Positions 1-43,749 of a DNA stretch of 43,749 bases are shown here, one piece after another (position 1 is the stretch's first letter; every line of letters begins with the position of its first letter). Origin of the DNA: an uncultured Litoreibacter sp. (lineage in GTDB: Bacteria > Pseudomonadota > Alphaproteobacteria > Rhodobacterales > Rhodobacteraceae); NCBI GenBank assembly GCA_938030665.1, contig CALHHY010000099.1:1-43749 (forward strand). The letters run 5' to 3'. The notes beneath the pieces were generated by a model. The model searched no databases and was not told where the DNA came from. It was given only the letters and a program-made list of their open reading frames with translations. A program made the translations under genes and the position numbers.

Positions 1-426
1 GGCACCGGCAATCTCGGCATCGGTGACCTGTATCTGGCCCAGCGCGCTGTGGCGGGCGGTGTCGTCGACGTCGATGGTGAAGGCAATGCTGGCACCGGGG
101 GCCAGGGCGGTCACGCTCAGCTCAATCCGGTTGTCGCCATCCGTCACCGGGCTGACAGCCCCCAGTGCGTCAGCGCCTGCAACCGTCTCGAATGGTTGAA
201 ACACTTCGACGCCGGCACCCTCGCCGGTGGTGTCAAAGATCAAGCCGGCCACGCTTTCTGACAGATCAAGCACCAATGTGGCCGGGCCCACGGCGCAGGC
301 ACCGGTATTGGTAAATGTGAACCGGTCCTTGGGGGCACCCTCGTCGAACTTTACGTCGATATTCGCGGCTACTGGTGCGGCAAGTATCAGCGCCAAAATC
401 GCCGTGATCATGCTTATTTTCGTCAT
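1..426 (-). CDS. Secreted aggregation-factor-core-like protein, partial
   Basis: An open frame of 142 codons reads leftward from ATG at 424-426 and runs off the window edge, so the C-terminus is missing. The first 20 or so residues form a signal peptide (MTKISMITAILALILAAPVAA), so the product is probably exported. The mature part is acidic and beta-rich in character, with no cysteine pair or catalytic motif that I can see. It resembles the short Rhodobacteraceae proteins usually annotated as 'aggregation factor core'; this is recalled family resemblance, and the molecular role is unknown. A GAGGGAG ribosome binding site lies about 8 bases upstream of the start. It is transcribed away from the next gene's 3' end on the same strand and may be the last gene of that run. 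Confidence 0.7.
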   Translation of the reverse strand, partial: MTKISMITAILALILAAPVAANIDVKFDEGAPKDRFTFTNTGACAVGPATLVLDLSESVAGLIFDTTGEGAGVEVFQPFETVAGADALGAVSPVTDGDNRIELSVTALAPGASIAFTIDVDDTARHSALGQIQVTDAEIAGA

Positions 427-461
427 TAGCCGTCTCCCTCGTTTCGGTCCCGGACGGGGGG

Positions 462-1301
462 TCATGGCGTGGCCATGTTATACCCCGTCAGCTGTTCGGG
501 CAGCAGGACATAAATCTCGTCAGGTGGCGTCACCAAAGCGTGCTGCATGATCAGCGGGTCCACCCCCATGTCATCGAGATAGCGCATGACCTCGCCTTGG
601 CCACGTTGTATGTCCTCGACCGCCAAGAAGGCCGGTAGGGCTGTGTTGGTGCCGAAGTAGTGCTGATGCACGCCCACCTGCGCCGCGTCATGGATACGGC
701 GTTCGGTGCCCGAGGCCAGCACGTAAGGGCAGGCGGACAGGCAGATATCACCGGCCCCCATCAACGTATCGTAGCCCGCCTCGCGCAGGGTGCGGCCAAT
801 GGCCAGCGCGTCCTGCACCGACCCGCCGGGAGAGTTCAGCCGGACGGTGTCGATCCCGCCCGTAGCCGCCTCCAGAAAATCGCTGAACCGTTCAGCATCT
901 CCTTGGGCGATCTGGCCCGTGATCGTCAGCGTCTCGCTATCCTGCTCGAACGATAGCCGCGCCGGCATATCGCCGGTGCTGCGATAGGGGCGTGCGGGGT
1001 TGCCCTCATCAGCGGGGCGCAGCGGCGTGTCGCGCGGGGCGTAGCGCCGGGTCTGGTCGCCGGGGATGACGGGCGTGTCAAAACCAGGCTGCGAGGACGG
1101 CCAGGCGATATGCGGGATCGCGGCCATCAGGTCCCGCCCCATCAGAAACAGTGCGATACAAAGCTGCAACCCCAGAATAAAGGTGATCGCCCCCTTGGCG
1201 CTCATCAGCCTTCGCGGCGGCTTTTCTGGCTTCGCGGCCTTTTTCGCCGCGCGCCGTTCTGCCCGTGTGGGGGGCAGGGTGGGGGTGTCAGTCGCGCTCA
1301 T
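462..1301 (-). CDS. ClpP/crotonase-fold membrane-anchored serine protease-like protein
   Basis: The 279-residue protein has a basic cytoplasmic N-terminus rich in Arg, Lys and Ala, one membrane segment at about residues 37-60, a proline-rich linker, and a C-terminal domain of the ClpP/SppA fold lying on the periplasmic side by inference. Motifs seen are SPGG at 157-160 (oxyanion-hole strand), CLSAC at 187-191 with Ser189 as probable nucleophile, and VHQH at 211-214 supplying a candidate histidine. This layout matches the COG3904-like periplasmic proteins whose substrates are unknown. Its ATG overlaps the stop of the upstream membrane coiled-coil gene by four bases (ATGA), so the two are very likely translated together. 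Proteolytic activity is inferred from motifs only. Confidence 0.75.
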   Translation of the reverse strand: MSATDTPTLPPTRAERRAAKKAAKPEKPPRRLMSAKGAITFILGLQLCIALFLMGRDLMAAIPHIAWPSSQPGFDTPVIPGDQTRRYAPRDTPLRPADEGNPARPYRSTGDMPARLSFEQDSETLTITGQIAQGDAERFSDFLEAATGGIDTVRLNSPGGSVQDALAIGRTLREAGYDTLMGAGDICLSACPYVLASGTERRIHDAAQVGVHQHYFGTNTALPAFLAVEDIQRGQGEVMRYLDDMGVDPLIMQHALVTPPDEIYVLLPEQLTGYNMATP

Positions 1302-2632
1302 GCCTGCTTGTCCGATTTCTCCTCTGCCGAGGTGGGGACGGGCTTGATCTCGGGCTTCACGGTTGGTGGCGCGGGTACGCGCGCGGGCGGTGGCGTCCAG
1401 GTCTCGCTGCCCCGCAAGGAGCCTTCGACCTCCTGAATGGCATTCAGGGCCGCGCGCAGCTCTGCCAGGGTTAGCGTGTCCTCCACCCCGACCCGCGATT
1501 TGCCGGATCGGATGGCCGCTTGCGTGATCGTAAGAATGAAAACCAGCACTGCCGGAAGCAGGTCGATGGCAATGGCACCCGCCCAGCTTGGCACGAAATT
1601 CTCCGCATAGCGGATCACCGCATCGGCCGTTGAGATCGGGGTGTAGATGGTATCGAGCGGTTGGGTCATGCCCATGACGCCTTCGGCGGCCAGCCGCAGC
1701 GTGTCGGCGCGTTGACCCAGAAGTTGGAGTACCGAGGTGATCGTGGATTGCTGACCCGCCCGTGTTTCCGCCGTACGCCCGTCGAGCTCCGGCAGGATGA
1801 CGGAGGCCGACAGATCTTGCGCGGCCCGGCTGACAAGCGGTGCGACGGACAACTGGCGCAGCTGGGTGATGACGCCCGCGAGCCGCACCGCTTCTTCGGA
1901 GAACTGGACCGAACGCGCCTCGATCGGGCCGGGTTCAACGGTAAGCGAGCGCATGCGTGACAGGATCGCGTTGCCCTCCGCGAAGGCTGCGTTGACCAAA
2001 GGCTGTTGGGAGGCGATCTGGCTTTCAAGCGCGGCCAGCTCGTCCGATTTTTGCCGCAACACGCGGAACACTGCCCCACGACCGGCAAGGCCTGACAAAT
2101 CGCCGGTGGCTTCCTGTTCAGACAGGTCTTCAAAGGATTGGCGTACTCGCGCGACGTCGCGGCCCAACCCCTGGGCGGATACGGCGATTTCATTGCTGCG
2201 CTCCAGCGCTGTCTGGTAGTCCTGAACGGTGCGGGCCAAATGCTGCTCAACGGCGGCGGCGCCTGCCAGGGCGGCGGCGTTCAGCCAGCTTGACATTGCG
2301 ATGATGGCGGCAGAGCCGAGCAGCATCGACACAAACAGCCCGATCCGCGCGCCCATGGTGCGCACCGCTGGCAACAGCCGCATCAGGTAGGACCAGAAGA
2401 CAAAAATTCCGACAGAGACCGCGATGGAATAACTGACGGCGGCAAAGAAGCTGAGCGCACCGTTGTCATCCAGTAGAGAGGACACGCCCAGGTAGGTGTA
2501 GATGCCGGAGGCCACTGCCAGCACGCCCAAAGCGGCGGCGGTGAAGCCGTCGAGCCAGCTGATATGGCCTTCCAGCTCCTTGGCGTAGCGCAGGCCCTGG
2601 GCCTCGGCGCGGGTCAGTTTGTCGTGCTCCAT
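1298..2632 (-). CDS. Membrane protein with periplasmic or cytoplasmic coiled coil, function unknown
   Basis: The 444-residue protein has three closely spaced membrane segments near the N-terminus (about 28-50, 61-83 and 96-118), a long helical region of roughly 220 residues rich in Ala, Gln, Glu and Arg that looks like coiled coil, a fourth membrane segment near 345-370, and a proline- and lysine-rich tail. I recognise no named family. The general plan (membrane hairpins flanking a long helix) is that of a scaffold or sensor and has no enzyme motif. The gene is coupled by ATGA overlap to the ClpP-fold protease downstream, so a joint role such as presenting substrates to the protease is possible but speculative. 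GGGAGAG precedes the start by about 8 bases. Confidence 0.75.
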   Translation of the reverse strand: MEHDKLTRAEAQGLRYAKELEGHISWLDGFTAAALGVLAVASGIYTYLGVSSLLDDNGALSFFAAVSYSIAVSVGIFVFWSYLMRLLPAVRTMGARIGLFVSMLLGSAAIIAMSSWLNAAALAGAAAVEQHLARTVQDYQTALERSNEIAVSAQGLGRDVARVRQSFEDLSEQEATGDLSGLAGRGAVFRVLRQKSDELAALESQIASQQPLVNAAFAEGNAILSRMRSLTVEPGPIEARSVQFSEEAVRLAGVITQLRQLSVAPLVSRAAQDLSASVILPELDGRTAETRAGQQSTITSVLQLLGQRADTLRLAAEGVMGMTQPLDTIYTPISTADAVIRYAENFVPSWAGAIAIDLLPAVLVFILTITQAAIRSGKSRVGVEDTLTLAELRAALNAIQEVEGSLRGSETWTPPPARVPAPPTVKPEIKPVPTSAEEKSDKQA

Positions 2633-2818
2633 GGGCGTCTCTCCCTTAACCAGTTGTTAATATGGGGGTGGTGGGGGCGTTTGGCCAGCTATCGACCCGC
2701 AGCGCAGGAAAAACCACCCGGATCGCGCTTCACGGACCTGCACGTTCCGGTGACCGAGGGCTGTACCTTCACCCCCCATTGGCTAGGGTTTGTGCGGCAG
2801 ACGGTACGGAGGGGTTTC

Positions 2819-4177
2819 ATGCGTCTATTTCGAGCGGCCACACTGCTGGCCCTGATGGCTGGCATGCTGCTGTCAACGCCCGCGCGGGCAGCGCAGGATT
2901 TCGTGGCGTTAGCCAAGGATATCCTGATCGGCACGGATGCCGAGCGGAGCGCGGCCGCCGAAACCTTCATTGCGCGCGGTGACGTCGATATGGTGCCGAC
3001 GCTGGTGCTGCTGATGCGCATCGGCGGCTCCCACGTGGTGACGCAGCGTGTGCTGAAAGAGCTGACGGGGGAGGACCTGCCCAACTGGCGCGCTGCCATG
3101 CGCTATCAGGAAGCGCATCCGGAGATCACCCCCCATCCCAGCTATTACGACCTGAAGCTGTGGTATTGGGGGGGGATCGACCGTGATTTTCTGGACCTGT
3201 TCGCGCTGCCCATAGACCGCGATGCCATGCGCATCCGCTTTGAGGAGATCACCTGGGGCGGCAACCGCTTTGATAATATCCCGTCGCTCGACAACCCCGC
3301 GATGATCCCTGCCGCGCAAGCAGACTACATGCTCGACGACGATCTGGTTTTTGGGGTCGAGATCAATGGCGATACCCGCGCCTACCCCCTGCGCATCATG
3401 GGTTGGCACGAGATGCTGAACGACGTCATAGGCGGGGTGCCGGTGGCGCTGGCCTATTGCACCTTATGCGGCGCAGGCGTGCTGTTTGAAACCCAAGCGG
3501 CAGGGCGTGAGGCACCGTTCGTGTTCGGCTCCTCCAGCCTTCTTTACCGCTCCAACAAGCTGATGTTTGACCGTGCCACAAAAAGCCTGTGGAACCAGTT
3601 CACGGGGGAGCCGGTCTCGGGCCCGCTGGCGCAGTCTGGCATCGCGCTGACCATTCGGCCCGTGGCTATCACCTCCTGGGCCGATTGGCGCGCGCAGCAT
3701 CCCGAGACGCAGGTACTGTCATTGGAGACGGGCCATATCCGCGACTACGATTCCGGGGTGGTCTACCGGGAATATTTCGCCTCCCCCGACTTGCTTTACC
3801 CCACGGTGACGGACGAGACGCGGTTGCTGCAGAAAGATTACGTCTACGGCATCAGGGTGGCGGGCGGGGCGAAGGCATGGCCAATCACTGCTTTTGAGAA
3901 GAGCCCCGTGATCAACGACGCGGTTGGGCTGTCAAATGTGGTGCTGGTCGGCGATGCCAGCACCCGCACCGTGCGCGCCTATGATCGCGGCGCGCATCAG
4001 TTCACTTGGAAAAACGAACAGGTGACCGGCCCCGGTGGAGTATGGCAGGTGAGTGAGGCCGCGCTGGTAGGCCCCTCCGGGAAGCGTCTTCCCCGGATGC
4101 CCGGCCATGTTGCCTACTGGTTCGCCTGGGACGGGTATCTGGGCGCGGAAAGCGACCTTTATGCGCCGCCCGGCTAG
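2819..4177 (+). CDS. DUF3179 domain-containing secreted protein
   Basis: The 452-residue product starts with a signal peptide (MRLFRAATLLALMAGMLLSTPARAA), so it acts outside the cytoplasm. The body matches DUF3179 as I know it: a conserved core with the CTLCGAG segment and the FGSSSLLYRSNKLMFDR region, followed by a WNQFTGE motif. The family has no assigned reaction. The open frame extends 85 codons upstream, but ATG at 2819 is preferred because it is preceded by GGAGGGG about 6 bases away and begins exactly at the signal peptide. Its stop overlaps the convergent PhyH-like gene in the four bases CTAG (4174-4177). Confidence 0.8.
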   Translation: MRLFRAATLLALMAGMLLSTPARAAQDFVALAKDILIGTDAERSAAAETFIARGDVDMVPTLVLLMRIGGSHVVTQRVLKELTGEDLPNWRAAMRYQEAHPEITPHPSYYDLKLWYWGGIDRDFLDLFALPIDRDAMRIRFEEITWGGNRFDNIPSLDNPAMIPAAQADYMLDDDLVFGVEINGDTRAYPLRIMGWHEMLNDVIGGVPVALAYCTLCGAGVLFETQAAGREAPFVFGSSSLLYRSNKLMFDRATKSLWNQFTGEPVSGPLAQSGIALTIRPVAITSWADWRAQHPETQVLSLETGHIRDYDSGVVYREYFASPDLLYPTVTDETRLLQKDYVYGIRVAGGAKAWPITAFEKSPVINDAVGLSNVVLVGDASTRTVRAYDRGAHQFTWKNEQVTGPGGVWQVSEAALVGPSGKRLPRMPGHVAYWFAWDGYLGAESDLYAPPG

Positions 4178-5313
4178 GGCCGTTTGCGCGTGGTTTGGGC
4201 GGTCAGGGCGGCTTCGAAATCGGCCTCTGACATCCCTTCGTTGAGCGCGCGGGCCATCAGTTCCGCCTGACTTTCCGGGATCAGGCCGCCAACGGGCGGG
4301 TCGCTGTCGAGGTTTGTGGGAAAGGCATAACCTTCCGCCGCCGCCGCTATGACGCGTGCCGGGTCGGCCATGCCCTGCAGCACCGGGTAAAGCGCGCGGC
4401 ACATGGCGTCGCGGTCCACAGCTTCAATCGACCGCCCAAAGGGGGAGCCGACCTGCAGGAGGTTCGCCAGGCGGAACTGGTCCGTGGTGCGATTCTGGCC
4501 CGCCCCGTGCATGACGGCCGGGTTGAAGAATACCGCGTCGCCCTTTTCAAGCGGCAGCTGGGTGTGGTTGGCGGCGAAATAGTCCTGAAACTCTGGCCGG
4601 GCGAAAGCCACATAACCCGCCTGCATCTGGTGAGAATAGGGCAGGTAAAGCGTGGGCCCGGTCTGCAACGGCATGTCGCAATGCGCAATCGCGCCTTGCA
4701 GGGTCAATAGCGGCGACAGGGCGTGCACCTGGGCGGGGTAGGTGGCCACCCGCGCGGGATCCATGAAGCCCAGATGGTAGTCGCGATGCGCGACCTGCGC
4801 CGCGCCGCCCGGATTGACCCGGTTGACCTGCGCGGTCAGCTGGTAGCCTTGCCCCAGCCAGGCGCGGCAGGGCAGGGCGATGGCGGGGGCGTCCATATAG
4901 GCCGCGAAGTTCTCAGGCGCGCGCAGCGCGTGTTTTTGCGCCGCGTTCCAGACCCGGTCGTTGGCGCCGGGTTTGGCAAAATGGTCGCCGCCGCCGCCGG
5001 CGCCACGCTCCTCCTCTATCAGCTGCTCGAACAGGGCGGTCGCGTCATCAATGACGCTATGGTCGGCCAGCGCGGATTTGATGGCGATGATGCCAGGGCC
5101 CTGATCAAAGGCGCGGTTGAGCTCGGCCATCAGCGCCAACGGGTCGGTGCAATTGCGGAACGTATCGCCGTGATAGATCACGGTATTTTGGGCGATGTGA
5201 TCTGCCAGCGGGTAATCAGAAGCGTCGGTCTGCCGCTCGACCAGCGCTTTCAATTCGTCCAGATCGCCGGCCTCGGCGTCAAGCCAGACGGGCGGATGGG
5301 GTTTTGTGAGCAT
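4174..5313 (-). CDS. Phytanoyl-CoA dioxygenase (PhyH) family protein
   Basis: The 379-residue protein fits the PhyH group of non-haem Fe(II)/2-oxoglutarate oxygenases, which hydroxylate small molecules in the cytoplasm. The iron-binding facial triad can be read as His176 and Asp178 (in AHRDYH) and the distal His269 (in VMHGAGQNRT), with Arg275 or Arg281 as candidate 2-oxoglutarate anchor. No signal peptide is present. GGGAGG lies upstream of ATG at 5311-5313. The substrate cannot be told from the sequence, and neighbouring genes do not suggest a pathway. Its 3' end overlaps that of the DUF3179 gene. Confidence 0.75.
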   Translation of the reverse strand: MLTKPHPPVWLDAEAGDLDELKALVERQTDASDYPLADHIAQNTVIYHGDTFRNCTDPLALMAELNRAFDQGPGIIAIKSALADHSVIDDATALFEQLIEEERGAGGGGDHFAKPGANDRVWNAAQKHALRAPENFAAYMDAPAIALPCRAWLGQGYQLTAQVNRVNPGGAAQVAHRDYHLGFMDPARVATYPAQVHALSPLLTLQGAIAHCDMPLQTGPTLYLPYSHQMQAGYVAFARPEFQDYFAANHTQLPLEKGDAVFFNPAVMHGAGQNRTTDQFRLANLLQVGSPFGRSIEAVDRDAMCRALYPVLQGMADPARVIAAAAEGYAFPTNLDSDPPVGGLIPESQAELMARALNEGMSEADFEAALTAQTTRKRP

Positions 5314-5363
5314 GTGGACCTCCCTTGCCGTTGCATGAACCCTAGCGGCAAGCAGGGCTAGGT

Positions 5364-5495
5364 TGAAAGGGGTCTTTCAGCGCGGGGGAAGCGACGGAAC
5401 CACCCAAACGTAAGGGCACTTATTCCCGCAGACCTGTATATACAGGTGGGCGCCAGGTAACTGAACCAGGGTCCAGACAGAGCCAGCTCCCGCGG
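5364..5495 (-). ncRNA. Structured RNA candidate, 6S-like (identity uncertain)
   Basis: The 376 bases between the PhyH-like gene and mmcB hold no credible protein gene. On the minus strand they contain a compact foldable unit. A closing stem pairs GCTCCCGCG (5486-5494, plus-strand reading) with CGCGGGGGAAGC (5381-5392). Inside it are an apical perfect 16-bp dyad, ACCTGTATATACAGGT (5432-5447), and a CCACC/GGTGG pairing. A TGAAAG/CTTTCA hairpin (5364-5379) follows on the minus strand. A rod with closing stem, open middle and apical stem is the plan of 6S RNA, which binds sigma-70 RNA polymerase, and the sequence resembles what I remember of rhodobacterial 6S RNA. Strand, ends and family are inferred. 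A 5' end further upstream (towards 5600) is possible. Confidence 0.42.
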
Positions 5496-5660
5496 AATTG
5501 CTTAAGGCCACCGGAATGTAGGCCCTATGGCACGGGATGGGCAGAACCGTCTTCAACGCAGATAGGGGTCAAAGGGGGCCATGGCAAGGCGTGTGGCCTG
5601 ATGGACAGACAAAAGACTCTCCGCAGCTTCTGATACATGCGATTTCTGCCGGGCTTGATT

Positions 5661-5678
5661 TTTGTTTACGGTTTGTTC
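5661..5678 (+). promoter_or_regulatory. LexA (SOS) box candidate upstream of mmcB
   Basis: TTTGTTT (5661-5667) and TTTGTTC (5672-5678) form a direct repeat with an 11-base period, equal to GTTT-N7-GTTC. The alphaproteobacterial LexA site is GTTC-N7-GTTC, so there is one mismatch. It ends 11 bases before the mmcB start, where a repressor would block expression. mmcB is known as a LexA-controlled gene in Caulobacter, which fits. Confidence 0.6.
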
Positions 5679-5689
5679 ACATTGCGGCA

Positions 5690-6160
5690 ATGGCAAATGA
5701 CCTTTCCTCTTCTCTCAGCCCGCATGTCCAGCCCGGCCAATTGCTGGCACGCGGCGTGTCGCGGCACCTGGCCAGCCATGGCTTTGCCTGCGTCGAGGAG
5801 CTGGTTCCCGACCGGGGCCTGCGCGTGGACGTGATGGCGCTTGGCCCCAAGGGGGAGATCTGGGTGGTGGAATGCAAATCCTGCCGCGCTGATTTTAGGG
5901 CGGACCAGAAATGGGAAGGGTACTTGCCCTGGTGCGACCGGTTTTTCTGGGCCGTGGACGAGGCCTTTCCAACGGAGATTTTACCTCAGAGCCAAGGCTT
6001 GATCATCGCGGATGCCTACGACGCCGAGATCATCCGCATGGCCCCGGAGGACAAACTGCCAGCCGCAAGGCGCAAAGTGCTGACCGCGAAATTTGCGCGA
6101 CATGCCGCGCGCAGGCTGCACGCGCTGCGCGACCCGGAATTTTGCCTGCCCTTTGGCTGA
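5690..6160 (+). CDS. mmcB: MmcB family DNA repair protein
   Basis: The 156-residue cytoplasmic protein matches MmcB (COG5321, formerly DUF1052), a putative nuclease required for mitomycin C resistance. Visible features are the opening segment PGQLLARGVSRHLASHGFACVEELVPDRGLRVDVMALGPKG and the WVVECKSCRADFRADQKWEGY segment, whose D...E-x-K spacing is that of the PD-(D/E)xK nuclease fold. The catalytic role is inferred from this pattern. The open frame extends 51 codons upstream, but those codons lack family similarity and would contain the LexA-like box, so ATG at 5690 is preferred although no clear ribosome binding site precedes it. Confidence 0.85.
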   Translation: MANDLSSSLSPHVQPGQLLARGVSRHLASHGFACVEELVPDRGLRVDVMALGPKGEIWVVECKSCRADFRADQKWEGYLPWCDRFFWAVDEAFPTEILPQSQGLIIADAYDAEIIRMAPEDKLPAARRKVLTAKFARHAARRLHALRDPEFCLPFG

Positions 6161-6210
6161 CATGATCTGATTGTGCTGCGCCCGCGATGCTACGCGCTTC
6201 GCGCACGGTA

Positions 6211-6277
6211 AGGGGGCGCTGCCCCCTCGGCGCGGATGCGCCTCACCCCCGGAGTATTTCTGAAGCAGTGATGAGGG
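6211..6277. repeat. Dispersed intergenic repeat, copy 1
   Basis: A GC hairpin, AGGGGGC-GCT-GCCCCCT (6211-6227), is followed after a short gap by CCCCCGGAGTATTTCTGAAG (from 6246) and then CARTGATGAGGG ending at 6277. The same arrangement occurs at 12218-12277 with one base difference in the core. This copy sits between the converging 3' ends of mmcB and the DUF6324 gene, which suggests a role in ending transcription from both sides or a REP-type element. Confidence 0.65.
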
Positions 6278-6292
6278 ACCGTGTGGCCCGGT

Positions 6293-6484
6293 TCACTGTT
6301 TTGCGATGCTACGGGCGCGAGCGGCGGCGGCTTTGATCTCTTCGGCGATTTCTTCGGCCTCTTCGGGGTCGAAATCGAAAGGCAGGTCGATGCCGTCTCC
6401 CTGCACATAGAGCCTGACCATCCCCAGTTCGGTCGGCCCGATCTGCAGATTTGCCGCGATGTCGCTTTCGGAATCGATACCCAT
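6293..6484 (-). CDS. DUF6324 family small protein
   Basis: The 63-residue acidic protein (MGIDSESDIAANLQIGPTEL at its start) matches the small DUF6324 family of Rhodobacteraceae as I recall it. It has a short N-terminal sheet-like part and an acidic C-terminal helix with the run EEAEEIAEEIKAAAARAR. It has no signal peptide or membrane segment, and no function is known. The frame could start 28 codons upstream at 6568, but ATG at 6482-6484 matches the family start and has AGGA about 9 bases upstream. It converges on mmcB with the dispersed repeat between them. Confidence 0.75.
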   Translation of the reverse strand: MGIDSESDIAANLQIGPTELGMVRLYVQGDGIDLPFDFDPEEAEEIAEEIKAAAARARSIAKQ

Positions 6485-6601
6485 TTTTGTGCCATCCTGC
6501 GCCAGTGTCCGAACTAGGTACAAAGATGCGTCCCGAAGGGCAAGGCTCACCCTCTTGGCCCCTTGCAATCGCCGCCGGTGGCAGCTAAATCAACGGCGCG
6601 T

Positions 6602-6678
6602 GCCGCCTTAGCTCAGTTGGTTAGAGCGCTTGATTGTGGATCAAGAGGTCCCTGGTTCGAGACCAGGAGGTGGTACCA
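6602..6678 (+). tRNA. tRNA-His (GTG anticodon)
   Basis: A full cloverleaf of 77 bases including encoded CCA. The acceptor arm GCCGCCT (6602-6608) pairs with AGGTGGT (6668-6674), with G:T at the first pair. The D arm is GCTC/GAGC, the anticodon stem CTTGA/TCAAG encloses loop TTGTGGA with anticodon GTG at 6636-6638, and the T arm is CCTGG/CCAGG with loop TTCGAGA. The discriminator is A73 (6675) and the base before the acceptor is T, so the usual G-1:C73 identity pair of tRNA-His is absent. This is the known alphaproteobacterial variant read by an unusual histidyl-tRNA synthetase. Confidence 0.96.
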
Positions 6679-6775
6679 TCCCCCTTTGATAGCCTTGCAT
6701 AGACGGCCTTGCGGAACCATTTGGCGTGTTTTCGCATTGTCATGTGACATAGACCGGGCAGGAGCGCGCGCCAGC

Positions 6776-7627
6776 ATGGCCACAGACAGCACCCAGACGC
6801 ATGAGGAAGAGGCCGAGGAGCAGTCCATCGAAGAGGCGGCCAAGCTGTCACCGAAGATGATTTTCGAGGTCATCCGGCGGGACGGGGAAGAAGAGCTGGC
6901 CCGCACCAACCGCTCGCTGTTCTGGTCCGGGATTGCGGCCGGGATCATGATTTCGCTGTCGGTGTTGGGCGAGGCGATCTTTCGCACCTACCTGCCGGAC
7001 GCGCCATGGCGCTACCTGCTTGAGAACCTTGGATATTCGCTTGGGTTCATCGTCGTCATTCTCGGTGGCATGCAGCTTTTCACCGAGAACACGATCGCAA
7101 CCGTCCTGCCCGCGCTGGGCGACCCTTGCGCGGCAATGATGAAGCGTGTCGCCCAGCTTTGGGCGCTGGTGTTGGGGGCCAATGTTATCGGCGCCTTTGG
7201 CGTGGCGCTACTATTCGCCTACACCTCCGCCATCCCAGCGGAACTACGGCCCGCGCTGACGGAGCTGTCGCAGCACGCGACCGGAATGGGGGCGTGGCAA
7301 GGGTTCATGCGGGCGATACCGGCGGGCGTTATCATCGCGGCGATTGTGTGGATGCTGCCGCAGGCGGAGGAATCGTCCTTTTGGGTTATCCTGGTCTTTA
7401 CCTGGTTGATCGCGGCGGGTGATTTTACCCACGTTGTCGCGGGTTCGGTCGAGATGGCTTATCTGCTGGTACAGGGCCAGCTCGGCGTGATCCCCGCAAT
7501 CTTCAGCTTCTTCCTGCCTGTGCTGGCTGGCAACGTCGTCGGCGGTACAGTGATCTTCACGCTGGTGGCCTGGGGGCAGGTGCGCGATGACGTTCACCCG
7601 ATCCAGGATCACCTTAGGGGACGGTGA
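6776..7627 (+). CDS. Formate/nitrite transporter (FNT) family channel, YfdC-like
   Basis: The 283-residue inner-membrane protein has an acidic N-terminal tail of about 50 residues followed by six hydrophobic segments, the plan of the FNT family of pentameric anion channels. The segment GGMQLFTENTIATVLPAL corresponds to the second-segment break of the family, and GDFTHVVAGSVE contains the conserved histidine region. The Glu- and Gln-rich extended N-terminus points to the YfdC-type subgroup whose substrate is not settled. The open frame covers tRNA-His upstream, so the start is placed at ATG 6776 with AGGAG about 12 bases before it. The last 14 bases overlap the convergent DUF6476 gene. Confidence 0.82.
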   Translation: MATDSTQTHEEEAEEQSIEEAAKLSPKMIFEVIRRDGEEELARTNRSLFWSGIAAGIMISLSVLGEAIFRTYLPDAPWRYLLENLGYSLGFIVVILGGMQLFTENTIATVLPALGDPCAAMMKRVAQLWALVLGANVIGAFGVALLFAYTSAIPAELRPALTELSQHATGMGAWQGFMRAIPAGVIIAAIVWMLPQAEESSFWVILVFTWLIAAGDFTHVVAGSVEMAYLLVQGQLGVIPAIFSFFLPVLAGNVVGGTVIFTLVAWGQVRDDVHPIQDHLRGR

Positions 7628-7910
7628 TCTGAACGCGTTGGATCAATCTTGATGTAGCGCGGTTGTAGATCAGAATTTCGCCCTCCGCGGTCACTATCGC
7701 GTACCAGTTGGGGCCTTGTGTGAAGGCCGTGGCAGCCGTGCCATCGGGAAGCGCGATGGTGTCAGGCAGCACCAGCTCTGAGGAAGAAGGGGGGGGCTGC
7801 TGCAAGCGGATGACAAGCAGCGCCACGATGAGTACAACGCCTGCAATCATCACCATGGTGAGCGTCGTCACGAGGCGGCGCAGGAATTTCAGGTTGGCGG
7901 GTTCCGCCAT
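7614..7910 (-). CDS. DUF6476 family membrane protein
   Basis: The 98-residue protein has one membrane segment (about residues 14-36, LVTTLTMVMIAGVVLIVALL) and a small beta-rich extracytoplasmic domain containing LPDTIALPDGTAATAFTQGP and an ending QRVQITVP. It matches DUF6476 as I recall it; no function is known. The start is uncertain: ATG at 7908-7910 gives the protein above, and ATG at 7929-7931 would add MQSPEED and overlap the divergent pseudouridine synthase start. Either way the two divergent genes have almost no space between them. It converges with the FNT gene and overlaps it by 14 bases. Confidence 0.72.
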   Translation of the reverse strand: MAEPANLKFLRRLVTTLTMVMIAGVVLIVALLVIRLQQPPPSSSELVLPDTIALPDGTAATAFTQGPNWYAIVTAEGEILIYNRATSRLIQRVQITVP

Positions 7911-7929
7911 GTCTTCTTCGGGGCTTTGC

Positions 7930-8958
7930 ATGTCTAACGTCACTCTTATCCCCGTTACGATCTCGGAAAATCCCGACAAGCGGCTTGATAAGGCATTGGC
8001 GCGCGACGTGCCAGTGGAGGCGAACCTGTCGCGCTCTCGCCTGGCGCGGCTCATTGCCGAGGGCGCGGTCAGGCGGGGTGGTGTCGCCGTGACGGACCAA
8101 AAGGCGCGGGTAAAGGCCGGAGAAGTCTACGAGATCACCGTTGCCGCATCAGAAGAGATCGACGCGCAGCCGGAGCATATCCCGCTGGACGTGATCTTTG
8201 AGGACGCGACGCTGATCGTCGTCAACAAGCCAGCGGGCATGGTCGTTCATCCCGCGCCGGGATCGCCCTCGGGCACCTTGGTCAACGCGCTGCTGCATCA
8301 TTGCGCCGACAGCCTGTCGGGCATTGGCGGGGCGAAACGGCCGGGCATAGTGCACCGGATCGACAAGGACACGTCCGGGCTGCTCGTCGTTGCGAAATCG
8401 GACGCGGCGCATCACGGGCTGGCCAAGCAGTTCGAAAAGCACACGGTGTCGCGCCATTACCGCGCAATTGCTTACGGCATGCCCGATGCCGCCGACCCGC
8501 GCCTGCGCGGGCTGCCGGGCGTGGATTTTGAAGCGGCGAACATTCTGCGCGTGAACGCCAACCTTGCGCGGCACAAGACAGACCGACAGAAGCAGGCCGT
8601 GGTCAAGAATACCGGTCGTCACGCCACAACGCGGGCGCGGGTGGTCGAGGGCTATGGCACGCCGCCCGTCGTCAGCCTGCTTGATTGCTGGCTGGAAACC
8701 GGGCGCACGCATCAAATCCGGGTGCATATGGCGCATGTCGGCCACGCGTTGATTGGTGATCCGGTCTATGGGGGGCGGCGGAAGCTGGCAAAATCCGCCC
8801 TGCCTGATGCCGCAATCGCGGCGATTGGCAATTTTCCGCGGCAGGCCCTGCATGCCGCGACGCTGGGGTTCGTGCATCCTGTCACCGGGCGGCAGATGGC
8901 GTTTGAGGCCGAGTTGCCTACCGATTTCGCGGAACTGATCGCAGCACTTGGTGGTTGA
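7930..8958 (+). CDS. RluA/RluD family 23S rRNA pseudouridine synthase
   Basis: The 342-residue protein has an N-terminal S4 RNA-binding domain (about residues 15-75) and a pseudouridine synthase domain. The catalytic motif is HRIDKDTSGLL with Asp145 as the nucleophile that converts uridine to pseudouridine in large-subunit rRNA. The segment GRTHQIRVH near the C-terminus is the conserved family signature. RluD-like length and S4 domain make helix 69 of 23S rRNA the likely target, but RluC-type targets cannot be excluded. The open frame is longer upstream; ATG at 7930 is chosen because MSNVTLIPVTISENPDKRLD is where family similarity starts. Only 19 bases separate it from the divergent DUF6476 start, and no strong ribosome binding site is present. 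Confidence 0.85.
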   Translation: MSNVTLIPVTISENPDKRLDKALARDVPVEANLSRSRLARLIAEGAVRRGGVAVTDQKARVKAGEVYEITVAASEEIDAQPEHIPLDVIFEDATLIVVNKPAGMVVHPAPGSPSGTLVNALLHHCADSLSGIGGAKRPGIVHRIDKDTSGLLVVAKSDAAHHGLAKQFEKHTVSRHYRAIAYGMPDAADPRLRGLPGVDFEAANILRVNANLARHKTDRQKQAVVKNTGRHATTRARVVEGYGTPPVVSLLDCWLETGRTHQIRVHMAHVGHALIGDPVYGGRRKLAKSALPDAAIAAIGNFPRQALHAATLGFVHPVTGRQMAFEAELPTDFAELIAALGG

Positions 8959-9073
8959 CCGCACATGGTCGTGACGGATCGTAACAAAGGCTTTTACCTG
9001 CATCTGCGCGCATTTACCTATTGTTAAGAACTGAGCGCGCACAAGCACGCACAGAAGACCTGCGCCATCTGAT

Positions 9074-9100
9074 CTTGAAATTGAACTGAACCGTTCATAT
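9074..9100 (+). promoter_or_regulatory. Heat-shock-type promoter candidate for rpoH
   Basis: CTTGAAA (9074-9080) is a perfect sigma-32 -35 element, followed after 12 bases by GTTCATAT (9093-9100), which matches the CCCCATNT -10 element at the CAT-T core. The spacing is within the usual 11-15 bases. The start codon of rpoH is 40 bases downstream. Inside the spacer lies a short dyad TGAAC-N6-GTTCA. This would let RpoH stimulate its own gene; a sigma-70 reading of the same bases is also possible. Confidence 0.42.
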
Positions 9101-9140
9101 TTCTAGAAAAAGAAACAAACATCATAGGGAGGACACACCG

Positions 9141-10037
9141 ATGTCCAATTACGCAAATCTTCCCGCACCAAGCCCGGAACAGGGTTTGAACCGCTATATG
9201 CAGGAAATTCGTAAGTTTCCCATGCTGGAACACGAAGAGGAATACATGCTGGCCAAGCGCTGGGTCGAGGAAGGAGACACCGAGGCCGCGCATAAAATGG
9301 TGACATCGCATTTGCGGCTCGCCGCCAAAATCGCCATGGGCTATCGCGGCTACGGGTTGCCGACCGCTGAGGTGATCTCGGAAGCAAATGTGGGCCTGAT
9401 GCAGGCGGTCAAAAAGTTTGACCCTGAAAAGGGCTTCCGTTTGGCCACTTATGCGATGTGGTGGATCCGCGCCTCCATTCAGGAATATGTGCTGCGCAGT
9501 TGGTCGATGGTCAAACTTGGCACCACGTCTGCGCAGAAAAAGCTGTTTTTCAATCTGCGCAAGGCCAAGAACCGCATTGGCGCGCTGGAAGACGGCGACC
9601 TGCGGCCTGAAAACGTCGCACGCATCGCTAATGATCTGAATGTCACCGAGGAAGAGGTGATTTCCATGAATCGGCGCATGTCGGGTGGGGATGCATCCTT
9701 GAACGCTGTGATTTCGGCGGACGGCGAAGGTGCCACGCAATGGCAGGATTGGCTTGAGGACGAGGATGCCGATCAGGCCGGCGATTACGAGGCCAAGGAC
9801 GAGCTTGAGACCCGTCGGGAGCTGTTGTCAGAGGCCATGGACGTGCTCAATGACCGTGAGAAGGACATCTTGATGCAGCGCCGCCTGTCGGAAGAGACGG
9901 TCACGCTTGAGGATCTGTCAGGCCAGTACGATGTCAGCCGCGAACGCATCCGCCAGATCGAGGTGCGCGCCTTCGAGAAGCTGCAAAAACGCATGCGCGA
10001 GCTGGCGAAAGAGCGGGGGATGCTGGCGACAGCCTGA
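9141..10037 (+). CDS. rpoH: RNA polymerase sigma factor RpoH (sigma-32)
   Basis: The 298-residue protein is a full-length heat-shock sigma factor that directs RNA polymerase to chaperone and protease promoters. It has region 2 with the recognition segment RLATYAMWWIRASIQEYVLRSWSMVK, the RpoH box region with QKKLFFNLR that distinguishes RpoH from other sigma-70 proteins, and region 4 with the helix-turn-helix SRERIRQIEVRAFEKLQKRM. Rhodobacteraceae usually carry two copies (RpoHI, RpoHII) and I cannot tell which this is with certainty. The start has a strong AGGGAGG site 9 bases upstream. It lies downstream of the pseudouridine synthase gene with its own promoter candidate, and it ends in a clear terminator. 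Confidence 0.95.
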   Translation: MSNYANLPAPSPEQGLNRYMQEIRKFPMLEHEEEYMLAKRWVEEGDTEAAHKMVTSHLRLAAKIAMGYRGYGLPTAEVISEANVGLMQAVKKFDPEKGFRLATYAMWWIRASIQEYVLRSWSMVKLGTTSAQKKLFFNLRKAKNRIGALEDGDLRPENVARIANDLNVTEEEVISMNRRMSGGDASLNAVISADGEGATQWQDWLEDEDADQAGDYEAKDELETRRELLSEAMDVLNDREKDILMQRRLSEETVTLEDLSGQYDVSRERIRQIEVRAFEKLQKRMRELAKERGMLATA

Positions 10038-10063
10038 TCACCGTCCAACCCAAGAAATGTAAG

Positions 10064-10091
10064 AAGCCCGCCCAACCCGGCGGGCTTTTTT
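10064..10091 (+). terminator. Rho-independent terminator of rpoH
   Basis: AAGCCCGCC (10064-10072) and GGCGGGCTT (10079-10087) form a 9-bp stem with the loop CAACCC, followed by a run of six T ending at 10091. It lies 26 bases after the rpoH stop. Confidence 0.92.
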
Positions 10092-10160
10092 GTGGGAAGA
10101 AGGATCGTATTGAGCGTGCTGGCCCAAATTTTCGCCGCATTAGCCGAGTAGGTCGGCGGT

Positions 10161-10388
10161 ATGGATTTTCCGAACGATTTCCTCCGCGCGCTGCAGGATT
10201 TGCAACTGGGGCATTTCCTGCCCGTGGCTTTGGTTGCGCTGATTGTCGTCCCGATCATGATCCGCAATTGCCGCCACGGCAAAACCCGTTATATGCGCGG
10301 CGCAGATGGCAAGATGACCAAGGTCAGCGGGAAAGGCTCTGGTGCGCGGCTTGTTCCTCCGCGCCGCCCGGATGCCGATGACCACTAG
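10161..10388 (+). CDS. Small hypothetical membrane protein
   Basis: A 75-residue frame with one hydrophobic segment at about residues 18-34 (HFLPVALVALIVVPIMI) and a strongly basic, cytoplasm-like tail. I do not recognise a family. AGG in GTAGGTCGG lies about 11 bases upstream. It follows the rpoH terminator and precedes the oxidoreductase gene in the same direction by 60 bases, so it may be expressed alone or with it. A minus-strand frame covers the same bases, but its Arg- and Cys-rich composition argues against it. Confidence 0.5.
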   Translation: MDFPNDFLRALQDLQLGHFLPVALVALIVVPIMIRNCRHGKTRYMRGADGKMTKVSGKGSGARLVPPRRPDADDH

Positions 10389-10448
10389 ACACCGGCAAGC
10401 ACCTGGGCGCACGATAGATGTAGTAACGTGACAGGGCAGGGGGCGGAG

Positions 10449-11435
10449 ATGGCACCGGTCAATTGGGGTATTCTGGGGGCCGCGGAGTTCGCGCGCAAAC
10501 ACATGGCACCGGCTATTCACGCCGCACAAGGCGCGCGGCTGGCGGGGGTGGCGTCCCGCTCCGGCGATATCTCGGCCTTTCAGGCCTTTGCGCCAGATTG
10601 TGCAGGCTATGACAGCTACGAGGCGCTTTTGGCGGACTCTGCGATTGACGCGGTCTATATCCCGCTGCCCAACCACCTGCATGTCGAATGGTGCCTGAAG
10701 GCGCTAGAGGCGGGCAAGCATGTACTTTGCGAAAAACCTCTGGCGATGAAGGCATCCGAGTTTGGCGCAGTGATTGCTGCGCGCGACGCGACGGGGCTGC
10801 TTTGCGCCGAGGCCTACATGATCCTTCACCACCCGCAATGGCAGCGCGCCCGCCAGATCGTGCAATCGGGCGGTATCGGGGACCTGGTGCTGGTGGACGC
10901 GGTGTTCAGCTATGACAACGGGGCAGATACGGACAATATTCGCAACCGTCCCGAGACCGGCGGCGGCGGCCTGCCCGATATCGGCGTCTATACGTTCGGG
11001 TCAGTGCGATTTGTGACGGGGGAGGAACCCGTGACGCTGGACGCCCAGATCACGTGGGAGAACGGGGTGGATGTCTTCGCCCATGTCACCGGTGATTTTC
11101 CGTCCTTCCGCTACTCCTCGGTCACGTCAATGCGGATGCATCCAAGGCAGGAGGTGACATTTCACGGCCGCAACGGGGTGCTGAAGCTGACGGCCCCGTT
11201 CAATCCCGGCGTTTTCGACCAGGCAGAGATTGCTTGGCAGCGCAATGTGCATTCAGGCGACAAACCTGCCAGCGTCACGGTCGAGCGCTTTGTGGGCGTA
11301 AACCATTACGTGCTGCAGGTGGAGGCGTTCTGCCGCGCCGTCCGGGAGGGGACCGAATACCCCGCGACGCTTGAATTCGCCAAGGGCACGCAGGCGATGA
11401 TTGACCGGGTTTTCGAGGCTGCCAAGGCTCCCTGA
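10449..11435 (+). CDS. Gfo/Idh/MocA family NAD(P)-dependent oxidoreductase
   Basis: The 328-residue protein has an N-terminal Rossmann fold with the glycine-containing start NWGILGAAEFARKH, the family signature CEKPLAMK (Lys of EKP is the conserved catalytic-site residue), and a C-terminal alpha/beta domain. The segment GGGGLPDIGVYTFGSVRF places it close to the dihydrodiol dehydrogenase-like group that oxidises sugars or diols. The exact substrate is not readable. A GTG start at 10428 would add seven residues; ATG at 10449 is preferred because GGGGGCGGAG lies directly before it and the family N-terminus starts there. No linked pathway genes are seen. Confidence 0.82.
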   Translation: MAPVNWGILGAAEFARKHMAPAIHAAQGARLAGVASRSGDISAFQAFAPDCAGYDSYEALLADSAIDAVYIPLPNHLHVEWCLKALEAGKHVLCEKPLAMKASEFGAVIAARDATGLLCAEAYMILHHPQWQRARQIVQSGGIGDLVLVDAVFSYDNGADTDNIRNRPETGGGGLPDIGVYTFGSVRFVTGEEPVTLDAQITWENGVDVFAHVTGDFPSFRYSSVTSMRMHPRQEVTFHGRNGVLKLTAPFNPGVFDQAEIAWQRNVHSGDKPASVTVERFVGVNHYVLQVEAFCRAVREGTEYPATLEFAKGTQAMIDRVFEAAKAP

Positions 11436-11525
11436 ACGGACGCGGTTGACAGCTTTACCCCTCAAATCCTAGGCTATAGCTGTTCGTCATATTTCGGCGG
11501 ACATGTATATTATTAGGATTGATTT

Positions 11526-12170
11526 ATGCTTTTTGAAATTGACGACTGGGCGCGTTACGCCCAGAAACAGCGCCGTTTCAGCTACAATAACAGCTTTTAC
11601 GGGGACCCCCAGATCACGCACAAAGTGTCAAAGTCCTTCAAGGGCAGCTATCGGCAGGACCGCAACAGAACCCAATGTGAAAGCCCGGTCGCTTGCGCAC
11701 ATCTGCATTTTCCGGGGGCTTTCCACTGCAACTCCCTCGAAAGCGCGGAGTGCGACAGCGAGTATAGCCGCAAGATCATTAGGGGCCGGGTGAAGGCGGG
11801 ATATCAAGCGACGTTTGGCCATGACGAACCCGATCCCAAGTTAAAGCCGCATGAACAACGCGGCTATTTCTTTGGTGGTTTTGTGCTGGAGCGGGACGAC
11901 CAAAAAGTCGTCCAAGGCGTCATGGATGGCAATTGCAACATCGGTATCGTTCGGGACCCCTTGGGCAAGCCAGTTGAGAAATGCCACCACACGGGCCGCT
12001 GGTATGGGCGCATCCATGCCGCCGTCCGGCTGCCCGAAGGCGAGAAGGGCTTTTTGACCGCGAGCGTGGCAATCGACGTGCATTACGACGACAGTCCCAG
12101 CTATTTGAGCACGGAGTTTGTGGGCACAATCGAAGGCATGCTGATCCGCGAGTGCCTGAAAGCCGCATAA
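11526..12170 (+). CDS. Hypothetical protein, no family recognised
   Basis: The 214-residue frame has no signal peptide, no membrane segment and no motif I can name. It contains several cysteines clustered early (CESPVACAHLHFPGAFHCNS, then SAEC) and tyrosine- and glycine-rich strands, and looks like a soluble beta-rich protein. An AGGA site about 9 bases upstream supports the ATG at 11526. The upstream 60 bases are AT-rich and codon use has more A and T in the third position than neighbours, which may mean transfer or low expression. A 10-bp hairpin and the dispersed repeat follow its stop. Confidence 0.65.
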   Translation: MLFEIDDWARYAQKQRRFSYNNSFYGDPQITHKVSKSFKGSYRQDRNRTQCESPVACAHLHFPGAFHCNSLESAECDSEYSRKIIRGRVKAGYQATFGHDEPDPKLKPHEQRGYFFGGFVLERDDQKVVQGVMDGNCNIGIVRDPLGKPVEKCHHTGRWYGRIHAAVRLPEGEKGFLTASVAIDVHYDDSPSYLSTEFVGTIEGMLIRECLKAA

Positions 12171-12181
12171 CCGGCTAAGCT

Positions 12182-12280
12182 TCGGCGCGCCTTTTCTTCT
12201 GGCGCGCCGACCCGCTTGGGGCTCTGCCCCGCTCCCTCCGGTCGCCCCCCGGAGTATTTCTGAAGCAATGATGAGGGGCG
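12182..12280. repeat. Dispersed intergenic repeat, copy 2, with 10-bp hairpin
   Basis: A perfect 10-bp stem, TCGGCGCGCC (12182-12191) with GGCGCGCCGA (12201-12210), loop TTTTCTTCT, is followed by GGGGC-TCT-GCCCC (12218-12230) and the core CCCCCGGAGTATTTCTGAAG from 12246, ending in CAATGATGAGGG. The core is the same as at 6246-6277 except for one base. This copy too lies between converging gene ends (the hypothetical gene and pepF). No T-run follows the first stem on the plus strand. Confidence 0.65.
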
Positions 12281-12296
12281 GTTGCCGGTGTGCGGC

Positions 12297-14138
12297 TTAG
12301 CCCTCCATCGCTTCCAGCTCGTCGATCATGCCGGAAATCATGCTGAGGCCCTTGTCCCAGAATGTTGGGTCTGAGGCATCAAGGCCGAAGGGGGCGAGCA
12401 GTTCTTTGTGGTGCTTGGAGCCGCCCGCTTTCAGCATGTCGAAATATTTCTCCTGAAAATCGGCGTCGCCTTCCTCGTAGACGGCGTAAAGCGCGTTCAC
12501 CAGCCCGTCGCCAAACGCATAGGCATAGACGTAAAAGGGCGAGTGAACGAAATGCGGTATGTAGGACCAGAAGGTCTCGTACCCCTCCATGAACTCAAAG
12601 GCGGGGCCGAGGCTTTCGGCCTGGACCGACATCCAGAGCGCATTGATATCGTCGGGGGTCAGCTCCCCGGCGCTTCGTGCCTCGTGCAGCTTGCATTCGA
12701 AATCGTAGAACGCGATCTGGCGCACCACGGTGTTGATCATGTCCTCGACCTTGCCCGCCAGAAGGACCTTGCGCTGCTCCGTCGTCTCGGCAGCGGCGAG
12801 GAGTTTGCGGAATGTCAGCATTTCGCCGAAGACCGAGGCGGTTTCGGCCAATGTCAGCGGGGTGGAGGAAAGAAGCTCCCCCTGACCGGCGGCCAGCACC
12901 TGATGTACGCCGTGGCCCAGCTCATGCGCAAGGGTCATGACGTCGCGCGGTTTGCCAAGGTAGTTCAGCATCACATAAGGATGCACCTCGGTCACCGTGG
13001 GATGGGCGAAGGCACCAGGCGCTTTGCCGGGTTTGACGGCGGCATCAATCCAGCCTTCGGTAAAGAAAGGCTTCGCGATCTCGGCCATCTCGGGCGCGAA
13101 ATCGGCATAGGCCTCCATCACGGTGGCTTGCGCGCGGTCCCAGCCGACCAGCGTCGGGTCCTCCATCGGCAGGGGCGCGTTGCGGTCCCAGACCTGCATC
13201 ACGTCCAAGCCCAACCACTTGCGCTTCAGCTCATAATAGCGGTGCGAGAGCTTCGGGTAGGCCTCCACCACCGCGTTGCGCAGCGCCTCGACCACCTCCG
13301 GTTCCACATGGTTGGACAGGTGACGGCCGGTTTGCGGGGTCTCCATGCCGCGCCAGCGATCCTCGATCTCCTTCTCCTTGGCGAGCGTGTTGTGAACGCG
13401 GGCAAAGAGCTTGACGTTTTCGCCGAAAACCTTGGCCAGCTCCCGCGCGCCAAGCTCCCGCCGCTCGCGGTCGGGGTCCGTCAGCAGGTTCAGCGTGCCC
13501 TCGATATTCAGCTCTTCGTCGTCAATATCAAAGGTTAGCCCGGCGATGGTCTCGTCAAACAGCCGGTTCCAGGCGGCGGCGCCGACGGTGGACTGGTCAT
13601 GCAGGAATTTCTCAAGCTCGTCTGACAGCTGGTAGGGCTTCATCGCGCGCAAGCGGTCAAATACCGGCCGGTAGCGGGCCAGATCCGCGTTGTCGTCAAA
13701 CCAGCCTGAGATCACCGCGTCATCGATGCGGTTCAGCTCCAGCGAGTAGAAGACCAGCGGGGTCGTGAATGTGGTGATCTTGTCCTGCGCATTGGCCATG
13801 AATTGCGCGCGTTCCGCATCCGTCGTGTTCTGGTAGTAGCGCAAACCGGCAAAGGACATCATGCGGCCCGCGATGATGTCGATCTTCTCGTAGCGCAGCA
13901 CGCAATCAAGCATCCCTGCCGCGTCAAGCCTGGCCATCTTGCCTTCGTAATCCGCGGCGAAATCGGCGCAGGCTTTCTCCAGCCAGTCCATGTCGCGCTT
14001 GAATTCCTTGGCATCGGGGGAGGCGTAGAGGTCGGTCAGATCCCATTCAGGCAGCTTGCCCAGATCATCGCCGCCGCCGCTGGCATCTTGCGCGTCGCGC
14101 GGAAACGAAAGCGGGGCGTGGCGGAGGGGGTGAAGCAT
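12297..14138 (-). CDS. pepF: M3 family oligoendopeptidase F
   Basis: The 613-residue cytoplasmic metallopeptidase degrades short peptides. The zinc site is HELGH at residues 405-409 (MTLAHELGHGVHQ), with the second-half glutamate in ETASVFGEML, as in the M3B clade. The length agrees with the PepF family. The N-terminal 30 residues are variable. AAAGGA precedes ATG at 14136-14138. The downstream end faces the hypothetical gene across the dispersed repeat, and upstream there is a 78-base gap to the MAPEG gene, so an independent promoter is likely. Confidence 0.93.
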   Translation of the reverse strand: MLHPLRHAPLSFPRDAQDASGGGDDLGKLPEWDLTDLYASPDAKEFKRDMDWLEKACADFAADYEGKMARLDAAGMLDCVLRYEKIDIIAGRMMSFAGLRYYQNTTDAERAQFMANAQDKITTFTTPLVFYSLELNRIDDAVISGWFDDNADLARYRPVFDRLRAMKPYQLSDELEKFLHDQSTVGAAAWNRLFDETIAGLTFDIDDEELNIEGTLNLLTDPDRERRELGARELAKVFGENVKLFARVHNTLAKEKEIEDRWRGMETPQTGRHLSNHVEPEVVEALRNAVVEAYPKLSHRYYELKRKWLGLDVMQVWDRNAPLPMEDPTLVGWDRAQATVMEAYADFAPEMAEIAKPFFTEGWIDAAVKPGKAPGAFAHPTVTEVHPYVMLNYLGKPRDVMTLAHELGHGVHQVLAAGQGELLSSTPLTLAETASVFGEMLTFRKLLAAAETTEQRKVLLAGKVEDMINTVVRQIAFYDFECKLHEARSAGELTPDDINALWMSVQAESLGPAFEFMEGYETFWSYIPHFVHSPFYVYAYAFGDGLVNALYAVYEEGDADFQEKYFDMLKAGGSKHHKELLAPFGLDASDPTFWDKGLSMISGMIDELEAMEG

Positions 14139-14216
14139 GGGGCGCGTCCTTTTGAAAAGCGGGGGCTGTTGGCATGCAACCTATGCCGCGTGCCGCCCAG
14201 TCTCAAGCGGGGCGCC

Positions 14217-14603
14217 TTAAAATACCGCGTGTGCCAGTAGGCCAGTCGCCATGAGGGCAATCAACCCGAAGGTCGTCCCCATTGTCAGCCGGCGCATGGA
14301 AAGCGGCTCCGGCGTCTGGCTGATAAAATAGGCGTGGCCCAGCCGGCTGGCGACAATCGCCAGACCAAGAAGATGGCAGACCCACACGGGCGCGCCTTGC
14401 AGTTCGGTCACGGTAAGCAGGATCATCAAAAGCGGCGCGTATTCGGCGAAATTGCCATGCGCGCGGATACGCTTTTGCAGCTCCTTGTCCCCGGCATCAC
14501 CCAAAGCAGCCTTCGCCGCGTAGCGTTGCCGGATGACGCGCAGGGCCAGCGTGATATAGATCAGGCTGGCAAGCGCGATATAGATGGGGGCGGCGGCAAG
14601 CAT
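14217..14603 (-). CDS. MAPEG family membrane protein
   Basis: The 128-residue protein has four hydrophobic segments and the MAPEG pattern (RIRAHGNFAEYAPLLMILL, with the conserved Arg/His/Asn-Glu), a family of glutathione- and eicosanoid-related membrane proteins; bacterial members are usually of unknown substrate. The longer frame from 14720 is rejected because MLAAAPIYIALASLIYITLALR is the family start and AGGAG lies 9 bases upstream, overlapping the stop of the metallophosphoesterase gene. The two are therefore likely cotranscribed. Confidence 0.82.
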   Translation of the reverse strand: MLAAAPIYIALASLIYITLALRVIRQRYAAKAALGDAGDKELQKRIRAHGNFAEYAPLLMILLTVTELQGAPVWVCHLLGLAIVASRLGHAYFISQTPEPLSMRRLTMGTTFGLIALMATGLLAHAVF

Positions 14604-14613
14604 CAGGGCGCTC

Positions 14614-15429
14614 CTATTTAGAACCCAGATCGTGGCGGGTTGCCGCGCTGGCCGCAATCGCAAAATCCTCGCTATAGACGACAAAGCCCGCAGCGCTGGC
14701 CAGCACAATTCCGTAGGCACCCGGCTCGTCCACCGATTGGCTGCTGCCCTCCACCCCCAGGCTCATCGGGTGTTGGTGGCAGGGACTTTTAAAGATGGTG
14801 AAGCCCACCCCGCGCGCGGTGCCGGAGATCGTGCGGTGGACATGGCCGCATAGCAGATGCACCGGGGCCGTATAGGCCGCGAGGCGGTCATAAAGCGCGT
14901 CGGGGTTTTGCAGGGCAATCCGGTCCATACCGGTCAGGCCCGTGACCAGCGGGGGGTGGTGCATGGCAAGGGCCACGGGTTTGCCGCCAGCCCAGGTCAG
15001 CGCCTGATCCAGCCAATCCAGCCGCGCACGACAAAGCCGGCCCGCGTGCTTTGGTTCGACATCCGGGTCGGTTGTGTCCAACGTGATGAGGCAGCTGTCG
15101 CCCAGATCAAGCATCGCTTGCACATGCCCCGCGGAGGTCACCGGCGCTTGCGGGAAATGGCGGATGAAATTGGCGCGGTTGTCGTGGTTGCCCAGCAGGT
15201 GGGTGACGGGCATGGAGGCGGGGGAGAGCAACTCCTGCAGCTCGCGATATTGCACGCTTCTGCCGTGATGCGTCAGGTCGCCTAGCAAGACCAGATGATC
15301 GGCGTCAGCGTGATGGGCCAGAGCGTGGGAAAGCCCCTCCCGGAAGCGCGCCGCTGGGTCCAGCCCGATGATCCGCCCGCCATCCCCAAGCAGGTGAATG
15401 TCGCTGAATATTAGCAGTTTCTGTGCCAA
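14614..15429 (-). CDS. Calcineurin-like metallophosphoesterase (CpdA-like)
   Basis: The 271-residue cytoplasmic protein has all the metal-binding motifs of the family: FSDIHLLG, GDLTHHG, GNHDNR, MHHPPL and CGHVHR in that order, as in 3',5'-cyclic nucleotide phosphodiesterases such as CpdA. Cyclic AMP is the probable substrate but is not proved by the sequence. The start is TTG at 15427-15429, giving MAQKLLIFSDIHL with GGAAAGGGG about 7 bases upstream. The longest frame begins at GTG 15465 and adds 12 residues (VPSQHDRERGSP), which look less like coding. Its stop overlaps the ribosome binding site of the MAPEG gene. Confidence 0.82.
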   Translation of the reverse strand: MAQKLLIFSDIHLLGDGGRIIGLDPAARFREGLSHALAHHADADHLVLLGDLTHHGRSVQYRELQELLSPASMPVTHLLGNHDNRANFIRHFPQAPVTSAGHVQAMLDLGDSCLITLDTTDPDVEPKHAGRLCRARLDWLDQALTWAGGKPVALAMHHPPLVTGLTGMDRIALQNPDALYDRLAAYTAPVHLLCGHVHRTISGTARGVGFTIFKSPCHQHPMSLGVEGSSQSVDEPGAYGIVLASAAGFVVYSEDFAIAASAATRHDLGSK

Positions 15430-15561
15430 GGGACTGCCCCTTTCCCGGTCGTGCTGCGAGGGCACGGCGTACCCACCCTGTGGTATGACCGAGACAAACC
15501 ATTTTGGAGATCAGGGCTCAAGTAAGGCCGGCCCCATCGGATCAGATGCAGCACGCGCGGA

Positions 15562-17628
15562 TTATAGAGCGCCGAAAAGCCCCTTCATCATCCGCTCCTT
15601 GCGCTTGATCTTCACCGTTTTCGGGATCGGGGGCGGCGTCATCTGCATCATCATCATGGGCGCGGGTGCCGCTTTCTTGCGTACCTTCCGGCGCACGGTG
15701 CGCTTGGGTGCGGCGGGCAGCGGGTTGTCGGATAGGAAGCTGCTCGACATCCAGCCTTTGACGGGCAGGCCGTCGGGGCCTGCAACCATGACCTGGGTCC
15801 AGCGGCCTTGCGTCTCAAACCCTTCCACGGGCGCGCCGCGGGACAGCGTTTCAAGCACGTCGAACTCGGTGGACGGACCGGCGCGCATGTTAACGCGGTT
15901 GCCTGCCACAAAAAGCGGCATCGGGTCGGCGATCACGGCCACTGGCGTATCAAGCTGCCCGATAGGGGCTGGCGGCGCGGTTTCCAAAATCGGGTCGGTC
16001 GCGGGGGCCGGTGTGGCGGCCGCAACGCGGATAGTGCCTGCAAGACCGGCGGTCCATTCCTCCGACAAGGTCGCAGCCTGCGGCAGCGCGTCAGGCAGAC
16101 CACTGGCTGCCGGGGCTTGCGCCAATTCGCGGACGGTGGCTTGGGCGGTCACCGGGGCACGGGGCAGCGGCGCGCGCGTCAGCGCCACCGGTGTAGCGTC
16201 CGGTATCGCAGGTTGCAGGCGGTTCACAGAGAGGAACTTGGTCGCCTCCACCAGTTTTGAAAACGCCTCCTGGCTGTCGATCACCAATGGCGCGGGAGCG
16301 AGGCCCGCAATCACAAGCTCTGGCACCGCCAGTAGCGCGGTGACGGGCACATGTGGCGCGGGTGCGCGGGTCGTGACGCCAGGCAACAGGTCGGCGAAAG
16401 AAGGCGTATCCAGCAATGATAACGCAGTCACCGGCGAGACGTTGCGGCTGGCCACCGCCGTGGGGGTCGATGGCTCCGCCAAAGCGGCGATGCTCGTTTC
16501 AGGCGGGGCAAGTTTCTCTGACAGGGCGCTTAGCGCAACCACGGGTTGCTGCGGTATCGGCGCCCGCGTGGTAAAGCCTGGGGCAAGATCCGAGGGCGCA
16601 GGCGCCCTTATTGCCGCCAAATCCGTGATCACGTCTGCGCCAGGGCCGGTTCGCGCGACAGGCCCGGAGGCCGCTTGCGAAGTGCCCAGGGTTTCGGGTG
16701 CCTCAAGGCCGTTCAGCGCATCGGTAACCAGTGTCACTGGTTCCTGCGGGGCAGGGACGGCGGGCGCATTCGGCGCCGTCTCTTCGACAGCAAGACGAGG
16801 CGGCACCGAGAGCGCGGCGAATGCCTCTGTTCCAGGCGCTTCGCCTTGCAGGGTTTTCGTCTGCGGGCCGTCATCCTGTGCAGTCACGTTTCCGGCAAAG
16901 TCGACGACGTCCGGCACGCGGGTCAGCGCGACGACCGGGTTCTCAGCTTCCGGAGCGCGCGGCGCGCTCGCGGTGTCAATGGCCGGGGCAGCGGGAGACG
17001 ACGTTGTTGCTGGTGCGACGCCAGCAACAACCGGTGCCGCCGTCTCAGTGGTGTCTGCGGGCGCGGCCCGGCCCACGTTTGGCCGCGCGCCTTCCAGCTC
17101 AGGCAGTTCGATTGCCTGATCGGTGATGGACAGGACGAAATCGGTCATCGACGTCTCCGCCCCGTCCTGACCTCCTGTGGCCCGGTTTGCCGAGATCTCG
17201 GCCTGCTCACTCGGTAGCTCTTTCTCCGCTGGGAGGGTTGCGTTCGCGACAGCATCGGGCTTGGCGAGAGCGGGCGGCGCAGTCGCTTCAGGGGCTGGGG
17301 CAATGCTGGCCGCAGGTGATTCTGGCACCGCAGCGCTAGCAACATCTATATCATCTGCCTGCGGCGCGGCTGTCATAGCGACGGCGTCGGCGGGCGTGGC
17401 ATCAGGCGTTGTTTGCGACCCGATTGTGCTTGTGCCAGCAATCTGCGTGTCAGTTGTACCGGTCACAGGCGCGTCAGGTTGCGTCGTCACAACCTGGCCT
17501 GACGCAGGCGCTGAGGCTTGTGTGGAGCTGTCCGGTAACGACCGCTCAGATCCAGGATCGACCGGAATAAAGAAGAGAACGAGAATGGCGCCGACGGCGC
17601 CCCAACCTAGAAGACTTCTAACGTGCAC
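15562..17628 (-). CDS. SH3 domain-containing protein with long Ala/Pro-rich body
   Basis: About 688 residues. One membrane segment lies at the N-terminus (SLLGWGAVGAILVLFFIPV). A low-complexity region of about 470 residues rich in Ala, Pro, Thr and Val follows, and near residue 590 a bacterial SH3 domain (NRVNMRAGPSTEFDVLETL ... GWMSSSFLSDN) that usually binds peptidoglycan. The tail is basic with a Met/Pro run. The body contains degenerate repeats of the form TRAPxPxxPVxAL (four readable). GTG at 17626-17628 is chosen because it starts just before the membrane segment with GGGTGG upstream; the frame could also start at TTG 17700. The periplasmic location and wall-binding role are inferred. 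Confidence 0.7.
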   Translation of the reverse strand: MHVRSLLGWGAVGAILVLFFIPVDPGSERSLPDSSTQASAPASGQVVTTQPDAPVTGTTDTQIAGTSTIGSQTTPDATPADAVAMTAAPQADDIDVASAAVPESPAASIAPAPEATAPPALAKPDAVANATLPAEKELPSEQAEISANRATGGQDGAETSMTDFVLSITDQAIELPELEGARPNVGRAAPADTTETAAPVVAGVAPATTSSPAAPAIDTASAPRAPEAENPVVALTRVPDVVDFAGNVTAQDDGPQTKTLQGEAPGTEAFAALSVPPRLAVEETAPNAPAVPAPQEPVTLVTDALNGLEAPETLGTSQAASGPVARTGPGADVITDLAAIRAPAPSDLAPGFTTRAPIPQQPVVALSALSEKLAPPETSIAALAEPSTPTAVASRNVSPVTALSLLDTPSFADLLPGVTTRAPAPHVPVTALLAVPELVIAGLAPAPLVIDSQEAFSKLVEATKFLSVNRLQPAIPDATPVALTRAPLPRAPVTAQATVRELAQAPAASGLPDALPQAATLSEEWTAGLAGTIRVAAATPAPATDPILETAPPAPIGQLDTPVAVIADPMPLFVAGNRVNMRAGPSTEFDVLETLSRGAPVEGFETQGRWTQVMVAGPDGLPVKGWMSSSFLSDNPLPAAPKRTVRRKVRKKAAPAPMMMMQMTPPPIPKTVKIKRKERMMKGLFGAL

Positions 17629-17789
17629 TGTAAATACCACCCACAACAATGGTTCCCCAAAACCAAGAACAAGGTTAATCGCGTATTCGTTATTTCGCAA
17701 GGACCAAGACGTAAATTGACGTCACGCCCTATGATGCTACAGGCCTCGCGCTTGATCACAAGGGCCTGCCGGTCGGTTTTTCGGAGACT

Positions 17790-20700
17790 CTACTCCAGTT
17801 CGACCAGCAGATCCTTGGCGTCAATCTGCCCGCCCGGTATGACATGGACGGCCTTGATCACGGCGTCGCGTTCAGCGTGGATACCGGTCTCCATCTTCAT
17901 GGCTTCTATGGTTAAAAGCAGATCGCCCTCTTTCACCTTCTTGCCAATTTGGGCGGCCACCGTGGCGACAACGCCAGGCATTGGGGCGCCGATATGGTTG
18001 GGATTGCCGGCCTCTGCCTTGGGCATTTTGGCAACAACTGCGGCGACCTTGCGATCCGGCACGCGGATGGTACGCGGCTGGCCGTTCAGCTCGAAAAACA
18101 CCTTGGCCTCGCCGTCATCATTCGTGGCCGCGCGGGCCTGCATGCGAATCTCAAGGGTTTTACCGGGGTCGATCTCGACGCTGATCTCTTCGCCAGGTTT
18201 CATGCCGTAGAAAAATGTGTGGGTGGGCAGGGTGCGCACGGGGCCGTATGTCTCGTGGCGCATGGCGTAATCGGTGAAGACCTTGGGATACATCAGGTAG
18301 CCGTTCAGGTCCTCATTGTCGATTTCCTTGCCGTCCAGCCGCGCGGCTAGCTCGGCGCGTACGGCTTCCAGATCAACCGGCTCCAGCTCCTCGCCGGGGC
18401 GCTTGGTAGATGGTTTTTCGCCTTTGAGGATCTTTTTCTGAATACCCTTTGGCCAGCCGCCCGGGGGTTGGCCAAGCGAGCCGCGCATCATATCGACGAC
18501 GCTTTCAGGGAAGGCCACATCGGTGTCCTTGTCTTCCACCTGCGCGCGGGTCAGGCCTTGGCTCACCATCATCAGCGCCATGTCGCCCACCACCTTGGAC
18601 GAGGGCGTGACCTTTACGATATCGCCAAACATCTGGTTTACATCCGCATAGGTCTGGGCGACCTCGTGCCAGCGTTCTTCCAGGCCGACGGAACGCGCCT
18701 GCGCCTTGAGGTTGGTAAACTGCCCGCCTGGCATCTCGTGCAAGTAGACCTCGGAAGCGGGGGCCTGCATGCCGCTTTCAAAGGCCGCGTAATGGCCGCG
18801 CACGGCCTCCCAATAGTCAGAGATTTCGCGCACCGTTTTGATGTCCAGACCGGTGTCGCGGTCGGTATTGGCCAGCACCTCAACGACGGAGCCAAGGGTG
18901 GCCTGGCTGGTATTGCCGCTGAGCGCATCCATGGCGCAATCCACCGCATCGACGCCCGCATCTGAGGCCGCGAGGATGGTGGCCACGGCGGTGCCTGCCG
19001 TGTCATGGGTGTGGAAGTGGATCGGCAGGCCGACCTCCTCCTTCAGGGCCTTGATCAGGATCGTGGCGGAGGCGGGTTTCAAAAGGCCCGCCATATCCTT
19101 GAGGCCCAGCACATGCGCGCCGCCCGCTTTCAGCGCCTTGCCCATGTCGACGTAATATTTCAGGTCATATTTGCTGCGCTCGGGGTTCAGCAGATCGCCC
19201 GTGTAGCAGATCGATCCCTCGCAGACCTTGCCTGCCTCGACCACCGCATCCATGGCGACACGCATGTTTTCAACCCAGTTCAGGCTGTCAAAGACCCGGA
19301 AAACGTCCACGCCGGTCTCCGCCGCCTGCCGCACGAATTCCTGCACCACATTATCTGGGTAATTGGTGTAGCCCACCCCGTTCGAGGCGCGCAGCAGCAT
19401 TTGCGTCATCAGGTTCGGCATCGCCTTGCGCAGGTCGCGCAACCGCTGCCAGGGGCATTCCTGCAGGAACCGGTAGGCCACATCAAACGTGGCCCCGCCC
19501 CAGCACTCCATGGAGAATAGCTGCGGCATGTTCGCGGCGTAGGTCGGCGCCACCCGGATCATATCGATGGAGCGCATGCGCGTCGCCAGCAGCGATTGGT
19601 GGCCATCGCGCATCGTGGTGTCGGTAATCAGCAGCTGCTTTTGCTCGCTCATCCAATCGGCCACGGCTTGCGGCCCGTGATCTTCAAGGATGTTGCGCGT
19701 CCCATATGCGGGCTCGGCCTTGGGCTCGGGCGCTTTGGGCGTCCGGGTGCCGGCGGGCAGGGGACGGCCTTCGGTTTCGGGATGGCCGTTGACGGTGATG
19801 TCGGCAATGTAGGTCAGCACTTTGGTGCCCCGGTCGCGACGGGGCGAGAAATCGAACAGCTCCGGCGTCTCGTCGATGAATTTCGTGTGGTATTCGTAAT
19901 TCAGGAAAGTCGGGTGCTTCAGCAGGTTCTCGACAAAGGCAATGTTTGTCGACACGCCCCGTATACGAAACTCACGCAGGGCGCGGTCCATGCGGGAGAT
20001 CGTGGCCTCCGGCGTTGGTGCCCAGGCGGTGACCTTTTCAAGAAGCGAGTCGTAATACCGCGTGATCACCGCGCCGGAATAGGCAGTGCCGCCATCGAGC
20101 CGGATGCCCATACCCGTGGCCGAGCGATAGGTGGTGATGCGGCCGTAATCGGGGATGAAGTTGTTTTGCGGATCCTCGGTGGTGACGCGGCATTGCAGCG
20201 CGTGGCCGTCCAGCTTGACGTCATATTGGGAAGCCGTGCCGGTGGCCTCGACCAGCGATTTGCCCTCGGCAATCAGGATTTGCGCGCGGACGATGTCGAT
20301 GCCGGTCACCTCCTCGGTGACGGTGTGTTCGACCTGTACGCGTGGGTTCACTTCGATGAAGTAGAACTCGCCTGTGTCCATATCCATCAGGAATTCGACG
20401 GTGCCCGCGCATTCGTAATTGACGTGTTCGCAGATCTTCTTGCCGAGATTGCACAGCTGCTCGCGCTGCGTGCCTGACAGGTAGGGGGCCGGCGCGCGTT
20501 CCACCACTTTCTGGTTGCGCCGCTGGACGGAGCAGTCGCGTTCCCACAGGTGGTAAATCTGCCCGTGGCTGTCGCCCAGGATCTGGACCTCCACATGGCG
20601 GGCGCGCAGGATCATCTTTTCCAGATAGCCCTCGCCATTGCCGAAAGCGGCTTCGGCCTCCCGACGGCCTTCAAGGACCTTCTCCTCCAGCTCTTCCTCG

Positions 20701-21227
20701 GACATGATCGGCCGCATTCCGCGCCCGCCGCCGCCCCAGGAGGCTTTGAGCATCAACGGATAGCCCACCTCAGCCGCCTGTTTTTTGGTGGTTTCGATGC
20801 CGTCGCCCAGCACATCGGTGGCAGGGATGACAGGCACGCCGGCCTTGATGGCCACCTGCCGCGCCGATGCCTTATCACCAAGCGCGCGCATAGTTTCGGC
20901 GCGTGGCCCGATGAATTTGATGCCGTTCTTGGTGCAAGCATCGACAAAATCGGGGTTCTCGGACAGAAGCCCGTAGCCCGGATGGATCGCATCCGCGCCG
21001 GACATTTTGGCCACGCGAATGATCTCGTCTATGGACAGGTAGGCTTGGACGGGCCCCAGCCCCTCGCCGATGTGATAGGCTTCATCCGCCTTGAACCGGT
21101 GCAGACCCAGCTTGTCTTCCTCGGCGAAGACGGCGACGGTTTTCTTGCCCATCTCATTGGCGGCGCGCATCACGCGGATGGCGATTTCACCCCGGTTTGC
21201 AATCAGGATTTTCTTGAAATCGGCCAT
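17790..21227 (-). CDS. pyc: Pyruvate carboxylase
   Basis: The 1145-residue multidomain enzyme makes oxaloacetate from pyruvate, bicarbonate and ATP, replenishing the TCA cycle in the cytoplasm. The order is biotin carboxylase (residues 1-450, with the glycine-rich SWGGGGRGMR and the RNQKVVE segment), carboxyltransferase (about 530-820, starting LLITDTTMRDGHQS with the conserved DTTxRDGHQS metal and pyruvate site), the allosteric/PC linker, and a C-terminal biotinyl domain with EAMKMETG and the biotinylated Lys near 1111. The length agrees with the bacterial single-chain form. ATG at 21225-21227 has GAGGGTG at a proper distance; an in-frame GTG three codons upstream is rejected. Confidence 0.97.
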   Translation of the reverse strand: MADFKKILIANRGEIAIRVMRAANEMGKKTVAVFAEEDKLGLHRFKADEAYHIGEGLGPVQAYLSIDEIIRVAKMSGADAIHPGYGLLSENPDFVDACTKNGIKFIGPRAETMRALGDKASARQVAIKAGVPVIPATDVLGDGIETTKKQAAEVGYPLMLKASWGGGGRGMRPIMSEEELEEKVLEGRREAEAAFGNGEGYLEKMILRARHVEVQILGDSHGQIYHLWERDCSVQRRNQKVVERAPAPYLSGTQREQLCNLGKKICEHVNYECAGTVEFLMDMDTGEFYFIEVNPRVQVEHTVTEEVTGIDIVRAQILIAEGKSLVEATGTASQYDVKLDGHALQCRVTTEDPQNNFIPDYGRITTYRSATGMGIRLDGGTAYSGAVITRYYDSLLEKVTAWAPTPEATISRMDRALREFRIRGVSTNIAFVENLLKHPTFLNYEYHTKFIDETPELFDFSPRRDRGTKVLTYIADITVNGHPETEGRPLPAGTRTPKAPEPKAEPAYGTRNILEDHGPQAVADWMSEQKQLLITDTTMRDGHQSLLATRMRSIDMIRVAPTYAANMPQLFSMECWGGATFDVAYRFLQECPWQRLRDLRKAMPNLMTQMLLRASNGVGYTNYPDNVVQEFVRQAAETGVDVFRVFDSLNWVENMRVAMDAVVEAGKVCEGSICYTGDLLNPERSKYDLKYYVDMGKALKAGGAHVLGLKDMAGLLKPASATILIKALKEEVGLPIHFHTHDTAGTAVATILAASDAGVDAVDCAMDALSGNTSQATLGSVVEVLANTDRDTGLDIKTVREISDYWEAVRGHYAAFESGMQAPASEVYLHEMPGGQFTNLKAQARSVGLEERWHEVAQTYADVNQMFGDIVKVTPSSKVVGDMALMMVSQGLTRAQVEDKDTDVAFPESVVDMMRGSLGQPPGGWPKGIQKKILKGEKPSTKRPGEELEPVDLEAVRAELAARLDGKEIDNEDLNGYLMYPKVFTDYAMRHETYGPVRTLPTHTFFYGMKPGEEISVEIDPGKTLEIRMQARAATNDDGEAKVFFELNGQPRTIRVPDRKVAAVVAKMPKAEAGNPNHIGAPMPGVVATVAAQIGKKVKEGDLLLTIEAMKMETGIHAERDAVIKAVHVIPGGQIDAKDLLVELE

Positions 21228-21408
21228 GGCTTGCACCCTCGCTATGTGTCGTCATTTTGCAGTCGCAGCATCCTTATGCGGGAAATGACCCGCCGTAAAC
21301 TGGCTACATGTGGGTAGTTTCCCCTAGAGGTGCGCCTGCGACGCTTGCGGAGCTTTTGCGTCATTTTGGGGATGTTGACCCCCCAGACCATGTCGATGCT
21401 GTCAGGGG

Positions 21409-22539
21409 TTAGAGCAGGCAGTGCCGCAGGTCCGCCAGCGTTTTGGTGCCGAGCTGGCCCATATTGGCCTCCATATCCTTGCGCAGCATATCTGCCAGAT
21501 GGGCCGGGCCTTTTTGCCCCGCTGCCCCTAGGGCATAATGCCAGGCGCGGCCCAACATGACGAAATCGGCGCCCAGGGCCAGCGCGCGGATGATGTCGAG
21601 CCCGCCCTCCACGCCGCTGTCGAAGATCACCGGCAGGGTCGTCGCGGCCCGCACATGTGGCAGCGCCGAGATCGCGCCTTGAGCGGCATCAAATTGCCGG
21701 CCGGCATGGTTGGAGATCCAGATCGCATCCACACCCGCATCCTGCAGCCGGGCCGCGTCATCCGGGCGGGTGACCCCTTTGACAATCAGCGGCCCCGACC
21801 ACGCATCGCGCAGCCGTTTTAGGTAGTCCCAATCGGGCGAGGTGCGCAGCAGGTAGCCGATATGCTCTGTGGAGGGGAGCTGACCCTTGAAATCGGAATA
21901 TTTATCGAGCGTTTTCATGCGCGGCATGCCGGTCTGGCGAATGCCATTGAGCCAGACGGGGCATTGCGCGGCCTGCAGTGCCAGCCGGGGCGTCAGCTTC
22001 GGGGGCTGGGTCAGCCCGCCGCGTGTCTGGCGTTCACGCCTGCTTGCCACCGGGACATCCACCGTCAGAATAAGAGTATTGAACCCGGCGGCGCGCGCGC
22101 GGGAGATCATATCGTCACGGATCGCTTCGTCGCGGGGCGGGTACATCTGGAACCAGGCATGTTCGCCCAGATGGGGGGCGATGTCCTCGGGCGTGGTCGT
22201 GGCCACTGTGGACATGGTGTAGGGGATGCCGATGTCGGAAGCGGTTTGCGCCAGCATCCGCTCCGCCCCCGGCCAGATCAGGCCCGACATGCCGACCGGA
22301 GAGATGCCAAAAGGCAGCGGAAACCCGCGGCCAAGCAACGTGGTTGTGAGATCCGGCTTGAATTCGCCATGCAGGATTGAGGCGCGAAACAGCACCGCAT
22401 CAAGCGCCTCGCGGTTGCGGCGCGCGGTCTGCTCGTCCCCGGTGGCGCTGTCGAGATATTCCCAGACGAAATGCGGGATACGCCGCCGCGCGGCACGGCG
22501 CAGGTCGGAGATAGCGGGAAATTTCGAATGTAGGTCCAT
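21409..22539 (-). CDS. FMN-dependent alpha-hydroxy-acid dehydrogenase (LldD-like)
   Basis: The 376-residue protein belongs to the FMN-dependent alpha-hydroxyacid oxidase/dehydrogenase family. The active-site histidine lies in SNHAGRQ (His278) followed by the phosphate-binding DSGVEGG segment, and substrate-binding ARAAGF/VASRRERQTRGG pieces are present. The conserved SNHGG has Ala in the fourth position, a small and usually tolerated change. L-lactate is the likely substrate (quinone-linked LldD type) but glycolate or mandelate relatives look similar. The pyc gene follows on the same strand after 180 bases; lactate to pyruvate to oxaloacetate is a sensible pairing but no direct coupling is seen. 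No strong ribosome binding site is visible. Confidence 0.83.
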   Translation of the reverse strand: MDLHSKFPAISDLRRAARRRIPHFVWEYLDSATGDEQTARRNREALDAVLFRASILHGEFKPDLTTTLLGRGFPLPFGISPVGMSGLIWPGAERMLAQTASDIGIPYTMSTVATTTPEDIAPHLGEHAWFQMYPPRDEAIRDDMISRARAAGFNTLILTVDVPVASRRERQTRGGLTQPPKLTPRLALQAAQCPVWLNGIRQTGMPRMKTLDKYSDFKGQLPSTEHIGYLLRTSPDWDYLKRLRDAWSGPLIVKGVTRPDDAARLQDAGVDAIWISNHAGRQFDAAQGAISALPHVRAATTLPVIFDSGVEGGLDIIRALALGADFVMLGRAWHYALGAAGQKGPAHLADMLRKDMEANMGQLGTKTLADLRHCLL

Positions 22540-22642
22540 GGCGGGTTTGTCCGGTCATTCCGTCGCTTTGTCCAGAGAAACCGCTGGAACATATATAGAA
22601 CACCTCTTTCCCTGAACCGGGCTTCGCGCTATCTTGAAACTT

Positions 22643-25042
22643 ATGAGCAGTTCCGACGATTTCGACGCCTTCGAGGCGGCTTCCCATACGCCCTTGTCGC
22701 AGCGCGCCTTTGGGGCGGCGGTGGCCTCCCGCGCGGCACCTTATCTTGAGGGGCTGAACCCCGCGCAGCGCGCGGCGGTGGAGACGCTCGACGGCCCCGT
22801 GTTGATGCTGGCAGGCGCGGGCACCGGCAAGACGCGGGCGCTGACGGCGCGGATCGCGCATCTGCTGACCACGGGATCGGCACGGCCCAATGAAATTCTG
22901 GCCGTGACCTTCACCAACAAAGCCGCCCGCGAGATGAAGGAACGCGTGGGCAAGCTGCTGGGCGAGGCGGTGGAAGGCGTGCCATGGTTGGGCACGTTCC
23001 ATTCGATCTGCGTGAAGCTTCTGCGCCGCCATGCGGAGCTGGTCGGGTTGAAGTCCAACTTCACCATTCTCGACACGGATGACCAGTTGCGGCTGCTCAA
23101 GCAGCTGATCGCAGCCGAAGGCATTGACGACAAGCGGTGGCCTGCGCGGATGCTGGCGGGGCTGATCGACCAGTGGAAGAACCGCGCCTGGACGCCGGAG
23201 GCGCTGCCCGCATCGGAGGCCGGGGCCTATAACAACCGCGGCGGCGAGTTTTACGCAGCCTACCAGCAACGGCTGAAGACACTGAACGCGGTCGATTTCG
23301 GCGACCTGCTGCTGCATATGGTGACGATCTTTCAGAACCACGACGATGTGCTGGCGCAATACCAGCGGTGGTTCAAATACATCCTTGTGGACGAGTATCA
23401 GGATACCAACGTGGCCCAGTATATGTGGCTGCGCCTGCTGGCCGCCGGGCACCGCAATATTTGTTGCGTAGGTGACGATGACCAGTCGATCTACGGCTGG
23501 CGCGGCGCGGAGGTCGGCAACATTTTGCGCTTTGAGACCGACTTTGAGGGCGCAAAAATTGTTAAATTGGAACAAAACTACCGTTCCACCGAGCATATTC
23601 TGGCAGCCGCCTCGGGCGTGATTGCGGGCAATAAGGGCCGGCTTGGCAAGACCCTTTTTACCGAAGCCCACGGCGGGGAGAAGGTGCGCCTGATCGGCCA
23701 TTGGGACGGCGAGGAAGAGGCGCGCTGGATCGGGGACGAGATCGAGGCCATGCAGGTGGGCACGCGGGGCATGGCGCCGATATCGCTTAATGATATGGCG
23801 ATCCTCGTGCGTGCCTCCCATCAGATGCGCGCCTTTGAGGACCGGTTCCTGACCATCGGGTTGCCCTACCGCGTCATCGGGGGCCCACGCTTTTATGAGC
23901 GGATGGAGATACGTGACGCAATGGCCTATTTCCGGCTTGCGGTCTCCCCCGATGATGATCTCGCGTTTGAGCGGATCGTGAACACTCCGAAACGCGGGCT
24001 TGGCGACAAGGCGCAGCAGAAAATTCAGGTCACGGCGCGGGCAAATGGCGTGTCGCTGCATGAGGGCGCGCGGCTGCTGCTTATGGCCAAGGGGCTGGGC
24101 GGCAAGGGCGCGGTGGAGCTGCAGAAGCTGGTGGACGGCATTGACCGCTGGTCGGGGCAGGTGCGGGCGGAGGCTGACACCCATATCGAGCTGGCCGAAA
24201 TGATGCTGGAAGAATCCGGCTATACCGAGATGTGGCAGAACGACAAAACGCCTGAAGCGCCGGGCCGGCTGGACAACCTGAAAGAACTGATCAAGGCGCT
24301 GGAAGGATTTGAAAACCTGCAAGGCTTCCTCGAACACATCTCCCTTGTCATGGACAATGACACGGAGGCCGCAGGCGAGCAGGTCTCGATCATGACACTG
24401 CACGGGGCCAAGGGGCTGGAATTTCCGGCCGTGTTCCTGCCGGGCTGGGAAGACGGGTTGTTCCCCTCGCAACGCTCTATGGATGAGAGCGGCCTGAAAG
24501 GTCTGGAAGAAGAGCGCCGCCTTGCCTATGTCGGCATCACCCGCGCCGAAGAGCTATGCACGATCAGCTTTGCCGGCAACCGGCGGGTCTACGGGCAGTG
24601 GCAGTCGCAACTGCCCTCCCGCTTCATTGACGAGCTGCCCGAGGCGCATGTGGAGGTGCTGACACCGCCGGGTCTTTACGGCCATCAGGGGGGTAACATG
24701 GCGCAGGCCTCACCAGTGCTGCAGGCCGTGGCGGAAAGCGATCTGCATGACAAGGCGGCCAGCGCGAATGTCTATAACTCCCCCGGTTGGCGGCGGCTGC
24801 AGGAACGGCAGGGCAGGCGCGGTATGGGCCAGCCGCGCGAGACCAAGAATATGGTGATTGACGCGCAGGCGGTCTCTGCCTTTATAACGGGGCAGCGGGT
24901 GTTTCACCAGAAATTCGGCTACGGCACGGTGGAGGCGATAGAAGGCGACAAGCTAGATATTGCGTTTGACAAAGCCGGCACCAAAAAGGTCGTCGGCAAA
25001 TTTCTGGTCGCGGCTGAAAGCGCCGGGGACGTGCCGTTTTAG
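22643..25042 (+). CDS. uvrD: UvrD/PcrA family ATP-dependent 3'-5' DNA helicase
   Basis: The 799-residue SF1A helicase unwinds DNA during nucleotide-excision and mismatch repair in the cytoplasm. Motifs in order: Q-motif segment LNPAQRAAVE, Walker A GAGTGKT (58-64), VDEYQDTN (Walker B, near 249), QNYRSTE, and late LHGAKGLEFPAVFLPG and VGITRAEE. A C-terminal Tudor-like end (FHQKFGYGTVEAIEGDKLDIAFD) is the RNAP-binding fold typical of PcrA/UvrD. ATG at 22643 is chosen over a TTG three codons upstream. It is divergent from the LldD-like gene. Confidence 0.93.
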   Translation: MSSSDDFDAFEAASHTPLSQRAFGAAVASRAAPYLEGLNPAQRAAVETLDGPVLMLAGAGTGKTRALTARIAHLLTTGSARPNEILAVTFTNKAAREMKERVGKLLGEAVEGVPWLGTFHSICVKLLRRHAELVGLKSNFTILDTDDQLRLLKQLIAAEGIDDKRWPARMLAGLIDQWKNRAWTPEALPASEAGAYNNRGGEFYAAYQQRLKTLNAVDFGDLLLHMVTIFQNHDDVLAQYQRWFKYILVDEYQDTNVAQYMWLRLLAAGHRNICCVGDDDQSIYGWRGAEVGNILRFETDFEGAKIVKLEQNYRSTEHILAAASGVIAGNKGRLGKTLFTEAHGGEKVRLIGHWDGEEEARWIGDEIEAMQVGTRGMAPISLNDMAILVRASHQMRAFEDRFLTIGLPYRVIGGPRFYERMEIRDAMAYFRLAVSPDDDLAFERIVNTPKRGLGDKAQQKIQVTARANGVSLHEGARLLLMAKGLGGKGAVELQKLVDGIDRWSGQVRAEADTHIELAEMMLEESGYTEMWQNDKTPEAPGRLDNLKELIKALEGFENLQGFLEHISLVMDNDTEAAGEQVSIMTLHGAKGLEFPAVFLPGWEDGLFPSQRSMDESGLKGLEEERRLAYVGITRAEELCTISFAGNRRVYGQWQSQLPSRFIDELPEAHVEVLTPPGLYGHQGGNMAQASPVLQAVAESDLHDKAASANVYNSPGWRRLQERQGRRGMGQPRETKNMVIDAQAVSAFITGQRVFHQKFGYGTVEAIEGDKLDIAFDKAGTKKVVGKFLVAAESAGDVPF

Positions 25043-25227
25043 CCTGCCTTTAAGGCGCTTTTCGCCCTGCTCTACCCGCATGGCTGGCTGAAGAAGTCTC
25101 AAAACAGCCGCATTCTTAGCTAAATTTCTGCTGATTTTATATGCCATCTCTCCGCGCGGCGAACAGGCTTTTGGTGGCCGGTGCCCGATGACGTTGAAGC
25201 AGTTTAGAAAGTATGAGGGCATAGATC

Positions 25228-26184
25228 ATGACGCCGTATCCCAAGAAGAATTTCAGCCTGACGGCAAAACTGGTGGCAACCGCCGCCGCCGGCCTGATGG
25301 TGACGGCATCATCCGCGCTCGCCGTGAATGACAATCGAAACGCAGATCTGCCGATTGTTAAGGTGCAGCTTGTCGAGGATATCGGCGCAAGCGAGCGCGT
25401 GAATTTCTCAGGTAAATTGCGGATGTTGTCCCAGCGCATTCCGGCCGCGGCCTGCAACTACAACGCGGGCGTGGCCCCCGATGTTGCGCGTGATGTTTTG
25501 TCCGGCGCGGCTGACGAATTCGACAAGATCGTCAACGCGCTGACCTATGGCGATCCGTCAATGAACGTCATCGGGGAGGAAACCCGCCGCAAGACGTTGC
25601 ACCGCATTGGCAAGCTGAACGAGCTTTGGGCGCCGTTCCGGCAGTCGGTTGACGTCATGCTGGAAAAGCCGAATGACGCCGCCGCCTATAGCGGGCTGGC
25701 CGAAAACAACATGCGCCTGCTCGATGCAGCCAAACGCCTTGTGAGTGAAATTTCTGGCCAGTACTCGAACCCGGCCGAGCTGCTGCAATCGGATGCGCTG
25801 GTCATCGATATTGCGGGTCGGCAGCGGATGCTGACGCAGAAAATCTCCAAAGAGGCCTGCATGATATGGAGCGGCATGGGCGATGCAGACACGGCGAAGG
25901 CGCTGGCCGATACGATGAACCTGTTTGAGGTCTCGCTTTCGGCCCTGATCAACGGTCTGCCCGAAGCCGGCATCATCCCGGCCCCGAATGAAGAGATCAA
26001 GACGGGCTTGGACGAAATCTGGGCCGACTGGACCGCTATGAAGGTGACCCTGGCCGAGTTGACTGAGGGCGAGGGCATTCCGGCTGACACGCAGGTCGCA
26101 ACCTTTAAAAAGCTCAACACCACCTTGGCCAACATGAACGCAGTTGTGGGCATGTATACGGAACGGGCGAAATACGAGTATTAA
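25228..26184 (+). CDS. PilJ/type IV pili methyl-accepting transducer N-terminal domain protein
   Basis: The 318-residue protein has a signal peptide (cleavage near SALA-VND) and two copies of the PilJ-type helical sensor domain (about 45-150 and 175-310), each with the ligand-site motif: RMLSQRI in the first and RQRMLTQKISKEAC in the second. These domains bind small anions in NarX/NarQ- and PilJ-type receptors. There is no transmembrane or signalling domain, so this is a soluble periplasmic two-domain form. A GAGGG site lies about 10 bases before the start. It stands alone between the helicase and LysE genes; its ligand and partner are unknown. Confidence 0.82.
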   Translation: MTPYPKKNFSLTAKLVATAAAGLMVTASSALAVNDNRNADLPIVKVQLVEDIGASERVNFSGKLRMLSQRIPAAACNYNAGVAPDVARDVLSGAADEFDKIVNALTYGDPSMNVIGEETRRKTLHRIGKLNELWAPFRQSVDVMLEKPNDAAAYSGLAENNMRLLDAAKRLVSEISGQYSNPAELLQSDALVIDIAGRQRMLTQKISKEACMIWSGMGDADTAKALADTMNLFEVSLSALINGLPEAGIIPAPNEEIKTGLDEIWADWTAMKVTLAELTEGEGIPADTQVATFKKLNTTLANMNAVVGMYTERAKYEY

Positions 26185-26199
26185 GTCTCCGCCCTGCGC

Positions 26200-26793
26200 C
26201 TAGCCGCGCAGGATCGGATAGAACGACGCAATCAGCAACCCGGCCATCAGCCAGTTAAAGCTGCGCAGACGGCCGGGATTTGTCAGGAAAGCCCTCATTT
26301 GCTGCCCAAGCAGGGTCCAGCAGCTGACGGATGGCGCGTTAACCAGCCCAAACACAAGCGCCACTGTGGCGGCCGTCAAGGTTGAACTGCTGCCCGAATA
26401 GGCGCTGACAGCGGTCAACGCCATGGCCCAGGCCTTTGGGTTCACCCATTGAAATGCCGCTGCTTGCAGAAACGTCATCGGGTGGCCCGCGGCTTCGCCC
26501 TCTGCCGGTGGGGCAGCATTGGCGATCTTCCAGGCGAGCCAACCCATGTAAAGCACCGCACCAATTTTCAGCGCGGTATGCAGCGCCGGAACCACGTCGA
26601 ATATCTGCCCAAGCCCCAGCCCGACCAGAAACACCATCAGCGTGAAGCCAATTGCGATCCCCAGCATATGCGGCACGCTGCGAAGAAACCCAAAATTTGC
26701 ACCCGACGCCATCAGCATCAAGTTATTCGGCCCAGGCGTGATGGAGGACACGAAAGCGAAGCCCACGAGGCCATAGAGAAGGTCAATGTTCAT
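26200..26793 (-). CDS. LysE family amino-acid exporter
   Basis: The 197-residue inner-membrane protein has about six hydrophobic segments and the LysE signature SITPGPNNLMLMASG near the N-terminus, so it probably exports amino acids. It is divergent from the Lrp-family gene with only 82 bases between the starts, which is the usual arrangement of an exporter with its own regulator. The substrate is not known. No obvious ribosome binding site precedes ATG at 26791-26793. Confidence 0.85.
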   Translation of the reverse strand: MNIDLLYGLVGFAFVSSITPGPNNLMLMASGANFGFLRSVPHMLGIAIGFTLMVFLVGLGLGQIFDVVPALHTALKIGAVLYMGWLAWKIANAAPPAEGEAAGHPMTFLQAAAFQWVNPKAWAMALTAVSAYSGSSSTLTAATVALVFGLVNAPSVSCWTLLGQQMRAFLTNPGRLRSFNWLMAGLLIASFYPILRG

Positions 26794-26827
26794 GGAGGCA
26801 ACGATAGTGCGGCGGCCGAGCTATTGA

Positions 26828-26870
26828 ATTGCGTTATTGCGACCTGGCGCGATTTTTGCGCAATATTGCG
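26828..26870. promoter_or_regulatory. Candidate Lrp operator between LysE and Lrp genes
   Basis: Four ATTGCG half sites lie in 43 bases: forward at 26828-26833, 26836-26841 and 26865-26870, and reverse at 26859-26864. The last two form the perfect 12-bp palindrome CGCAATATTGCG (26859-26870) that ends 5 bases before the Lrp start. Lrp proteins bind as multimers to such repeated half sites, so this is a plausible operator for autoregulation and for control of lysE. Confidence 0.6.
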
Positions 26871-26875
26871 GCGTG

Positions 26876-27319
26876 ATGGATCAGTTAAGCGAAAAAATAT
26901 TGCAAGCGCTGGAGCGCGATGGCCGGATCAGCAATCTTGATCTGGCGGAGCAGGTCGGCCTGTCGCCCTCCGCCTGCCTGCGCCGCGTTCAGGATCTGGA
27001 ACGTCGGGGGGTGATCAAAGGCTACCGCGCCGTGCTGGACCGCGATCAGATGGGGGCAGGTTTTGCCGCCTATGTCACAGTGGGGCTATCCGATCATTCG
27101 AAAGCCAGTCAGGAGGCGTTTGAACGCTCCATCGGTCGGGCGCGCGAGGTTCGGGAGTGTCACAACATTACCGGCGCGGTCGAATATCTGCTGCGTGTCG
27201 AATGCGCGGATCTGGCTGCCTACAAGCATTTCCACACGGAAATTCTGGGCACCTTGCCGCAGGTTAATGCGATCACAAGCTATATTGTTATGGGCTCCCC
27301 CAAAGACGAGCGGGCATAA
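26876..27319 (+). CDS. Lrp/AsnC family transcriptional regulator
   Basis: The 147-residue DNA-binding protein has an N-terminal winged helix (ILQALERDGRISNLDLAEQVGLSPSACLRRVQDLERRGVIKGY) and a C-terminal RAM (amino-acid-binding) domain (about 65-147). The longer frame from 26837 is rejected because MDQLSEKIL is the family start. It is divergent from lysE and probably senses the exported amino acid. Its stop TAA (27317-27319) lies inside the T-run of the terminator serving the opposite-strand sRNA array, so the two transcription units end in the same place. Confidence 0.9.
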   Translation: MDQLSEKILQALERDGRISNLDLAEQVGLSPSACLRRVQDLERRGVIKGYRAVLDRDQMGAGFAAYVTVGLSDHSKASQEAFERSIGRAREVRECHNITGAVEYLLRVECADLAAYKHFHTEILGTLPQVNAITSYIVMGSPKDERA

Positions 27320-27356
27320 AAAACGGTGGTACCAAGGGAGGATCGGCACCACCGTT
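27318..27356 (-). terminator. Rho-independent terminator of the DUF1127-sRNA unit
   Basis: On the minus strand AACGGTGGT pairs perfectly with ACCACCGTT (9 bp, 17-base loop), followed by T at 27323-27318. The loop contains UCCUCCC, so the same hairpin is both terminator and fourth anti-Shine-Dalgarno element. The T-run overlaps the lrp stop codon on the opposite strand. Confidence 0.8.
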
Positions 27357-27486
27357 CTTATTGCCACGGTCCCACCTGGGAGGAGGAGTAGGTCGGACCG
27401 TACGTGCACCAAGCCTTGGGAGGAGGTAAGGCGTTGGTGCGGTTTGCGGCGTCCATCAATCGGGAGGAAATAGGGATCGCCGCAAA
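27318..27486 (-). ncRNA. CcsR/cuckoo-type sRNA array: four hairpins with anti-Shine-Dalgarno loops
   Basis: Downstream of the DUF1127 gene on the minus strand are four consecutive hairpins. In plus coordinates the stems are 27443-27451/27478-27486 (9 bp), 27406-27417/27428-27440 (12 bp with one bulge), 27366-27377/27390-27401 (11 bp with one mismatch) and 27322-27330/27348-27356 (9 bp). Each loop on the minus strand holds UCCUCCC, and the two middle loops hold the full CCUCCUCCC. This is the pattern of the CcsR/cuckoo sRNAs of alphaproteobacteria, whose CCUCCUCCC can pair with ribosome binding sites; in Rhodobacter sphaeroides four of them are cotranscribed with a DUF1127 gene under RpoH control. 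Here four hairpins may equal two two-hairpin RNAs. The last hairpin plus a T-run at 27323-27318 acts as terminator. Confidence 0.85.
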
Positions 27487-27489
27487 TTC

Positions 27490-27696
27490 TTATTTCGTGT
27501 GCGCGGCCTCATAGGCGATGCGCTTGATCTCGGAGCGGTGAATGCCCAGGTCAGCAAGCTCGCGACCGGAAAGAGCATTCAGCTCGGTAAAAGTCGTGCG
27601 GTAGACTTTGGCGCGAGCGGCGCGTTCGGCCAGATCGGCATAGACGCCACGCAGACGGTCAATCAGACCGGATTGAGTATCAGAGATATAGGCCAT
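27490..27696 (-). CDS. DUF1127 small protein (CcaF1-like)
   Basis: The 68-residue basic protein is MAYISDTQSGLIDRLRGVYA at the start followed by the DUF1127 (YjiS-type) motif FTELNALSGRELADLGIHRSEIKRIAYEAA. Members bind RNA; in Rhodobacter sphaeroides the DUF1127 protein made together with CcsR RNAs (CcaF1) acts in RNA turnover and stress. That function is carried over from the homolog. AGGAG lies 9 bases upstream of ATG at 27694-27696; a start two codons earlier leaves no spacing to it. The first of the four sRNA hairpins begins 3 bases after the stop. Confidence 0.88.
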   Translation of the reverse strand: MAYISDTQSGLIDRLRGVYADLAERAARAKVYRTTFTELNALSGRELADLGIHRSEIKRIAYEAAHTK

Positions 27697-27773
27697 GAGC
27701 ATCTCCTTTTCTGTGCTGTGCCCCGGTTGCGTTCTGTGCTTGCCGTGGCGGGTTATCTCTTGTTGTGATCAAC

Positions 27774-27800
27774 ATATGGGATTTTGCTGCAGCGCCGCAA
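27774..27800 (-). promoter_or_regulatory. Heat-shock-type promoter candidate for the DUF1127-sRNA unit
   Basis: On the minus strand TTGCGG (27800-27795) is followed after 13 bases by TCCCATAT (27781-27774), which matches the RpoH -10 element CCCCATNT at seven of eight positions. The -35 keeps TTG but not the AAA of the best sites. It is about 80 bases upstream of the DUF1127 start. In Rhodobacter sphaeroides the equivalent operon is driven by RpoHI/RpoHII. Confidence 0.42.
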
Positions 27801-27924
27801 TAGCCCCCGCATCAATGCTGCTATGCAGCATTTGCATGGCTTAAATCATTGATTTTAATTGGTTAACCTTGGGGCAAGATGCCTCCTATTTGGGCGGATT
27901 GTAAACGTATTACGCTTCAATATC

Positions 27925-27949
27925 TGGTCAAAAGGTTAATTATTGACCA
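27925..27949. promoter_or_regulatory. Inverted repeat TGGTCAA-N11-TTGACCA upstream of mrp
   Basis: Arms of 7 bases, perfect, with an 11-base centre, spanning 25 bases and lying 77 bases before the mrp start. This is the size of a dimeric repressor or activator site. The 330 bases between the DUF1127 and mrp starts are AT-richer than the genes and hold no other gene; besides this dyad and the promoter candidate nothing further is recognised. Confidence 0.4.
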
Positions 27950-28026
27950 ATGGCTAACAAAGGCGGGGTTGCCCTTACGGCCGGCGCTCTCCAATTAGGC
28001 GGTATGGCATAAAAAGGGGCGTGCGG

Positions 28027-29109
28027 ATGTCGATCACGAAAGAGCAGGTTTTGAAACAATTGGCGGGCCTTGGCTTGCCAGATGGCGGCGACCTTGTCTC
28101 GCGTGACATGATCCGGGCGCTGACGGTGGAGGGTGACGCGGTCAGATTCGTCATCGAGGTCGCGCCCGACCTGGCACCCAAGTTTTCAGGCGTGCGCGAT
28201 GCCGCGCAGGCGATTGTGTCGCGGATGGAGGGCGTCGGCTCCGTTTCCGCCGTTTTGACGGCACATGGGCCGGCGGCGAAAAGCGCAACCCCATCTGGTG
28301 CGCCGCCCAGCCTCAAAGTTGGTGGCCATCCCAAACCGCAGTCAGAGCCCACAAAACCCTCGGGCGTTGACCGGATCGTCGCGATTGCCTCGGGCAAGGG
28401 GGGGGTGGGTAAATCGACCCTGTCCTCGAACCTGGCTGTGGCACTTGCAAAACAGGGGCGCCGGGTGGGGCTTCTGGATGCCGATATATATGGCCCGTCC
28501 CAGCCACGCATGATGGGTGTGTCGGAGCGCCCGAAATCACCTGACGGCAAAACGATCATCCCGCTGACCTCGCATGGGGTCACCATGATGAGCATTGGGC
28601 TGATGGTGGAGCCCGAAAAGGCCGTGGTTTGGCGCGGACCCATGCTGATGGGCGCGCTGCAGCAGATGATGGGCCAGGTCGAGTGGGGGGAGCTGGATAT
28701 TCTGCTTGTCGACCTGCCACCCGGCACGGGCGATGTGCAACTGACACTTTGCACCAAGACGCAGATGACGGGGGCGATCGTTGTTTCCACCCCGCAGGAT
28801 GTGGCGCTGCTGGATGCGCGCAAGGCGCTTGATATGTTCAAGACCCTGCATACACCGGTTCTGGGTCTGGTTGAAAACATGTCCCATTATATATGTCCTA
28901 CCTGCGGGACAGAGGCGCATATCTTTGGCCATGGCGGCGTTGCAGCAGAGGCGAAGACGCTTGGCCTGCCATTCCTGGGCGAGATACCGCTTGACCTGGA
29001 CATTCGATTGGCCGGCGATGGCGGAACACCGATTGCGGCAGGCGACGGCCCGCTGGCGGAAGCCTATGCGCAGCTGGCCAGCCGGCTGGTTGAAGGCGGT
29101 ATGGCCTAG
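28027..29109 (+). CDS. apbC: Mrp/ApbC family Fe-S cluster carrier ATPase
   Basis: The 360-residue cytoplasmic P-loop protein has an N-terminal DUF59/MIP18-like domain (residues 1-80), an Ala/Pro-rich linker, and the ParA-type domain with deviant Walker A SGKGGVGKST (about 122-131), a DLPPGTGDVQL Walker B region, and the CPTC pair (C290, C293) that binds the transferable Fe-S cluster between subunits. This matches the Mrp/NBP35 scaffold group. The GTG start at 28021 is rejected in favour of ATG 28027, with AAGGGG about 8 bases upstream. It stands upstream of the dcw leader and is followed by a 7-bp hairpin at 29139-29163 without a T-run. Confidence 0.92.
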   Translation: MSITKEQVLKQLAGLGLPDGGDLVSRDMIRALTVEGDAVRFVIEVAPDLAPKFSGVRDAAQAIVSRMEGVGSVSAVLTAHGPAAKSATPSGAPPSLKVGGHPKPQSEPTKPSGVDRIVAIASGKGGVGKSTLSSNLAVALAKQGRRVGLLDADIYGPSQPRMMGVSERPKSPDGKTIIPLTSHGVTMMSIGLMVEPEKAVVWRGPMLMGALQQMMGQVEWGELDILLVDLPPGTGDVQLTLCTKTQMTGAIVVSTPQDVALLDARKALDMFKTLHTPVLGLVENMSHYICPTCGTEAHIFGHGGVAAEAKTLGLPFLGEIPLDLDIRLAGDGGTPIAAGDGPLAEAYAQLASRLVEGGMA

Positions 29110-29315
29110 GCTAGTCGTTTCTCACTATATACTTGGCACCGACGCGCAGATCCGCGGCGTCGGGCTGGGCGCCCTTGTATGCTGTTTGACCGGCGTTTTG
29201 CAAAAGGACGCCTATTTGGTCGCGCGGAACCGGAAAAATCAACGCTTGATCGGCGAATCAATTCGACTCATCTTTGAGTGATTCGGGCGGAGCGGATCGT
29301 GCCGGCACCGCCAAT

Positions 29316-29356
29316 TTGACACAAATTCGGGAAATATCAGGGAAATCATGGGAAAT
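29316..29356. promoter_or_regulatory. Candidate promoter and MraZ boxes of the dcw cluster
   Basis: GGGAAAT occurs three times at 29329, 29340 and 29350 (start to start 11 and 10 bases). MraZ of other bacteria binds direct repeats of TGGGN about 10 bases apart, so this is a plausible operator. A perfect TTGACA at 29316-29321 lies just upstream; a good -10 at 17 bases is not visible, so the promoter itself is uncertain. The distance of about 430 bases to mraZ is long for a MraZ box and implies a long leader. Confidence 0.5.
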
Positions 29357-29359
29357 AAT

Positions 29360-29735
29360 GGTGCGTTCAAAGACCTACCACATCTTGTGTTTTGCCTCTG
29401 GGGTGCCCGCTACACCGTCCGAATTTGATCCCTCCGGCGCTCTTCCGTGAGTGCAATTTCCCACGAATGCCCATTAAGTGGGGAAGATTTCCATTGATTA
29501 CCATCGTTCGCCAAGGCATAAAGTTCCCACGAAGAGGACGGGCCCAAAGATAACAAGGGGCACCTAAGAACCCCGTATAAGGCGACCGAAAAGGTTTCAT
29601 ACAGGCACCCATCCCCTTCGAAAGACGTCGATCCCTGCGCGAGCAGACATCCCCCCAGGTGGCGCGGGTTCGACACTCCCCAAGTGGGAACACGCGGCGA
29701 GTTGATCAGTGGCAGCAGATCAACTCGCCGTTTCC
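29360..29735 (+). ncRNA. Extended dcw 5' leader, UpsM-like sRNA region
   Basis: The roughly 670 bases between apbC and mraZ hold no supported protein gene. From about 29360 to 29735 the plus strand can form several stems and ends in a strong terminator hairpin (29695-29730). In Rhodobacter sphaeroides the dcw genes are preceded by such a long leader, and early termination releases the sRNA UpsM. Position and terminator here correspond; sequence identity cannot be checked by eye. Within it GTTCCCAC (29523-29530) is perfectly complementary to GTGGGAAC (29684-29691), and TTCCCACGAA occurs twice (29458, 29524). The 5' end is set arbitrarily near the promoter candidate. Confidence 0.5.
29695..29733 (+). 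terminator. Terminator-like hairpin at the end of the dcw leader
   Basis: CGGCGAGTTGATC (29695-29707) pairs with GATCAACTCGCCG (29718-29730): a perfect 13-bp stem with a 10-base loop, followed by TTTCCATTTCT. It ends about 50 bases before mraZ, so transcripts must read through it for the dcw genes to be made. The T-run is broken, which allows partial termination. Confidence 0.75.
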
Positions 29736-29783
29736 ATTTCTAAGGACAGCTTGGGCGGGATGCGGCACAAAGGGGTCACAGCA

Positions 29784-30296
29784 GTGGCACGACGGTTCAG
29801 AGGCGAAAGCGTCCACAAGGTGGACAGCAAGGGCAGGGTGTCCATCCCGGCCCTGTTTCGCCGTGTGCTGGAGGCAGGTGACCCGGACTGGAAAGACGGG
29901 CTGCAACCCAATGTCGTGATCGTCTATGGCGGCGACAGCCAGAATTACCTGGAATGCTACACCCAACAGGCGATTGACGAGGTTGACGCAAAGATCAGCG
30001 CGTTGCCCCGCGGCTCCAAACGCCGCCGCGCGTTAGAGCGCATTTTCAACGGCCAATCCCTGCCAACCCAGACCGATGATACCGGGCGGCTCGTGCTGCC
30101 TGCAAAGCTGCGCGACAAGGTGGGCATCACCAACGAGGCTTATTTCGCGGCCTCAGGCGATACATTCCAGATTTGGGAGCCCACAGCCTTTGCCGCGCGC
30201 GACGATGATATCGAGGCCTTCATCGCCATGGAGGGAGAAGATTTCGACCCCCTGACCTGGCTGGATGATGACCCGTTTGGCAGCAGCGGGGAGTAG
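29784..30296 (+). CDS. mraZ: Transcriptional regulator MraZ
   Basis: The 170-residue DNA-binding protein has two AbrB/SpoVT-like half domains: VDSKGRVSIPALFRR at about 13-27, and DDTGRLVLPAKLRDKV at about 98-113. MraZ represses its own dcw operon by binding repeated GGGA elements. The start is GTG at 29784 (MARRFRGESVHKVDSKGRVS), the family-typical N-terminus with AAAGGGG about 8 bases upstream; the longer frame from 29709 covers leader RNA and is rejected. It ends three bases before rsmH. Candidate target repeats lie at 29329-29356. Confidence 0.93.
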   Translation: MARRFRGESVHKVDSKGRVSIPALFRRVLEAGDPDWKDGLQPNVVIVYGGDSQNYLECYTQQAIDEVDAKISALPRGSKRRRALERIFNGQSLPTQTDDTGRLVLPAKLRDKVGITNEAYFAASGDTFQIWEPTAFAARDDDIEAFIAMEGEDFDPLTWLDDDPFGSSGE

Positions 30297-30299
30297 AAA

Positions 30300-31298
30300 G
30301 TGGCAGATGTCGTGCGTGCAGCCGCTTCCGATGCCCCGCACCTGCCGGTTCTGATCGATGCCATCCTGGCGCATGTCACCACTCAGGGTGTCTGGGTTGA
30401 TGGCACGTTCGGCGCAGGCGGCTATGCCCGCGCTTTCCTCGACGCAGGCGCGGCGCAGGTCATTGGCATCGACCGCGACCCTGCCGTGTTTGAGATGGCG
30501 CAGGTCTGGGCGGATGGTTTCGGCGACCGGCTGAAACTGGTCGCGGGCACCTTTTCTGACCTGGACATGCTGGCAGGCGACGCGGGGCCTTTGGACGGGG
30601 TGGTGCTGGACCTCGGCGTCTCATCCATGCAGCTGGATCAGCCGGGGCGCGGGTTTTCGTTCCTGCGCGATGGCCCGCTTGATATGCGCATGGCGCAGGA
30701 CGGCCCGTCCGCGGCGGATTTGGTAAACGGCGCGGATGAAGCATTGCTGGCCGATATCCTGTTTCAGTATGGCGAGGAACGCGCGTCGCGGCGGATTGCG
30801 CGTGCCATCATTGCCGCCCGCCCGATCACCACAACCGGTGCATTAGCCGAAGTGATCGAGGGCGTGTTGCCAAAGTCAAAACCGGGGCAAAGCCATCCCG
30901 CAACCCGCAGCTTTCAAGCCATCCGCATCGCGGTAAATGACGAATTCGGGCAGCTGATCAGCGGGTTGGAGGCGGCTGAACGTGCGCTGCGCCCGGGCGG
31001 CCAGCTTGCCGTCGTGAGCTTTCATTCGCTTGAGGACCGCATCGTCAAGAAATTCATGGCGGCGCGTGCCGGGGCCACAGGGGGCGGGTCGCGCCATGCG
31101 CCAGCGGTTGAGAAAGACGCGCCAACATTCGCGCTGACACCGCGCCGCGCCATCGTCGCCGACAAGGATGAGCTGGCCCGCAACCCCCGCGCGCGCTCCG
31201 CCAAGCTGCGCGTCGCCACCCGCACCGACACGCCTTCGCGCGCTGTGGAACGGGCAGGGCTTGGGCTGCCAAAACTCGTAGGGAAGGAGCTGCTGTAA
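30300..31298 (+). CDS. rsmH: 16S rRNA (cytosine(1402)-N(4))-methyltransferase RsmH
   Basis: The 332-residue SAM-dependent methyltransferase modifies the N4 of C1402 in the decoding centre of 16S rRNA. The SAM-binding motif is [18 protein letters not shown]; other family segments are [31 protein letters not shown] and [16 protein letters not shown]. It starts with GTG 3 bases after mraZ, with GGGGAG upstream. The stop TAA overlaps the ftsL ATG (TAATG), implying translational coupling. Confidence 0.95.
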
Positions 31299-31672
31299 TG
31301 CGTGGATTGTTATTTGGTCTGGTTGCCGTGGCCGTGATGGGGCTGGCCTACTGGTCCTATTCCGAGAATTACAAAACCCGCGACGCGCTGCGCGTGGCCG
31401 GGCAGCTGCAACGCGAGATCGGCAAGCAGCGTGAAACCCTCGCTGTTTTGCAGGCCGAATGGGCCTATCTGAATCGGCCCGACCGGCTGGAAGACCTGGC
31501 CCGGCTGAATTTTGACCGTCTGCAATTGCTGCCCATCACCCGCGACCAGTTCGGCGAGGTGGCCCAGGTAGGCTACCCCCCGGCGCAGTTTGATTTCGAG
31601 GACCTGAGCGGCTCGGTCGAGGTGCAGGGCCAGCTTGACACAGATGCCGAAGCAGATGGAGACACCCCGTAA
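31298..31672 (+). CDS. ftsL: Cell division protein FtsL
   Basis: The 124-residue bitopic protein has one membrane segment at the very N-terminus (GLLFGLVAVAVMGLAYWSY) and a periplasmic coiled coil followed by LNRPDRLEDLARLNFDRLQL, typical of FtsL, which joins FtsB and FtsQ to activate the septal synthase FtsWI. The tail is acidic. It overlaps both neighbours by one base (TAATG joints), as expected for tightly coupled dcw genes. The family is divergent in sequence, so the name also rests on position and layout. Confidence 0.88.
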   Translation: MRGLLFGLVAVAVMGLAYWSYSENYKTRDALRVAGQLQREIGKQRETLAVLQAEWAYLNRPDRLEDLARLNFDRLQLLPITRDQFGEVAQVGYPPAQFDFEDLSGSVEVQGQLDTDAEADGDTP

Positions 31673-33450
31673 TGCGCACCCCCCTTCGCCCGCTCGCCCG
31701 CATTCTGGCCGCCCGCCAACGTGGGGAAAATGCTGACCGGATCGAGGCCGACAATATCCGCGCGCGCCACGAGGAAATGCGCGACCGAATGCGGTTGCGC
31801 GCCCAATCCCGGCTGCTATTTACCGCCGTATTGTTTCTGGCGGGCTTTACGGTCGTGGGCACCCGCATGGCCGTGCTGGCATCGTCCGAGGCGGTGGAAC
31901 CGCGCGCCTCCGCCAGCTCAGCGGCGATTGTCGCGCAGCGCGCCAATATCGAGGACCGCAATGGCCGGGTGCTTGCCACAAACCTCATCACCAACGCGCT
32001 TTACGCCCAGCCCCATCTGATGATCGAGCCGCACCGCGCCGCCACAGAACTGGCCGCCATTTTCGCGGACCTCAAGCAGGAGGAACTGGTCGAGGATTTC
32101 ACCGGCAACCGCAAGTTCCTATGGGTGAAAAAGAAGATCAGCCCGGAGCAGATGCAGGCTGTTCATGACATTGGCGAGCCCGGTTTGCTGTTCGGTCCGC
32201 GCGAGATGCGACTGTACCCCAATGGCCGGCTTGGCGCCCATGTTCTGGGCGGGGCCAGCTTCGGCCGCGAAGGCGTGCATTCGGCGGAGGTGATCGGCAC
32301 CGCAGGCATCGAAAAAGCCTTTGACGACTACCTGCGCGACCCCGCCCATGAGGGCGCGCCTTTGACCCTGTCGTTGGATATGACCGTGCAACAGGCCATG
32401 CGCCGCGTGCTGTGGGGCGGCATGAAGCTGATGAATGCCAAAGGTGCCACGGCCGTGTTGATGAAGGTGGATACGGGAGAGGTTATCTCCCTCGTGTCGC
32501 TGCCGGATTTCGACCCCAACAACCGCCCGCGCCCCGCCCTAGAAGGCGACCCCTCCGACAGCCCGCTGTTTAACCGCGCGGTGCAGGGCGTCTACGAACT
32601 TGGCTCCACCTTCAAGGTTTTCACCGCCGCGCAAGCGTTAGAGCTGGGATTGGTGAACCCCAATACTCTGCTTGAAACGAAAGGCCCGCTGACCTGGGGC
32701 CGCTACAAGATCCGGGACTATAACGACTATGGCGACATCCTAACCGTGTCGGATGTGATCGTGAAGTCCTCCAATATCGGGACGGCCCGCATGGCGCTGA
32801 ATATCGGTGCGGCGCGTCAGAAGGATTTTCTGTCCCAGCTTGGTTTTTTTGACCCCACCCCGGTGCAGTTGGTCGAGGCCCCCGGCGCCAAGCCGATCCT
32901 GCCCAAGAAATGGTCCGAGTTGCACACGATGACCGTCAGCTACGGCCACGGCATCGCCGCAAGCCCGCTGCATCTGGCAGCGGCCTATGCCACGGTGGTG
33001 GGCGGCGGCACGCTGATCGAACCCACGCTGATCAAGAGAGACACCCCTCAGAACGGCCCGCGCATCATCTCGGAACGCACGGCGGCGCAAATCAACACGA
33101 TGCTGAGCGCCGTGGTGACAGAGGGGACGGCCTCTTTCGCGAAGGACACGGGCTATCTTGTAGGCGGTAAAACAGGCACCGCCGACAAACCCAAAACCCG
33201 TGGTGGCGGCTATTACAAGGACAAGGTCATCGCGACCTTCGCGTCGGCCTTCCCGATGGATGACCCGCAATATGTGCTGGTGGTCACCCTTGATGAGCCG
33301 TCGGAGAACTCCGGCAAGAAGCCCCGCCGCACCGCCGGCTGGACGGCGGTTCCGGTGGCCGCAGAGATCATCAAGCGTACGGCGCCGCTTCTGGGGCTGA
33401 GACCCGTTGAAAGACCTGCCACATCTAAGGTAACACCCGTCAAACATTGA
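31672..33450 (+). CDS. ftsI: Peptidoglycan transpeptidase FtsI (PBP3)
   Basis: The 592-residue class B penicillin-binding protein crosslinks septal peptidoglycan. It has a cytoplasmic basic tail, one membrane segment (about residues 48-70), a pedestal domain, and the transpeptidase domain with the three catalytic motifs STFK (Ser311-Lys314), SSN (366-368) and KTGT (500-503). The length matches the family. It follows ftsL with TAATG overlap and is 28 bases before murE. The last 20 residues are poorly conserved. Confidence 0.96.
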   Translation: MRTPLRPLARILAARQRGENADRIEADNIRARHEEMRDRMRLRAQSRLLFTAVLFLAGFTVVGTRMAVLASSEAVEPRASASSAAIVAQRANIEDRNGRVLATNLITNALYAQPHLMIEPHRAATELAAIFADLKQEELVEDFTGNRKFLWVKKKISPEQMQAVHDIGEPGLLFGPREMRLYPNGRLGAHVLGGASFGREGVHSAEVIGTAGIEKAFDDYLRDPAHEGAPLTLSLDMTVQQAMRRVLWGGMKLMNAKGATAVLMKVDTGEVISLVSLPDFDPNNRPRPALEGDPSDSPLFNRAVQGVYELGSTFKVFTAAQALELGLVNPNTLLETKGPLTWGRYKIRDYNDYGDILTVSDVIVKSSNIGTARMALNIGAARQKDFLSQLGFFDPTPVQLVEAPGAKPILPKKWSELHTMTVSYGHGIAASPLHLAAAYATVVGGGTLIEPTLIKRDTPQNGPRIISERTAAQINTMLSAVVTEGTASFAKDTGYLVGGKTGTADKPKTRGGGYYKDKVIATFASAFPMDDPQYVLVVTLDEPSENSGKKPRRTAGWTAVPVAAEIIKRTAPLLGLRPVERPATSKVTPVKH

Positions 33451-33478
33451 GAACGCGGGCAAGCAGGGGGCCAGCCGC

Positions 33479-34960
33479 ATGGGGCAAGTGGTGAAACGGC
33501 TGAGCGCCTTGGGACTGACCGCCGCAGGTGGCCGGGATGCCGAGGTGACGGGCCTCAGCGTTGACAGCCGCGACGTCCGTCCGGGCCATCTTTTTGCGGC
33601 CCTGCCGGGCTCGAACGCGCATGGCGCGACCTTTATCAAATATGCGCTTCGGATGGAGGCAGGGGCCATCCTGACCGACCCGGAAGGCGCCGAGATTGCC
33701 ACCGACGATCTCGAGGGGGCCGATGTGGCGCTGGTCATCACCGAAGACCCGCGTCAGGCGCTGGCCTATGCCGCAAAGCTGTGGTTCGGAGGGCAACCCG
33801 GCACGATGGTCGCGGTGACCGGCACCAATGGTAAGACTTCGGTCGCAAGTTTCACCCGCCAGATATGGGCGGAGCTGGGGTTGGAAGCCGCCAACATTGG
33901 CACCACCGGTGTCGAGGGCGCTTTCTCTGCCCCGATGAGCCACACCACGCCCGAACCCATCACCCTGCACCGCATTCTCGCGGAAATGTCCGCCGCAGGT
34001 GTCACCCATGCCGCGATGGAGGCATCCTCCCACGGACTGGCACAGCGCCGCTTGGACGGCGTGCATCTGATGGCCGCGGCCTTCACCAATTTCACCCAGG
34101 ACCATTTGGACTATCACGCGGATTTCGCCGAATATTTCAACGCCAAAGCAGGGCTGTTTCGCCGCGCGCTGGCGCAGGACGGCGTGGCCGTGATCAATAT
34201 GGACGACGCGCGCGGGCCGGATGTGGCCGCTATCGCGCGGGGCCGGGGGCATCACCTGTTGCGGGTCGGCAGTAGCGAGGGGTGCGAGCTGCGGCTCCTG
34301 AACCAGCGCTTTGACGCCACGGGTCAGGAGCTGCGCTTTGCCTATGGCGATGACGTGCATCAGCTGCGGTTGGACCTGATCGGCGGCTTTCAGGCGGCCA
34401 ATGTGCTGGTGGCTGCGGGGCTGGCCATTGGCAGCGGCGCGAAACCGGCTGAGGTATTCCAGACCCTGCCGATGCTGCGCACTGTGCGCGGCCGGATGCA
34501 GAAGGCCGCGACACGGGCCAATGGGGCGGCGGTCTTTGTTGATTACGCCCATACCCCCGCCGCCTTGGAAACCGCGCTGCAGGCCATGCGCCCCCATGTC
34601 ATGGGCCGGCTCGTCGTCGTGTTCGGGGCCGGCGGCGACCGTGATGCGGGCAAGCGCCCCCTGATGGGCAAGGCCGCGCAGCACAATGCGGATGTGGTGT
34701 TTGTAACCGATGACAACCCGCGCAGCGAGGAACCGGCCAGCATCAGAGCCGCGATCATGCAGGCGGTCCCCGGCGGCACCGAAGTCGGCGACCGGGCGGA
34801 GGCGATTTTGCGCGGCGTTGACGCCCTTGGCCCCGGCGACACGCTGTTGATCGCAGGCAAAGGGCACGAGACCGGGCAGATTGTGGGCGATGACGTGCTG
34901 CCCTTTGACGATGTGGAGCAGGCATCCATCTCCGTGGCGGCCCTTGATGGGGGAATTTGA
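33479..34960 (+). CDS. murE: UDP-MurNAc-L-Ala-D-Glu:meso-DAP ligase MurE
   Basis: The 493-residue cytoplasmic ligase adds the third stem residue to UDP-MurNAc-dipeptide with ATP. It has the ATP-binding P-loop GTNGKT (115-120), a middle domain with HTTPEP and EASSHGL segments, and DNPR at 412-415, which selects meso-diaminopimelate over lysine. Start at ATG 33479 gives MGQVVKRLSALGLTAAGGRD, a family-typical beginning. The stop overlaps the murF leader; murF begins 2 bases later. Confidence 0.96.
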   Translation: MGQVVKRLSALGLTAAGGRDAEVTGLSVDSRDVRPGHLFAALPGSNAHGATFIKYALRMEAGAILTDPEGAEIATDDLEGADVALVITEDPRQALAYAAKLWFGGQPGTMVAVTGTNGKTSVASFTRQIWAELGLEAANIGTTGVEGAFSAPMSHTTPEPITLHRILAEMSAAGVTHAAMEASSHGLAQRRLDGVHLMAAAFTNFTQDHLDYHADFAEYFNAKAGLFRRALAQDGVAVINMDDARGPDVAAIARGRGHHLLRVGSSEGCELRLLNQRFDATGQELRFAYGDDVHQLRLDLIGGFQAANVLVAAGLAIGSGAKPAEVFQTLPMLRTVRGRMQKAATRANGAAVFVDYAHTPAALETALQAMRPHVMGRLVVVFGAGGDRDAGKRPLMGKAAQHNADVVFVTDDNPRSEEPASIRAAIMQAVPGGTEVGDRAEAILRGVDALGPGDTLLIAGKGHETGQIVGDDVLPFDDVEQASISVAALDGGI

Positions 34961-34962
34961 CG

Positions 34963-36384
34963 ATGGCCCTTTGGACAGCACAGGAAGCCGCCGCAGCCAC
35001 GGGTGGGCGCGCGACGTGCGATTGGCAGGCGGATGGCGTCTCCATCGACACGCGCACGATTGAACCGGGTGATCTGTTTGTTGCACTGAAGGATGTCCGC
35101 GATGGCCATGACTTCGTTGCGCAAGCGTTGGAAAAGGGGGCGGGTGCCGCGCTGGTGACCCGCATCCCCGAGGGTGCGCCGGATCATGCCCCGCTTTTGA
35201 TTGTCGATGATGTGCTGTCTGCTTTGGAATCGCTTGGCCGCGCGGCACGGGCTCGGACGCAAGCCAAGGTGATCGGCGTCACAGGCTCCGTCGGCAAGAC
35301 ATCGACCAAGGAAATGCTGCGCAGCGCCTTGGGCGGGCAGGGCGTCGTGCACGCGGCTGAGAAAAGCTACAACAATCATTGGGGCGTGCCCCTGACCCTG
35401 GCCCGCATGCCGCGAGACGCCGATTTCGCGGTGATCGAGATCGGCATGAACCACCCCGGCGAGATCGCCCCGCTGGCGCGGATGGCGCAGCTGGATGTGG
35501 CGCTGATCACCATCGTGGCCCCGGCGCATCTGGCGGCCTTTGACAGCGTCGCGGGGATCGCCCGCGAGAAAGCCGCCATTTTCGAGGGGCTGCGCGAAGG
35601 CGGGACCGCCATTATCAACGGTGATCTCGACGTGACAGAGCTGCTGCGTGCGCAAGCGCCGGGCACCTGCCTGAGCTTCGGGACAGATGAAAGCTGCGAC
35701 TGGTGGCTGCTTGCCGCAGAGGCAAGCGACGACACAACCATCTGCCGCGCCCGCCATGACGGCGCGCCGCTGCTTTTCAAGATCGCAGCACCCGGCAAGC
35801 ATGTGGCCATGAACGGGCTGGCCTGTCTGGCGGCCAGCGTGGCGGCGGGGGCGGACCTGGCGCGCTGCGTGATTGCGCTTGGCGCGTGGCAACCACCACA
35901 GGGGCGGGGCCGCCGCCATTTCATTGCGATTGATGCGGCAGGGGAGACGCCGGGCCTCGACCTTTTCGATGACGCCTACAATGCAAACCCGGCATCAGTA
36001 GGCGCGGCGCTTGATGTGCTCGCCCATGCGAACCCGACACATGTCTCGGGTCGGCGCGTGGCGATCCTGGGCGATATGAAGGAGCTGGGCGAGACCGAGG
36101 CCGCGTTGCACGCCGCGCTGGCTGACCTGGATGCCATGGCAGAGATCGACGTTATCCATTGCGTTGGCCCCCTGATGGCCCATTTGCACAACGCGCTACC
36201 CTCCGACAAACAGGGCCATTGCGCCGAAAGCGCGGCACAGCTGGCGGGCGCGCCATGGGAGCTGGTGCGGCCCGGCGACGTGGTCATGGCAAAAGGGTCG
36301 CTGTCGATGAATATGGCGCTGATCGTTGACGCGATCCGAAATTTGGGTCACTCGGTAGCCAGAAATGACGGGGGACACCGCTAG
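34963..36384 (+). CDS. murF: UDP-MurNAc-tripeptide D-alanyl-D-alanine ligase MurF
   Basis: The 473-residue ligase adds D-Ala-D-Ala and completes UDP-MurNAc-pentapeptide in the cytoplasm. P-loop GVTGSVGKTSTKEML lies at about 105-120; further segments are KSYNNHWGVPLTLARMP, IGMNHPGEIA and DAYNANPASV. ATG 34963 is preferred over TTG 34957 because GGGGGA lies about 9 bases upstream of it. It ends exactly one base before mraY. Confidence 0.96.
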   Translation: MALWTAQEAAAATGGRATCDWQADGVSIDTRTIEPGDLFVALKDVRDGHDFVAQALEKGAGAALVTRIPEGAPDHAPLLIVDDVLSALESLGRAARARTQAKVIGVTGSVGKTSTKEMLRSALGGQGVVHAAEKSYNNHWGVPLTLARMPRDADFAVIEIGMNHPGEIAPLARMAQLDVALITIVAPAHLAAFDSVAGIAREKAAIFEGLREGGTAIINGDLDVTELLRAQAPGTCLSFGTDESCDWWLLAAEASDDTTICRARHDGAPLLFKIAAPGKHVAMNGLACLAASVAAGADLARCVIALGAWQPPQGRGRRHFIAIDAAGETPGLDLFDDAYNANPASVGAALDVLAHANPTHVSGRRVAILGDMKELGETEAALHAALADLDAMAEIDVIHCVGPLMAHLHNALPSDKQGHCAESAAQLAGAPWELVRPGDVVMAKGSLSMNMALIVDAIRNLGHSVARNDGGHR

Positions 36385-37470
36385 ATGTTGTATTGGCTGA
36401 CCGCTTTCTCGGATGGGGGCGATTTTTTCAACCTGTTCCGCTACATCACGTTTCGCGCGGGCGGGGCCTTCTTTACCGCGCTGATTTTCGGGTTTCTCTT
36501 TGGTCAGCCGCTGATCAACCTGCTGAAGCGAAAACAACGCAATGGCCAGCCGATCCGCGATGACGGGCCGGAGGGGCATCTGATCACCAAGCAAGGCACG
36601 CCGACCATGGGCGGCGTCCTGATCCTGGGCGCGCTGATCCTGTCGAGCCTGATGTGGGCGCGGCTCGATAATGGTTTTGTCTGGATCGTGCTGCTGGTGA
36701 CCATAGGGTTCGGGGCGATCGGCTTTGTCGATGACTACGCGAAAGTGACGCAGAACAGCCATGGCGGCATCTCAGCGCGGTCGCGCCTGATTACGGGTTT
36801 CGCGATCTCCGCGGTGGCGGGCTTTGTGGCAACACAGCTGCACCCTGTCGGGCTCGTCAACCAGCTGGCGCTGCCGGTCTTCAAGGACACGCTGATCAAT
36901 CTGGGCTTTCTGTTCATCCCCTTTGCCATGTTTGTCATTGTGGGGGCGGCCAACTCGGTCAACCTGACGGACGGGCTGGATGGGTTGGCCATCATGCCCG
37001 TGATGATCGCGGCTGGCGCACTTGGGGTGATCGCCTATGCCGTGGGCCGTGTCGATTTCACCGATTATCTCGGGTTGCATTACGTGCCGGGTACGGGCGA
37101 GCTGCTGATATTTGTGGCCGGCATCATCGGCGGGGGCCTTGGCTTCTTGTGGTATAACGCACCGCCTGCCGCAGTGTTTATGGGCGATACCGGCTCGCTG
37201 GCTTTGGGCGGCGCGCTTGGGACAATTGCGGTGCTGACCAAGCACGAGCTGGTCATGGGCATCATCGGCGGCCTTTTCGTGGTGGAGACGCTCAGCGTGA
37301 TCATTCAGGTTCTCTACTATAAGCGCACCGGTAAGCGGGTGTTCCTGATGGCTCCCATCCACCACCATTTCGAGAAAAAGGGATGGGCCGAGCCGCAGAT
37401 CGTCATCCGCTTCTGGATCATCTCCCTGATCCTCGCGATGATCGGGCTGGCCACGCTGAAGATCAGATGA
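36385..37470 (+). CDS. mraY: Phospho-MurNAc-pentapeptide transferase MraY
   Basis: The 361-residue polytopic inner-membrane enzyme transfers phospho-MurNAc-pentapeptide to undecaprenyl phosphate, making lipid I. About ten membrane segments are readable. Catalytic markers are DDYAK with the aspartate pair, [10 protein letters not shown], and the HHHFEKKGW segment of the MraY family. The length is standard. It directly follows murF, and its stop (TGA) overlaps the start of an 18-codon ORF. Confidence 0.97.
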
Positions 37471-37523
37471 GCGGCGCGCAGAAATTTCTGGCCAGAAATT
37501 TTGCGTTGGGAGCGGTCCTGTGA
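37467..37523 (+). CDS. 18-codon ORF nested between mraY and murD
   Basis: ATG at 37467 lies in the mraY stop (ATGA) and the TGA at 37521-37523 lies in the murD start (GTGA), so the frame exactly bridges the 49-base gap. The peptide is [18 protein letters not shown], with a basic start and a hydrophobic end. Two stop/start overlaps would couple ribosomes from mraY to murD. Whether the peptide matters or only the coupling does cannot be judged; no ribosome binding site of its own is needed. A 20-bp palindrome is embedded in it. Confidence 0.42.
37477..37505. repeat. Palindrome AAATTTCTGGCCAGAAATTT in the mraY-murD gap
   Basis: A perfect 20-bp palindrome at 37482-37501, extended by CGCA (37477-37480) and TGCG (37502-37505) with one bulged G. 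The stem has no real loop, so it would be a cruciform in DNA or a very tight RNA hairpin. It ends about 14 bases before the murD start and covers part of the region before its ribosome binding site. Confidence 0.8.
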
Positions 37524-38932
37524 TTCCGGTGCAGGGCTATCGCGGGACTCAGGTGGCGGTGCTGGGGCTTGGCCGCTCCGGCCTGTCTGCGGCGCGCGCC
37601 TTGCGGGAAGGCGGTGCGACGCCGATTGTCTGGGACGACAATAAAGCGGCGCGGACCACTGCAGAAGGCGAAGGCTTCGCGCTGCGCGACCTGAACAAGC
37701 AAGGGGCGTTTGAGGGCGTGGCAGCGCTCATTGTGTCACCCGGCATTCCGCATCTTTATCCGCAGCCCAACAAGGTCGTGGCTGCCGCCTGGGCTGCGGG
37801 CGTGCCGGTCGACAACGACATCTCGCTGTTCTTCCAAAGCTTCGCGACGCAGGCATGGGAGCAGATGGACCAGATGCCCAAGGTCATTGCGGTAACCGGA
37901 TCCAACGGCAAATCCACGACCTCTGCCCTGATCCACCACATCCTGACCCATGTCGGGCGACCGACGCAGCTGGCAGGCAATATCGGGCGGGGTGTGCTGG
38001 ATATCGAGCCTGCGATTGACGGGGAGGTCGTGGTGCTTGAGCTGTCGAGCTACCAGACCGACCTGGCCCGCAACCTGACCCCCGATGTCGCGGTACTGAC
38101 GAATTTGAGCCCCGACCATCTGGACCGGCACGCGGGCTTTGGCGGCTATTTCGCGGCCAAACGCCGGCTCTTTGCCGAGGGCGGGCCCGACCGCGCGGTG
38201 ATCGGCGTGGACGAGCCGGAAGGCCAGTATCTGGCCAACCAACTTGCAGGCAGTGCCAGCGACGACCGGGTAATCCGGGTCTCTAGCGGCCACAAGCTCG
38301 GCGGGCCGGGTTGGTGCGTCTCCGCGCGCAAGGGGTTTTTGGCCGAGACCCGCAAAGGCAAGCAGATGGCCAGCATCGACCTGCGCGGCGTGCCGGGGTT
38401 GCCGGGCGCGCATAACCACCAGAATGCCTGCGCGGCCTATGCGGCCTGCCGCAGCCTTGGGCTGGCCCCAAAGGTGATCGAGAAGGCGTTTCACAGCTTT
38501 GCGGGGCTGCCGCACCGGTCGCAACGGGTGGCAGAGATTGACGGCGTGGCCTTCGTCAATGACAGCAAGGCCACCAATGTCGACAGCGCCGCCAAAGCGC
38601 TGCAGGCCTTCAAAAAAATCCGCTGGATCTGCGGGGGCCTTGAGAAGGAAGGCGGGCTTGATGCGCTGCAACCTGCTATGGGGGAGGTGCGCAAGGCCTA
38701 TGTCATCGGGCGGGAGGCCGCCGGGTTTGCCATGAAGCTCGGCGCGGTCTCGCATGTTGTCTGCACGACGATGGCGGCCGCCGTGGCGCAGGCCGCGCAG
38801 GAGGCGGAGGCAGGCGACACCGTATTGCTGGCCCCTGCGGCTGCAAGCTTTGACCAATATGACAGCTTCGAGAGGCGTGGCGAGGATTTCATCACCCAAG
38901 TGAACAAGCTTGAGGAAGAGCCCGGCGCTTAG
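37520..38932 (+). CDS. murD: UDP-MurNAc-L-alanine:D-glutamate ligase MurD
   Basis: The 470-residue ligase adds D-Glu to UDP-MurNAc-L-Ala using ATP in the cytoplasm. P-loop is [17 protein letters not shown] at about 128-145, with ELSSYQ and the HRSQRV and NDSKATN segments of the family. The start is GTG 37520 with GGGAG about 8 bases before. It ends four bases into the convergent DUF6151 gene. Unlike the genes before it, its downstream neighbour lies on the other strand, so the cotranscribed run is broken here. Confidence 0.96.
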
Positions 38933-39519
38933 CCCTGATAGGCCGCCTGCCGCTCCGCTTCGCTCAACACGTATGGCTTCACGACTGCCCGCCCGCTTTC
39001 AGCGTCAAAGAACGGCGTTTGCCGCCAGGAACCGTTGAGCCGGGCCTTCGCGGCGCGGCCCATGGTGCGGGCAGCAAAGCTCAGCAGACTGCCGGGCTGG
39101 CCATCCACGGGACCCGGCGCCTGTTCCATCTTGTAGCGAAACTGAATGGGTCCAAGCGCGTCATGCGGCGGCGCCATGTTGCCGACCAGCCAGCCTACAA
39201 AGGCAACCTTCGGTGTCGCAAGCGTGTTGCAAAGGGGGGTGCCGCAGCAGCCGGCATACCAGCGAAACAGCCCCTTCTCGGTGAGGCGCAGCAGCCGCAA
39301 CTGGTCCGCGCCCTGCAAAATCGCGACCTGCCGGGGATGGGTTTGAAAAATGGCGCAGCCGCCTTCGGCATCGACAACCCGGTCGCCCTTCGGCAAATGC
39401 GCGGCGAAGGCGCGGCAATCGACGCAGTAGCACAGCCCGTGGGTTCCGGTCCGGGGTGAGACATCGCTCAACCGCGCCTGGAAGGTGCCGCAGTCGCAGG
39501 TCACTATCATCTCTGCCAT
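38929..39519 (-). CDS. DUF6151 family protein (GFA-like, zinc-type cysteines)
   Basis: The 196-residue soluble protein has CDCG near residue 8, CYCVDC at about 30-35 and CCGTPLC near 90, the pattern of the glutathione-dependent formaldehyde-activating (GFA)-like zinc fold, as in the DUF6151 family. A catalytic role is not established. The 216-residue frame is longer; ATG at 39517-39519 ([11 protein letters not shown]) is chosen with AGGCGGA about 7 bases before. It lies on the minus strand between murD and ftsW and its 3' end overlaps murD by four bases, so its transcript opposes the dcw genes. Confidence 0.8.
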
Positions 39520-39614
39520 GAATTCCGCCTTTGTTTTGGGGCCATGCCACCAGCCTAGCAGCAAGAAAAACAAGGGCAATGACGCAAACTGAGACTAGAT
39601 TGAACGGCGCTTTG

Positions 39615-39649
39615 CCGCTAAGCTAGCGGGATAGACCCGGAAAACCGGG
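39615..39649 (+). other. Two tandem hairpins before ftsW
   Basis: CCGCTA-AGC-TAGCGG (39615-39629) and CCCGG-AAAA-CCGGG (39636-39649) lie in the 158 bases between the DUF6151 and ftsW starts. Neither has a T-run. They may be part of an ftsW leader or have no function. Confidence 0.4.
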
Positions 39650-39663
39650 CGATTGAGGCAGTA

Positions 39664-39681
39664 ATGGCGGTATTCTCATGA
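39664..39681 (+). CDS. Five-codon leader ORF before ftsW
   Basis: ATG-GCG-GTA-TTC-TCA-TGA encodes MAVFS and has GAGG about 7 bases upstream, while the ftsW ATG (39678) lies inside its end (ATGA overlap) and lacks a clear ribosome binding site of its own. It may feed ribosomes to ftsW. It is too short to be a gene by usual criteria. Confidence 0.3.
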   Translation: MAVFS

Positions 39682-40847
39682 CTGAGATGGTGTATGGCAC
39701 CGTAACGGCACGCGTGGGCGAGCCGATCCTCCCCAAATGGTGGCGCACGGTGGACCGGTGGTCGATGGCCTGCGTCTTCGCGCTTCTGGGCGTGGGGCTG
39801 CTTCTGGGGCTCGCCGCCTCGCCGCCGCTTGCAGCCAAGAACGGGCTGGACCCGTTCCACTATGTTTCCCGTCAGGCGCTGTTTGGCTGTCTGGCGATGA
39901 TCGTGATGGTCACCGTGTCGATGATGTCGACAAATCTGGTGCGGCGCCTCGCCGTGCTGACCTTTGCGGCCACCTTCATCGCTTTGGCGCTGCTGCCGGT
40001 GCTGGGCACCGATTTTGGCAAGGGGGCGACGCGGTGGTACTCGCTGGGCTTTGCCTCCGTCCAGCCGTCGGAATTTCTCAAGCCCGTCTTTATCGTCTTC
40101 TCCGCCTGGCTTATCGCCGCCAGTCAGGAGATCAACGGCCCCCCCGGTAAGCTGATCTCCTTCGGGGTGACGGTGGTGATCGTCCTGTTCCTCGCGCTGC
40201 AACCCGATTTCGGGCAGGCCTGCCTGGTGCTGTTTGGCTGGGGCGTCGTATATTTCGTGGCCGGCGCGCCGCTGTTCCTGCTGATCGCGATGGCGGGCAT
40301 TGTCATTGTCGCAGGCGTCAGCGCCTATAACATGTCAGAGCATTTCGCCCGCCGCATTGACGGGTTCCTGTCGCCTGAGGTCGACCCCACAACGCAGCTT
40401 GGCTACGCCACCAACGCCATCCGGGAGGGTGGCTACTTTGGCGTCGGCGTGGGCGAGGGTTCGGTGAAATGGTCGCTGCCAGACGCGCATACGGATTTCA
40501 TCATCGCGGTCGCGGCGGAAGAATACGGGCTGGTGATGGTGATCTTCGTAATCACGCTTTACGCCGTTTTCACGGTGCGCGCGCTGCACCGCCTGACCAA
40601 GGAACGCGACCCGTTTATCCGGCTGGCAGGCACTGGCCTTGCTGCCATGTTTGCCATGCAGGCCATCATCAATATGGGTGTGGCTGTCCGCCTGCTGCCC
40701 GCCAAGGGGATGACGTTGCCGTTTGTCTCCAACGGCGGCTCCTCGCTGATTGCGGGGGGCATCGCGCTTGGGATGTTGCTGGCCTTCACCCGCAGCAGGC
40801 CCCAAGGCGATATGCGGGACCTGATTATCCAACGAGGCCGCAGGTGA
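39678..40847 (+). CDS. ftsW: Septal peptidoglycan glycosyltransferase FtsW
   Basis: The 389-residue polytopic SEDS protein polymerises septal glycan strands from lipid II together with FtsI. Ten membrane segments are readable, with family segments [19 protein letters not shown], the periplasmic LQPDFGQA stretch carrying the conserved catalytic Asp, and [12 protein letters not shown]. The start MTEMVYGT is typical for Rhodobacteraceae although the upstream site is weak. Since DUF6151 breaks the plus-strand run, ftsW needs a promoter in 39520-39677 or read-through. Its stop overlaps the murG start (GTGA). Confidence 0.95.
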
Positions 40848-41941
40848 GCGCGCCGCTGCTGGTCATTGCTGCCGGTGGGACCGGTGGCCACATGTTTCCC
40901 GCCCAGGCCTTGGCGGAGGCGATGCTGGCCCAAGGGTGGCGCGTCAAGCTGACCACCGATGCCCGCGGCGCGCGCTACACGGGCGGCTTCCCCCATAGTG
41001 TCGAGATCGAGCAGCTGAGCTCCGCCACCTTTGCGCGCGGCGGGATTGCCGGCAAACTGACGGCACCTTTCAAGCTGGCAGGCGGGGTGTTGTCGGCGAT
41101 GATGAAATTCCGCCGCGACCGCCCGTCGGTCGTGGTGGGGTTTGGCGGCTACCCGTCCTTCCCGGCCATCGCGGCGGCGTCGCTGATGAAGCTGCCCCGG
41201 ATGATCCACGAACAAAACGGCGTGCTGGGCCGGGTCAATCAGGTCTTCGCCAACCGCGTGGATATCGTCGCTTGCGGGACATGGCCCACGGCTTTGCCTG
41301 CGGGCGTTGATGGCTCCTTCACCGGCAACCCGGTGCGCCGCGCCATACTGGAACGCCAGGGTGCCCCCTATATCCCGCCGGGCGACTACCCGATGAGCCT
41401 CGTTGTGATCGGCGGCAGCCAGGGCGCGCGCATTCTGGCAGAGGTCGTGCCGCGCGCCGTGGCCCTGTTGCCCGAGCCGACGAAGGCCAATATCCGCGTG
41501 GCCCAGCAGGCCCGCGACGAGGACGCTGATCAAGCCACCCGCATCTACGCGGAAGCCGGCATCGACGCTGAGGTCGCGCCGTTCTTTCACGACGTCCCCA
41601 ACCGGTTTTCCGAGGCCCAGCTGGTCATCGCGCGCTCCGGCGCATCCACGGTGGCGGACCTGTCGATCATTGGGCGGCCGTCCATTCTGGTGCCGCTGGC
41701 CGCCGCCATCCGGGACGAGCAGACCGCTAATGCACGCGGGCTGGTGGAGGCGGGCGCGGCCATCATGATGCCCGAAAGCACCTTCACCCCCCAAGCTTTG
41801 GCCGAACAGATCATGCTGATCCTTCAGCAGGAACGCGGCTCGGTGCAGATGGCCAATGCGGCGCTCAGCGTCGGCAAGCCTGACGCCACCGAAGCGCTTG
41901 TGGCGCTGACGCACCAACTTAACGAGAAGAACCGCACATGA
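40844..41941 (+). CDS. murG: UDP-GlcNAc transferase MurG
   Basis: The 365-residue peripheral inner-membrane glycosyltransferase adds GlcNAc to lipid I, making lipid II. Its markers are the N-terminal [10 protein letters not shown] (G-loop 1), [26 protein letters not shown] and SGASTVADL. The open frame extends 125 codons upstream through ftsW in another frame; the correct start is GTG 40844 in the ftsW stop. GAGG lies about 8 bases upstream. Confidence 0.95.
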
Positions 41942-43338
41942 ACGCCGCTGCCACCAAATTGCCCCTCGAACTCGGCGCCATCCATTTCGTGGGTATCGGC
42001 GGCATCGGCATGTCGGGCATCGCCGAGGTGCTGTTAAACCACGGCTACAAGGTGCAGGGCTCCGACCTGAAGACCTCCAAAATCACGGAGCGGCTGGCAG
42101 GTTTGGGCGCGGAAATATTCGAGGGCCAGCGCGCTGAAAACCTGGAGAATGCGGACGTCGTGGTGATCTCCTCCGCCATCAAACCCGGCAACCCGGAACT
42201 TGACGCGGCTCGCGCCCAGGGCCTGCCCGTGGTGCGCCGGGCAGAGATGCTGGCAGAGCTGATGCGGCTCAAATCCAACATCGCGGTCGGCGGCACGCAT
42301 GGCAAGACGACGACGACCACGATGGTCGCAGCCCTGCTGGATGCGGGCGGCATCGACCCCACGGTGATCAATGGCGGCATCATCCACGCCTATGGCTCCA
42401 ACGCCCGCGTGGGGCAGGGGGAATGGATGGTGGTGGAGGCCGATGAAAGCGACGGCACCTTCAACCGCCTGCCCGCCACCATTGCGATCGTCACCAATAT
42501 CGACCCCGAACATATGGAGCATTGGGGCGATTTCGACACGCTGCGGCAGGGCTTCATGGATTTCGTCTCCAACGTGCCTTTCTACGGGCTGGCCGTCTGC
42601 TGCACCGACCACCCCGAGGTGCAGGCGCTGGTGGGCCGCATCTCTGACCGGCGGGTGGTGACCTTCGGGTTCAACGCGCAGGCCGACGTGCGCGCGGTCA
42701 ATCTGCGCTACGAGGGCGGGACCGCGCATTTTGACGTGGCGCTGCAAAATGACGGCATGGTGCTCGAAGGCTGCGCGCTGCCCATGCCCGGCGATCACAA
42801 CGTCTCCAACGCGCTGGCGGCGGTGGCCGTGGCCCGCCATCTCGGCATGAAGGGGGAGGAGATCAAGGCGGCGCTGGCCAGCTTCGGCGGCGTTAACCGT
42901 CGCTTCACCAAAGTGGGTGAAATTGGCGGCGTGACGATTATTGACGATTACGGCCACCACCCGGTGGAAATTGCCGCCGTCCTGAAAGCGGCGCGGCAGG
43001 CGACGGAGGGGCGGGTCATCGCGGTGCACCAACCACATCGCTACACGCGGCTGCATGACCTGTTCGAGGATTTTTGTACCTGCTTCAACGACGCCGATGT
43101 GGTGGGGATCGCCGATGTTTTCGCCGCCGGAGAGGCGCCTATCAAAGGGGCGGGGCGCGACGATCTGGTTGCGGGGCTTATCCGACATGGCCACCGCCAT
43201 GCCCGCATCGTGGAGGACGAGGACGCGCTTGAAAAACTGGTGCGGGAGCAGGCAAAGCCCGGCGACATGGTCGTCTGCCTGGGCGCGGGCAATATCAGTG
43301 CCTGGGCATACACTCTTGCGAAATCTCTCGGAGAGTGA
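41938..43338 (+). CDS. murC: UDP-MurNAc-L-alanine ligase MurC
   Basis: The 466-residue ligase starts the stem peptide by adding L-Ala to UDP-MurNAc in the cytoplasm. It has the N-terminal [18 protein letters not shown] dinucleotide-fold segment, P-loop [12 protein letters not shown] (about 117-128), EADESDGTF, and [10 protein letters not shown]. It overlaps murG by four bases (ATGA). Its length is standard. Confidence 0.97.
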
Positions 43339-43472
43339 CATGAAAAGTATTGTGTGGGGTAAAATGTGACGAGTTTTTGGGGCATGAGCAACCAAGGGTA
43401 TGAGTTCACTGACTTTTCTTGGTCAGGCAGATCAGTAAGATCGACGGCACAAGCGTTGTCGGAGACATCCGC

Positions 43473-43727
43473 GTGAGCCTGCCCCTGATCCTTGCAGCCC
43501 TCTGGGCCATCGCCGCCACCATCGTGGCACTGCTGCCGATGCGGATGCAGTATGTGCCGGGCCTCACGCTGCTGTTGCTGGCGCCTGCGCTGGTCGCGTT
43601 CCTGGGATACACCCACGGCATCCTGCCCGCGCTGCTAGGTCTGGCTGCTTTCATCTCCATGTTCCGCAACCCGCTGCGTTACCTCTACTGCCGCGCCCGT
43701 GGCGTCGACACCGGGGGGGCGCCATGA
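43473..43727 (+). CDS. DUF2484 family membrane protein
   Basis: The 84-residue protein MSLPLILAALWAIAATIVAL... has two or three hydrophobic segments and ends with FRNPLRYLYCRARG, matching DUF2484, which in Rhodobacteraceae lies between murC and murB. No role is known; the constant position suggests a link to envelope growth. GTG 43473 with GGAGA upstream is chosen over the longer frame from 43419. The 134 bases upstream are AT-richer and hold only a weak CTGAC/GTCAG hairpin at 43409-43426. Confidence 0.78.
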   Translation: MSLPLILAALWAIAATIVALLPMRMQYVPGLTLLLLAPALVAFLGYTHGILPALLGLAAFISMFRNPLRYLYCRARGVDTGGAP

Positions 43728-43749
43728 GCCTGTCCCTGCTTGGCGCGCT
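43724..43749 (+). CDS. Start of next gene, partial (possibly second DUF2484)
   Basis: ATG at 43724 overlaps the DUF2484 stop (ATGA) and the frame reads MSLSLLGA to the window edge. The start resembles that of the preceding protein, so a tandem DUF2484 copy is possible; murB is the other candidate by position. Too little is visible to decide. Confidence 0.5.

Follow-up and report, generated by a model that had tools for sequence, protein, structure and literature searches.

A DUF1127 gene with an array of anti-Shine-Dalgarno hairpins and a candidate LysR-type promoter in an uncultured Litoreibacter

A DUF1127 gene followed by four hairpins

The window analysed here is a stretch of 43,749 nucleotides from an uncultured Litoreibacter sp. 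(GenBank assembly GCA_938030665.1, contig CALHHY010000099.1), the genome of which is 82% complete. On its minus strand, folding places four separate hairpins (H1 to H4) 3' of a DUF1127 gene, and a candidate promoter block lies upstream of that gene (Table 1). The DUF1127 frame comprises 70 codons and ends with the stop TAA at 27492-27490. Its second ATG, at 27696, appears to be the likelier start, because the relatives mostly start with MAY, MAF or MSY and the first ATG abuts GGAG. A Lrp/AsnC-type gene on the opposite strand (26837-27319, plus strand; Pfam AsnC_trans_reg, 65.2 bits) converges on the array, and its stop overlaps the array tail.

Table 1. Features of the DUF1127 locus and of the regulator locus (window numbering unless a locus is named)
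Feature	Position	Strand	Description and basis
H1 hairpin	27443..27486	-	loop CUAUUUCCUCCCGAUUGAU; fold, alignment and covariation
H2 hairpin	27406..27440	-	loop ACCUCCUCCC; fold and covariation
H3 hairpin	27365..27402	-	loop ACUCCUCCUCCC; fold and covariation
H4 hairpin and T run	27318..27359 (stem-loop 27359-27319)	-	loop UCCUCCC; sequence and fold
DUF1127 gene (CcaF1-like)	27490..27702	-	Pfam PF06568, 44.6 bits (cut-off 23.3); alignment
Inferred -10 CATATG	27773..27778	-	sequence; close relatives have TACATA/TAAATA in this position
Inferred -35 TTGCGG	27800-27795	-	
Second half-site TTGCGGCGCTGCAGC	27786..27800	-	fixed spacing; overlaps the inferred -35; profile
LysR-type recognition box ATGCAAATGCTGCATAGCAGCATTG	27813..27837	-	exact pattern match; place among 61 genomes; score counts
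SorX/SorY-type RNA gene	L178 2400-2575 (G000:C10)		directly behind the LsrB-type regulator, LysR-type box between

The initial annotation had described four back-to-back anti-Shine-Dalgarno (anti-SD) hairpins beginning 3 bases past the DUF1127 stop, and the fold bears this out: the array has an energy of -89.3 kcal/mol compared with -53.6 +/- 4.1 kcal/mol in 200 dinucleotide shuffles, none of which was as low (z -8.7). In the predicted fold, gaps of 2, 3 and 5 bases separate H1 from H2, H2 from H3 and H3 from H4; in an alternative fold, H3 is one pair shorter and an extra outer helix surrounds H4. The loops are exactly as had been stated, with UCCUCCC in all four and the full CCUCCUCCC in two; the remaining two carry UCCUCCC without the full motif, and seven close relatives are likewise mixed. 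As for the stems, the description needs only small corrections: H1 has one bulged A and a long loop, and H4, which with 17 pairs is the strongest hairpin, runs out into UUUUUU (27323-27318). H4 is likely to double as the last anti-SD hairpin and as an intrinsic terminator. Single hairpins of this kind are not rare, since a lax scan returned 18 sites on both strands of the window, the array's four included; the array, with four of these sites within 127 nt, is the sole such cluster among the 18.

Conservation of the array and its relation to known RNA families

A DUF1127 match was present in 34 relative genomes, and the best loci of 29 of these 34 were examined. In 28 of the 29 loci, DUF1127 is followed by an array of 4 to 15 hairpins whose loops contain TCCTCC, the exception being L032, where no such hairpins were seen; hairpins were also looked for downstream of L002 and L003, two DUF1127 paralogs of the same genome, and none was found. 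The longest array counted, at L024, has fifteen anti-SD hairpins in the 700 bases downstream of position 1698, behind one DUF1127 gene. Elsewhere in the genome of the window, two further anti-SD hairpin-like stretches, the second of them terminator-like, lie at 1513-1600 of L192 (G000:C1) behind a 148-codon frame that is phasin-like by reading and has no Pfam match; they score 31.4 bits with the ar14 model.

All 8 close loci, the window counted, have four hairpins with UCCUCCC loops, so that the expected conservation of the loops in close relatives was found. Alignment of these loci gave a consensus fold of 46 pairs, at 15 of which (14 by another count) the changes are two-sided. The baseline in shuffles was 6.9 pairs, with none of 500 shuffles as high, and slid partners gave 1 to 4 pairs only; the latter control outweighs the shuffles, because eight kindred rows can beat shuffles without any structure. 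All 15 two-sided changes fall in H1-H3, and the variation in H4 across the 8 loci is one-sided only. The proposal that the stems are kept by structure therefore holds for H1-H3 and not for H4. Within the H1 loop, the stretch TCCTCCCGATTGAT (27473-27455) is invariant in 8/8 loci and extends past the anti-SD letters, which may point to a particular target or to binding by a protein.

An array that starts so close to the stop codon and closes with a terminator-like hairpin could simply serve to stabilise the 3' end of the DUF1127 mRNA and to terminate it, rather than act in trans as an RNA. We consider this very improbable. A single hairpin is enough for a stable 3' end, whereas 4 to 15 are seen, and the loop letters are conserved in addition to the stems. 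Moreover, two loci described below, L219 and L228, combine the promoter with arrays and have no DUF1127 frame between them.

At gathering thresholds, Rfam found only a tRNA in the whole window. The best Rfam match of the array, ar14 (RF02344), reached 53.2 bits against a gathering cut-off of 58.8; ar7 gave 37 bits (cut-off 60), and the search with the CcsR model that the initial annotation had proposed stayed well short, at 36.6 bits against 65.3 for CcsR1 (RF02791). The sister locus L005 passes ar14 (60.5 bits against 58.8), and the control loci of Cereibacter johrii and Luteovulum azotoformans score 106.2 with CcsR1. The earlier assignment to the CcsR/cuckoo type beside a DUF1127 gene nevertheless stands, on the gene arrangement, the arrays of the relatives and the CcsR1 score of the control loci. 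A DUF1127 gene with CcsR-like RNAs is the published arrangement of the CIN1 locus of R. sphaeroides (PMC10253847). Judged by its letters and gene order, the array appears to be of the cuckoo/CcsR type, in an arrangement already known, and by score it is outside both Rfam families; by analogy, it probably works like the CIN1/CcsR loci. CcsR RNAs of R. sphaeroides are described as targeting flhR mRNA and acting in stress (PMC8307010), and the UCCUCC-loop motif has been suggested to pair with Shine-Dalgarno sites and to block translation (PMC3927594). A functional CcsR-type RNA is expected to derive from a stress-induced transcript that RNase E cuts, with CcaF1 influencing its maturation.

The window shares with CIN1 (ccaF1 plus CcsR1-4) the DUF1127 gene, the anti-SD hairpins directly after it and the terminator. 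In addition, the LysR-type box discussed below also stands before the C. johrii and L. azotoformans loci (14/15 letters), which serve here as stand-ins for R. sphaeroides. In these two loci (L117 and L120), however, eight hairpins are phased in twos (36, 66, 37, 79, 36, 77 and 36 in C. johrii), whereas the four hairpins here are evenly spaced (44, 37 and 45 in the window; 37 to 50 across the 8 close loci). With ar14/NfeR1 of Sinorhizobium and relatives, the array has the packed hairpins and the loop in common; ar14 differs in having three hairpins and, in S. meliloti, in being an RNA gene transcribed from a promoter of its own, and DUF1127 is unmentioned in the account of it seen here.

The spacing also bears on the earlier suggestion of two two-hairpin RNAs, of the CcsR1-4 kind, cut from one transcript. 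RS0680a of R. sphaeroides is an RNA with two stem loops (PMC3927594), RNase E cuts the CcsR precursor (PMC10253847), and the four-hairpin loci L105, L114 and L025 are phased in twos. In the close relatives, by contrast, the spacing is even in 8/8 loci and the conserved TAAG sits in the H3-H4 linker, not in the H2-H3 linker; an A/U-rich H1-H2 linker is found in some relatives as well. Neither the spacing nor the TAAG linker settles processing, but the suggestion is not supported by them, and cutting in twos seems unlikely to us.

The promoter block and its distribution

Transcription of the DUF1127 gene may start near 27766, which would put the recognition box between about -71 and -47. Inside the box, TGCA-N6-GCAT occupies 27836-27823, about -70 to -57 from this guessed start. 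LysR-type activators commonly work through a recognition site together with an activation site over the -35 element, and as far as its sequence can tell, the promoter block has this layout. A profile of 22 loci from many genera reads ATGCAnTTGCTGCATaGCAGCATTG, followed at constant spacing by aTTGTGCAnnnGCAGCAT, and the bases between and around the two are poorly conserved; only the second half-site is independent evidence in this profile, because its 22 loci were picked for the box and aligned on it. LsrB is reported to bind the promoter of NfeR1, an ar14 RNA, in which the same TGCA-N6-GCAT lies at -72 to -60 (PMC10746234). The right part of the box, reversed (CAATGCTGCTATGCA), shares 13 letters out of 15, by visual count, with the VtlR motif CAATGCAGCCATGCA (PMC12595884). 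In its letters, the box is similar to the one published for LsrB/VtlR.

The box was scored at 76 DUF1127 loci after the duplicates L099 (the same stretch as L005), L100, L101 and L103 had been dropped; near copies remain, so these loci are not independent. At a score of at least 13/15, it is present in 58 of the 67 loci with arrays and in 4 of the 9 without, which leaves 9 loci with an array and no box and 5 with neither. Among mononucleotide-shuffled upstream regions, 3/3800 reached a score of 13. The nine array loci below 13/15 comprise three of Gemmobacter, HTCC2150, Limimaricola and four of Kaistia; the loci with the box and fewer than two detected hairpins are L112, L118, L133 and L145.

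Length matters in such searches. A motif scan of this genome, allowing up to 3 mismatches, gave 502 sites and its reversed control 109, and therefore only long patterns are informative. A joint pattern returned 75 matches in 61 genomes and 1 in the reversed control: 30 lie within 450 bases of a DUF1127 match, 18 within 250 bases of an LsrB-type gene and 27 elsewhere. As it was built from both classes of site, its locating both of them is partly by construction. A fixed-spacing promoter pattern, made from DUF1127 loci only and allowing up to 1 mismatch, matches the window exactly (27786-27826). It found 120 sites in 116 of the 292 genomes of the order, with 0 in the reversed control; this strict pattern is absent from the other 176. 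Thirty of the 120 sites were examined as loci, among them L246 (identical to L014, which was used in the pattern) and three near-identical pairs. In 30/30, at least two same-strand hairpins lie within 800 bases downstream, whereas two hairpins were seen on the other strand in 0/30 and upstream in 0/30.

A DUF1127 frame lies between promoter and hairpins in 28 of these 30 loci, 19 being recognized by regular expression and 9 by reading; seven of the nine read frames were put to Pfam (all except L235 and L238) and 7/7 matched. In the other two loci, L219 and L228, no DUF1127 frame was seen between promoter and array. The L219 array spans 1487-2250 on the plus strand, and L228, on the minus strand, has two array units in tandem, each with its own LysR-type promoter. 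These two loci suggest that the promoter is tied to the RNA and not to the protein.

A LysR-type regulator, its neighbouring RNA and a proposed circuit

As a stand-in for LsrB we used the Kaistia LysR-type gene beside trxB, because lsrB/vtlR is placed behind trxB in the literature (PMC7486931), and the comparison covered trxB-adjacent genes of this kind. In the family to which the window belongs, 36 of 37 genomes hold a single strong match to the Kaistia gene, the exception being G011, which is 79% complete. The reciprocal best match of the Kaistia gene here (3e-81; next 1e-30) is the presumed LsrB ortholog at G000:C10:7714-8574 (L178), which has about 45% identity to it and the domains HTH_1 and LysR_substrate. 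In the tree, the regulator groups with the trxB-adjacent types with support of 94/92, just below the starred level, and branches among the other LysR rows are long; fifteen further LysR-type genes are present in this incomplete genome. No LysR-type frame lies beside trxB in this genome (L064), where the divergent neighbour of trxB is of Lrp/AsnC type; a place next to trxB is the usual one for the regulator, though perhaps not a defining trait. A hand-made LysR motif found nothing beside trxB in 30 class loci and was discarded as too strict; with the Kaistia gene, tblastn gave a relative of at least 41% identity in 15 of those 30. At class level, 4 of the 10 genomes that have the regulator and 0 of the 14 that lack it contain an exact box match, a co-occurrence that is weak evidence because the genomes without the regulator are mostly small.

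Directly behind the regulator, the RNA of this genome scores 57.1 bits with the SorX model (cut-off 46.6), and 4 of 5 scanned loci pass SorX; in C. johrii, the RNA behind the regulator is SorY (115 bits, cut-off 111). Regulator loci numbered 23, of which 21 came from the family matches and two from the reciprocal search. The SorX/SorY core CCTCCCTGTTGGACT stands behind the regulator in 22 of them, and a box of at least 13/14 letters (four positions free) occurs at 20 of them as a raw count. An Rfam scan at E 0.01 detected no RNA behind the Kaistia regulator gene. The strongest reason for taking the LsrB-type regulator as the binder of the box is that its own gene has one of the same type beside it.

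In the LsrB/VtlR-AbcR circuit of Rhizobiales, too, a LysR-type regulator is followed directly by an RNA gene and a similar box is found; DUF1127 genes are reported among the Brucella targets, with a homolog of these in Agrobacterium. Here, unlike in that circuit, the neighbouring RNA is of SorX/SorY type, the regulator is away from trxB and the DUF1127 target bears the array. LsrB has been described as apparently unique to Rhizobiales (PMC11975290). Among the matches listed in our literature search, which did not cover the cuckoo paper, no work was found joining CcsR/cuckoo or SorX/SorY RNAs with a LysR regulator. A text search for CcsR, LysR and promoter gave no match, and the matches listed for SorY and LysR were PMC11089165, with both in its reference list only as far as that source was seen, and an unrelated pathogen locus.

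With the same array, the promoter might instead be read by RpoHI/RpoHII alone, the palindrome being the site of a factor other than the LsrB ortholog. In R. sphaeroides, ccaF1-CcsR is described as having an RpoHI/RpoHII promoter, and the passages concerned name no LysR regulator (PMC10253847); SorY is listed among RNAs under RpoE, RpoHI and RpoHII (PMC8307010). Both kinds of control can coexist, as AbcR1 of S. meliloti is LsrB-driven and AbcR2 RpoH1-driven (PMC8844928). The likeness of the box to the published LsrB/VtlR box and its recurrence behind the LsrB-type gene itself (20/23 loci) speak against sigma-factor control alone, and so does the two-site arrangement, a layout generally known from LysR activators. 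We give control by these sigma factors alone little credence; sigma-factor and LysR control may act together.

We regard it as likely that the locus is a CIN1-type operon in which a LysR-activated promoter gives a DUF1127-hairpin transcript and an anti-SD RNA. From the parts seen in the DNA (hairpins, terminator-like end, conservation, box, LysR-type gene and RNA neighbour) we infer transcription, pairing, the binder and the stress signal. A single transcript would encode a CcaF1-like DUF1127 protein and carry a 3' tail of four anti-SD hairpins, the terminator last, and this tail, whole or cut, would serve as a small RNA with exposed UCCUCC loops that pair with the ribosome-binding sites of mRNAs and block their translation, probably in stress if R. 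sphaeroides is a guide. Activation of the promoter would come from a LysR-type regulator, with the LsrB/VtlR ortholog as the likeliest candidate, bound to the box (about -71 to -47) and to the half-site over the -35 element. The same regulator probably drives the SorX/SorY-type RNA behind its own gene, which would couple the two RNAs.

For Rhodobacterales as a whole, we think it fairly probable that an LsrB/VtlR-type regulator is the common switch of the SorX/SorY-type RNA and of the DUF1127-cuckoo arrays, both of which have exposed CCUCC stretches and have so far been assigned to sigma factors, that the promoter follows the array and not the protein, and that the whole is the counterpart, in this order, of the rhizobial LsrB-AbcR/NfeR1 circuit. 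The array itself is of a known kind, and the conserved LysR-type promoter before such arrays is the less expected part. If it is read rightly, regulation of the CcsR and SorY RNAs becomes directly testable in R. sphaeroides, a standard laboratory organism, and the promoter sequence would allow such arrays to be located with no need of an RNA model. A regulator of symbiosis and virulence in rhizobia and Brucella would then be linked to the stress RNAs of marine roseobacters.
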